Shown: positions 1 through 42,426 of the stretch, piece after piece
How positions within the stretch are numbered: position 1 is the first letter of the stretch
Layout: each line of letters opens with the position of its first letter
NCBI GenBank assembly: GCA_020348865.1
Contig: CP070754.1
Location: forward strand, 1,164,529 to 1,206,954
DNA length: 42,426 bases
Direction: 5' to 3'
From: Candidatus Bathyarchaeota archaeon
GTDB lineage: Archaea > Thermoproteota > Bathyarchaeia > Bathyarchaeales > Bathyarchaeaceae
Position numbers and translations under genes: made by a program
Notes under the pieces: generated by a model
Seen by the model: only the letters and a program-made list of their open reading frames with translations
The model's database searches: none
Told to the model about the DNA's origin: nothing

Positions 1-400
1 GGGACCCCAACTTGCAGATTTTTCCTTCAGAATCTGTTGCTCCAGCAGCATCCACAATGTGAATAAGGGCATCTGCCTTCCTAATCTCATCCAAGAACTG
101 GTTTCCTAGTCCTCTTCCTCGCCAAGCTCCTGGTACGAGACCCGCACAGTCTATCAACTCGACTGGAATCAGTCGTATTCCGTCCAAACATATGGAATTC
201 TTCGGGTTGTCTCTTACGTTGAACTCTTTGCACGCGCATGGAGCTCGTACGTAACCTATTCCTCGATTTGGCTTTATCGTGGTGAATGGATAACCCGCAA
301 TCTCTACCGGAACAAGCGTTGCAGCAGAGAAAAAGGTGGACTTACCAGTGTTTGGTTTGCCAACTATGCCCAGCGCTTTTGAATAAGATTTCGTGCTCAT
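1..400 (-). CDS. YchF/Obg-like GTP-binding protein, N-terminal part (cut by window edge)
   Basis: About 133 N-terminal residues are present and the rest lies left of the window. The start is the ATG complementary to 398-400, preceded by AAGGA. The protein opens with a P-loop, [10 protein letters not shown], at about residues 14-23, followed by the switch region ([12 protein letters not shown]) and a walker-B-like DCAG. These are hallmarks of the YchF subfamily of TRAFAC GTPases (COG0012), which bind ribosomes and often prefer ATP. The CACKEF cysteine pair after the switch is typical of the archaeal branch. It is transcribed away from the neighbouring unknown gene, with a palindromic alternating tract about 95 bases upstream. 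The identification is firm; the cellular role in archaea is not well defined. Confidence 0.93.
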
Positions 401-493
401 TCCTTCAGCCTACCGTTTAATGGCTCCCTCTAAGACGCATTTTAGCTTTTCTAGCTGGTTAGTTATTGTCCTTGCATTCTGAGAAGAGTGAGG

Positions 494-505
494 CGCACGC
501 GTGCG
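494..505. repeat. Perfect 12-base alternating palindrome (CGCACGCGTGCG)
   Basis: This is a self-complementary, strictly alternating pyrimidine-purine sequence upstream of the YchF gene. It is one of about twenty similar tracts in the gaps of this window. The role is unknown; it could be a regulator site or a Z-DNA-prone element. Confidence 0.6.
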
Positions 506-677
506 TTGAGTCGCTTGTTATTATCTTGAAGCAAGAGAAGGAATACCCTGACCCCTTGAAGGAAATTGAAGCTGCCAACTGGAGGACGCTCTTTCATCAA
601 GTAGCTCATACTAGAAAAAACCGTTCAAAAGCTCGTGTTGCAATTGGGCGGATGAGGGCTACGGGTTTCCATTACCG

Positions 678-1295
678 CTACGTTAGACGTGGTTTCTCGA
701 TTATGATGAAGATTGTTTTGCCTTTATTGCGAGAAAGATACCGTACCCTTGCTAACACTCTGTTTGCGATGCCCAAAAGATCCTCTAGGCTATTCGTGGG
801 TCTTCTTCGTTCTATCCTCGACGCCAATTCGGTTTTGAGTAGGTGTTCAGCCAGAATGGATGCTCCACAGATCTCACCGTTCCTAATCAACGCTTCTACA
901 ATCATGTCTTCTATTTCACTATGGCTAAGTCGTCTCCATATAGGTTCAGCTTGGCTTAGGCGCTCATGTTTTTTCCTCAAACGCCGAGATTCTTCGGTTT
1001 TCGTAACAAGTTCAACCCTTTCATCCCATTTTCTTATCCAGATTCCGAACCAAATGTTCAGGAATTCCTTAAACTCCCTAGGTTTTTCATGAAGAAACTT
1101 GCGAATTCTAATGGTACACTGGTCCTGCATCTTTTCTTGACCGGTGAGCTTCCAGTGAAAACGCATATAATTCATGAAATCCTTGCTGGCGATACTCAGG
1201 ATCCTTTCGTCCGACCCTTGCAGGTCGAGTTGGAAATCCCTGTTTCTTAGACTCTCCAGTAGGAGCACTCGGATAAGGTTCATGTCAGTTCTCAA
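678..1295 (-). CDS. Uncharacterised basic protein, 205 aa
   Basis: I do not recognise this protein. It is rich in Arg, Lys and Glu, has no signal peptide or membrane segment, and looks helical, with a run of charged residues in the middle (residues ~95-115). Met1 or Met5 could be the start. A competing plus-strand frame over the same bases (466-1092) has a less protein-like composition, so I prefer the minus-strand reading, which also matches the direction of its neighbours. A long alternating tract sits about 110 bases upstream. The coding call itself is only moderately safe. Confidence 0.45.
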   Translation of the reverse strand: MRTDMNLIRVLLLESLRNRDFQLDLQGSDERILSIASKDFMNYMRFHWKLTGQEKMQDQCTIRIRKFLHEKPREFKEFLNIWFGIWIRKWDERVELVTKTEESRRLRKKHERLSQAEPIWRRLSHSEIEDMIVEALIRNGEICGASILAEHLLKTELASRIERRRPTNSLEDLLGIANRVLARVRYLSRNKGKTIFIIIEKPRLT

Positions 1296-1404
1296 AGAGA
1301 ACTGATTGCTGTTGGCTTATTACTCCATTATTCCATTTCGTGGCATATATCATCCTTGGAAGTAGGATTCATAGTTTCTGCTCCGGCTACCTTTCAAATC
1401 ACCT

Positions 1405-1422
1405 TACGCGCGCGTGCACATG
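1405..1422. repeat. 18-base alternating pyrimidine-purine tract
   Basis: Every base from 1405 to 1422 alternates pyrimidine and purine, with a CG-rich core followed by TGCACATG. It lies in the 261-base gap between the unknown gene and the alcohol dehydrogenase. A shorter tract (CATACGCGTG, 1518-1527) closes the same gap. I see no gene or RNA in the rest of it. Confidence 0.6.
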
Positions 1423-1556
1423 AACCCAAAGGGAACCCATACGGGAAAATGTTCAGCATTCGCTGTTCTGATTGGATATATGGAAGTTACTGAATTGCAG
1501 AATTTCTATGTTTCGACCATACGCGTGGGTACGACGAATCCCCATTAATACGAGAA

Positions 1557-2597
1557 TCAATCAAACTGGGTTTCAATTGCCGGTTTTATTATCACTTTCA
1601 TAGACTCTTTTGCATCTGCAACAAGTTGGAAACCCCTACTTGTTTCCGCTAGACTCAATTGATGTGTTATCATATTATGCACATTCACTTTTCCAGAACG
1701 AATGTATTCCATAGCTTTTTCAATATCATTTGGAGCAGCAGCATAGGTGCTCGTCAAAGTTATCTGCTTAGTCCAAAACTCATTGAATCGTAGGGAAATA
1801 TCAACTCTGGGCTCCGTAGGAGCAAAGAAAAGAATCGTGCCTCCTGAATCTACAGATTTCAGAGCTTGCCTGACCGCGGACACAGCCCCTGTACAGACAA
1901 TGATTCGATCAGCGAGCCTACCTTTGTTTGCTTCTCTCACACGCCTGGGTACCTCATCCCTAGCATCAAACACGATGTCTGCTCCAAATTTCTTCGCAGC
2001 ATTCATACGGTATTCGTTGATATCGGTGGCAATCACTCTCTCAACGCCTCTGGCACGAGCAAGCTTTATGTGAAGTAATCCGGAGACACCGCTACCCAAG
2101 ACGAGGACAGTGTGATTTGATCTGATGTTCGCTCTTCTCTGTCCTCTTATAACACAGCCCAAAGGTTCGATAAGAGTTCCATCCACGAAAGATATTTCAT
2201 TGGGTAGCAAAAACGTTCCGTAATCTACATTTATCTTCGGCACACGCACGAATTCTGAGAATCCACCAGGATCGAAGCTCGTGTTGTGTAGAGTTTCGCA
2301 CACAGTCTGTTGGCCGTCGAGACAATACAGGCATTTGTTGCAAGGAACATGATGGGATACAAAGACTCTATCCCCCACTTTGAAAGCCTTCACATGATCT
2401 CCAATTTCCTCAACTTCTCCAGTGATTTCGTGCCCCAGAACTCTAGGTGCCTTCTTGATGCGATACCATTCCATCACATCGCTACCACAGACGCCACAAG
2501 CCACGGTTCTTACAAGTATTTCATTAGGGCCGATCTTTGGTCTTTGCATCTCTTCTATTCTGATGTCCCTATTGTTGTAATACATCGCCACCAGCAT
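1557..2597 (-). CDS. Zinc-dependent medium-chain alcohol/polyol dehydrogenase
   Basis: A 346-aa MDR-family dehydrogenase of the threonine/sorbitol dehydrogenase type, expected to oxidise a secondary alcohol with NAD(P). The catalytic zinc region is CGVCGSD (about residues 35-41), followed by GHE. The structural zinc lobe carries four cysteines in the spacing C-x2-C-x2-C-x7-C (about residues 91-105). The Rossmann motif is LGSGVSG near residue 167, and an Asp follows beta-2 (ATDINEYR), which favours NAD over NADP. It starts 11 bases after the stop of the LsrF-like gene, so the two are almost certainly one transcript and may act on the same carbohydrate-derived substrate. The substrate cannot be told from sequence. 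Confidence 0.9.
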   Translation of the reverse strand: MLVAMYYNNRDIRIEEMQRPKIGPNEILVRTVACGVCGSDVMEWYRIKKAPRVLGHEITGEVEEIGDHVKAFKVGDRVFVSHHVPCNKCLYCLDGQQTVCETLHNTSFDPGGFSEFVRVPKINVDYGTFLLPNEISFVDGTLIEPLGCVIRGQRRANIRSNHTVLVLGSGVSGLLHIKLARARGVERVIATDINEYRMNAAKKFGADIVFDARDEVPRRVREANKGRLADRIIVCTGAVSAVRQALKSVDSGGTILFFAPTEPRVDISLRFNEFWTKQITLTSTYAAAPNDIEKAMEYIRSGKVNVHNMITHQLSLAETSRGFQLVADAKESMKVIIKPAIETQFD

Positions 2598-2608
2598 GAT
2601 TTCAGCAA

Positions 2609-3430
2609 CTACCTCGTTTCCTCTTTCTTGAAGCTCTCAAACATTTCGTTTGCTTCTTTTGTAGTGGCGCGCTCATGAACTATTGCTCTTATGGATTTAA
2701 TCATTGAAACTGGACAGTCATTTTTCCAGATGTTTCTTCCTAGGTTCACCCCTATAGCACCTTTCTGAATACCATCGGAAACGAATTCGAATACCTCATA
2801 TTCTGTATCCACTCTAGGTCCGCCTGCCATGACTACTGGAACAGGGCACCCTTCTACAACCTTCTCAAAATTCTCACACCAGTAAGTTTTCACTACTCTT
2901 GCACCCAGTTCAGCAGCGATTCTACAGGATAAAGCAAGATAGCGGGCGTCTCTTTTCTGCAATTCCTTACCTACAGCAGTGACTGCCATTACAGGGATTC
3001 CATATTCTTCAGCTTCATCAACGAGCTTTGCTAGATTTAGCAAAGTTTGATGTTCGTACTGGCTGCCTACAAAGATGGAGAGGCCCAAGGCAGACGCATT
3101 GAGGCGGATGGCTTCTTTCACTGATGTGGTTATTCCTTCGTTGGCTAGGTCTGCTCCAATGATGCTCGTACCACCTGATACTCTTAGAATGATGGGTGTT
3201 CTGCTATTCGTGTCAATGCATGAACGCAATACTCCTCTCGTCACAAAAATCGCGTCGCAGTAAGAAAGAAGTGGTTTGACAGTTTCACCTGGCTTCTCCA
3301 GTTTTGTGGTGGGACCTTGGAAGTATCCGTGGTCTATAGGTAGAAACAAGCAATGGCCATCAGGTTGTATTAGTCGTGCTAAACGGTTTTTGATTCCCCA
3401 ACTCACAACGTTACCTCCTTGATTTATCAA
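2609..3430 (-). CDS. LsrF/DhnA-type class I aldolase or 3-hydroxy-5-phosphonooxypentane-2,4-dione thiolase-like protein
   Basis: 273 aa, a TIM-barrel of the DeoC/LsrF/FbaB group. From the N-terminus it matches enterobacterial LsrF as I remember it: the LPIDHGYFQGPTT segment (residues 30-42), the TRGVLR strand, GSQYEHQ (122-128), AVTAVGKE, and the Schiff-base strand VVKTYW with Lys181. LsrF transfers an acetyl group from the phosphorylated autoinducer-2 breakdown product to CoA. Relatives are fructose-bisphosphate aldolase and 2-amino-3,7-dideoxy-heptulosonate synthase, but the GYFQGPTT signature points to LsrF. No lsrK, lsrG or transporter is present. It forms an operon with the downstream dehydrogenase, so a sugar or dione degradation step is more likely than quorum signalling. 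Confidence 0.82.
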   Translation of the reverse strand: MINQGGNVVSWGIKNRLARLIQPDGHCLFLPIDHGYFQGPTTKLEKPGETVKPLLSYCDAIFVTRGVLRSCIDTNSRTPIILRVSGGTSIIGADLANEGITTSVKEAIRLNASALGLSIFVGSQYEHQTLLNLAKLVDEAEEYGIPVMAVTAVGKELQKRDARYLALSCRIAAELGARVVKTYWCENFEKVVEGCPVPVVMAGGPRVDTEYEVFEFVSDGIQKGAIGVNLGRNIWKNDCPVSMIKSIRAIVHERATTKEANEMFESFKKEETR

Positions 3431-3746
3431 TGGGCTCCTGATATCAAAAGGTTTCCGAATTTCTCCTCCATCAATGCGTCTCCTTCAAGCATCTTGCAAC
3501 CGATATTTGGTAAGGGAAATGATCAGAGAGTCAAATAATCATGTTACTGGAGGAAGGCGGACTCGAACAATCAGAAACGGGGAACCACGATTTGCCAAAG
3601 ACATGAGACTAGTAGCAACAGACCAAACCACGAAAGATGCCTATGATCTTGTAGAAGATTTAGAAGTGAATACTGGATTTCACCATTACTGCGACCAAAC
3701 TTTAAATATCGCTGCAAAGTGTCAGATTAATCGGCGCCGCTGTGAA
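3431..3746. other. 316-base gap upstream of the split tRNA: promoter region, no gene recognised
   Basis: A weak open frame crosses this stretch but runs straight through the tRNA gene and has no recognisable domain, so I treat it as non-coding. The right end contains the TATA box of the tRNA and a short leader beginning near 3731. The remainder shows nothing I can name. Confidence 0.5.
3701..3708 (+). promoter_or_regulatory. TATA box for tRNA-Asn
   Basis: TTTAAATA at 3701-3708 is the only good TATA element before the tRNA. The usual archaeal spacing of about 25 bases puts the start of transcription near 3731-3733, giving a leader of about 14 bases before the mature 5' end at 3747. Confidence 0.6.
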
Positions 3747-3754
3747 GCCGCCGT

Positions 3755-3778
3755 ACACGCAACACAAACGTGGGCGAA
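3755..3778 (+). other. tRNA intron 1 (24 bases, position 8/9)
   Basis: A full bulge-helix-bulge is visible. The central 4-bp helix is CGCC (3749-3752) with GGCG (3773-3776). The bulges are GTA (3753-3755) and AAA (3777-3779), and the inner helix is CACG (3756-3759) with CGTG (3769-3772). Cutting between bases 2 and 3 of each bulge restores T8-A9. Confidence 0.88.
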
Positions 3779-3801
3779 AGCTCAGTTAGGTAGAGCAACT
3801 G

Positions 3802-3832
3802 ACTTTGATAGACATCTCTATCAGAGGTTGAA
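3802..3832 (+). other. tRNA intron 2 (31 bases, position 30/31)
   Basis: The central helix CAAC (3796-3799) pairs with GTTG (3827-3830). The bulges are TGA (3800-3802) and AAG (3831-3833). The inner hairpin has nine pairs (3803-3811 with 3818-3826, one G-U). Removal joins G30 to G31, giving a perfect anticodon stem; any other register leaves an A-C mismatch. Confidence 0.88.
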
Positions 3833-3861
3833 GCTGTTAACCAGTGGGTCGACGGTCCGAA

Positions 3862-3885
3862 CGTGTAGCACCAAATCACCGGAAA
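3862..3885 (+). other. tRNA intron 3 (24 bases, position 59/60)
   Basis: The outer helix is the T stem itself (3851-3855 with 3887-3891). The central helix is TCCG (3856-3859) with CGGA (3880-3883). The bulges are AAC (3860-3862) and AAT (3884-3886), and the inner helix is GTG/CAC (3863-3865 with 3877-3879). Removal gives T-loop TCCGAAT. Confidence 0.88.
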
Positions 3886-3911
3886 TCCGTCCGGCGGCGC
3901 CAAGATTATGT

Positions 3912-4115
3912 TCATTCAGCTCTTGCCAGCACCAAAATAACGCCGACCGCTATCAATGCGAGACCAGCTACCAGAAAGATGCCAGCGAAAGGCTCAACGT
4001 ATCCCGAAGGAGGGCTAGTATATGTGAAGTAGATGGTTGTCACGCCTATAAGGATGACTATTAATCCCGAGAGTTTCTCAGCGATGGTCAATCCAGTGCC
4101 AATCTCTTCACTCAT
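3912..4115 (-). CDS. Small two-helix membrane protein, 67 aa
   Basis: I do not recognise a named family. After a short polar N-terminus there are two hydrophobic segments (about residues 14-32 and 43-63) separated by a proline/glycine-containing loop with an acidic residue. The C-terminus ends a few residues after the second helix. The composition is clearly that of a membrane protein and not of a chance frame. Its stop codon lies only 10 bases from the encoded CCA of the tRNA on the other strand, so the two transcripts converge. Both termini are predicted to be on the same side of the membrane. Confidence 0.7.
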   Translation of the reverse strand: MSEEIGTGLTIAEKLSGLIVILIGVTTIYFTYTSPPSGYVEPFAGIFLVAGLALIAVGVILVLARAE

Positions 4116-4199
4116 GCTTTACTCTCCATCTTAGATTTACTCTAGGTTATAGAAGTGTTATTTTAACTTTGTCAGATCAGGGACAAATAGGGCATTTCA

Positions 4200-5294
4200 C
4201 TAAGATGCCGCCTCTTTCAGTTTCGCAGGGAGGTATTTGTCAACTATATAGGTTAGTCCATATCTGCTGAACGCTTCTTGTTCTGACTTCTTCCTGATTT
4301 TCAGGAATTTCTTTACCTCTCTCTGCCAAAGCTTTCCTCTATAACGAGGATCCCTCTGCAATTCGTGTAGACGTTTGATATCTATGCTAGTCAACGGATC
4401 ACTCGGTAGCTTATAGTTCACAATGTCAGTTGCCCACATTCCACTCCAAGTGGCATCGGGAGTAGTCAACTCTCTGAGATGGGCCGCATTCGCCGATCCT
4501 GAGATAATAACCATGGCAATATGCATACCCCACGGATCACCATCGGTGAATATATGTACTGGAAGACCTAACTCACCATTCAGTCTACGAATAAAATGTC
4601 TAGTAGCACGGGGTGATTGCCCAGCTGTAAGCACAAGAAGTGCATTGAATTTCCTGTAAACCTGCTCCTCTATGAAACGTGTGAACAACCCCCCCTTCTC
4701 AATAGCAATGACCATTTTTGCGCTAGTCTTCAGAAATTCAGCGGAAGTGAGCGCTGGACCGATCATCATTCCGTCAGGATGTGATGCCAGGTTTAGCTGC
4801 CTGCCTTCGTAGCCGGGAACCGTGTATCCTATGGTCAAGTCACCAAAGATAGCTGAACGTTCTTCAGGAAAAACGTTGAAGTCCTCTCGGGAGAGACCAG
4901 CCACAGTTTCCAGGTCAGTTATGATATTGTTGGATTCCGGTTGGTTCTTGAATGACATGTCATATGCTTGCGCTGAATAGTACACGTCACGAAGAGTGGA
5001 AGTTTTCCGACTTTGTGCGAGCTCATGGGCGAATCGGGCAGCCCAAACCAGCTGCGTAAGAGGACGGATGTGACGTATGTTGCGCGAACTCCTACGTACA
5101 GCCTTGTCTCCTAGAATGTATTGTCGAACTTCTTGACTGTAGAAGATGTTTTCGATGGATCGACTTGGCATCTTAATCCAAGGGAAAAGGCCTTCTTCCA
5201 TCTGGTCATAGAGCTTCGTTCCGAAGTTTTCTAGGCTGGTTAAAGCTGTTTTCCGTTTCTCCGCAACTGAACTTTCAATCTTTCTCTTTCTCAA
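4200..5294 (-). CDS. top6A: DNA topoisomerase VI subunit A
   Basis: 364 aa, the Spo11-like cutting subunit of the type IIB topoisomerase, which makes and passes double-strand breaks to relax and decatenate DNA. The winged-helix 5Y-CAP domain contains the active-site tyrosine motif RDVYY (Tyr105/106). The Toprim domain shows IEKGG (Glu199 region) and the DGDPWG metal motif (251-256). The usual C-terminal basic region is present and the length is normal. The start overlaps the last 20 bases of the B subunit, which fits translational coupling and equal stoichiometry of the A2B2 enzyme. It is the last gene of the topoisomerase transcript. Confidence 0.97.
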   Translation of the reverse strand: MRKRKIESSVAEKRKTALTSLENFGTKLYDQMEEGLFPWIKMPSRSIENIFYSQEVRQYILGDKAVRRSSRNIRHIRPLTQLVWAARFAHELAQSRKTSTLRDVYYSAQAYDMSFKNQPESNNIITDLETVAGLSREDFNVFPEERSAIFGDLTIGYTVPGYEGRQLNLASHPDGMMIGPALTSAEFLKTSAKMVIAIEKGGLFTRFIEEQVYRKFNALLVLTAGQSPRATRHFIRRLNGELGLPVHIFTDGDPWGMHIAMVIISGSANAAHLRELTTPDATWSGMWATDIVNYKLPSDPLTSIDIKRLHELQRDPRYRGKLWQREVKKFLKIRKKSEQEAFSRYGLTYIVDKYLPAKLKEAAS

Positions 5295-6801
5295 GTTTTC
5301 TCACAGTCCTTAGCAACTTTTTTATGTTAGGTGGTTTTTCTTTCCCCGCTAGTTCCATGGAGAACCGTGCGATCTTGGGCAAATACTTGGAAAAGACGGA
5401 TAGTCGCCGCCTTTCCTTTTCAACATGTTCTTGCTTGGTCAGAAAACGTTGTAGTTGGCGAGCCACCTCGCGGATACCATTTAATATTTCCCTCTTCACC
5501 TCGGGTCTATCTGCTATGAACTCTTTGCCCACAGTCTTGTAGGGAACTTTCGTGCTACACACATGGACTAAAATGATGATGGGGGTCTCAGACGAAACCC
5601 TATACCTTCGCCAGTTAATAGACCGTATGACCCTCACTGAAACATCGCTTGCTTCATCATACAACAGAGGAATCCTATTGGCAAATCGATATAGTGGAAT
5701 GTCATCTTTCTTAGGCACGTTTCCACCATAAGCTATCGCGGTTTCCACAATAAAGGGATGCCCAGAATAAGTTGAGGGTTTGCGTTGAAAAACTGCTACG
5801 AATTCCGGTCTCAGCTCTTTTAGAATCCCTGCTTTCAACAGCTCTTCACCCAACGGGGATAGGCAACCCGCGTCCGGAGGAAGAAAACCATTAAACCTCT
5901 TCATCATCCGTACGAGCTTCACGATCTCGTGAGGCTTCAGTTTTTTAGGGTTTTTTCTCTCGCTTATTCCTGCAAACTCCAAAAAGCGATTTGCGGTGTT
6001 CTCGCCGACTCTGTGGAAATGCATTTTCATAAAATCTAACATATTTCGGTAAGGAGTAATTCGTGTAAGGCGTTGAATAATCTCTACATCCACTCCGTAC
6101 GGATGAGGTAACGTTTCCTTGGGTGGAGTTGGCATCTTCGTTGTGGCGCGGGTAAATTTGTACAGACGTCCCTTGGGGTCAGTGAAAGTTATGTTTGCGT
6201 ACGGAGTTACTAACGCTGTCTGTTTCAAGTATTCCAAGATTTTGGGCATTGCCCGGAAGTAATCTCCTTCTAGGCAAAATTCCACGGTCGTTCCGTGCCA
6301 TTTCTCTTTGTTTATTTGGATTTTGCGGTCTAAGATGAGGGGGCGATTTCTTTGGATGTCTATCATCAGTTTGTATCTGTATATTTTTGATGTACCAGTG
6401 CTTGAGGTGACATAAACAGGTTTGTGAGTCGTAATCTGCCCGTAGAGTACTGCCATTGTTCCTCCGAGACCGAATGTGCCTCTCGCTTGCTTCAATTTGT
6501 ATTTTGAACCGAACAAAACTTGACCGAACGCGGAGGGTATGTGACGGGGTGGAATGCCAGAGCCGTTGTCTTCGACTCTCAACGTATAGACGGCAACTTC
6601 CCCAAGCTCTGTCTCATTCTCTTGAGACAAGCGAATATAGATATCAGGAGACACGTTGAATAAGTCGGAGGCGTCGAGGGCATTTTCAATAAGCTCTCTC
6701 ATAGATGAGAAGATGGCCCTTGCTGGATTCGTGAACCCTGCTATGTCCCGGTTGCGGTAGAAGAAGTCAGCAGCACTGATTTCTTCAAAGGTCTGTGCCA
6801 C
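5275..6801 (-). CDS. top6B: DNA topoisomerase VI subunit B
   Basis: 508 aa, the ATPase subunit of topoisomerase VI. It has a GHKL fold: N-box ELIENALDA (36-44), the DNGSGIP ATP-lid motif (78-84) and GTFGLGG (108-114). These are followed by the helix-two-turn-helix region and the transducer domain, where the KPSTYSGHPF segment should carry the switch lysine region. The length is slightly below that of Sulfolobus homologues, and I see no missing domain. The gene precedes and overlaps top6A. An A/T-rich element at 6875-6885 could serve as its TATA box about 75 bases upstream of the start. Confidence 0.97.
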   Translation of the reverse strand: MAQTFEEISAADFFYRNRDIAGFTNPARAIFSSMRELIENALDASDLFNVSPDIYIRLSQENETELGEVAVYTLRVEDNGSGIPPRHIPSAFGQVLFGSKYKLKQARGTFGLGGTMAVLYGQITTHKPVYVTSSTGTSKIYRYKLMIDIQRNRPLILDRKIQINKEKWHGTTVEFCLEGDYFRAMPKILEYLKQTALVTPYANITFTDPKGRLYKFTRATTKMPTPPKETLPHPYGVDVEIIQRLTRITPYRNMLDFMKMHFHRVGENTANRFLEFAGISERKNPKKLKPHEIVKLVRMMKRFNGFLPPDAGCLSPLGEELLKAGILKELRPEFVAVFQRKPSTYSGHPFIVETAIAYGGNVPKKDDIPLYRFANRIPLLYDEASDVSVRVIRSINWRRYRVSSETPIIILVHVCSTKVPYKTVGKEFIADRPEVKREILNGIREVARQLQRFLTKQEHVEKERRRLSVFSKYLPKIARFSMELAGKEKPPNIKKLLRTVRKLEKEKD

Positions 6802-6892
6802 CCATTCAGCCTCCTTTGACCTCTAATGTTCTCAACGGTCGCATATCATCTTCTTCAGAATGCTGTTCCATGCATTTTAATTTAACCGCGCT

Positions 6893-6966
6893 AGAAAAGA
6901 CTGATGACTAGGCAAATGAGACAGACCCACAAAGAATATGCGAGAAAGCAGAATCTGAATGATTTT
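6893..6966 (+). ncRNA. Possible C/D box small RNA (weak)
   Basis: In the 228-base gap between the KH gene and top6B there is TGATGA (6902-6907, box C-like, although the preceding base is C rather than a purine) and CTGA (6955-6958, box D). Flanking GAAAA and TTTTC could form the closing stem. A TATA-like TTTTAATTTAA (6875-6885) is correctly spaced for a start near 6900. Internal C' and D' boxes are poor, so this is only a candidate. Confidence 0.2.
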
Positions 6967-7029
6967 CCGGCTGCAAGCTGTTGAATGATATCAAACGATG
7001 AATCTGAAGAGAATGAAGGCGATTCTAGC

Positions 7030-7617
7030 CTACGTGTCTAGTGTGTCACGCGAGGGCTCCCAAAGTTCCATCCTCTTTTTCTTCAATTCTCTTCTCTTTC
7101 TATGCAGAAACCGGTACACCGTGCGATGTTGGCTTCCCCCAAGAAACATTTGAATCGCGTCTCTTGCCGTTTCAGCCTGTTCCAAGTCTCCAATGATGGA
7201 AATCGTATGCCCAAACACCGAAATGCTGGCCTCGGTCAATTCCTCAATGATTCTTCGGGTTTTTCCCTCCTTCCCTATGATTCGCCCCTTTAGCCGTTTC
7301 ATGTCAGACTGAGATTTGCCAACAACCTCTCGCAAATCAATGACAACCAACGCGGCTTCATCGTCATCAATCAGCCTAAACGAACGTTCTGGTGAGAAAC
7401 CTCTGCCAATTGCCGTAATCACCTCTTTAGCTCTTAAAAGAAGAGAAGGGTCCTGCGCAGTAGATGCAAGCGCTACTTTAATATCACCCGTTTGACTGTC
7501 AACTTCAAGACACACCGCGAGCTTTTCTTCAATCGCTTCTTTGACGTGACCTTTGGGACCTAAAAGTGAGCCAATGCGTTCTCGCGGAATTTTCACAAAA
7601 GTGCTAGCACTAGCCAC
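7030..7617 (-). CDS. KH-domain RNA-binding protein, Dim2/PNO1 (KRR1-like) homologue
   Basis: Archaeal counterpart of the 40S assembly factor Dim2/PNO1, which binds the 3' end region of small-subunit rRNA. Two KH domains are visible. The first has a GSLLGPKG loop and the second GRIIGKEGKTRRIIEE; the family signature is the linked pair followed by GGSQHRTVYRFL and a very basic tail (RKRRELKKKR). I place the start at GTG 7615-7617, because GGAGG lies 7 bases upstream. The longer frame begins at 7656 without such a site. This start overlaps the RIO1 stop by 8 bases. Eukaryotic RIO1 and PNO1 act together in late small-subunit maturation, so the pairing makes biological sense. Confidence 0.92.
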   Translation of the reverse strand: MASASTFVKIPRERIGSLLGPKGHVKEAIEEKLAVCLEVDSQTGDIKVALASTAQDPSLLLRAKEVITAIGRGFSPERSFRLIDDDEAALVVIDLREVVGKSQSDMKRLKGRIIGKEGKTRRIIEELTEASISVFGHTISIIGDLEQAETARDAIQMFLGGSQHRTVYRFLHRKRRELKKKRMELWEPSRDTLDT

Positions 7618-8413
7618 CCACAATCCTCCTGTACATTTCATCCACGGATAGTACATTCACATCCAGTTTTCTGAAGTATCGATACAAATTGTCTAGGTCT
7701 CTTCGTAGAAACTGGTGAGCCATGGGGTGTTTTGTTGACACGGCTTGTGAAACATCGAATAGAACTGGCTCGTCGTTCCACAACATAACGTTGTATTCGC
7801 TCAAATCTGCGTGCACCAATTCAGCCGTTTGATACAATTTCTTCATGTAGGCTACTAGTCGCCGGTAGACTAGGGTTGGACTCTGTGGCTGGACTTCTTT
7901 CATGACAGGAGCACTAACGCCGTTTTGCCCAATGAACTCCATAATAAGCACGTTTCTGTTGATGGCAATAGGTTGGGGAACTTTGACTCCAGCGTCGTAT
8001 GCACATTGTAGGTTTCTGAATTCTTTCCGAGCCCAAGCATAAGTAAGGGATCGTGAGTCTCTCCGAACACGGGCAAAGCGTGGATCTCCTTCAAGGTAGG
8101 GGAGCATCCCCTTCCTGAACTCAGATGAAATTGTTAGGTAGATTTTGATAGCTAGCTCTTTGCCTTTTGAGTCTCTTCCCCAATAGATTCGAGCTTCCTT
8201 TCCAGCTTTTACAACACCATATATCTCGTCAATTGTTCCTTTGTTTAGAAAGTCGTAGATCGTCATGAGCGTGGAGCGATCAAAGACTTCTTCCATAACC
8301 TTGAGTTCATCACTTTTTTTTTCCTTCATCAGCCTCTTAATCTCATACATCTTCTCCTTGCGCAGTAACTTCTTGTCTACCTTTCTTCGAAAAGACACAG
8401 CAGCAGTCCTCAT
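7610..8413 (-). CDS. rio1: RIO1 family atypical protein kinase/ATPase
   Basis: RIO1 acts in the final steps of small ribosomal subunit maturation. A basic helical N-terminal region leads into the glycine-poor P-loop GKEARIYW, the catalytic lysine in LAIKIY, the flexible loop with YLEGDPRF, the catalytic loop HADLSEYN and the metal-binding FDVSQA that replaces DFG. All RIO1 hallmarks are intact and the length fits. I chose the ATG at 8411-8413. A GTG at 8396-8398 has a better-spaced AGGA before it, and an upstream TTG at 8458 would add 15 residues without a plausible ribosome site. The stop overlaps the KH gene, so the two are translated together. Confidence 0.95.
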   Translation of the reverse strand: MRTAAVSFRRKVDKKLLRKEKMYEIKRLMKEKKSDELKVMEEVFDRSTLMTIYDFLNKGTIDEIYGVVKAGKEARIYWGRDSKGKELAIKIYLTISSEFRKGMLPYLEGDPRFARVRRDSRSLTYAWARKEFRNLQCAYDAGVKVPQPIAINRNVLIMEFIGQNGVSAPVMKEVQPQSPTLVYRRLVAYMKKLYQTAELVHADLSEYNVMLWNDEPVLFDVSQAVSTKHPMAHQFLRRDLDNLYRYFRKLDVNVLSVDEMYRRIVGG

Positions 8414-8784
8414 TGAGTAGTGAAATAACCGTGCCTGCAAAGGGCAAAGTTTGGACAAGGATGGGAATCGTTGTTCTGATGTCTTCGTGGAACCTCCGGG
8501 CTGGCGGATATAATGGCTCCATTTGGTGCCGTAGGAGATCTCAGGCTGAATTGTCTTGGCTCACTACGAATCCTATTTAGGTGATCTTTGAAATCCTCAC
8601 ATTTTCCAAAGGCTCTGCCAAAACCTGACTGTTGCATAGCTATATCTAGCACAACGTCCACTGCTGGATGCACCACGCCTTTGATTTAATATTTGTTGAT
8701 GATCCTTTTCCCAAGAAGCCACCTCAATGGTTTCTTCTCTAAAATGGAAAGAAGCCTTGCTTAAATACATTGAGAATGTGTTTC
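8414..8784 (-). other. About 370 bases without a recognised gene, probable long leader of the rio1 operon
   Basis: Two short frames cross here but neither resembles a protein family, and their compositions are poor. On the minus strand a TATA-like TATTTAAG lies near 8756-8763 and a second A/T element (AATATTAAAT) near 8683-8692. Transcription of rio1 could begin well upstream of its start. In many archaea aIF1A sits beside rio1; I looked for it here and did not find it. Confidence 0.4.
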
Positions 8785-9090
8785 TCACATCTTAACAATC
8801 TGTGCGTGTGGAACTCCTGAGATTTCCAAGACCGCCTCTGGATGAATCAAACCCTTCTCTATTGCTTTCTCAACTATGTTTCGTCCAACCATGTTCACTA
8901 TAGCAGACTGCTTCATGAGATCGACAGCTTCCTCTACACTTACTTTCGATCCCATGTAGAATTCTTTCCGAACCTCAAAAGCGACTTTTCCGTCGTGGAG
9001 GACCATTCCTAACAGTTCAGCATCGCATGCGGCCAAGAGTGAATACTGGCCTCGTCGTTGCACGTTTACGTAGACTTCCAATCTGGGCAC
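8785..9090 (-). CDS. DUF424 domain protein
   Basis: A 101-aa member of the DUF424 family (COG2412), a small archaeal protein of unknown exact function that is commonly encoded beside translation genes. The typical features are the N-terminal beta strand with YVNVQRRG, the central GSKVSVEEAVDLM segment and the conserved tail around ISGVPHAQIVK. The gene starts directly after the aIF2-beta stop, with one base between them, so the two are co-translated. The neighbourhood suggests a role linked to initiation or tRNA handling, but this is inference. Start and length fit the family. Confidence 0.88.
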   Translation of the reverse strand: MPRLEVYVNVQRRGQYSLLAACDAELLGMVLHDGKVAFEVRKEFYMGSKVSVEEAVDLMKQSAIVNMVGRNIVEKAIEKGLIHPEAVLEISGVPHAQIVKM

Positions 9091-9091
9091 T

Positions 9092-9502
9092 CTATAGCAG
9101 TCTTATAGATGATTTCGCTCCACATGCCTCACATATCAAAAAGTAGAGACGTTTTTCCTTGGTTATTTTCGTATCCGGACGCTTGCACACTGGACAAATC
9201 ACAAACTCGTCAACATATCTTTTGATTAGGCGTTCAAACGTATCATGGGTAAATCTCCCTTGGAACACGACTCTTGTTCTATCCATAGTCCCAGCGGTGG
9301 CCATCTCTCTGGAAAGAAATTTCAATAAATGGTGAGGGTCTCGGTTGAGAGCAGCACAGGTCTCTTTGTAGTTTCGGAAAACTGTTCGCAGGCCAGTGAC
9401 GTGGCAACGAGGTCTAGGAACCTCAAATCGTTTGTGCTCAGCTACTTCAGGAGGAAGCTTCGAACGTGCACGTCTTAACATCTCTTTGTAGTCGGTTTTC
9501 AT
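9092..9502 (-). CDS. Translation initiation factor aIF2 subunit beta
   Basis: 136 aa. With the alpha and gamma subunits it delivers initiator Met-tRNA to the small subunit. The N-terminal helix that docks on the gamma subunit, the alpha-beta domain (HHLLKFLSREMATAGTM) and the C-terminal zinc ribbon CPVC...CEAC (cysteines at about 111, 114, 128 and 131) are all present, and the length is typical. SD-like GGAGG lies 11 bases upstream of the ATG in minus orientation. It is the first gene of the aIF2-beta/DUF424 unit. Its promoter should be within 9503-9660, where TATATA occurs near 9513-9519. Confidence 0.95.
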   Translation of the reverse strand: MKTDYKEMLRRARSKLPPEVAEHKRFEVPRPRCHVTGLRTVFRNYKETCAALNRDPHHLLKFLSREMATAGTMDRTRVVFQGRFTHDTFERLIKRYVDEFVICPVCKRPDTKITKEKRLYFLICEACGAKSSIRLL

Positions 9503-9660
9503 TGGCTTAGCCTCCTATATATGCTTCTCAAGTTGACAATTGATTGATCCCCTTTTAGGAGTTTCTACTCTTGATGACCTGTAGCCATTTCATTCCATTG
9601 GGATTTCGACAAAGCTTAAAGAAACAACCAATAATCTTTAACTCCAACTGGTGATGAAGC

Positions 9661-11064
9661 TTGACTAGACTCATCGTTCATCCTTACATACCAAACTCGA
9701 TTCCAAAAACAAAAGAAGAAATGACAAATGAGATTGGAATCCAGAGCACAAAAGAGCTCTACGCTGATGTCCCGCAAAAGTTCAGGTTAAGAAGAAGACT
9801 TGACCTCCCTAAACCCGCATCAGAACATGAAGTCAAAAGACATGTTGAAGCCATCCTATCAAAAAACAAGACTTTCAAAGACGCATCCATCTTTCTGGGA
9901 GCAGGTTGCTGGCCCCACTACGTGCCCGCGGTCGTTGGAACCATTATTCAGCGAACGGAACTCTCCACATCCTACACTCCATATCAACCCGAGGCTTCCC
10001 AAGGAATGCTGCAGGCACTTTTCGAGTATCAAAGCATGATCTGCGAAATCACAGCAATGGAGGTGTCCAACTGCTCTATGTATGATTGGGCATCATCTCT
10101 CGGCGAAGCTGTACGCATGACGACTCGGCTGACCCATCGAACCAAAGCTCTTGTTCCAAGAATTCTTCATCCTGAAAGAAGAGCGACGCTACAAACCTAT
10201 ACCAGACCGATAGGAATGCGCATCGAGCCTGTCAAGTATGACTTGGAGACTGGGCAACTTGACGTTGAGGACTTGAAAACAAAGATATCCAGAAAAATCG
10301 CGGCAGTATATATCGAAAACCCAGCATATCTTGGTTTCATCGAGACGCAGGTTGAGGACGTCGCTGAAATAGCGCACGACCACGGAGCATTGTTTATCGT
10401 GGGAGTAGACCCTCTCTCGCTTGGCGTATTGAAACCGCCAGGTGAATATGGCGCGGACATCGTGGTTGGTGAGGGTCAACCGCTTGGGAATCCCATGAAC
10501 TATGGTGGACCCTTACTTGGCATATTCGCTTGCCGAGACGACATGCGACTTATCAGACAACTGCCCGGTCGCACAGTCGGTGTGACAGACACTCTTGATG
10601 GAAAGAAAAAAGGTTTCTGCATGGTTTTACAAACTAGGGAGCAACACATTAGAAGAGAAAAGGCTACTTCCAACATCTGCTCCAACGAGTCTTTGTGCGC
10701 GGTCGCTGCTGCGGTCTACCTAGCTTTGCTTGGTCCGAAAGGCATGAGGGAATTGGGCGAAGCAATTTTGAGCAAGACGCATTATGCGATGCAACTCTTG
10801 GCCAAGACAGCTGGAATCAGAGCGCCCATGTTCAAGTCTGCGCACTTCAAGGAATTTGTAGTGAATTTTGACCAAGCAAGAGAAACTGTGAACAACATAC
10901 ACGAGAAGCTCCTACGACATCGAGTTCACGGAGGAAAAGACGTTTCAGAGGAGTTCCCTGAGCTAGGCGAAGCCGCGTTGTACTGTGTCACTGAAATGCA
11001 TTCAAAAGAAGACATTCAACGCCTCGCTTGGGCTTTGAAGACGGTTTTGGGAGAGAAATCGTAG
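9661..11064 (+). CDS. gcvPA: Glycine dehydrogenase (decarboxylating) subunit 1 (P-protein alpha)
   Basis: 467 aa, the N-terminal half of the two-part glycine decarboxylase. The P-protein releases CO2 from glycine and passes the aminomethyl group to lipoyl-GcvH. The opening HPYIPNSIPKT segment, FLGAGCWPHYVP, STSYTPYQPEASQG and NCSMYDW are the standard family blocks. I accept the TTG start because GGTGAT lies 6 bases upstream and the family needs the HPYIPN segment; the first in-frame ATG (9721) would remove it. The next gene begins on the base after this stop codon. No GcvT, GcvH or lipoate gene is in the window. Confidence 0.95.
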   Translation: MTRLIVHPYIPNSIPKTKEEMTNEIGIQSTKELYADVPQKFRLRRRLDLPKPASEHEVKRHVEAILSKNKTFKDASIFLGAGCWPHYVPAVVGTIIQRTELSTSYTPYQPEASQGMLQALFEYQSMICEITAMEVSNCSMYDWASSLGEAVRMTTRLTHRTKALVPRILHPERRATLQTYTRPIGMRIEPVKYDLETGQLDVEDLKTKISRKIAAVYIENPAYLGFIETQVEDVAEIAHDHGALFIVGVDPLSLGVLKPPGEYGADIVVGEGQPLGNPMNYGGPLLGIFACRDDMRLIRQLPGRTVGVTDTLDGKKKGFCMVLQTREQHIRREKATSNICSNESLCAVAAAVYLALLGPKGMRELGEAILSKTHYAMQLLAKTAGIRAPMFKSAHFKEFVVNFDQARETVNNIHEKLLRHRVHGGKDVSEEFPELGEAALYCVTEMHSKEDIQRLAWALKTVLGEKS

Positions 11065-12597
11065 ATGCCTGGGCATACACGATGTAATGAACGGATAATC
11101 TTCGAGTTGGGATGTTCTGGAAGGAGAGGTTGCATCGTACCAAAAGTTGAGAAGGAAATCCAACGCGCTGTTGGGGATGCAAAGACACTTCTGCCGGAGA
11201 AGTTGCGAAGGAAAGGGCTCCCAAGGTTGCCCGAGCTTTCAGAGGTTGAAGTGGTAAGGCACTATGTTCGCTTGTCCAAGATGAACTATGGGGTTGATTC
11301 GGGGTTTTATCCATTGGGAAGCTGCACTATGAAATACAACCCAAAAATCGATGAAGCTTTGGCCAGGTTGCCTTCTGTAACTTGGACTCACCCATATCAA
11401 GATGAAGGAATGGTTCAAGGTATACTTGAGGTCATGCATCGCCTTTCTAAGTGGCTGGCAGAGATTACTGGAACGTACGAAGTGAGCTTGCAGCCGGCAG
11501 CTGGGGCTCATGGAGAATTTTTGGGCACGCTAATCATGCAGGCTTGTCACAGGTTGAACGATGAGCTTGAGAAGAGAACTGAACTTGTAGTGCCTGACTC
11601 AGCACATGGTACAAATCCTGCAAGTGGAACTATGGGGGGGTTCAATGTCGTGGTTGTTCCTTCAGATGAGGATGGTTGTGTGGACCTTGATGCACTGGAA
11701 GCGGCCGTTTCAGAGCGTACAGCTGGGTTGATGCTGACGAATCCGAACACACTAGGGATTTTCGAGAAAAACGTTGAAGGAATTGCAGAAATCATCCATT
11801 CAGCTGGCGGACTGCTGTATTACGATGGCGCAAATCTCAATGCCATTCTTGGAAAGTCAAGACCTGGAGACATGGGGTTCGACATAGTACACATGAATCT
11901 GCACAAAACTTTCGGAACTCCTCACGGTGGAGGCGGTCCCGGGGCAGGTCCTATCGGAGTGTCCGAGGAGCTCGAGAAGTTCTTACCGGTCCCGCGAGTA
12001 ACGTTTGATGGTGAACGGTATCATCTAGACTATGATAGACCCCACAGCATTCGGAAAATCAGAGCCTTTTACGGAAACGTTGGGGTCTTGTTGAAGGCAT
12101 TTGCTTACATTCTCAGCTTGGGTGCAGAGGGACTCGAGGAAGTGGCAGAGGTTTCCGTATTGAATGCAAACTATTTGATGAAGAAGCTGGAAAACATACG
12201 CGGTTTTGAACTACCTTTTGCTCGCGGACGACCGAGGAAACATGAGTTCGTCATCAGTGCCAAGAAATTGTACAAAGAGACAGGAGTACGTGCCCTTGAC
12301 GTTTCCAAGAGAATTCTAGACTACGGCATACACGCACCGACAACATACTTCCCACTCATAATTGATGAGGCGTTGATGATAGAGCCGACTGAATCTTTTG
12401 AAAAAGAGGAGTTGGACAGATTTGCCAAGGTATTAGAGAGAATATCGAATGAGGCGTACTCCACTCCAAATGTTGTCTTACAGGCTCCAAAGAATACCAT
12501 GGTAACCCGTCTAGATGAGGTCAAAGCGTCTCATCCCAAGACTATAGCTTTGAGTTGGAAGATGTATCTAGAGAAGTCGGAGCAACAGAGAGACTAG
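11065..12597 (+). CDS. gcvPB: Glycine dehydrogenase (decarboxylating) subunit 2 (P-protein beta)
   Basis: 510 aa, the PLP-carrying half of the P-protein. The PLP lysine is in MNLHKTF, directly followed by GTPHGGGGPGAGPIG, the glycine-rich signature of the family. Upstream are YPLGSCTMKYNPK and PAAGAHGEF, also family blocks. The ATG follows the gcvPA stop with no gap. The N-terminal 25 residues are less typical, and an internal start is possible, but no later ribosome site is better. With gcvPA it could serve glycine breakdown, or the reverse reaction in a reductive glycine or folate-linked pathway of an anaerobe. Confidence 0.95.
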   Translation: MPGHTRCNERIIFELGCSGRRGCIVPKVEKEIQRAVGDAKTLLPEKLRRKGLPRLPELSEVEVVRHYVRLSKMNYGVDSGFYPLGSCTMKYNPKIDEALARLPSVTWTHPYQDEGMVQGILEVMHRLSKWLAEITGTYEVSLQPAAGAHGEFLGTLIMQACHRLNDELEKRTELVVPDSAHGTNPASGTMGGFNVVVVPSDEDGCVDLDALEAAVSERTAGLMLTNPNTLGIFEKNVEGIAEIIHSAGGLLYYDGANLNAILGKSRPGDMGFDIVHMNLHKTFGTPHGGGGPGAGPIGVSEELEKFLPVPRVTFDGERYHLDYDRPHSIRKIRAFYGNVGVLLKAFAYILSLGAEGLEEVAEVSVLNANYLMKKLENIRGFELPFARGRPRKHEFVISAKKLYKETGVRALDVSKRILDYGIHAPTTYFPLIIDEALMIEPTESFEKEELDRFAKVLERISNEAYSTPNVVLQAPKNTMVTRLDEVKASHPKTIALSWKMYLEKSEQQRD

Positions 12598-12657
12598 GAT
12601 GCACGCATTGTGTTTTTCATGTTATGGTATCCTATCCTCTCTCACATATACCCCGCG

Positions 12658-13965
12658 TCAAATGACTTCAGCCTTCAAATACGTCGGAAAAATCCCAATA
12701 ACCCTAACATCCACAAACTTCCCAAGCAGGAGCCTATTATCGTTCACTACAATAGGTTTGTAAGCAAAATTCCTACCAATCCATGATCCTGGGTTCTTCC
12801 CTTTCTCATCAATAAGTATCTTTCCTTCCCAATCCATCCAAGCCTTGTTTTTTTCAAATGAAATCTTTCTGACCAGCTCAGCCATCCTTTTGCTTCTCGC
12901 TTTTACTTCCTTAGGGGGAAGCTGCTCCATTTTTGTGGCAGGCGTGTGTGGTCTCGGGAAAAACTTCGAAATGTTGACAATGTCTGGTTGAACAAATTCG
13001 ACAAGTTGCACTGTGCGCTCAAAAGCATCCGGGCTTTCGCCTGGAAAACCACAAATAATGTCAGTAGCCACAGTCATTCTCGGAATCTTTCTCCTGAAAG
13101 CACATACAACCTTCGTGAAATCCTTCGTGGAATAGAAACGATTCATAAGCCTCAGAATCCCATCGTCTCCGCTCTGAACGGGTAGATGCAAGAATTTGAA
13201 AATACTCTTGTTTCTGTAAGCATCGATCAAGCCATCCAATAGCTCTAGAGCATAGTTCGGCGTCATCATGCCAACACGAATGAAGAAATTCTCCTTGATC
13301 GTGCAAACCTCGTTTAGCAAGTCTACGAGATTCGTTTCAAGGTCTTTACCGTAACTTGCTGTGTCTTGGGAGGTCAGCCATATCTCATTGACGCCGGAAG
13401 CAAGATCACGTTGTACCCTTTTGACTATTGCATCTGTTGTTTGACTTCTTAGATTCCCTCTCGCGAAGAGGACACAGCAATAAGAGCAAGATCCTAAGCA
13501 ACCGTAGTTAATCGGGACTATTCCAACAGTTTCGTTTAGGTGAGTTCTAGGAAGATCAAGACCTGGCTTCGAATCACGTTTCACAGTCACAACCTTCTCT
13601 CCGCGACCCACCTTGTCTACAGCCTTGATGATTTCAGAACCTGGAGCTGGCCCCAAGACACCATCAAATCTGACCTGATTTCTCAGTCTTTCAAAATTTA
13701 TCAAAGGGAGACAACCTGTTACGATGAGTTGCTTATCTTCCGAGACTCTTCTCAAAACTTCTATCATACGGTTTTCCGTGGGAGATTTCACTGCGCACGT
13801 ATTGTAAATCAAAATGTCTGCAGCTTCAACGTTCTCCACAATCTCATAACCGACTTGCGAGAGGCAGCCAATGATACACTCTCCATCGGCGATATTAGTC
13901 GGACAACCAAAACTCCTAACGTAGACGCGTTTGCCCGCCCGAGCTATCAGCTCTTGTCTGCCCAA
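12658..13965 (-). CDS. tRNA N6-threonylcarbamoyladenosine(37) methylthiotransferase, CDKAL1/e-MtaB type
   Basis: A 435-aa radical SAM enzyme that adds a methylthio group to t6A37 of ANN-reading tRNAs. The N-terminal UPF0004 domain holds three cluster cysteines (21, 57 and 85). The radical SAM motif is CLGSCSYC (Cys156, Cys160, Cys163). The C-terminal TRAM domain starts after about residue 370. The eukaryal/archaeal subgroup is indicated by the FGCPTN start, the LTSQDTASYG block and HLPVQSGDD. It is divergent from the ribbon-helix-helix/ftsZ unit and convergent with gcvPB. Confidence 0.93.
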   Translation of the reverse strand: MGRQELIARAGKRVYVRSFGCPTNIADGECIIGCLSQVGYEIVENVEAADILIYNTCAVKSPTENRMIEVLRRVSEDKQLIVTGCLPLINFERLRNQVRFDGVLGPAPGSEIIKAVDKVGRGEKVVTVKRDSKPGLDLPRTHLNETVGIVPINYGCLGSCSYCCVLFARGNLRSQTTDAIVKRVQRDLASGVNEIWLTSQDTASYGKDLETNLVDLLNEVCTIKENFFIRVGMMTPNYALELLDGLIDAYRNKSIFKFLHLPVQSGDDGILRLMNRFYSTKDFTKVVCAFRRKIPRMTVATDIICGFPGESPDAFERTVQLVEFVQPDIVNISKFFPRPHTPATKMEQLPPKEVKARSKRMAELVRKISFEKNKAWMDWEGKILIDEKGKNPGSWIGRNFAYKPIVVNDNRLLLGKFVDVRVIGIFPTYLKAEVI

Positions 13966-14107
13966 TTAATATGACGCTCCAAAACGTAGTAACCCAAACG
14001 CAAACACTGATTTGAATCGTTGTAGGAAAAGCATAAAAAACATTTCGAAAGATGGCTACCACTTTTACATATAAAGTGAACAGATGGGAATGCAGATTTA
14101 GGAAAGA

Positions 14108-14115
14108 TTTATAAA
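14108..14115 (+). promoter_or_regulatory. TATA box upstream of the ribbon-helix-helix/ftsZ operon
   Basis: TTTATAAA at 14108-14115 is preceded by a purine-rich BRE-like GGAAAGA. A second A/T element, TTTTAATATATA, lies near 14150-14161. Either would give a 5' leader ending at the AGGAGG site (14209-14214). Confidence 0.5.
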
Positions 14116-14221
14116 CGTAATTCCTAACATGATTGAATCATATTTGAATTTTAATATATAGCAATATAACCTTATATGAAGCTTCTATTGTCTCCACAGA
14201 CCTTAACAGGAGGAATAATAG

Positions 14222-14377
14222 ACGCGATTAATTACGTTATATCTCCCCGAGCCCTACATACAAGCGTTAGATAAGCTAGTGAAGGAAAAATCTTATCCTA
14301 ACAGAGCTGAGGCTATCCGACTGGCGGTTCGAGACCTTCTTGATATTGAAGCGTGGGGGAGAAAGGCTAATGGTTAA
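14222..14377 (+). CDS. Ribbon-helix-helix (CopG-like) protein with ACG in place of a start codon
   Basis: The frame reads as a 51-residue ribbon-helix-helix DNA-binding protein: a beta strand LITLYLPEPY, a first helix and then SYPNRAEAIRLAVRDLLDIE, the canonical second helix. It ends in WGRKANG and overlaps the ftsZ start by 8 bases (ATGGTTAA). A strong AGGAGG (14209-14214) sits 7 bases before codon 14222-14224, but that codon is ACG, one transition from ATG. No other in-frame ATG, GTG or TTG exists upstream of the helices. It may be a natural ACG start, a sequence error or a damaged gene. In several archaea a protein of this kind precedes ftsZ, so a role in regulating division is reasonable inference. 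Confidence 0.7.
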   Translation, partial: TRLITLYLPEPYIQALDKLVKEKSYPNRAEAIRLAVRDLLDIEAWGRKANG

Positions 14378-15479
14378 GTCAAAGAGCACAGCCCTGCAGC
14401 TAGATTGGCAAGACACGGTCAACGAAAACCGTAAGCTAGGCCACTGCAACATCGCGGTTGTAGGCGTGGGGGGCGCAGGGAGCAACACAATCACTCGACT
14501 GATGGAGATGTCTATTAAAGGGGCAAAGTGCATAGCCATCAACACCGACATACAGCATCTTAATGCCACGCGCGCTACCCACAAAATACTGATTGGAAAA
14601 GGAGTAGCTCGAGGCTTCAGTACTGGGGGAGATTCGAGAGTTGGCAGAGCTTCAATTGAAGAGTCAGAAGAATATGTGGAAGAGCTTTTAAGAGATGTTG
14701 ACGTGGCGTTTGTAGCTGCTGGTTTGGGAGGCGGAACTGGAACTGGCGCTGCTCCAATAGTTGCGAAGATTGCTCGACGCAATGGGGCGATTGTGGTAGG
14801 AGTTGCTACAATGCCTTTTAGAATAGAGAAGGGGCGAATTGAATGTGCGGCACAAGGGTTGACCGAGTTGCGGAAGGAATGCGACACTGTCGTTGTTGTT
14901 GACAATGACAAGCTAGCGAAGTCCGCCGGTCAGCTTCCGTTGAACGAAGCGTTCAAGATTGCAGATCAGGTGTTGGCCAACATGATCAGAGGAATCGTGG
15001 AAACCATTTCAGCGCCGAGTTTGATTAACTTGGACCTAGCAGATTTTCGAACTATTGTTAGAAAGGGAGGACTAGCGGTCGTCGGAGTCGGGGAGTCAGA
15101 CGCTCCTGATAGGGCAGAAGAAGCTGTTCGGAATGCTTTGAGTGGTCCTCTGTTTAACATCGATTACGAAGGGGCTACAGGTGCGCTGATTCACATCAGT
15201 GGTGATGACCAGATGACTGTTGAAGAAGCGAACAGGGTAGGAGAAATCATTACTGAAATGATGAAAAACAATGCAACTGTTGTTTGGGGTGCCAGAGTAA
15301 ACCCGAGTTTGGCTGGGATTTTAGAGGTGACGCTTGTGATGACTGGTGTGAATTCGCCGGGTTTGCCCAGCGCGTTTCGAACAATAGCACCAAATCTGTT
15401 CAACATTGATCCTGGTGCGGAACCGGAAAAAGATCTCCCAATAGATCTGGGTTTAGATCAGCTTGAAAACTTCGAATAG
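14370..15479 (+). CDS. ftsZ: Cell division protein FtsZ
   Basis: 369 aa, tubulin-family GTPase that forms the division ring. Numbered from the ATG at 14370: the N-terminal loop GVGGAGSN (32-39), the tubulin signature GGGTGTG (120-126), MPF (148-150), the nucleotide-contacting segment VVVVDNDKL and the T7 catalytic loop NLDLADF (220-226) are intact. The C-terminal tail ends in LDLGLDQLENF, a short motif like those that bind SepF-type anchors. I use the ATG at 14370, which overlaps the preceding gene, instead of the longer frame from 14340. No sepF is in the window. Confidence 0.97.
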   Translation: MVKSKSTALQLDWQDTVNENRKLGHCNIAVVGVGGAGSNTITRLMEMSIKGAKCIAINTDIQHLNATRATHKILIGKGVARGFSTGGDSRVGRASIEESEEYVEELLRDVDVAFVAAGLGGGTGTGAAPIVAKIARRNGAIVVGVATMPFRIEKGRIECAAQGLTELRKECDTVVVVDNDKLAKSAGQLPLNEAFKIADQVLANMIRGIVETISAPSLINLDLADFRTIVRKGGLAVVGVGESDAPDRAEEAVRNALSGPLFNIDYEGATGALIHISGDDQMTVEEANRVGEIITEMMKNNATVVWGARVNPSLAGILEVTLVMTGVNSPGLPSAFRTIAPNLFNIDPGAEPEKDLPIDLGLDQLENFE

Positions 15480-15544
15480 CAGCCCTCTTTGCGTTAATGT
15501 CTGTGTGTGAAGTCTACTGTCTCAGTCCAAGGTTTAATCTAAGG

Positions 15545-15559
15545 GTATGCACGCGTGTA
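15545..15559. repeat. 15-base alternating pyrimidine-purine tract
   Basis: GTATGCACGCGTGTA alternates at every position and lies between ftsZ and elp3. It contains the CACGCGTG core also found at 494-505. It is one member of the window-wide set. Confidence 0.6.
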
Positions 15560-15674
15560 GTTTCATAGTCGATTCGATATTCCGTTTCTAAGTTGATGGA
15601 CCAGGCATATAGTTCTAGCTAGTTTGCTGTAGATTTATTTGAGCGTTTTATGCATATCTGCAGGTGGATTCACG

Positions 15675-17264
15675 TTGAATAACGAAGCTTGCAGGGAAAT
15701 CATTGAACGTTTAATGAAGATTCCGAGTCCTTCAAGAGAGGACGTCAACCGAGTGAAGATGAAGGTAGCTGGCAAATACAAATTGAAGCGGGTTCCCTCT
15801 AGCTCGGAACTGATAAGTTGCCTCGGACAAGATGAAAAGACGACGCTACTGACTTCGCTACGCAGGAAAACTGCTCGCATTGTTTCCGGGGTAGCGGTCG
15901 TTGCTGTGATGACGAAACCTTGGCCCTGCCCAAAAAAAGCTCCCTGTGCATACTGTCCTGGGGGTCCTCCCTATGGTGCTCCTCAAAGTTATACTGGACA
16001 TGAACCAGCTGCGATGAGGGGGGTTCAGAACAAGTTTAGTCCCTATGGGCAAATAGGCCATCGTATTGCCCAGTTAGAAGAGATTGGACATGTGGTTGAT
16101 AAGGTGGAGCTTATAATCATGGGTGGGACGTTTCCGAGCATGCCTGCAGACTATCAAGAGCGTTTTGTGCAAAGATGTTTGGATGCGATTTCAAACAAGG
16201 AATCTAGGTTCTTGGGTGAAGCCAAGAGGCAAGCGGAGGTGAGCAAGATTCGAAATGTTGGTATTACTGTGGAGACGCGTCCTGACTGGGCTAAGACGGC
16301 TCATGTTGATCACATGTTGTCTATGGGTGTGACTCGTGTGGAAGTTGGAGTTCAGAACATATACGATGATGTTTATGAGCTGGTTGATCGGGAGCACAGT
16401 GTTCAAGATGTTGTTGAAGCCACTCGTACATTGAAAGACGCGGGGTTGAAGGTGGCTTACCATCTTATGCCTGGTTTACCAGGGTCCAATCATGAGCGTG
16501 ATTTGAGGGCGTTTAAAGAGATATTCGTTGATTCCAACTTCAAACCAGACATGGTCAAAATTTATCCTTGTCTCGTTCTGAAGGGAACTAAGACTTACGA
16601 ATGGTGGCGCAGTGGAGAGTATCAACCTTATACCACTGAAGAGGCGGCTCAGCTCATTTTTGACGTTAAGAGGTTGGTTCCTTCTTGGATCCGAATCATG
16701 CGAGTTCAGAGGGACATTCCTGCTTTTCTGATCGAAGCGGGGGTGAATCGAAGCAATCTTAGACAATTGGTTCAGGAGAAGCTCAAGGCGAAGGGAGTGC
16801 GTTGTCGGTGCATACGTTGCCGTGAAGCGGGGCATCGATGGTTGACGGATAGAGTGAAACCTACCTCAGATAACATTCGTGTATTAACAGTCAAGGAAAA
16901 GGCCTCGGAGGGAGAAGAGGTTTTCATTTCTGTTGAAGACCCAGTCAACGATGTTCTTATCGGCTATCTTCGGTTGCGCATTCCTTCTGAGAAGGCGCAT
17001 AGACTTGAGATTTGTGGTGGAGATGTTTCAATTGTACGAGCGCTTCATGTTTATGGCCCTTTGGTTCCTGTTGGTCGACATGAGGCTGAAGCATGGCAAC
17101 ATAAGGGCTATGGGGAAGCTCTGTTATCTGAGGCTGAACGTGTGTCGCGGGAGGATTATAAATGTGGGAAGGTTGTAGTCATAAGCGCGCTTGGGACGAA
17201 GCGATATTATAAGCGACTTGGCTACGACTATGACGGTCCTTACATGTCCAAAATGCTAGAGTAG
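15675..17264 (+). CDS. elp3: Elp3: tRNA uridine(34) acetyl-CoA-dependent modifying enzyme
   Basis: Archaeal Elp3, which uses radical SAM chemistry and acetyl-CoA to build a carboxymethyl group on wobble uridine. From the TTG at 15675 it is 529 aa. Cluster cysteines C-x5-C-x2-C are at about 85, 91 and 94 (in PCPKKAPCAYCPGG), followed by SYTGHEPAAMRG. Strand blocks IMGGTFPSMP and GITVETRPDW are typical, and the C-terminal GNAT half ends with HKGYGEALL and YYKRLGY. A GGTGGA site lies 7 bases before TTG 15675, and the protein then begins with the usual NNEACREII. A start at TTG 15639 would add 12 residues and has no ribosome site. Confidence 0.96.
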   Translation: MNNEACREIIERLMKIPSPSREDVNRVKMKVAGKYKLKRVPSSSELISCLGQDEKTTLLTSLRRKTARIVSGVAVVAVMTKPWPCPKKAPCAYCPGGPPYGAPQSYTGHEPAAMRGVQNKFSPYGQIGHRIAQLEEIGHVVDKVELIIMGGTFPSMPADYQERFVQRCLDAISNKESRFLGEAKRQAEVSKIRNVGITVETRPDWAKTAHVDHMLSMGVTRVEVGVQNIYDDVYELVDREHSVQDVVEATRTLKDAGLKVAYHLMPGLPGSNHERDLRAFKEIFVDSNFKPDMVKIYPCLVLKGTKTYEWWRSGEYQPYTTEEAAQLIFDVKRLVPSWIRIMRVQRDIPAFLIEAGVNRSNLRQLVQEKLKAKGVRCRCIRCREAGHRWLTDRVKPTSDNIRVLTVKEKASEGEEVFISVEDPVNDVLIGYLRLRIPSEKAHRLEICGGDVSIVRALHVYGPLVPVGRHEAEAWQHKGYGEALLSEAERVSREDYKCGKVVVISALGTKRYYKRLGYDYDGPYMSKMLE

Positions 17265-17382
17265 CACGCTTCTTGATTGGGTTTGCAGTGTTGTATGGCA
17301 TGGATACACAGCCGGAAAACGATATCAAGAACAGAATGCCAGTAAACCCACAAGTGTGTTGTTGAGTTGAAGGGTGAAGCTG

Positions 17383-17934
17383 ATGCTCTGCTACCCTAGC
17401 AGATGGACAAAAAACGCTGTCTTGAAGAGCGGAGTTGAAGTCTTCCTGAGACCGGAGCTGTCTGATGACACTGAAATGCTTTGGGAAATGTTCTCCACTC
17501 TTTCCAAGGAAAGCCTGGAATATCTTATTCATCCATTCACAAGAGAGAGAATAGAAGGCTGGACTGACAACATCAACTACAACAAGCACCTACCAATGCT
17601 AGCCATAATCCGAGAAAATGATAAAGAACGAATTATCGCCACAGCATCTTTATCATTCAATTCCAGAGAATCCATAAGACACAAAGCGGAGCTCGCCATA
17701 ACTGTACACGATGACTATCAGAATCAAGGTCTAGGGACTATCATGGTCAGGCATCTCCTTGAAATAGCTGAAGAGAAGAGATTGAAGAAGATATTCCTCC
17801 GTGTTGATACCAAGAACAGCAGAGCAATCCATGTTTATGAAAAGTGTGGATTCACGATTGAAGCAAAGCTAGAAAAAGAAGATTATGTTAAAGGACACTT
17901 CAAGGATGACTACAGGATGGCATACTTTCTTTGA
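17383..17934 (+). CDS. GNAT family N-acetyltransferase
   Basis: About 183 aa. The acetyl-CoA loop is DYQNQGLGTIMV (Q-x2-G-x-G form), followed by the helix RHLLEIAEEKR and then the C-terminal FLRVDTKNSRAIHVYEKCGF strand-helix pair, which is standard for GNAT. The N-terminal 25 residues are ill-matched, and GTG 17374 or ATG 17383 could be the start; GGGTGA lies 5-6 bases before the latter. It stands alone between elp3 and another GNAT gene, on the same strand, with a gap on each side. The substrate (protein N-terminus, amine or antibiotic) cannot be deduced. Confidence 0.88.
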   Translation: MLCYPSRWTKNAVLKSGVEVFLRPELSDDTEMLWEMFSTLSKESLEYLIHPFTRERIEGWTDNINYNKHLPMLAIIRENDKERIIATASLSFNSRESIRHKAELAITVHDDYQNQGLGTIMVRHLLEIAEEKRLKKIFLRVDTKNSRAIHVYEKCGFTIEAKLEKEDYVKGHFKDDYRMAYFL

Positions 17935-18066
17935 GAAAAACCTGATTGTGTGGACCAACAAGAAGCACCTCGGAAACAAAACACACTAGGCAACTATATG
18001 ACCAGGCAGGTTGAACACGCGCATTCTGAAGGAGCGCATTTTGATGTATGTGTGCTTGCCATCCGT

Positions 18067-18077
18067 CTTTATATAAG
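18067..18077 (+). promoter_or_regulatory. TATA box of the RimJ/RimL-type acetyltransferase
   Basis: CTTTATATAAG is a near-ideal archaeal TATA box. The expected transcription start (about 18098) is only some 10 bases before ATG 18108, so the mRNA is probably almost leaderless, which argues for that ATG over the upstream GTG at 18048. Confidence 0.7.
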
Positions 18078-18107
18078 ACTATTTTCTACAGTTTTCTGGT
18101 TTTCAAG

Positions 18108-18665
18108 ATGATTGAAGGCAAAAGGGTTCGTTTGCGTAGCTTTGAGCTTTCAGATCTCGATGAGATAATGAAGCATTGGAATAATATGGAACTGAGAAAT
18201 CTCCTTGGGGGCGCTGATAGAGGTCCAGTGACTCGCAATGAGGAGGAGGAATGGGTTAGAAACACATGGAAACAGCGTCAAGAAAGAAGGGCTTTCACAT
18301 TTGCCATCGAAACCCTCACCGATAGCAAGCTCATAGGTGGAACCGGTCTCTTCAATATTGATTGGACAAGCAGATCCACTGCTGTGGGAATAAGTATATA
18401 CAATCCAGAATATTGGGGCAAGGGTTACGGACAAGAATCTATGGACTTGATACTTGGTTTCGCATTTCAAAACCTCAACCTCAACAGAGTTGAACTTGAT
18501 GTTTTTGACTTCAACAAGCGAGCACAAAAGTGCTATCTGAAGGTTGGCTTCAAAGAAGTTGGTAGAAGAAGGAAAGCCCGTTTCATAGATGGGAAATATC
18601 GCGACGCTATCATACTGGATATCCTGAAGGATGAGTGGGTGACTAGATTCAGAGAATCTGGTTGA
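18108..18665 (+). CDS. RimJ/RimL-type GNAT acetyltransferase
   Basis: 185 aa from ATG 18108. The N-terminal KRVRLRSFELSDLDEIMKHWNN segment and the GGADRGPVT loop are typical of the RimJ/RimL/SpeG branch. The acetyl-CoA motif is WGKGYGQESMDL, and the C-terminal NLNRVELDVFDFNKRAQKCYLKVGF block follows. Members acetylate ribosomal protein N-termini, polyamines or small amines. The promoter directly upstream favours this start. An alternating ATGTATGTGTGC tract (18044-18055) lies just before the TATA box. It is not obviously co-transcribed with the first GNAT gene. Confidence 0.9.
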   Translation: MIEGKRVRLRSFELSDLDEIMKHWNNMELRNLLGGADRGPVTRNEEEEWVRNTWKQRQERRAFTFAIETLTDSKLIGGTGLFNIDWTSRSTAVGISIYNPEYWGKGYGQESMDLILGFAFQNLNLNRVELDVFDFNKRAQKCYLKVGFKEVGRRRKARFIDGKYRDAIILDILKDEWVTRFRESG

Positions 18666-18706
18666 TGGACACGCAGTAGTTGAACCATCTGCAGCTTAAG
18701 AAATGG

Positions 18707-18718
18707 GTGCGCGCATAC
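18707..18718. repeat. 12-base alternating tract (GTGCGCGCATAC)
   Basis: It lies 10 bases before the start of the HAD gene, overlapping where a ribosome site or leader would be. It belongs to the window-wide set of alternating tracts. Confidence 0.55.
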
Positions 18719-18727
18719 TAGGAAAGC

Positions 18728-19393
18728 ATGGGAATGGTAGTTGTGGTGAAGGCGATTGTCTTCGATGTTGATGGGGTCTTGATTGACAGCACCGAAATAA
18801 TTGCAGAAGCCTATGAGGGAACAGCAAAAAAACTGGGGTTGCGGATTCCATCAACGTTTGAAGTTGCTGGCTTAATGGGTAGACCATTATCCGAAATCGT
18901 GGAGATTCTGTGGCCAAGGTCTAATGCCGAACTATACATGGAAGAATATAGAAGACTGTTCATGGATGAAAGCTTGGTTATTCCTGCGATAGAAGGGGCG
19001 GTAGGTGCAGTGAGGAAGATCAGAGAGTATGGGTTTAGAGTTGGAATCCTCTCAGGAAAGATTGCATTCTTCATTAGGAAACACTTGGAAGAAGCAGGAT
19101 TCAATATGAACTGGTTTGAAGCCGTTGTCTCTTTCGAGACAACTAAGAAACATAAGCCAGACCCAGAGCCACTACTCTTTGCGATTAACAAACTCGGTGT
19201 GAAACCCGAAGAGGCAATCTACGTAGGTGACGCGATATCTGATTATGAATGCGCAAGAGACGCAAAAGTCGAATACTTTGCTGTTTTGACTGGCTCATTG
19301 AGAAGAAAAGACCTAGAAAAACTGGGAGTCAGAAACGTAGTGCAATCAGTTGTTGAACTACCTGCATGCATGCTGACACGAGGTCAAACATGA
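18728..19393 (+). CDS. HAD-superfamily phosphatase, phosphoglycolate phosphatase-like
   Basis: 221 aa. Motif I is FDVDGVLIDS (catalytic Asp pair near residues 13-15), motif II is the ILSGK serine, motif III is the lysine in KHKPDPEP, and motif IV is YVGDAISDYECA. The cap domain is helical and inserted after motif I, so this is subclass I of the type seen in phosphoglycolate phosphatase and beta-phosphoglucomutase. GKIAFF in place of the usual GNSR-like cap contact prevents a precise substrate call. It is convergent with the methyltransferase gene, with a 133-base gap in which I see no gene. Confidence 0.88.
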   Translation: MGMVVVVKAIVFDVDGVLIDSTEIIAEAYEGTAKKLGLRIPSTFEVAGLMGRPLSEIVEILWPRSNAELYMEEYRRLFMDESLVIPAIEGAVGAVRKIREYGFRVGILSGKIAFFIRKHLEEAGFNMNWFEAVVSFETTKKHKPDPEPLLFAINKLGVKPEEAIYVGDAISDYECARDAKVEYFAVLTGSLRRKDLEKLGVRNVVQSVVELPACMLTRGQT

Positions 19394-19526
19394 GTGATAA
19401 TGTGTTGTATTAAATGGACCCTTGGCCAACATGTGGGAAGAGAAAATCCACCAAAGAATCACAACTCTCAGCGGAAATCTCTGAACAGGAACTTCCCCAC
19501 TTTGAGATACAGGAATTCTGCATGTC

Positions 19527-20234
19527 CTACCAGATTCCTGGAAACAGTCTATATCTGATGCGTTTAGCGTATTCGGAGTATCCATCCAGTTCTTTGTGAA
19601 GCGTTCTGTCTTCCAACGAAGTGCGAATCATCATTAGGATCGAATAGATTCCTGAAGGAATCAACGTGAGAATAGACCCAATTGTTAGAGGGATCGATAG
19701 AGCAAACAGAATCGCTGCGAGATAGCCGGGATGCCTTACTTTCTTGTAGGGACCACTTACTACGACCTTGTGACCTCTGTCTTTCTGAATTCGGACTGTT
19801 GGTTCAAAATGTGGGTTCACTGTCATAGCCCAATTGAGAAGAATGGATGAAATAATGAACGACACGAAGCCCACAACTGCAAACGGTACACCGAGACTTG
19901 GCGATTGAATCCTTCCTATATCAAATCCTGCTACTGTAGGCACAGCAATCAGGATCGTGAGATTGGTTGCTCGCATCAGTATCTCGTCCCACAATTTGGA
20001 ACCTTCTCTTTTTGTCTTGAACCTTTGAACGAGAAGCTCTGGGTTGAGCCTATACTGGACTACGATGCTCGCAGAAGAGTAGAGGAAAGATGCACCGAAG
20101 AAAATCCATGGTCGAGGTCCGTCAACATGCCCAACAGAGATGAAGAAGATAAGCATTTGTATGGTTAACATTACATAGGCTAGCAATAGCCACTTGATTG
20201 CCGCTACTCTAAACTCTCTGTTTCTTCTCGGCAT
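19527..20234 (-). CDS. Isoprenylcysteine carboxyl methyltransferase/phospholipid methyltransferase-like membrane protein
   Basis: 235 aa with about five hydrophobic helices. The C-terminal catalytic half shows GPYKKVRHPGYLAAI, the SAM-binding block of the ICMT/PEMT family, then the EDRTLHKELDGYSEYAKRIRYRLFP tail with its conserved acidic residue, tyrosine and arginines. The reaction is methyl transfer from SAM to a lipid or isoprenoid-linked group at the membrane; the acceptor in archaea is unknown. It begins 37 bases after the MFS transporter stop on the same strand and is probably co-transcribed with it. Confidence 0.88.
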   Translation of the reverse strand: MPRRNREFRVAAIKWLLLAYVMLTIQMLIFFISVGHVDGPRPWIFFGASFLYSSASIVVQYRLNPELLVQRFKTKREGSKLWDEILMRATNLTILIAVPTVAGFDIGRIQSPSLGVPFAVVGFVSFIISSILLNWAMTVNPHFEPTVRIQKDRGHKVVVSGPYKKVRHPGYLAAILFALSIPLTIGSILTLIPSGIYSILMMIRTSLEDRTLHKELDGYSEYAKRIRYRLFPGIW

Positions 20235-20270
20235 TAGTCCGACTCTATTCTAGTACAGACTTAAGTCTTT

Positions 20271-21356
20271 CTAGACGAAGTGACTATTTCGCTTCAGAAA
20301 TCTGAATAATAGAAAGCCTATGAAGGCTAGTGCTGAAGCAAGATACATTGTTATCCTGTAGCTGCCGAAGGACACTATAATGGCTCCGATGAGAGGCCCT
20401 ATTATAGATGACAGACTTAAAGCAGAATCGAATAAGCCGCTGACAGTTGCTTTTTCTACGTTTCGATCCATTAGATACCTCAATCCGCCTACGTACAGGA
20501 GCGACCAAGAAACCCCGAGAAGAACCTGTGCTGGCATTATTTGCCAGAAATCAGCCACAAGAGCAAAAGAGAAGAAAGTGGCACCAGCTAACAACAAACC
20601 TCCAGCAACCGAAGAGGTATACCCAATCCTTTGGCTTAGAGTAAACATGAAGACGGATTGTGTTGCACCGTTAATAGCTTGAATGACAGCAACCCAGAAC
20701 CGGTCTGCACCAAGTGTCTGCAGAAAAAGCGGCCAGAAAGTCCACACCATATGCGCTCCGCTGTGACGAATAAGAACGGACAGATAAAGGGGAAGATTCT
20801 TCTTTATGATTTTGATAGGAAAGGCCGGAACGCTTACGGAGTGGTGCTCACCAAACTTCATTTTTGATGCAACAAGAAACGCAGGGATGAACAGTAAGGA
20901 GCTAAAAGCAAAAACGCTTTCAATGGATAAATAGAAGGCTATCAAGCCTGCCATCAACAATCCGAGAGTCCAACCCATCGACCCGAAAGATGAAAATCTG
21001 GACAAGTCCTTGTTGTTCTCATGAACGAGTGCAATCAATGAAGCAGGGAATATGCCCACACAAAAACCGGTTAGAACACGAGTCAGCAATAGACCCAAGA
21101 AATTGTGAGCGAATATCTGCAGGAAGAATGCGAGACTGGATAACGCCAGACCAACCAATAGAAAGAGCTTCCTACCGTATCTGTCTGAAGCACGACCGAA
21201 GATGAAGGAGGATGAGAACAAAGCCAGAGAATAAGCGGCCACAATAAAACCGATCTCCGGATCGGATATTCCCAGATCTCTAGCGAAAATGGACAGGTAT
21301 GCCCAAGAAGCCATGATTGCCGCAAAGGTGAGAAATCTAATCGAATTCGATTTCAT
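20271..21356 (-). CDS. Major facilitator superfamily transporter
   Basis: About 361 aa from ATG 21354-21356. There are eleven or twelve hydrophobic segments. The MFS loop 2-3 motif reads GRASDRYGRK. The second half is shorter and weaker, as in many small archaeal members. The longer frame adds ten residues (up to 21386) that cross an alternating GCATGCATGTGTGC tract, which looks non-coding, so I prefer the internal Met. The sequence lacks binding-site features that would name a substrate; drug or sugar export are common guesses for this group. It is probably co-transcribed with the downstream ICMT-like gene. Confidence 0.87.
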   Translation of the reverse strand: MKSNSIRFLTFAAIMASWAYLSIFARDLGISDPEIGFIVAAYSLALFSSSFIFGRASDRYGRKLFLLVGLALSSLAFFLQIFAHNFLGLLLTRVLTGFCVGIFPASLIALVHENNKDLSRFSSFGSMGWTLGLLMAGLIAFYLSIESVFAFSSLLFIPAFLVASKMKFGEHHSVSVPAFPIKIIKKNLPLYLSVLIRHSGAHMVWTFWPLFLQTLGADRFWVAVIQAINGATQSVFMFTLSQRIGYTSSVAGGLLLAGATFFSFALVADFWQIMPAQVLLGVSWSLLYVGGLRYLMDRNVEKATVSGLFDSALSLSSIIGPLIGAIIVSFGSYRITMYLASALAFIGFLLFRFLKRNSHFV

Positions 21357-21365
21357 TACGTAACA

Positions 21366-21379
21366 GCATGCATGTGTGC
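21366..21379. repeat. 14-base alternating tract (GCATGCATGTGTGC)
   Basis: It lies 10 bases upstream of the MFS start codon, in the leader position. It is a member of the window-wide set of alternating tracts. Confidence 0.55.
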
Positions 21380-21480
21380 CAGTCAATAAATTCTTCGCTT
21401 CATCGTTCTTTTCATCGTTTGGTTCAGCTGCAATTCGCCTTTACATACCCGATAAGCTTAATTAGGGAAGCTTTGGAATT

Positions 21481-21498
21481 AGTTCTAACATAAGAACT
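21481..21498. promoter_or_regulatory. Short inverted repeat AGTTCT-6-AGAACT
   Basis: Six-base arms at 21481-21486 and 21493-21498 flank AACATA. It sits between the divergent MFS and zinc-ribbon genes, 54 bases before the latter, in a position that would suit a repressor site. There is no direct evidence of binding. Confidence 0.35.
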
Positions 21499-21551
21499 GG
21501 GGTTCATGAAGAAAGCTAGTTCTTCTTTGACTGAGACGGAGGTGCGATTGC

Positions 21552-21698
21552 ATGTCGTATAGAGAAAAGCGGGAAATGAGTAAGGCTGTTTGTGCAGATT
21601 GTGGTCAAGAGTGCGAAGTTCCCTTCAAACCTGACGGAAGTAGACCAGTATACTGCCGAGAATGCTATGCTAAACGAAGACCGCCAAGAAGATATTAG
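21552..21698 (+). CDS. CxxC...CxxC zinc-ribbon microprotein, 48 aa
   Basis: The protein is too short for routine gene finding but is convincing. GGAGGTG (21536-21542) is a near-perfect ribosome site ahead of the ATG. The sequence has CADCGQECEVPF and then YCRECYAKRRPPRR, two CxxC pairs separated by about 18 residues, ending in a basic tail. Small proteins of this form occur widely in archaea and Chloroflexi and are presumed to bind nucleic acid. The pattern resembles a single rubredoxin-like or zinc-ribbon knuckle pair. It is divergent from the MFS gene, followed by a T-rich terminator. Confidence 0.85.
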   Translation: MSYREKREMSKAVCADCGQECEVPFKPDGSRPVYCRECYAKRRPPRRY

Positions 21699-21739
21699 GA
21701 TCATATACTAACATCTATTCCGCGTTCACATATTTTGTT

Positions 21740-21797
21740 ATTTTTTTTAATATTCTCTGTCATCATGCCCGCATTTGTGCATGCATCTGAGGGCATG
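21740..21797 (+). terminator. T-run and following hairpin after the zinc-ribbon gene
   Basis: An eight-T run near 21741-21748 ends the zinc-ribbon transcript. It is followed by an inverted repeat, CATGCCC (21764-21770) with GGGCATG (21791-21797), whose loop contains a second pairing GCAT/ATGC and the alternating TGTGCATGCAT. The hairpin may belong to the leader of the next gene instead of the terminator. Confidence 0.45.
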
Positions 21798-21851
21798 TTT
21801 GTGGTACTCTTGGCAGACTCATGGAAATGGCTGGTGCAGAGGTAGTACTAA

Positions 21852-22388
21852 ATGACGATAATCATCGATGATGCCGGCGTTGGAGACCTCCTTTTCGGGG
21901 TGGTTATAGGAGCTTTTCGCAATAGAACCCAGGAATTTAGATATGAAATCGTAGATGTGAAGTATTTTAGGTTTCAACGATTCAATCGAAAAGAGTATCT
22001 GAAACAAGCTTCAAAAACTGTTTTCAAACTATTGGGCAAACTGGAACTGAAGCCCGATGAGGGAATACACATCTGCAGAGGCTACATCTTCGACGAAGCT
22101 GTCAAGGATCTGACAAGGAAGTATGGCAATAAGCGAGTTTCCAGAGTGAAAGTTACGGGAGAACCACAGCATCTCACGGAAACCGCCTATCTTGATGAAA
22201 TTAGAAATCTAGGCTATAGACCCCTGAAGGAGAGAGACAAGAAGAGAGCGAAGAGCTTCTTCCACATGATGAACTGGCTGAAGAAAAACCCAGACAAACT
22301 GAGGTTTGCTAAGACCGGTTGGCCAAGGCTGTCACGGTATCGGCTTTTCAAATCATATCGTCAAGTTCAATCAGAAGAGGGTAGGTAA
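21852..22388 (+). CDS. Uncharacterised protein, 178 aa, with N-terminal acidic IIIDDAGVGD motif
   Basis: I do not recognise the family. The N-terminus has a short hydrophobic strand ending in two aspartates and DDAGVGDLLFG, reminiscent of the first strand of RNase H-like folds (a loose resemblance only). The middle is mixed alpha/beta with CRGYIFDEA, and the C-terminal third is very basic and helical (KERDKKRAKSF, KKNPDKLRF), as in nucleic-acid-binding proteins. There is no signal or membrane segment. AGAGGT lies 8-9 bases before the ATG. It ends in AGG TAA and is followed 8 bases later by the broken YdeI-like gene, so the two were one transcript. Confidence 0.72.
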   Translation: MTIIIDDAGVGDLLFGVVIGAFRNRTQEFRYEIVDVKYFRFQRFNRKEYLKQASKTVFKLLGKLELKPDEGIHICRGYIFDEAVKDLTRKYGNKRVSRVKVTGEPQHLTETAYLDEIRNLGYRPLKERDKKRAKSFFHMMNWLKKNPDKLRFAKTGWPRLSRYRLFKSYRQVQSEEGR

Positions 22389-22396
22389 TAGCATCC

Positions 22397-23029
22397 ATGA
22401 AAAAGAGCGGAGGTTCTGAAAATTCCGAGGAGCCATTAACAGGCGAGAGCTTGATGGAACTCACTAATAGCTTATATGCGGTTGGTAGGGATGATTGGCG
22501 TGAATGGCTCAGAAGAAATCATGATGTTAAGAAAGAGATATGGTTGATCTATTACAAAAAACACACTGGCAAGCCTAGCATCCCTTATGATGATTCTGTT
22601 GAAGAAGCGTTGTGTTTTGGATGGGTAGACAGCACAATAAAGAGAATTGATGATCAACGATTCGCTAGGAAATTCACTCCTCGCAAGGCCAGGAGTAGAT
22701 GGTCGGAAGCTAACAAGAGAAGAGCCAGGAAAATGATAGAGGAAAGGAAGGTGACATAAGTAGGATTCGAAAAAGTCAGGGAAGCAAAGAATAGTGGAGA
22801 ATGGTTCAGAATTGTTTCCGCTAGGAAAGAGCTCACGATTCCTCAATTTGTAGAAGAAGCATTAGCGAAGAGCAAGAAGGCTTACGACAATTTCTTCGAC
22901 TTGGCTGAATCCTACAAAAGGCAGTATATCGGATGGATTACAAGCGCAAAAAGGGAAGAAACACGCAGAAGACGCCTTGCAGAGGTTATCCGACTTCTCG
23001 AGAAGAACGAGAAACGTGGTATGAAGTAA
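22397..23029 (+). pseudogene. YdeI/OmpD-associated family protein, interrupted by one in-frame TAA
   Basis: Residues 1-120 carry the family blocks WLRRNHDVKKEIWLIYYKK and EEALCFGWVDSTIKRIDDQRFARKFTPRK. After TAA at 22757-22759 the same frame continues without a break for 89 residues (GFEKVREAKNSGEW, IPQFVEEALAK, YIGWITSAKREETRRRRL), which is exactly the C-terminal half expected of the family, to the natural stop at 23027-23029. Family members usually have Glu or Pro at this spot, and GAA to TAA is one change. The gene is a recent single-mutation pseudogene, a sequence error, or subject to readthrough. Confidence 0.85.
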
Positions 23030-23100
23030 AACTCTGTTGGCTAATGCTTCATCGAACTACATACATGATTGGATTCTTTTCAGAGTCCAACAAGACAAGT

Positions 23101-23112
23101 CGCATGCACATA
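23101..23112. repeat. 12-base alternating tract (CGCATGCACATA)
   Basis: It lies in the gap before the ferritin-like gene, about 50 bases upstream of its TATA box. It is a member of the window-wide set. Confidence 0.5.
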
Positions 23113-23158
23113 GATGTGGATTGCAACATTCCTCTACGTGCATTCGTTAGATACAAAC

Positions 23159-23168
23159 TTTTATAAAA
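23159..23168 (+). promoter_or_regulatory. TATA box of the ferritin-like gene
   Basis: TTTTATAAAA places the transcription start near 23190, followed by AGGAG (23195-23199) and ATG 23209. This gives a short leader of about 20 bases. Confidence 0.65.
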
Positions 23169-23208
23169 TGCCTTCATACGTTGTAGATGCACACAGGAGC
23201 TAGGTTCA

Positions 23209-23643
23209 ATGACAACTGTCGGGGGAATAATCAGACTACTCAAAAGGCAAGTCGAAATCGAGAAGGAGAATGTTAAACAAGTTAGCGAGACGGAAAAGAA
23301 GGTTGACAACGCAGCCGCAAAGATGTGTCTACTCGAAATACGGTTGGACTCGCAGAAACATGCGGATATGCTGAATAGAATTCTGGAAGTGCTAGGTAAA
23401 ACTCCTTCATCCAAAACTCTTTGGGAACACCGAATCGGAAGCTACGCTGACCCTTTCGTGGTGAAAAGCCAACTTGAGAAACACATGAAAATAGAGGATC
23501 AGATGATAAGCCATATTGAAGAAGAAATTGAGCAGACGAAGGATGAAGGCTTAAAATTGCTGTTGCAGCACATCGCAGATGACGAAAGAAAACATCACAA
23601 GTTATTGGAAGAAATAACCAAACATCTGCGAAAAATCGACTAA
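23209..23643 (+). CDS. Ferritin-like four-helix protein
   Basis: 144 aa, almost entirely helical. Paired acidic-His motifs recur in the order expected of a ferritin/rubrerythrin-like bundle: helix 1 has EIEKENV, helix 2 EIRLDSQKH, helix 3 KIEDQMISHIEEE and helix 4 DDERKHHKLLEE. A carboxylate- and histidine-bound di-iron site is therefore likely, with roles in iron or peroxide handling. There is no rubredoxin domain. It resembles the DUF2202/rubrerythrin-related proteins of anaerobic archaea. The gene has its own promoter and stands alone. Confidence 0.78.
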   Translation: MTTVGGIIRLLKRQVEIEKENVKQVSETEKKVDNAAAKMCLLEIRLDSQKHADMLNRILEVLGKTPSSKTLWEHRIGSYADPFVVKSQLEKHMKIEDQMISHIEEEIEQTKDEGLKLLLQHIADDERKHHKLLEEITKHLRKID

Positions 23644-23697
23644 TTATCACTGAAATGCTCGCAGGCGTAGATTGTAATCCGAACACGATTCAAGAAG

Positions 23698-24585
23698 CTA
23701 TGACCTCACTCCAATAGCGAACCACGTTATAGTCTGAACTACCATTATGGCAACCATTGCGTAAATCGATCCATGTGTTATCTTATTTCGTGTGTAGGTT
23801 TTCGCTCCCCAGATTGCAAAAGGCAAAGCTGTGACACTTGCAATAGCCACTTCTGGTGGAATAATCCAATTCGACAATAATAGCAGAAGCAAAAAACTGA
23901 TTGCAGCTACGAGACCATAGAGAATGCGCAACCGCCTATTAGACCAGCGTGTAGCGAGTGTCCTCTTGCCCACTCTCGAATCAACCTCACGATCGACCCA
24001 AGTCACTGCCAAAAGGTTGTTGAATGCTAATAGTGTGAAAGGTAGACAAGCCAGGATTACCCAAAAATCAAACCGCCTACTTGAAACGATGTAACCGTAT
24101 ACCGGCAACATATTCGCGCCCAGTAGCGCATTGTCTAGTTCACCCCATCCGTGCCAAGCCAGTTTTAGTGGAGGTAACGAGTACATCCACCCTCCTACTG
24201 CGCCAACCCCAATCACAGCCAACGCTGACCATGGATGCATCCCAAAACAGAAAGCTAGCAGTTGCATGCTAACACCAAGAATTAGTGTGGCCCATGCAGC
24301 TTGTAGTGCCAGCTTCCGTGGCACGATTCCACTTGTTAGAACTCCACTCCCACCAGAGTAGATTGTACGATTTGTCAGAGCATCCGTTTGGCAGTCAGCG
24401 TACTCATTGGCATAATGAACCGAGACAGAAACTAGCATCATCGCAGAGAATCCCAGTCCTAGCGATGTTAGCTCAATTGGTTCACCGTTGCCAAAGGCGA
24501 TTGAAACACCAAGCAACCAAGCTAGAACATTAGAGACTAGCACTAATGGGCGAGACATAGCCCACAATGCACGCAGACGTGGCAC
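23698..24585 (-). CDS. UbiA-family prenyltransferase, MenA-like
   Basis: 295 aa, eight to nine membrane helices. The first Asp-rich motif is NEYADCQTDALTNRT (N-x3-D-x3-D form), and the second is DREVDSRVGKRTLATRW. The YSLPPLKLAWHGWGE loop between them is characteristic of the MenA subgroup, which transfers a polyprenyl chain to an aromatic acceptor such as dihydroxynaphthoate. An archaeal lipid role (DGGGP synthase) is less likely because those proteins have a different loop. It starts 14 bases after the stop of the flavin oxidoreductase, so they form an operon. A quinone-type electron carrier is a possible product. Confidence 0.88.
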   Translation of the reverse strand: MPRLRALWAMSRPLVLVSNVLAWLLGVSIAFGNGEPIELTSLGLGFSAMMLVSVSVHYANEYADCQTDALTNRTIYSGGSGVLTSGIVPRKLALQAAWATLILGVSMQLLAFCFGMHPWSALAVIGVGAVGGWMYSLPPLKLAWHGWGELDNALLGANMLPVYGYIVSSRRFDFWVILACLPFTLLAFNNLLAVTWVDREVDSRVGKRTLATRWSNRRLRILYGLVAAISFLLLLLLSNWIIPPEVAIASVTALPFAIWGAKTYTRNKITHGSIYAMVAIMVVQTITWFAIGVRS

Positions 24586-24599
24586 TTCTAATCATCACG

Positions 24600-26018
24600 T
24601 TAGTGGGGCCCAACGATGTGGTGGTAATGCTCTGGCGACATTAGTGAACGGAACGCTCTTTCTACGACCTCGTTTAGAGCGGGGTGTATATGCATCCCGC
24701 TAACTATGGGCTCTGCGCTTTGTTTAGGTGTGTACATCAAGTTTATGACCTCTTGTATGAGAATTGAGGCATAGGGTCCAATGATATGTGCTCCAAGAAG
24801 CTTCAAGGTTTCCTTTTCAACGATGACTTTGACAAAGTAGTCCTCTACACCCATTGCTTCGCCTTTTGCGGTGTTTTCATATTTCTGAAATCCGATTAGC
24901 ACGTTATCTTTTCCGTATTCTTTGATTGCCTCTTTTTCTCTCAGTCCGACGCTTCCAATCTCTGGATATGTAAAAACAGCGTGTGGTATCGCGTGATAGT
25001 CGACCTTCACTTTTTTATTAAGTATAGCGTTGCGGTAGACAATCATGGATTCGTAGTTTCCTACATGTTTGAAAAGGTGTTTGCCGTTAGCGTCTCCGAA
25101 AGCCCAAACATTGGGTTGCGATGTCTCCAGGAACTCATCAACAACAATCCATCCTCTTTCGTCGGTTTTTATTCCTGCCTTTTCAGGATGAAGGATATCT
25201 GTATTTGGCCCTCTTCCAGTTGCTATCAGTATCTCATCTGCGGTTGTCTGTGTTTCTTTTCCATTCTCCCTGTTGACAGAAACAACCCTTTTCTTACCTT
25301 TAGCCGTCTTTTCTGCTTCGCGCACCTCGTGGTTGGTGAGTATTGTCATGTGTTTTTCGAGTTCTCTCTTGGCTAGCGTTGAGACTTCGGGTTCTTCTTG
25401 TTTGAGAAAATGAGGGTTTCTGCCGATTATGGTGACTTTTGATCCCATTGCTGAAAAGAAGTGGCCGTATTCCGCAGCTATGTAGCCGCCGCCGACTATG
25501 GCAATACTCTCTGGCAACTGGTTCATCTCGAGGACTGTGTCGCTTGTAAGATAGCCTGCTTTTTCCAATCCTCTCACTGGAGGTATTATTGCTTCTGATC
25601 CGGTACATAGGAATATCATCTTGGAAGTAATCGTCTCATTGCCAACCTTCAGCGTGTATGGTCCAGTGAATTCTGCTACATCAGTGTAGTAGTCTATGTT
25701 TTCAGAGTAGGAAAGCCCTTGACGTATCATGTTTATGCTTTTGTGGATGATCGTTCTCATCCTTTCCATAATTCCCTTAAAATCTGTTTTTTTGATGTCT
25801 ACGTCTATGCCTAGTTTCCCCGCTGTTCCAATCGTTCTCACCAACTCAGCAGGGTACAACAACAGCTTCGACGGTATGCAACCACGAGTAAGACAGATAC
25901 CGCCTGGCTCATCTTTGTCGATGACAGCTACTTTCATTTGCGGGCTAGATTGAATTACAGAACTCACAATGTTCATCGCTGAACCTGTGCCTATTGCTAT
26001 CAGATCGTATTCTTTCAT
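24600..26018 (-). CDS. Class I pyridine nucleotide-disulfide oxidoreductase (dihydrolipoamide dehydrogenase/mercuric reductase-like)
   Basis: 472 aa from ATG 26016-26018. The FAD Rossmann motif GTGSAMN is a variant of GxGxxG with Ala and Asn where Gly is usual. The redox pair is in GGICLTRGCIPSK (C-x4-C). The NADH domain carries GGGYIAAEYG, the second FAD contact is ATGRGPNTD, followed by FGDANG, and the C-terminal interface has HIHPALNEVVERAF with the catalytic His-Glu pair. There is no lipoyl partner in the window, so the disulfide substrate is open: coenzyme A disulfide, a thioredoxin-like protein or dihydrolipoamide. The longer frame to 26114 has no support; the TATA box lies inside it. 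Confidence 0.9.
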   Translation of the reverse strand: MKEYDLIAIGTGSAMNIVSSVIQSSPQMKVAVIDKDEPGGICLTRGCIPSKLLLYPAELVRTIGTAGKLGIDVDIKKTDFKGIMERMRTIIHKSINMIRQGLSYSENIDYYTDVAEFTGPYTLKVGNETITSKMIFLCTGSEAIIPPVRGLEKAGYLTSDTVLEMNQLPESIAIVGGGYIAAEYGHFFSAMGSKVTIIGRNPHFLKQEEPEVSTLAKRELEKHMTILTNHEVREAEKTAKGKKRVVSVNRENGKETQTTADEILIATGRGPNTDILHPEKAGIKTDERGWIVVDEFLETSQPNVWAFGDANGKHLFKHVGNYESMIVYRNAILNKKVKVDYHAIPHAVFTYPEIGSVGLREKEAIKEYGKDNVLIGFQKYENTAKGEAMGVEDYFVKVIVEKETLKLLGAHIIGPYASILIQEVINLMYTPKQSAEPIVSGMHIHPALNEVVERAFRSLMSPEHYHHIVGPH

Positions 26019-26050
26019 AACCAACCCAAAACGTAGTAGGTGAGTGCACG

Positions 26051-26058
26051 TTTTTAAG
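26051..26058 (-). promoter_or_regulatory. TATA-like element for the flavin oxidoreductase/UbiA operon
   Basis: On the minus strand CTTAAAAA is followed by GTGCAC (26044-26049), with ATG 26018 about 33 bases downstream. It supports that ATG as the start. Confidence 0.45.
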
Positions 26059-26157
26059 CATGCAGTGGCTGCCACAAGACAGCAATGAAGAATCAGATTA
26101 GTTTGGGCGTTCAAGCGTGCCTAAATCAGTGATCCACCGTTCTTGGTTACGTTATCA

Positions 26158-26547
26158 TCAGTTCGATTGTGTGCTCACAAGCTTTCTGGTTATCAGATCC
26201 ATTAGGTCTTTCAAGGTCTTGCATTCGTTAACCTCATAGTGAGCTATTAGCAGGCTGATTCTTCCGCCTTTATCAAGGAAGATAGCTGGGAATTTCATGT
26301 CTTTTACATTGTGTGGGTGCGACTTCAGTTTCTCAAGAAATTCATCTCGATGTAGAAACTCTACGGGCATCTTGAGTTCGTTGATGAACGTTTTCCATTC
26401 ATCTTTCATCTTAATTGTCCCGTATGTAAGGGCACACAAATTACATTGATATGTACTTGGCGAGACTATTTTGTGCAATCCATCTTTGACGGTATTGAAG
26501 AATCCGCTGTCTGCATTATAGACAAGAATCAATTCCATTTTTGACAC
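26158..26547 (-). CDS. Conserved CxxC protein of unknown function, 129 aa
   Basis: The sequence has the look of a conserved family seen also in bacteria: LVYNADSGFFNTVKDGLHKI, then YQCNLCALTYGTI with a CNLC pair at about residues 35-38, and later FPAIFLDKGG. The fold may be thioredoxin-like, because a strand leads into the CxxC-containing region and a second strand follows a cis-Pro-like segment. I do not know a proven function. A small zinc-finger protein lies 123 bases upstream on the same strand and may be in the same transcript. Confidence 0.72.
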   Translation of the reverse strand: MSKMELILVYNADSGFFNTVKDGLHKIVSPSTYQCNLCALTYGTIKMKDEWKTFINELKMPVEFLHRDEFLEKLKSHPHNVKDMKFPAIFLDKGGRISLLIAHYEVNECKTLKDLMDLITRKLVSTQSN

Positions 26548-26670
26548 CTAGTGAAGCACACACATCAGGGCTTGTATGTGTTGACTCACGGTTCTCACGT
26601 CCTGTTCTGAGTATCCTGTAGACACGCCTAGGATTGAGCGTGTAGCGGAACAGAAGCGAGCACCATTTCG

Positions 26671-26781
26671 CTACATGTGCTCTTTCTTCTTGTGTTCCAT
26701 TAACTTTTCTGCTGTTGCGAAAGTCATACCGCATTTGGCACATTTGTACTCTTTCGTCTCTCCACAACTGCCACAAGGCAT
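26671..26781 (-). CDS. C2H2-type zinc-finger microprotein, 36 aa
   Basis: The tiny frame opens MPCGSCGETKEYKCAKCGMTF and ends EKLMEHKKKEHM. It thus has two CxxC pairs, the second forming a classical C-x2-C-x12-H-x4-H finger with the two histidines near the end. GGTGGTGA lies 5 bases ahead of the ATG. Single-finger proteins of this size are common in archaea and often act as transcription regulators. A different frame over the same bases gives a longer but featureless product, which I reject. The ribosome site and finger pattern make this call good despite the length. Confidence 0.82.
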   Translation of the reverse strand: MPCGSCGETKEYKCAKCGMTFATAEKLMEHKKKEHM

Positions 26782-26944
26782 ACAATTCACCACCTTATGA
26801 TTGGAGTTATAGATATTTCACCAATTTAGTCTTTCTCAAGCACGCTTATGAAAAGCAAGCGTACACCTATGAAGTGTTATGGCTCTTGAGTGAATTGGAG
26901 CAAACTTTTTTTCCTTCTACGTTTATTCGTTTCTGGGAGAAGTT

Positions 26945-27181
26945 ATGAAAGTCAAATCTGACAGGACTCTAGATTGCCTGGGTCTGTACTGTCCTGAGCC
27001 TGTCTTTAGGACGAGAATGGAATTAGATGACATCAAAGCCGGAGAGATTCTGGAAGTTCTTGCTGACGATCCAGCGGCAGAGGCGGATATACGAAGCCTA
27101 GTGAAGCATTTGGAACAAGAGATAGTAAGCGTGAGTAGAGATGGAAACACCGTTCGAATACTAATAAAGAAGGTGAAATGA
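26945..27181 (+). CDS. tusA: TusA/SirA-like sulfur carrier
   Basis: 78 aa. The defining CPxP motif (YCPEP, Cys at about residue 16) follows the first strand LDCLGL, and the rest gives the alpha-beta sandwich with DDPAAEADI. TusA-family proteins accept a persulfide on this cysteine and pass it on in tRNA thiolation, molybdenum cofactor or sulfur metabolism. GGGAG lies 5 bases before the ATG. It is the first gene of a plus-strand block with the IscS-like protein, IscU and a cysteine-rich microprotein. Since the IscS-like protein looks inactive, the sulfur donor for this TusA is unclear. Confidence 0.93.
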   Translation: MKVKSDRTLDCLGLYCPEPVFRTRMELDDIKAGEILEVLADDPAAEADIRSLVKHLEQEIVSVSRDGNTVRILIKKVK

Positions 27182-27202
27182 AACACAGGAGGAAGGTTTG
27201 AG

Positions 27203-27277
27203 ATGCCTCAAGAAAGAATGCGTGCTACACCGTTGAGTGATTTTGCTCTGGATGTTGATGTGGTCCTGGGTTTCTGA
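27203..27277 (+). CDS. Possible leader microORF, 24 codons, before the IscS-like gene
   Basis: GGAGGAAGG (27189-27197) is the strongest ribosome site in the block and sits before ATG 27203. That frame stops at TGA 27275-27277, 10 bases before the ATG of the IscS-like gene. The peptide begins MPQERMRATPLSDF and has no cysteine or membrane segment. It may be a translated leader that couples ribosomes to the next gene, or a relic. Confidence 0.3.
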   Translation: MPQERMRATPLSDFALDVDVVLGF

Positions 27278-27287
27278 GTGTGTAGGG

Positions 27288-28472
27288 ATGTCAAGGACAA
27301 AACGTATCTATATGGATCACGCGGCTGGGAGACCTGTTGATCCTCGTGTGTTGAAGGCGATGTTGCCTTATATAAAGTCAGTTTATGGCAACCCTTCTTC
27401 CCCTCATTCGTTCGGTCAAGAGACAAAACAAGCTATAGAAGTGGCAAGAACGAAAGTTGCAGAGTTGATTAATGCTGAAAGAGAAGAATCAATAATTTTC
27501 ACGTCGGGTGCAACTGAAAGCAACAACTTGGCGATTAAAGGGGTCGCTTACCGCAACAAAGACCAAGGAACACATTTGATCATGTCAGGGGTAGAACACA
27601 TGTCGGTTCTTAATCCTTGCAAATTCTTAACGACAAGAGGGTTCAAGGCTACTTCAATCCCTGTCGACCAGTATGGTTTTGTGAACCTCACGAATCTGGA
27701 AGAGGAATTGACAAGTGAAACTACACTTGTTTCTATCATGTATGGAAATGGTGAAATCGGTACGATTCAGCCTGTGAAAGAGATCAGTCAGATGGTGCAC
27801 GGGAAAAACGCCTACTTGCACGTTGATGCTACAGCCGCAAATGGACAGGTTCCAATAGATGTGCGCGAGGAGGGCATAGACTTGCTCACCACCTCTTCTA
27901 ATGATATGTATGGACCTAGGGGTGTGGGTGCGCTTTATGTGAGGAAGGGTGTACGATTGGGACCTGTGACTCATGGCGGGGGACAAGAATGGGGATTAAG
28001 GTCAGGAACCGAAAATCTTCCTGGAATAGTAGGGTTTGGAAAGGCAGCAGAGATCGCAGCAGAGGAGATGCCTACTGAAAGCAAACGGTTGGAGAAGCTA
28101 AGAGACAGACTCATCAAAGGCTTACTTGACCCTGTCCCACATTCGTTTCTGAATGGCCATCCCACCAAACGGTTGCCTAACAACGTTGCAGTAAGATACA
28201 GCTTCATTGAAGGCGAATCCATACTGCTGGACTTGGATGCTAGAGGAGTCGCGGCATCCTCAGGTTCAGCGTGCACTGCAAAAACGCTAGAACCGTCTCA
28301 CGTATTAAGAGGCATCGGATTAAAACATGAAGAAGCTCATGGCTCAGTACTGTTTACCCTTGGCAAACAAAACACTGAAGAGGAAGTATCCTATGTGATA
28401 AGGATAATGCCAGAAATAGTCAAGAGACTGAGAGAAATGTCACCTTTGACTCCGAAAGAGTTGATGGAATAG
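27288..28472 (+). CDS. iscS: IscS/NifS-like protein lacking the PLP lysine
   Basis: 394 aa, fold type I, clearly NifS/IscS by YMDHAAGRPVDPRVL, GNPSSPHSFG, FTSGATESNN and the active-site cysteine loop SSGSACTAKTLEPSHVL (Cys about 321-325). The PLP lysine motif SxHKxYGP has become SSNDMYGP, so Lys is Asp206 and the stacking neighbour His is Asn205. VNNEIG has become YGNGEIG and the DATQS glutamine is Ala. A comparable lysine-to-aspartate change is known in Archaeoglobus fulgidus IscS, which lacks desulfurase activity and gives a cysteine ligand to the cluster on IscU. It overlaps the iscU start by one base. I use the ATG at 27288. Confidence 0.9.
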   Translation: MSRTKRIYMDHAAGRPVDPRVLKAMLPYIKSVYGNPSSPHSFGQETKQAIEVARTKVAELINAEREESIIFTSGATESNNLAIKGVAYRNKDQGTHLIMSGVEHMSVLNPCKFLTTRGFKATSIPVDQYGFVNLTNLEEELTSETTLVSIMYGNGEIGTIQPVKEISQMVHGKNAYLHVDATAANGQVPIDVREEGIDLLTTSSNDMYGPRGVGALYVRKGVRLGPVTHGGGQEWGLRSGTENLPGIVGFGKAAEIAAEEMPTESKRLEKLRDRLIKGLLDPVPHSFLNGHPTKRLPNNVAVRYSFIEGESILLDLDARGVAASSGSACTAKTLEPSHVLRGIGLKHEEAHGSVLFTLGKQNTEEEVSYVIRIMPEIVKRLREMSPLTPKELME

Positions 28473-28849
28473 TGTACAGCAAAAAAGTGATGGATCACTT
28501 TAGAAACCCACGTAATATGGGTGAAATCCCAGATGCCGATGGTGTGGGAACCGTTGGAAACCCTGTTTGCGGGGACCTGATGAGTGTTCACATCAAAGTC
28601 AAAGACGGACGCATAAATGACATCAAATTCAAAACTTTCGGTTGCGGTGCAGCAGTGGCTACCAGCAGTATGGTAACGGAATTGGCCAAGGGAAAAACAT
28701 TAGAAGAAGCTGAGAAAATTGGTCGCTCAGATGTTGCAGACTCTTTAGGCGGGCTGCCGAAAGTTAAAATGCACTGCTCTAACCTCGCCGCAGACGCATT
28801 GCATGCAGCAATAGAAGATTACAGAAAAAAGAAGAAGGCAGAGAGGTGA
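28472..28849 (+). CDS. iscU: Fe-S cluster assembly scaffold IscU
   Basis: 125 aa, NifU N-terminal/IscU family. The three cluster ligand cysteines are in NPVCGD (Cys33), FGCGAA (Cys58) and MHCSNLA (Cys102), and Asp35 that promotes cluster release follows the first. MDHFRNPRNMGEI is the usual start region. The GTG start shares one base with the stop of the IscS-like gene (TAGTG), giving tight coupling. In this setting the scaffold probably takes inorganic sulfide, or an unknown donor, because the partner has lost its PLP lysine. The gene is followed 4 bases after its stop by the cysteine-rich microprotein. Confidence 0.95.
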   Translation: MYSKKVMDHFRNPRNMGEIPDADGVGTVGNPVCGDLMSVHIKVKDGRINDIKFKTFGCGAAVATSSMVTELAKGKTLEEAEKIGRSDVADSLGGLPKVKMHCSNLAADALHAAIEDYRKKKKAER

Positions 28850-28853
28850 GGAG

Positions 28854-29012
28854 ATGAAAGCCAAATTCATTCAATGTGAGTCATGCAAAAAAGAGACTGC
28901 GATAGAATCATGTGAATTTGCGACACACCGCACGGTTATTGAAGGCAAAGAATACGTTTTCTGCTGTGAGACCTGTGCCCAGAATTATCAGACAAAGAGA
29001 AAAAGCCACTGA
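28854..29012 (+). CDS. TRASH/YHS-like cysteine-rich microprotein, 52 aa
   Basis: It begins with a CESCKKE pair, then CEFATHRTVIEGKEYVFCC and ETCAQNYQ. The YVFCCETCAQNY part has the form of TRASH or YHS metal-binding domains, which bind Cu, Zn or other soft metals through three or four cysteines. AGGTGA, overlapping the iscU stop codon, is the ribosome site. It is the final gene of the sulfur/Fe-S block. A role in metal sensing or cluster delivery is inference from position. It is too short for common gene-finding cutoffs. Confidence 0.78.
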   Translation: MKAKFIQCESCKKETAIESCEFATHRTVIEGKEYVFCCETCAQNYQTKRKSH

Positions 29013-29056
29013 AGACGAGCCAAGTTACCAGAGAGTGATTTGGAAGAACAAACACC

Positions 29057-29077
29057 CACGTGTGTATGCGTACGCGC
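29057..29077. repeat. 21-base alternating tract, longest in the window
   Basis: It starts CACGTGTG and ends GTACGCGC, alternating pyrimidine and purine at all 21 positions. It lies between the convergent cysteine-rich microprotein gene and the kinase-aminotransferase gene, so here it is in 3' regions and not before a start codon. Confidence 0.65.
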
Positions 29078-29100
29078 TATGCGAAGTCGTTTTGATGCCA

Positions 29101-31386
29101 TTAGTTATTGTTGAGGGGTGCATTGATTATTGTTTCTAATTCGTCAACTAATTGTTGCGCATTGCTTTTGCTAAAGCACATAGGTGGCTTTATCTTGATC
29201 ACATTTTCGTAAGGACCATCAGTTTCCACCAAAATTCCATTCTCTCTTAGCTGATTCATCACATGTTCTGCTAGTTTGGTGTATGGTTCCAGTGTATCCT
29301 GGTCTTTTACAAACTCAATGCCCAGAAAAAGTCCGAAACCTCTGATATCACCTATCTCGGGGTAATTTTTCGCAAGTGTACTTAGTCTCTGCTTCAGGTA
29401 ATTTCCTGTTTCTAAGGCATTCTTCTGCAATTCTTCCTCTTCGATTACTTCAAGGACAGCAAGGCCAATAGCACAGGATACTGGATTTCCACCATAAGAA
29501 CTGAAGAATTCCATACCATTTTCAAAAGATCGTGCTACCTCATCGGTAGTGACCACAGCAGCAAGCGGATGACCATTTCCCATAGGTTTGCCAAGAACCA
29601 CAATGTCTGGCACAACACCTTGCATTTGAAAACCCCAGAAGTGCTCTCCCAAGCGTCCAAATCCTGTTTGAACCTCATCTGATATACATACACCCCTTTG
29701 TGCCCTGATTGCACGATAAATTTCCTCCAAATAGCCTTTGGGTAGTGGCACTTGACCGCCACAACCAATCATCGGCTCACAGATAAAAGCAGCAGCATTT
29801 TTATCATCCTTTTGAAGAAGTTTGATGGCTTCGCGTGCGTATAGTTTTCCTGCTTCCCCGTCATTTTTTTTGTATGGTCCTCTATAAGTGTCCGGAATAG
29901 GCGCCTTGAGGATGTAAGAAGCTGGTCCTTCACCTCCTTTACCCTCGAATTTGTATGGGCTAATGTCAATACCTATTTTTGTGTTACCATGATAGCCATG
30001 TTCAACAACCATGATATTTCGATGACCAGTATGTGTGTAGGCTAAACGGATGGCAAGGTCACTTGCTGCACTGCCAGAGTTTACGAAAAAAACTTTGCTT
30101 AGCGGCTCTGGGAATTTTGCGAGTAATTGTTCGGCATAATTGTTCAATTGATTGTATAGGTAGCGGGTATTTGTGTTCAGTAAAGCCATCTGTCGTTGAC
30201 CAGCTTGAACCACTTTGGGGTGGCAGTGGCCTACATGGGGTATGTTGTTTCGGGCATCAAGATAGGTTTTGCCACTGGCATCGTACATATATTGGAATGC
30301 AGCTTTCACCATCTTTATGGGTTGTGAATAGCTGACCGAAAGCGACTTGCTGATGTACCTCCATCTTCTTTTTAGGGCTGTTTCAGTATCTGGGTAGGCT
30401 TTTACCTTCAGACCTGCTGACCTTTTGAATTCATTTGTCGCTTGAATAGGACTGATGGAAATCCATCTCTCCAACATTTCCCATGCAGGCTTTTCACTAA
30501 TGATGATGTATTTGCTGTCAGGGTTTTGGATCTTGTTAAAAGCCGAGTTGCAAACACTCGTGCATAAACGGGCTGCAATTAGGTAATACAGCAGTTCAAT
30601 CTCTTTCTCTTGTAATGGTAGTATTTCATTGTATGCTTTTACTACATGGCAAGCCCATTCAGTGGGTCTGGATTTTCCGAAAATCGCATAGGTAATGGCG
30701 ATTGCTATTTCATTAATCAAAGATGAATGAACCATATCACCAAAATCGATAATTCCAGAAATCTGATCATCTCGGACCAGTAGGTTCCAGTCGTTTGCAT
30801 CTGAATGTATAACACATCTCCTCAGATTCGGTATCTCAGGAAGAGCAATTTCACTGAACTGGAGGAAGAAATAATCGACTAGCTTTCGCTGTTGTGGCGT
30901 TTCAATGTATTTGCTATATTTTTGATTACTAAGGCAATGTTGCAAATCCCAATCTAGTTGTCGGGCTTCAATTGCTGGATGACAAAAGTCGAGCAACGTC
31001 TTGTTCATCTGGGCAAGGAATCTTCCAATGGATTGAAAAAGTCCTGTCGAGTGCTCAACTTCAGCCAAGAATTCTCCTTCAACAAAAGTGAGCAGTCTTA
31101 CTAATTGCTTACCATTTTCAATGGAGGAAAGAAACTTGCCCTTCAGGTTTCTTACAGGAGCTGGGTAAGAATTGGGCGATTGATGCGAAAGTTTCTGAAG
31201 TACTTGGTTCTCTGCATCCAACAGTTCACATAGTCCAGACTCAGTTTGGTATTGTTTACAAACAAACTTCTCTCCTTGAGCAGTATCTACTTGGTAATTG
31301 ATACTCCTCCCATAGCCTTCCATCCTCTTTAAAGTTGCATTCTTAATTGCAAAATGCTCCTCTAGCAATTCCATTACTTGTTTCAT
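29101..31386 (-). CDS. Fusion of APH-type kinase and class III aminotransferase (ETNPPL/AGXT2L-like), probably acquired from bacteria
   Basis: 761 aa. Residues ~1-300 form an aminoglycoside phosphotransferase/choline kinase fold with catalytic loop [11 protein letters not shown] and metal site IIDFGDM. Residues ~340-761 form a class III PLP aminotransferase with [44 protein letters not shown] and PLP lysine in [10 protein letters not shown]. This kinase plus aminotransferase order is typical of Bacteroidota and other bacteria, where the aminotransferase half resembles ethanolamine-phosphate phospho-lyase. I see no M23 peptidase insert found in longer versions. The DNA is visibly richer in A and T and in AAT/TTT/GAA codons than its neighbours. 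It stands alone, unlike neighbouring operons. Confidence 0.9.
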
Positions 31387-31447
31387 GTTTTCCGATGCTC
31401 CATATTAATTGTTAAACCAGTTATCTCCGCATGTCCCTAATTATTTC

Positions 31448-31457
31448 GTGCGCATAA
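31448..31457. repeat. 10-base alternating tract (CGTGCGCATA)
   Basis: It lies about 60 bases upstream of the fusion gene. If these tracts are a host feature, it shows that the insertion lies in native flanking sequence. Confidence 0.45.
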
Positions 31458-31605
31458 TTAGGCTTTGACATCTGTTTCCTTTTCTTATGTATTGGATGTC
31501 AGAAGCAGAAAAAGAGGAGTTTGCTGGGATGTCTCCAATATGTGGAGGGCTTAACCCACCGCTATTCCGCTAAAATAGCTCCACGCATACATAGTCGAGA
31601 TTTGA

Positions 31606-32313
31606 CTATCTTTTCATCGCTTCTTTCTTTTGTTCGGGAGGGAGTTTCTCAATTGCGTACCTTAATGAAGTTCTTGGCATTTCTTTTTTGTGTTCCATCA
31701 CATAGTTTAGTACTTCTTTTAGGTAGTGGTTGCTTGCTTCTTTGAGCATCCACCCGTAGCCTTTCTGCACCATCACGTCTTGATCCAATAGGAGATTGTC
31801 AGCCATATCGAAGACGGTTTCAAGATGTTTCATTCTTCTTGTCGAGTATATTAGGACAACCGCAGATGCACGTCTCACCCATCGATTGGTAGATTTCGCC
31901 CATTCCTTGAGTTTCGGTAGGAACTCAGGAAATTGATGAATGAACGCTCCAAAAGCATGTGTGCAAAAATCGTCACACGATCCCCAATCATCTACATGCT
32001 TCTTCAGCCATGACTCGAACAGGGAGTAATCCGTCTTCTCATATTTTCGTCTGAGACGAAAAGCCCAATCGAATGCTACAACTCTTTCCATCCAGTTGCC
32101 CGATTTCAGCAGATCTTTGCACAGCTGGAATATTTCATCTTTAGGCTTTTCTCTGACCTTTCTGAAATATTGGGCAGATATCTTTCTCACAACCGGTATC
32201 CTTGTATCTGAAATGTTGTGTTTCCTGAGTTTTGCCTCAATTCCTGAATACTCATATTTTTCACCTAAGACCACAATACATTTCTTCTTGATCGTATACT
32301 TCGACTCACTCAT
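31606..32313 (-). CDS. AlkD-like DNA alkylation repair protein (HEAT-like repeats)
   Basis: About 235 aa, all-helical ALK repeats. Family blocks include DWGSCDDFCTHAFG (the helix that carries the active-site Asp in AlkD-type glycosylases), STNRWVRRASAVVLIY with the DNA-contacting Arg pair, and VQKGYGWMLKEASN. These enzymes remove bulky or positively charged alkylated bases without base flipping. The start is ambiguous between 32331 and the Met at 32313, and I use the latter as it gives the usual MSESK-like polar opening. It is divergent from the RelE-like gene. A small hairpin (31533-31547) lies after its stop. Confidence 0.85.
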   Translation of the reverse strand: MSESKYTIKKKCIVVLGEKYEYSGIEAKLRKHNISDTRIPVVRKISAQYFRKVREKPKDEIFQLCKDLLKSGNWMERVVAFDWAFRLRRKYEKTDYSLFESWLKKHVDDWGSCDDFCTHAFGAFIHQFPEFLPKLKEWAKSTNRWVRRASAVVLIYSTRRMKHLETVFDMADNLLLDQDVMVQKGYGWMLKEASNHYLKEVLNYVMEHKKEMPRTSLRYAIEKLPPEQKKEAMKR

Positions 32314-32451
32314 CTTCAGCTCACATTTCACGCAAGATACCCGACAACTCGATATAAGCTATACGACAAAGCGTCCGCAAAACAACTGAGGCCATATCAC
32401 CAAAAACAAACCATTTTATTCGAGTCCCCCATAACGCAATACGAGAAACAA

Positions 32452-32847
32452 ATGGACCTAGACTTAACAGTAGATGATCCATGCCTTGAGAAGAAGGATT
32501 TCTGCGTCAACTGCAACAGTCACTTCATGACCGTTAGACCTTCAGTAAAAAGCATGGCTATTTCAAAACGGTTTATGAAAGATTTGAGAAATCAGGAAGA
32601 AGCAGCTTCCATCATCAAGGATGTTCTTGACTGCTCTCATCTGGAGTTTCACGAATTACACAAGTTCGAAAGAAATATCGATGGAAATCTAGTTTTCCGG
32701 GCTAAAAGGGGGCAGATACATATAATCTATGCTGTGGACAAAAGAATGAGAATTCTCTTCTTGAGAGCTGTGAAGAATTTCCCTGAATACAAGAAACTCC
32801 TGAGAAACAGAAGAGAAATACTTCGAATGATCACACGCTTGCAATAG
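32452..32847 (+). CDS. RelE/ParE-like protein without a visible antitoxin
   Basis: 131 aa. An N-terminal stretch of about 30 residues has a CVNC pair. The remainder follows the RelE/ParE fold: SKRFMKDLRNQEEAAS, LHKFERNIDGNLVFRAK, GQIHIIYAVDKRMRILFLRAVKNFPEYKK. The end of the fold has several basic residues but no clear catalytic Tyr/His pair. Toxins of this group cut mRNA on the ribosome or inhibit gyrase, but normally have a small antitoxin gene beside them. None is seen on either side. It may have been tamed to another use or be controlled in trans. Confidence 0.68.
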   Translation: MDLDLTVDDPCLEKKDFCVNCNSHFMTVRPSVKSMAISKRFMKDLRNQEEAASIIKDVLDCSHLEFHELHKFERNIDGNLVFRAKRGQIHIIYAVDKRMRILFLRAVKNFPEYKKLLRNRREILRMITRLQ

Positions 32848-32864
32848 GAGCTCATCAAGTATTT

Positions 32865-33227
32865 CTAGAACCACATCGTTGCAGAAGCGTCGAGAGCCAG
32901 ATCGTTTAGTGTGGCCGCGCCTACGATCTTCACACCGGGAATCAGGTTCACTTTCTCCCAACCCAGCATCTGTTTTGATGCTTCGCACACATCAATCTCG
33001 ATTCCCATCTGCATTGTCTTCTGAAGCATCTCCGCAACGCTTGGAAATGTTCCCAGCTTTATCTTTTCGGCTTCTCCTGGAAGCAGTATTTTCAGCGCTG
33101 AACCCAGATAATATACTATAGGGTTTAGGCCCATAGCTTTCGCGGTTTGAGCCAGAACTAGAGGCGAATATTGTCTCTCCGGCTTGTCGCTAGTCTGCAC
33201 ATACAAAATGATTTTCTCATCTTTCAC
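32865..33227 (-). CDS. DsrE/DsrF-family sulfur-relay protein
   Basis: 120 aa from GTG 33225-33227. The start is set by GAGGTG, 6 bases upstream; the longer frame to 33302 would cross the promoter. It has the DsrE Rossmann-like fold: KIILYVQTSD, then LVLAQTAKAMGLNPIVYYLGSALKIL, and IEIDVCEASKQMLGW with the conserved cysteine that can carry a persulfide. Many DsrE-like proteins work with TusA in moving sulfur. It shares a promoter motif with the Fe-S protein gene at 33415-34080. A Zn or redox role is possible. Confidence 0.85.
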   Translation of the reverse strand: MKDEKIILYVQTSDKPERQYSPLVLAQTAKAMGLNPIVYYLGSALKILLPGEAEKIKLGTFPSVAEMLQKTMQMGIEIDVCEASKQMLGWEKVNLIPGVKIVGAATLNDLALDASATMWF

Positions 33228-33238
33228 TCTTTTCACCT

Positions 33239-33258
33239 CACATGTGTATATGCGCGCG
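33239..33258. repeat. 20-base alternating tract in the dsrE leader
   Basis: It begins CACATGTGTATATG and ends GCGCGCG, strictly alternating. It lies between the TATA box (near 33275-33282) and the ribosome site of the DsrE gene, so it is probably transcribed or spans the start of transcription. Confidence 0.6.
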
Positions 33259-33273
33259 AAGCGCAACTTACTT

Positions 33274-33294
33274 CGATATTTATCGAGCGCACAT
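33274..33294 (-). promoter_or_regulatory. Promoter motif copy 1 (before the DsrE gene): ATGTGCGCTCGATAAATATCG
   Basis: Read on the minus strand this joins ATGTGCGCT to the TATA-like ATAAATATCG, about 50 bases before the start codon. An almost identical element precedes the Fe-S protein gene. The ATGTGCGCT part sits at the BRE position, so it could be a BRE variant or an operator. Confidence 0.6.
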
Positions 33295-33414
33295 GCGTGC
33301 ATATAAAATCGTCGACGTGTTTGACTGTAGTGTGGTAGTCGAATACAGCTCTATTAGACCTAACACTCTCCCGCGAAAAGAGTTGGTGCTGAATAGGTGG
33401 ACACATCCGAAACT

Positions 33415-34080
33415 TCACAGACCTCTTGGAACCAAGCTGATCGCTTCCTTTGGACATTTTGATACGCAAAGCCCACACCCGAAGCATTTGGACTGATCGT
33501 AGACTAGCTTCTCTTTTTCTATCCGTCGTGCTTGGAAAACGCACCGCTCAACGCATTCTGTGCATTCTATACACTTGTCTCTGTTGTAGGTTGCAATTTA
33601 CTTGGAGGTTAGGATTTGAGTGTGTATTCCACCTCTTGCTAGGCTTCCAAGAGTGTGGCAGCAGCAGGGGCAACAACTGCATATTAATCCAGGCTTCTCG
33701 TCTCCCCTCATTGTGTACGCCAGATGTACAAGGCCAGCCTCATGGCTTCTCTGGAGTACTTTAACAGCTTCATCAACACTGATCTCTCTGGGATTATGCT
33801 TGGTCTCCTCAAGCAATTCGTCTCCTGTCTCATCTAAGCTGATACATACATCCTTCGGGGCGTCACAGTTTCTATACTCGGTCTTACAACCGCAATCTTG
33901 AACCACTATTCGTCTAGCCCCTTCAAGAATCTCTTTCACTTCCGAAAAGTCGTAAACCCTGTGCTCCAATCTGATTTCAAGGTTTACTGGTATCGTTACT
34001 GCTTTCTCCAATTCTCCTGTAATCCGTTGAGCCTCTTCCTTGGAGTAGAACCGCAAGTCTTTGTAATCAGGTGAGCGCAT
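33415..34080 (-). pseudogene. Cysteine-rich Fe-S protein with C-terminal 2x[4Fe-4S] ferredoxin domain, interrupted by one in-frame TAA
   Basis: The first 160 residues carry cysteine motifs VVQDCGCKTEYRNC, DVCISLDE and ICSCCPCCCHTLG. TAA occurs at 33598-33600. The frame then continues for 60 residues with two perfect ferredoxin motifs, CIECTECVERC and CFGCGLCVSKCP, to a TGA at 33415-33417. The joined protein (221 codons) matches a common anaerobe architecture in which a CCPCCC domain is followed by a ferredoxin. Thus one substitution, perhaps from a Tyr codon, cuts off the clusters. The truncated form could still be made. It shares its promoter motif with the DsrE gene and is divergent from hypB. 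Confidence 0.82.
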
Positions 34081-34131
34081 AAAGAATTCCTATTGCTGCT
34101 TGATATAAGATTTCTCCGCTCATGCATACGC

Positions 34132-34152
34132 CGATATTTATTAAGCGCACAT
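34132..34152 (-). promoter_or_regulatory. Promoter motif copy 2 (before the Fe-S protein gene): TGTGCGCTTAATAAATATCGG
   Basis: It differs from the copy before the DsrE gene only at the two bases between the GCGCT part and the TATA part and at the edges. It lies about 55-60 bases before the ATG, matching the spacing at the other gene. Alternating tracts flank it on both sides (34121-34131 and 34156-34169). Confidence 0.6.
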
Positions 34153-34258
34153 AAAGCATACATGCACGCCAAGTTATTGACGGAAGCAGGGAAGAAAACC
34201 TGTATGTCTGGGTGAACTCCTTAAGTTTCAGTCCCCAACCATGTAGGTGATGATACAG

Positions 34259-34930
34259 ATGAAAGAGGTAGTGAAGGCTGAGGAAGGAGAGGTTTTCGAC
34301 ATAGAACTCGAAGCGGACCTTCTTAAGGCGAACAAAGAACTTGCAGAGGAAAACAGAGAACTTCTGCGCAAGCACGGGGTAGCAGCAATTGACATTATGG
34401 GATCCATTGGCGCTGGAAAAACCTCTCTCATCGAGAAACTAGTTCAGTTGTTGAAGGAAAAATATCGGATAGCGGTTTTCAAAGGCGACCTGACAACCAC
34501 TATAGACGCCGAGTTGATTGCAAGACACAGTGTTGAAGTTGTTCCCATCAACACTGGAAAAGAATGTCATCTGGACGCCAACTTGGTGAGGAAGGCCCTT
34601 CAAGAAATAGACCTGAACAACCTTGACCTTTTATTCATTGAAAACGTTGGAAACCTCATTTGCCCAGCTGAGTTTCCCTTAGGTTCGGAGAAACGCGCAG
34701 TGGTAATCAGCGTTACAGAAGGACCATACATGGTAGTGAAACACCCATTCATTTTCATAGACGCCGACGTGGTAGTAATAAACAAGGCAGATCTAGCTCA
34801 GGCAATGAAAGTAGATGCGAAAAAGCTGGGAACAGATGTTGAGAGGATAAACCCAAATTCGAAGGTTGCAGTGACAAACTGCAGAAGTGGAGAAGGCGTA
34901 AGGAAAGTGGTTGAAGCGCTAGGCCTGTAA
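34259..34930 (+). CDS. hypB: Hydrogenase nickel-incorporation GTPase HypB
   Basis: 223 aa from ATG 34259, chosen because AGGTGA lies 8 bases upstream; GTG 34247 and ATG 34250 lie within or before that site. The P-loop is GSIGAGKTSL, followed by GDLTTTIDAE, the metal-binding INTGKECHLDA with Cys and His, FIENVGNLICPAEF and the guanine motif NKAD. There is no N-terminal His-rich store. HypB helps HypA load nickel into [NiFe]-hydrogenase, and related pairs serve CODH. The hydrogenase itself is not in the window. hypA follows after 23 bases, with its own SD. Confidence 0.96.
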   Translation: MKEVVKAEEGEVFDIELEADLLKANKELAEENRELLRKHGVAAIDIMGSIGAGKTSLIEKLVQLLKEKYRIAVFKGDLTTTIDAELIARHSVEVVPINTGKECHLDANLVRKALQEIDLNNLDLLFIENVGNLICPAEFPLGSEKRAVVISVTEGPYMVVKHPFIFIDADVVVINKADLAQAMKVDAKKLGTDVERINPNSKVAVTNCRSGEGVRKVVEALGL

Positions 34931-34953
34931 CACCTCCAAGGAGCAGTTATGAA

Positions 34954-35325
34954 ATGCACGAGTTTTCCATTACTAGTCGAATCGTGAACTGCGTTCTTGA
35001 AGAGGCAAAAAAGCATAATGCAAGAAGGGTCAACGAGGTGCATCTAGTAGTTGGGAAACTTACTTTTCTCGGTCTTGAACAAGTAAGATTCGCATATGAA
35101 ATGTTAGTTAAGAACACAATATTGGAAGACTCAAAACTACACATTGAAGAGAAAGATGGCGCTGTCAAGTGCGACAGGTGCGGATATGCAGGCGACCTCA
35201 GATACGAAGACGACCCGGTATATCATGTTCCCTCTCCAACACTTGTCTGCCCAAAATGCGAAGGCGCAGTCAACATTGTGGGAGGCAAAGAGTGCACGAT
35301 AAAAAGACTAAAGCTGGTTGCATAA
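34954..35325 (+). CDS. hypA: Nickel metallochaperone HypA
   Basis: 123 aa. The nickel-binding N-terminus MHEFSIT (His2) is intact, and the zinc domain has CDRCGYAGDL and CPKCEGAV (two CxxC pairs). The alpha/beta body with HLVVGKLTFLGLEQVRFAYE is typical. The ATG follows AAGGAG by 7 bases. Together with hypB it forms a two-gene transcript divergent from the Fe-S protein gene. After its stop a CTCC-GAC-GGAG hairpin (near 35340-35350) may end the message. Confidence 0.96.
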   Translation: MHEFSITSRIVNCVLEEAKKHNARRVNEVHLVVGKLTFLGLEQVRFAYEMLVKNTILEDSKLHIEEKDGAVKCDRCGYAGDLRYEDDPVYHVPSPTLVCPKCEGAVNIVGGKECTIKRLKLVA

Positions 35326-35418
35326 AAAGGCTGTAGCTCCGACGGAGGAGCAATTGGGGCTCAGGGAACCCACACTAGCTAAAGAGAGTTGTATACATCG
35401 AGCACGCGCTTTCTCAAG

Positions 35419-35754
35419 CTATTCTACTCTTGTGCCCAGTTCTACGGTTCTATCTGGCTGAATTATGAACCAGTTATCTTTCGTGGATCTATCTGCAACT
35501 CCCAGAGTTAGTACCTCAGACTGAGAATCAGCGATCTTCTTGGGTGGAAAGTTGATGACACCTATGACTAGTCTGCCCACTAACTCTTCTTCCCTGTATC
35601 CTGTAATTTGGGCACTGGATTTCTTCACACCAATTTCAGGGCCAAAATCTATTGTCAACTTGTAGGAAGGCTTCCTCGCCTCTGGAAAATCCTCAACCAC
35701 CAAGACTCTGCCAACTCGCATGTCAACCCTTCTGAAATCGTTATACGTTATCAT
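35419..35754 (-). CDS. csaA: CsaA-type tRNA-binding (OB-fold) protein
   Basis: 111 aa. It is the EMAP-II/CsaA OB fold: DFRRVDMRVGRVLVVEDFPEARKPSYKL, then SSAQITGYREEELVGRLVIGVINFPPKKI and the C-terminal VLTLGV segment. These proteins bind tRNA acceptor/elbow surfaces and were named as export chaperones in Bacillus. The length matches the stand-alone family. An alternating and palindromic CG-rich tract (35765-35780) lies 10 bases before the ATG, leaving no evident ribosome site, so translation may be leaderless or start slightly downstream. It follows the 2-oxoacid oxidoreductase beta gene on the same strand. Confidence 0.93.
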   Translation of the reverse strand: MITYNDFRRVDMRVGRVLVVEDFPEARKPSYKLTIDFGPEIGVKKSSAQITGYREEELVGRLVIGVINFPPKKIADSQSEVLTLGVADRSTKDNWFIIQPDRTVELGTRVE

Positions 35755-35764
35755 TTGAACGCCT

Positions 35765-35780
35765 CACGCGCGCCCGCGCG
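35765..35780. repeat. CG-rich palindromic/alternating tract before csaA
   Basis: CACGCGCGC runs into CCGCGCG, giving an imperfect palindrome with only one break in the alternation. It lies between the oxidoreductase beta stop and the csaA start in a 33-base gap. Confidence 0.5.
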
Positions 35781-35787
35781 ACATCGG

Positions 35788-36645
35788 TTACGTCATGCTT
35801 TCTAGGAGGGGAGTAATATCCACATCTGTTATTGGCACCTTTGTGAGTGACATACCTTTCACATGTGGAAGATTGTCACGGTACGTGGGCTTTTCCTTTT
35901 TGCAGAAGATTCCGATGGGTATTCGGTCTCCCCATTCGAAGCTCTTCTCTAGGGCTTTCTGTCTATCAGTGTAATCATGCTCTTCCTCCTCCAGTTTGTA
36001 GACTCTTTGGTGGAACCAGTCGTAGGTGTTGAGATAGTTGAAGGTCACGCAAGGTTGGAAGACATCAAGAAGGGCAAAGCCCCTGTGCTTAATGGCTTCA
36101 ACCATCAAGCTGGTTAGGTGCTCCACATCTCCAGAATATCCCCTTGCCACGAAAGTGCCATTGCTAACCAACGCATGGGCGACGGGATTCAACGCAGGGA
36201 GTATGGAACCGAAGGGGGTTGATTTTGTTTTGAACCCTCTTTGGCTGGTGGCGGTGGTTTGACCCGTAGTCAAACCGAGAACCATGTTGTTGTGGACGAT
36301 TAAGGTTGTGTCTATGTTCCTTCTGATGGCATGACTGAAGTGGCCCCAGCCCTCATCGTAGCAATCGGCATCTCCAGCGAAGCCCACCACAGTCAAGCTT
36401 GGATTCACCAATTTGATGCCTGTTGCCAAGGGCAACACCCTGCCGTGGATTCCGTGAAGGCCGTTTACATTGACGTAGTTTACCATCTTCCCATGGCAGC
36501 CTATGCCAGACACGAGTACGACTTGATCTCTTTCGAGGTTCAGCTGCATCAGAGCCTTTTTGAAGGCCATTAATATTCCGAAGTTTCCGCATCTTGGGCA
36601 CCAAGTGTTCTTTTTTGGTGTGTTCAAATCTTCGAGAGTCACCAT
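35788..36645 (-). CDS. 2-oxoacid:ferredoxin oxidoreductase beta subunit
   Basis: 285 aa, the TPP-binding subunit. The [4Fe-4S] ligands include WCPRCGN near the start and Cys in GIGCHGK. TPP and magnesium are held by GDADCYDEGWGH followed by the NNMVLGLTTGQ strand. The HGRVLPLATGIKL block is family-specific. Together with the fused alpha/gamma subunit it makes the two-gene type of enzyme known in Sulfolobus and relatives, which decarboxylates pyruvate or 2-oxoglutarate to the acyl-CoA and reduces ferredoxin, or the reverse. The substrate cannot be read from sequence with certainty. It starts one base after the alpha stop. Confidence 0.94.
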   Translation of the reverse strand: MVTLEDLNTPKKNTWCPRCGNFGILMAFKKALMQLNLERDQVVLVSGIGCHGKMVNYVNVNGLHGIHGRVLPLATGIKLVNPSLTVVGFAGDADCYDEGWGHFSHAIRRNIDTTLIVHNNMVLGLTTGQTTATSQRGFKTKSTPFGSILPALNPVAHALVSNGTFVARGYSGDVEHLTSLMVEAIKHRGFALLDVFQPCVTFNYLNTYDWFHQRVYKLEEEEHDYTDRQKALEKSFEWGDRIPIGIFCKKEKPTYRDNLPHVKGMSLTKVPITDVDITPLLESMT

Positions 36646-36646
36646 T

Positions 36647-38392
36647 TCAGAGCACCTCCTTTATCCTTTGCGAAAGCTTTCCGGGGTTGAAGGGTCTACC
36701 ATCGTACTTCAGAATCTTATGATTGACAGGCATGAGAAGGTGTTGCCTTATGAGGCTGGACAACTGAGAGGTCTTGTTGTTCTCCACGACAACCGTCGTC
36801 TTTGTTGAATTCAATACTTTTCGAACATTAGCAACTGGAAAGGGATCAAGGTATATGATTTGAAGATAGTTAGTCTTCAAACCTTCCTGAAGAAGAAGTT
36901 TCATAGCCTCCCTTATTGGTCCTTTCGTGGATCCCCATCCCACAATGGTTACGTCTGCTTCCTCATGACCGTAGAGCTTGACAGTTTCATAGTTTTCCAG
37001 GTCTTTGATGAGGGCATCTACTTTCCTAAATCGTTTATCAACCATTTTAGCAGTCAACTCAGGATCCTCAGTCGTATATCCGCTCTCGTTGTGTTCATCT
37101 GCGTTGGTTCTGACTATGGTTCCTTTAGTTCCGGGCATGGCTCTCAGGGAAACTCCATTTTCCGTGATTTTGTGTCTCCTGTATTCTTCTTCACCCGTAT
37201 ATTCATCTTCGATCAGTAGAAGCCCACGGTCGACCTGAATTTTGCTTTGGTCAAAGGGCTCTGTTTCCCCGTGGCTCTCAACGAGGTATTTGTCCGTAAT
37301 GAGGATAGCAGGTATCTGGAACTTCTCCGCCAGGTTGAAGGCTTCCATAGTCTTGTAGAAGCATTCCTCTACGTCCCCGGGAGCTATGATTAATCTAGGA
37401 AACTCTCCCTGAGAGGCGTGGATAGCAAATCTTAAGTCTCCCTGGCCTGAGTAGGTGGGCAAACCCGTGCTAGGTCCAGGTCTCTGAGCCAACATAACCA
37501 CCACAGGCGTCTCGGTCATACCAGTCATGCCCAAGCCTTCGCTCATGAGACAGAAGCCTCCGCCAGAGGTGGCTGTCATGGTCCTCACTCCGGCGAAGGA
37601 GCCGCCAGCAACCATGTTAATGGCCGCTATCTCGCTTTCTGCAGGCACCACGATCATGCCGTATTCTCTATTGAGGGGTGCCATGAAGTGAAGCAGTGGA
37701 GTGGCTGGGGTCATGGGATAGGCTGCAAAGAATCTGCAACCTGCCCGGACAGCACCAAGACCTACCGCCTCATTTCCAGTGAGAAAGATTTTTTGTTTTC
37801 CAGCCGAGCTCCTTCCCTCCAGTCGATAATCAAAATCCGCTGCGTAGTGCTCACGAGCATAGTCGTATCCCATTTTTGCGGCCTTCACGTTTAAAATCGC
37901 CACTTTTGGCTTGAACGTGTCTCGTATGACCCCATTCAGAATCTCTAAGTCATAACTCAAGAGGGCTACCACCGCTCCTAGGGCCACAGTGTTCCGCATA
38001 ATCAATGCTCCATTCAGTTCCTCGACGAACCTTTTCAAAGGCACCGAATAGAGTTTCAGGTCGTCTCTGCCCAAACTTCGGTCGGTTAGCCCGAGCTCTT
38101 CCCCATCACACAAGATCCCTCCCCCAGAGACAAGCTCGTCTCTATGGAGGTGAAAAGTCTCTTTGTTTAGTGCCAAAAGCACGTCGATAGCATCAGTTTG
38201 GGAGTAAATCTCTTCTGCGTCTGCCCTCACAACGTAGAAGTTGTGTCCGCCTCTTATGAGGGATTGGTAGTCGCTGGTGCCGAAGACGTGGAGCCCACCT
38301 CTCAAGCAGACCTTAGCAAAGAGAAAGCCAGAACGAGTTATTCCAGCTCCAGCCTCTCCTCCAATCATCACAGAGATTTTATTCACAATCAT
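36647..38392 (-). CDS. 2-oxoacid:ferredoxin oxidoreductase, fused gamma/alpha subunit
   Basis: 581 aa from ATG 38390-38392. The gamma domain comes first (residues ~1-190: GGEAGAGITRSG, FGTSDYQSLIRGGHNFY), then the alpha domain with the signature YPMTPATPLLHF (the YPITP-like motif of this family), TATSGGGFCLMSEGLGM and a C-terminal VVGWGSTKGPIREA domain. GGTGGT lies 4 bases before the ATG. The longer frame to 38425 has no support and would cross an alternating tract. The ferredoxin partner is not in the window, but several Fe-S proteins are. It is divergent from the rubrerythrins, which would protect such oxygen-sensitive enzymes. Confidence 0.94.
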   Translation of the reverse strand: MIVNKISVMIGGEAGAGITRSGFLFAKVCLRGGLHVFGTSDYQSLIRGGHNFYVVRADAEEIYSQTDAIDVLLALNKETFHLHRDELVSGGGILCDGEELGLTDRSLGRDDLKLYSVPLKRFVEELNGALIMRNTVALGAVVALLSYDLEILNGVIRDTFKPKVAILNVKAAKMGYDYAREHYAADFDYRLEGRSSAGKQKIFLTGNEAVGLGAVRAGCRFFAAYPMTPATPLLHFMAPLNREYGMIVVPAESEIAAINMVAGGSFAGVRTMTATSGGGFCLMSEGLGMTGMTETPVVVMLAQRPGPSTGLPTYSGQGDLRFAIHASQGEFPRLIIAPGDVEECFYKTMEAFNLAEKFQIPAILITDKYLVESHGETEPFDQSKIQVDRGLLLIEDEYTGEEEYRRHKITENGVSLRAMPGTKGTIVRTNADEHNESGYTTEDPELTAKMVDKRFRKVDALIKDLENYETVKLYGHEEADVTIVGWGSTKGPIREAMKLLLQEGLKTNYLQIIYLDPFPVANVRKVLNSTKTTVVVENNKTSQLSSLIRQHLLMPVNHKILKYDGRPFNPGKLSQRIKEVL

Positions 38393-38406
38393 GCTAACCA
38401 CCGTAG

Positions 38407-38421
38407 ATGTGCGCGTACATA
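38407..38421. repeat. 15-base alternating tract between the oxidoreductase and rubrerythrin genes
   Basis: ATGTGCGCGTACATA is alternating throughout and nearly palindromic. It lies 14 bases upstream of the oxidoreductase start codon. It contains ATGTGCGC, also found in the promoter motif of the DsrE and Fe-S genes. Confidence 0.6.
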
Positions 38422-38493
38422 GCATAATTGGTCAGATACACTTAAGAGTGGGGTTGAAGAAGTGCACATCGCGGTTGAAAAGAGGTTTGAGCA

Positions 38494-39066
38494 ATGGAAT
38501 TGAAGGGAAGTCGAACCGAGAAGAATTTGTTGGCTGCGTTTGCAGGTGAATCCCAAGCTAGAAACAGATATACTTTCTTTGCTAGCGTAGCCAAGAAGAG
38601 GGGGTACGAGCAGATATCTGCCATTTTCCAGGAAACGGCTAACAACGAGAAGGAACACGCTGAACTCTTCTTCAAGCTTCTGCAGGGGGGGACGGTCGAG
38701 ATCAAAGCCACCTATCCGGCAGGTGTTATCGGTTCAACGAGGGAAAACCTGAAGGAGGCGGCGGAGGGAGAGAAGCTGGAGTGGGGAACTCTTTATCCGG
38801 GCTTTGCTAAGGTTGCAGATGAAGAAGGTTTCAAAGAGGTATCCACAACCTTTCGTAATGTTGCCATTGTTGAGAGTTATCATGAGAGACGGTACCGAAA
38901 ATTGTTGGCGAATGTAGAGCAAAATAAGGTGTTCAAGAAAGACTCGCCTACGAAATGGAAATGCAGAAACTGTGGCCACGTCATCGAAGGTAATGAAGCG
39001 CCTGACAAATGTCCTGTCTGTGCACACTCAAAGAGCTATTTTGAAGTCTGGTGCGAAAACTACTGA
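38494..39066 (+). CDS. rbr: Rubrerythrin 1
   Basis: 190 aa, with a four-helix di-iron domain and a C-terminal rubredoxin-like domain. Ligand motifs are GESQARNRY (Glu near residue 20), NNEKEHAELF (Glu and His), and IVESYHERRY (ExxH). The rubredoxin part has WKCRNCGHV and CPVCAHSKSYF. It reduces hydrogen peroxide with electrons from ferredoxin or rubredoxin, giving oxygen protection in anaerobes. GAGGT precedes the ATG. A TATA-like ACACTTAAG lies about 55 bases upstream. It is followed by a second rubrerythrin that overlaps its end if that protein starts at its earliest codon. Confidence 0.96.
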   Translation: MELKGSRTEKNLLAAFAGESQARNRYTFFASVAKKRGYEQISAIFQETANNEKEHAELFFKLLQGGTVEIKATYPAGVIGSTRENLKEAAEGEKLEWGTLYPGFAKVADEEGFKEVSTTFRNVAIVESYHERRYRKLLANVEQNKVFKKDSPTKWKCRNCGHVIEGNEAPDKCPVCAHSKSYFEVWCENY

Positions 39067-39101
39067 AATCCTATTGGCATAAGGGTGGGGCACGAATAGG
39101 A

Positions 39102-39599
39102 TTGAAGGATAGAACCGCCAATAATGTTCACGCTGCTTTTGTCGAAGAGGCGAAGGCTCATCAAAGGCTCTTGTTGTTTGCTAAGAAGGCGGAAGAAGAG
39201 GACCTGCCACAGATAGCCCACCTCTTCAGGGCTGTTGCTACTGCTGAAGGCGTCCATTCGCGTCGACACTTTGCACTACTTGAGGGTGTTGCTAACACAC
39301 AGACAAACTTAGAAAAGGCCTTCCAATCTGAAACAGCAGTTAATGGGGTTCATTACCCCAAGATGTTGCGAGAAGCTGAAGAGGATGGTGAAGAAGCCGC
39401 AACCTTGGTGTTCTCACAAGCCCGTGATGTCGAAGATGGTCACGCCAAACTCTACAGGAAAGCCCTCAATCACATAATAGCAGAGCGGTCTACTGAATAT
39501 TATGTGTGTACAGTTTGTGGTTATGTCGCCGAAAGAAAACCGCCTGAAACATGTCCCATCTGCAATGCTCCAGAATCTAAATTCCACAAAGCAGATTAA
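39102..39599 (+). CDS. Rubrerythrin 2 (divergent paralogue)
   Basis: About 165 aa from TTG 39102. The body begins KDRTANNVHAAFVEEAKAHQR as in rubrerythrins, with ligands in EEAKAHQR, TAEGVHSRRHF and VEDGHAKLY (ExxH), and a C-terminal YYVCTVCGYVAERKPPETCPIC rubredoxin domain. The frame is open back to GTG 39051, which would overlap the first rubrerythrin by 16 bases and add 17 basic residues. Neither start has a good ribosome site. The two copies share the plan but little sequence, so the duplication is old. Co-expression with the first copy is likely. Confidence 0.93.
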   Translation: MKDRTANNVHAAFVEEAKAHQRLLLFAKKAEEEDLPQIAHLFRAVATAEGVHSRRHFALLEGVANTQTNLEKAFQSETAVNGVHYPKMLREAEEDGEEAATLVFSQARDVEDGHAKLYRKALNHIIAERSTEYYVCTVCGYVAERKPPETCPICNAPESKFHKAD

Positions 39600-39622
39600 C
39601 CGCACGCTTGTGCTCATGTCGT

Positions 39623-39646
39623 CTGAAGCTATCATGCATGCTTCAG
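39623..39646 (+). terminator. Hairpin after the rubrerythrin genes
   Basis: CTGAAGC (39623-39629) pairs with GCTTCAG (39640-39646) around a loop that includes ATGCAT. It lies 24 bases after the rubrerythrin 2 stop. There is no strong T-run beside it, so the call as a terminator is tentative. Confidence 0.35.
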
Positions 39647-39747
39647 GAAACTGTTAGTCTTGTATGTCCCATCTCATAAATCTGCATTCCATTCACCACC
39701 GTCTTAATGAAGTATCCTCTGCATTGAGTATGCACGTGTTGATTATC

Positions 39748-39787
39748 GAAAAAGAAAAGAGGAAGTCAGGTGGTGTTTGTCTCTTTT
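39748..39787 (-). terminator. Terminator of the secreted-protein gene
   Basis: On the minus strand AAAAGAG and CTCTTTT arms (39781-39787 and 39755-39761) are followed by a TCTTTTTC run (39748-39755). It lies 17 bases after the stop codon of the secreted protein. It has the T-rich end usual for archaeal transcripts. Confidence 0.45.
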
Positions 39788-39803
39788 GCTGTTTTCAGTC
39801 TGC

Positions 39804-40832
39804 CTAGTTCAGGATAACCACGCAGTCTTGTCCTCGAATCGGCGAGCCGGTGTGTTCTGCTTTGAGGTTTCCAACGATGACAAGGGCAACTACGTCTCCG
39901 TCACCGTAAGCGTCTAAACCCAATGCTTCTACAACCTCTTGAACCTTAAACTTGAGTGCTAGGTCCAGGTAACCATCGCCACCTAGGTCGTGACCACCAC
40001 AAGGTTCTCCAACGTATGGTGTAGCAACATCCTCTAGGCTCCATCGAAGTGGCGCAACCTCAGCCCCTCCTAGAGTCAACCGAATGGTCGCTGGGTCAAT
40101 AGTTGTGACATCGAAATCTTCAGTACCGCAAACGGCAACAGGTAGCACACCCTTACTCTTCACGTTCAATGGATTTGGCCAAGAAGCAGGCTTGATATCT
40201 ATGTCTACAGGTGCTGGTTGACACACTACCAAATGTGCTGGGTACCTCATTTCCAAACCGATGGAACTGCCATCATCGGAGTATATGTCCCATGCACTCA
40301 TGTCACCCCATACATTCGGTGTGATAACGATTTCCCAATTGCCAGTGAGATTTCCGATTACGCCACCGTCTGTGTTGAACCAGTAATGCCATGCTCCATC
40401 AAAATGGTTTGGAGTTGTTTCAGAGAACTCGACAAGATTGTCGTCGGACAAGAATCGGTCTGCGTCTGTTCCGGTAACGTCTATGTCCCAATTGACGACA
40501 TTGTTCGGTGACCCGCCTGCGTCTATGTTGTGAAACATGCCGAGGCTGAGGCCATCCGTGCCCTGATAGAAGTACATCTTGCTTTCGTATCCAACTGGAG
40601 TCGGTCCAGCAATAGGATGGGCTGAAGCGCTGAACCAGTTGTAATTGTCTGCGCCTGTAAGGCCACCGCTGTATGCATGCACCTGACCCAGGAAGTTGTC
40701 TTTTACTCCGTCACCATCTGTATCTTGCCATACGCAGATGGCTGTGGAATTGTTGGCGGTCGTTAACGCCGGCAGACTGAAGAGAACCGCAGCAAACATC
40801 ATCAGACTGATTACTTTGTATTTAGCTTTCAT
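39804..40832 (-). CDS. Secreted protein with C-terminal conserved domain
   Basis: 342 aa from the second ATG (40830-40832), which lies 7 bases after GGAGG; the first ATG is only 1 base from it. The signal peptide is MKAKYKVISLMMFAAVLFSLPALTTA with probable cleavage after TTA. Next is a DTDGDGVKD calcium loop, then a beta-rich domain with many Trp, Asn and Gly residues. The C-terminal ~130 residues (DIDIKPASWPNPLNVKSKG, SPIRGQDCVVIL) resemble a domain repeated in many secreted archaeal proteins, with four cysteines that could form disulfides. The function is unknown; cell-surface or extracellular binding is likely. The leader is highly structured. Confidence 0.82.
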   Translation of the reverse strand: MKAKYKVISLMMFAAVLFSLPALTTANNSTAICVWQDTDGDGVKDNFLGQVHAYSGGLTGADNYNWFSASAHPIAGPTPVGYESKMYFYQGTDGLSLGMFHNIDAGGSPNNVVNWDIDVTGTDADRFLSDDNLVEFSETTPNHFDGAWHYWFNTDGGVIGNLTGNWEIVITPNVWGDMSAWDIYSDDGSSIGLEMRYPAHLVVCQPAPVDIDIKPASWPNPLNVKSKGVLPVAVCGTEDFDVTTIDPATIRLTLGGAEVAPLRWSLEDVATPYVGEPCGGHDLGGDGYLDLALKFKVQEVVEALGLDAYGDGDVVALVIVGNLKAEHTGSPIRGQDCVVILN

Positions 40833-40885
40833 TTTCATTCCTCCTTTTCTTTGGGTATGTTTAATGTGCCCCTCCTCGGCACTTC

Positions 40886-40943
40886 AAAGAGAAGCTCCCG
40901 CAAATATGTTGGGAGTACATTTCTGCTTGTGCCTCTTCTCTTT
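40886..40943 (-). promoter_or_regulatory. Structured leader of the secreted-protein gene with two competing stems
   Basis: AAAGAGAAG (40886-40894) pairs with CTTCTCTTT (40935-40943). CTCCC (40895-40899) pairs with GGGAG (40911-40915). GGCAC (40878-40882) can pair with GTGCC (40929-40933), which cannot form together with the nine-pair stem. It lies about 50-110 bases upstream of the start codon, in likely 5' leader. Competing stems are a feature of attenuators and riboswitches, but no known class is matched. Confidence 0.4.
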
Positions 40944-40998
40944 CGAGGCTACGATACTTAGAATTTGTGGAATTATCTTCTATAACGCGTGCATTTGC

Positions 40999-41409
40999 TT
41001 ATTTCATTACGTACTTGTAGGTTAGGATACTACCGAAACTCACAGTCAGCCACACTAGAAAGTTCAGTAGAGGAGCACTGAAAAATATTGCAGGAGACCA
41101 GCTGGGAATCCACGTCCACCACCCTAGATGAAAGGCAATGAATTCGATGGGCAAGTCAATGATTATGCCAGTTAAGAGTCCAACGACCCAACCGAATTTC
41201 TTGTAAGCCATCCACGATGTGTGACCGACGATTACCCAAGAAGCGATAATGAGCAAGGGCACATCGAAGACGTGAAAGAAAGTGTCGGCGTAGACGTACA
41301 TTTCTAGCGAGATTCCCATTCGTTCTATGATGATGGCGGTAATAGCGAAGATGATGTTGACGAGTAGGAAAGATTTAGAAAGCTTTCTGCGGGTCATTTT
41401 CTCTCTCAT
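40999..41409 (-). CDS. DUF422-like (carotenoid biosynthesis/CruF-like) membrane protein, short form
   Basis: 136 aa with four or five membrane helices. The IIIDLPIEFIAFHLGWWTW segment followed by FFSAPLLNFLVW matches the core of the DUF422/CruF family as I know it (an acidic residue before the Gly-Trp and the G/A-P-L-x-N-F box). CruF-type hydratases are longer, about 200-300 aa, so this is either a distinct short subgroup or a remote relative. The TATA box at 41442-41450 lies about 35 bases before the ATG. There are no other carotenoid genes nearby, so the function is uncertain. Confidence 0.6.
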   Translation of the reverse strand: MREKMTRRKLSKSFLLVNIIFAITAIIIERMGISLEMYVYADTFFHVFDVPLLIIASWVIVGHTSWMAYKKFGWVVGLLTGIIIDLPIEFIAFHLGWWTWIPSWSPAIFFSAPLLNFLVWLTVSFGSILTYKYVMK

Positions 41410-41441
41410 TCTCCTTTCCGTCTATGAAAGCTCAATACTGA

Positions 41442-41450
41442 ATTATAAAT
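41442..41450 (-). promoter_or_regulatory. TATA box of the DUF422-like gene
   Basis: ATTTATAAT on the minus strand gives a transcription start near 41420, about 10 bases before the ATG. The rest of the 236-base gap to 41645 shows no gene. Confidence 0.55.
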
Positions 41451-41645
41451 TCGATAGTCGCGCACTCACGCCAAAAGAAAACCTATAACAAGGATATCAA
41501 TAGAGGAACCAAAACGTGACTGCAGACGTGCAGCGAACAAATGTATTAGTCAGTTGTCACGATTTTCAGCGGTCTCAGTTTGCGGCACCTCAAAAGACCA
41601 GTCTGAAAGGGTGGAATGAAGATAATCAACTCTTCTAATGGCTAA

Positions 41646-42426
41646 TCATTTAACCACAGCATAGCCCGCGTTCTCCCAAGCAGTCATGCTTCCTAGCACG
41701 TTATACACCTCTTGACGCCCTTCTCGACACAGAATGCTGGCTCCCAGGCTAGCACGGTGCCCCACATTGCAGATTACCGCAATCGCCTGATCTACCGGCA
41801 CCTCGTTCAGACGCTCTTCAAGGTGACCGACGTAGATGTGAAGGGCTCCCTTGATATGTCCATTGTTCCATTCGTCTTTCCTTCTCACGTCCAGTACAAT
41901 CAAGTTGGCGTCTTTGTCCAATCGATCTTTAAGCTCTTGCACAGTCACGAGACCCAGATGCTCTGTCGGTAAGGCTTCATTGTACCAAGCCTCTATCCCA
42001 CCACGGAGGTAACCTGCTATTCCGTCATATCCCAATCGGATAAGGTATCGAATTGCACGCTACAAATGTTCCTTGTCTTCGAGCACCAATAGAATCGGCT
42101 TATCATACGACAAAACCCAACCTGCAAAGGAAGGGAGCCCATCTAACCATATGCTATAGGAATCACCAATGTAAGCCCCACCAAAGGCTGCCGGCATGCG
42201 AGTGTCCACAACCACAGCACCCAGCTTCATCTGTTCCTGAAACTCTTCTGATGACAGGGGACTTGGATTTGGAAGGTGTTCCAACAGAGGTGGGCCATTC
42301 AGGTTGTACTCCTCCATCTTGCGAAAGTAGGGTGGTCGCTCATGATGTTCAGCGACCTTGAATCCGATGAAGTCTTCCTTCTTCGTTCTTTGCAGAACTG
42401 GATTTTGAACGCGTTCCAAGCCCAAG
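41646..42426 (-). pseudogene. MBL-fold hydrolase/rhodanese fusion, C-terminal part, interrupted by one in-frame TAG (cut by window edge)
   Basis: The right edge cuts off the metallo-beta-lactamase part. Present are the end of that domain, a first degenerate rhodanese-like domain (VVVDTRMPAAFGGAYIGDS, KPILLVLEDKEHL), then TAG at 42060-42062, and in the same frame RAIRYLIRLGYDGIAGYLRGG and a full second rhodanese domain. The active loop of the latter is CNVGHRAS with the catalytic Cys, after DVRRKDEWNNGHI. Related persulfide dioxygenase-rhodanese proteins have Glu or a similar residue at the stop position, so GAG or CAG to TAG is one change. The two halves fit exactly, with no frameshift. Confidence 0.83.

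Follow-up and report, generated by a model that had tools for sequence, protein, structure and literature searches.

The window analysed here, a 42,426-nt stretch of contig CP070754.1 whose relatives are Candidatus Bathyarchaeota, contains a tRNA-Asn(GUU) gene interrupted by three bulge-helix-bulge (BHB) introns, which we regard with high confidence as a functional gene of this archaeon. We infer its transcription, the cutting and ligation of its transcript, and the beta subunit of the splicing endonuclease. An earlier note on this DNA had proposed such a gene with noncanonical introns at 8/9, 30/31 and 59/60, and both the sequence and the intron boundaries were verified (Table 1). The note had ended the gene at 3902; the tRNA itself ends at 3899 and an encoded CCA follows. 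It had also used FtsZ as a clue to the lineage, but this says little and our taxonomy is taken from the relatives.

Table 1. Anatomy of the tRNA-Asn(GUU) gene and neighbouring features, in window coordinates
Feature	Coordinates	Strand	Remarks
AAACTTTAAATA, probable archaeal BRE/TATA promoter of the tRNA gene	3697..3708	+	putative promoter role
Exon 1, tRNA-Asn positions 1-8	3747..3754	+	
Intron 1 at 8/9, 24 nt, 3-4-3 BHB	3755..3778	+	common to three congeners and other families
Exon 2, tRNA-Asn positions 9-30	3779..3801	+	
Intron 2 at 30/31, 31 nt, 3-4-3 BHB	3802..3832	+	covariation, 38 distinct sequences
Exon 3, tRNA-Asn positions 31-59, anticodon GUU	3833..3861	+	
Intron 3 at 59/60, 24 nt, 3-4-3 BHB	3862..3885	+	none in congeners G001, G002, G003
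Exon 4, tRNA-Asn positions 60-73	3886..3899	+	
Encoded CCA tail	3900..3902	+	also encoded in relatives
DNA topoisomerase VI subunit A gene	4200..5294	-	named from translation; synteny anchor for orthologous tRNA-Asn genes

Removal of all three introns gave the full cloverleaf that had been claimed. The spliced tRNA-Asn(GUU), GCCGCCGUAGCUCAGUUAGGUAGAGCAACUGGCUGUUAACCAGUGGGUCGACGGUCCGAAUCCGUCCGGCGGCG, is 74 nt long and none of its 21 stem pairs is mismatched. Every intron has a complete BHB of the strict 3-4-3 form, again as claimed, with all four central-helix pairs formed and only 3-nt bulges. The outer and inner helices have 3 and 4 pairs in intron 1, 2 and 10 in intron 2, and 5 and 3 in intron 3, respectively. 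All three are thus of the hBHBh' type (4-bp central helix flanked by two bulges of 3 nt, predicted cut behind the second base of the bulge, outer helices of at least 2 pairs). The register of intron 2 proved as well constrained as the earlier note had stated, with a single mismatch-free solution and a mismatch after a 1-base slide. Introns 1 and 3 can be read in two and three registers, each set giving the same mature RNA, and their assignment to 8/9 and 59/60 follows from the BHB geometry, which selects among these equivalent registers. The four exons lie contiguously and in order inside 153 nt, so the gene is neither split nor permuted. In the T loop, UCCGAAU (window 3857), C55 replaces the near-universal U55, the pseudouridine site; C55 is also present in three congeners and several other relatives. 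A 196-aa open frame (window 3474-4064, +) spans the entire tRNA gene and is almost certainly no gene.

We scanned the whole assembly (1,497,384 bases with 98 runs of 100 N, 92% complete) using a purpose-written scanner for cloverleaves with up to three BHB introns at any position. On a score that favours strong BHB motifs, the tRNA-Asn locus ranked first with 39.7, 27 other loci of the genome scored 29-36, and the reversed-sequence control (about 3 Mb; equal-size controls) reached a maximum of 24.4. The cloverleaf subscore alone was 34.9, the level of the genome's best intron-free tRNAs. Weak candidates scoring around 20-25 fall within the reversed-control range and were not counted as real. 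Nor was a second intron of tRNA-Ala(CGC) that the scan placed at 72/73, as its score overlaps the control. ARAGORN run on the window and Rfam at the gathering threshold both missed the tRNA-Asn gene, as is to be expected when three introns interrupt a gene. Since neither detects it, standard annotation can call tRNA-Asn missing, which affects tRNA-based genome quality checks.

The tRNA-Asn gene adjoins the gene for topoisomerase VI subunit A, and this pairing is retained in several relatives. In the congener G002 the mature tRNA-Asn is identical and the 8/9 and 30/31 introns are present, whilst exactly the 24-nt 59/60 intron is missing. Two further congeners, G001 and G003, match G002 in their introns, and the mature sequence of each differs at one or two positions. 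The CAAACTTTAAATA box is retained 5' of tRNA-Asn in all three congeners and is slightly altered in other family members; the spacer between box and gene varies in sequence among relatives whilst the box itself is retained. The tRNA-Asn transcript should be driven by this conserved AAACTTTAAATA box.

Selection on the 30/31 motif was assessed in 38 distinct introns from across the class, trimmed to the motif. We found that 98.2% of cells were paired and that six of the ten pairs had changed on both sides, with 39 cells being double changes. The covariation score of 0.365 exceeded those of all 500 shuffles and of all slid versions. Two of the double-changed pairs link exon with intron in the central helix, where C-A-A-C/G-T-T-G in some genes corresponds to C-A-G-C/G-C-T-G and C-G-G-C/G-C-C-G in others. 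These compensatory exon-intron changes indicate that both the strand and the structure of the motif are maintained. In the 8/9 intron, the inner-helix sequence differs between families with pairing retained. At the level of sequence, the intron boundaries are thus proven by relatives, through the exact absence of the 59/60 intron in congeners and the motif kept by the 38 distinct 30/31 introns.

The intact second tRNA-Asn(GUU) envisaged by the earlier note was looked for, and the 92% complete assembly with its 98 gaps yielded none; exon matches occur at this locus alone. Gaps of this kind could still hide a normal tRNA-Asn and leave the present locus as a decayed pseudogene copy. We consider this very improbable, as no second copy was found in the assembly, the exons contain no mismatch and are identical to the G002 exons, compensatory change maintains the motifs across the class, and synteny and promoter box are conserved. 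It is harder still to credit that any of the inserts arose through faulty sequencing or assembly, or stays in the mature RNA. The 59/60 insert does occur in a single genome among the genus and the sampled rest of the family, but a complete BHB sits precisely at the ends of every insert. Assembly errors do not take the form of a 24-nt insert closing a perfect motif on the T stem, and dozens of genomes have inserts at 8/9 and 30/31 as well.

To place the introns among relatives we surveyed the class with a specific 18-base pattern, which recovered tRNA-Asn in 92 of 257 Bathyarchaeia genomes; the pattern misses genes with introns or other sequence within positions 32-49, and the counts are thus not class-wide frequencies. 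The backward control pattern gave zero matches. Among the 90 resolved loci of the class, 54 carried introns and 36 were intron-free. An intron at 30/31 alone was the most common arrangement among the loci with introns (19 loci), followed by 8/9 with 30/31 (18), 59/60 alone (7), 63/64 alone (4) and 30/31 with 63/64 (2). Three introns were present at four loci, with three different third sites: 59/60 in this genome, 63/64 in G028 and G032, and 49/50 in G031, each in addition to 8/9 and 30/31. For the G031 locus (L204) the scan had placed the third intron at 42/43, which leaves an oversized variable loop; an intron of 30 nt at 49/50 fits better. The 8/9 and 30/31 introns are missing at the same junctions in other members of the class. 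Outside the class, 17 of 20 genomes of the phylum had no tRNA-Asn intron and none of the 20 had one at 8/9 or 30/31.

These comparisons suggest different ages for the three introns. The one at 30/31 occurs widely across the class, where it is probably old. The intron at 8/9 is, among the genomes sampled, found throughout the genus and again in other families. The 59/60 intron was found in none of the congeners or other sampled members of family f1, and its sequence, CGTGTAGCACCAAATCACCGGAAA, has no likeness beyond the motif to the 59/60 introns of family f7, e.g. AATAAGGAGGCAAATCCTGTCGAAAA. An independent recent gain in this lineage is the simplest reading, with the direction of change resting on family and genus groupings and not on a tree. 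A blastn-short search of the assembly with this intron returned nothing longer than 13 nt except itself, and thus no transposed copy. Because close relatives carry different intron sets, tRNA-Asn introns are, as judged from these genomes, being gained and lost within Bathyarchaeia. We lean slightly towards a broader reading, in which the tRNA-Asn gene of Bathyarchaeia acts as a hot spot, gaining BHB introns repeatedly at a small set of recurrent junctions. On this view genes would have come to carry three introns on separate occasions, with the third at 59/60, 49/50 or 63/64, and introns of unrelated sequence would have entered 59/60 independently here and in another family. Together with its congeners lacking the 59/60 intron, the window gene would form a before-and-after pair on the origin of such introns.

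In the proposed splicing pathway, the precursor transcript would fold locally into three BHB motifs. The steps of cutting and ligation follow established archaeal tRNA splicing. The central helix of the 8/9 motif takes acceptor bases 3-6 and the 30/31 motif takes bases 23-28. Each of these motifs is incompatible with the mature acceptor or D stem, and both introns would be cut before those stems close. The 59/60 intron could be removed late since the T stem itself is its outer helix. When the full precursor is folded for minimum energy, the acceptor stem closes in place of the 8/9 motif, which would therefore have to form early or locally. This fold, together with C55 and the structural subunit of EndA not found in the assembly, counts against a functional interrupted gene.

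We also checked the assembly for the splicing enzymes. The RtcB ligase is present (E=2e-173). Of the two endA paralogues that the earlier note would have looked for, the catalytic one was found (G000:C1:388068-388676), with an intron-free tRNA-Cys gene immediately downstream (G000:C1:388068-388855 for the pair). The search did not recover the structural beta subunit from this assembly with its 98 gaps. By sequence the EndA protein is closest to 2cv8, 3p1z and 3ajv, alpha subunits of (alpha-beta)2 enzymes, which we take to be from Sulfolobus tokodaii (2cv8) and Aeropyrum pernix (3p1z, 3ajv). In the alignment with 2cv8 and 3p1z/3ajv, the Tyr/His/Lys region is aligned and the proteins are collinear through the loop GKPIGIPKPK (K-P-K loop). 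By this alignment, a catalytic alpha subunit with the crenarchaeal-specific loop is present. The loop lysine has been reported as required for the broad specificity of the crenarchaeal enzyme (PMC6379350, PMC12397907).

A homomeric EndA of the alpha4 or alpha2 type, working without a beta subunit, could in principle remove the introns, given the single EndA gene in this assembly and three motifs that are all strict 3-4-3. We consider this unlikely. The alpha subunit has its closest matches in heteromeric enzymes, and a second paralogue without the catalytic His occurs in G002, in G003 and in most relatives whose genomes are complete, as expected for the beta (structural) subunit on sequence grounds. 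The syntenic place of this paralogue here is a contig end: in G003 it adjoins genes whose counterparts in this genome end near the gap G000:C1:1051810-1051909. A heteromeric endonuclease, as suggested by the earlier note, is thus plausible for this lineage; its catalytic subunit with the crenarchaeal loop was found, whilst the expected site of the structural subunit lies at a gap. As all motifs are strict 3-4-3, it is the unusual positions of the introns and not the motifs that argue for a broad-specificity enzyme.

The search for other interrupted tRNAs, also proposed earlier, identified a second three-intron gene in the genome. It encodes tRNA-Glu(UUC) (G000:C1 about 114,000-114,145, +), with introns at 10/11 (29 nt, relaxed motif), in the D arm (21 nt) and at 37/38 (19 nt). 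A probable tRNA-Trp gene (G000:C1:513137-513334, -) would have an intron of at least some 100 nt; in archaea, a box C/D guide RNA is frequently found within the intron of tRNA-Trp. Two tRNA fragments were also observed. One (G000:C1:559513-559575, -) is identical to roughly the initial 40 bases of tRNA-Thr(CGU) (gene at 253190-253262) and is possibly an integration scar or attachment site. The other is a 3' fragment of a Gln(CUG)-like tRNA about 3 kb from the intact gene (G000:C1:911107-911126, - and 914324-914423, -) and may mark an integrated element.

With this gene, the Bathyarchaeia, an abundant uncultured archaeal class, join the lineages with heavily interrupted tRNA genes. The series of orthologs supplies clean and unusually clear presence/absence pairs, as needed to test how archaeal tRNA introns arise. 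The mechanism is the known archaeal one, whilst the lineage seems unreported for heavily interrupted tRNA genes: we found no earlier report of tRNA introns of Bathyarchaeia in the open-licence papers searched. According to a 2014 review, multiple-intron tRNAs also occur in Korarchaeum, Methanopyrus, Nanoarchaeum and ARMAN (PMC4033280). In Caldiarchaeum subterraneum, tRNA-Thr(GGU) has one or two introns within one population, a similarly recent gain between near-identical genes (PMC3293823). The Caldiarchaeum gain is however tied to a mobile element and a tRNA fragment, neither of which was seen beside tRNA-Asn here.

The earlier note read the gene as a sign that intron expansion extends beyond Thermoproteales. 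The three-intron genes of Bathyarchaeia bear this out, but such expansion is not new, having been published for Asgard archaea in 2024 and for others. Asgard Atabeyarchaeia and Freyarchaeia have introns in 92-95% of their tRNA genes, over half of these with multiple introns (PMC11291895). They resemble Bathyarchaeia in combining an expansion outside Thermoproteales with several noncanonical introns per gene, and differ in belonging to another superphylum and in their much higher intron density; no comparison of orthologs site by site was seen in the passages of that work consulted. Three-intron tRNA genes are known from Thermoproteales (PMC4390854, PMC8450103), where, as cited from Sugahara 2008 in PMC4390854, they include tRNA-Glu(UUC) of Pyrobaculum calidifontis and tRNA-Pro(UGG) of P. 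islandicum. Those genes, too, are interrupted at noncanonical sites by as many as three BHB introns. By contrast, the gene described here belongs to Bathyarchaeia, encodes another isotype and combines the sites 8/9, 30/31 and 59/60.
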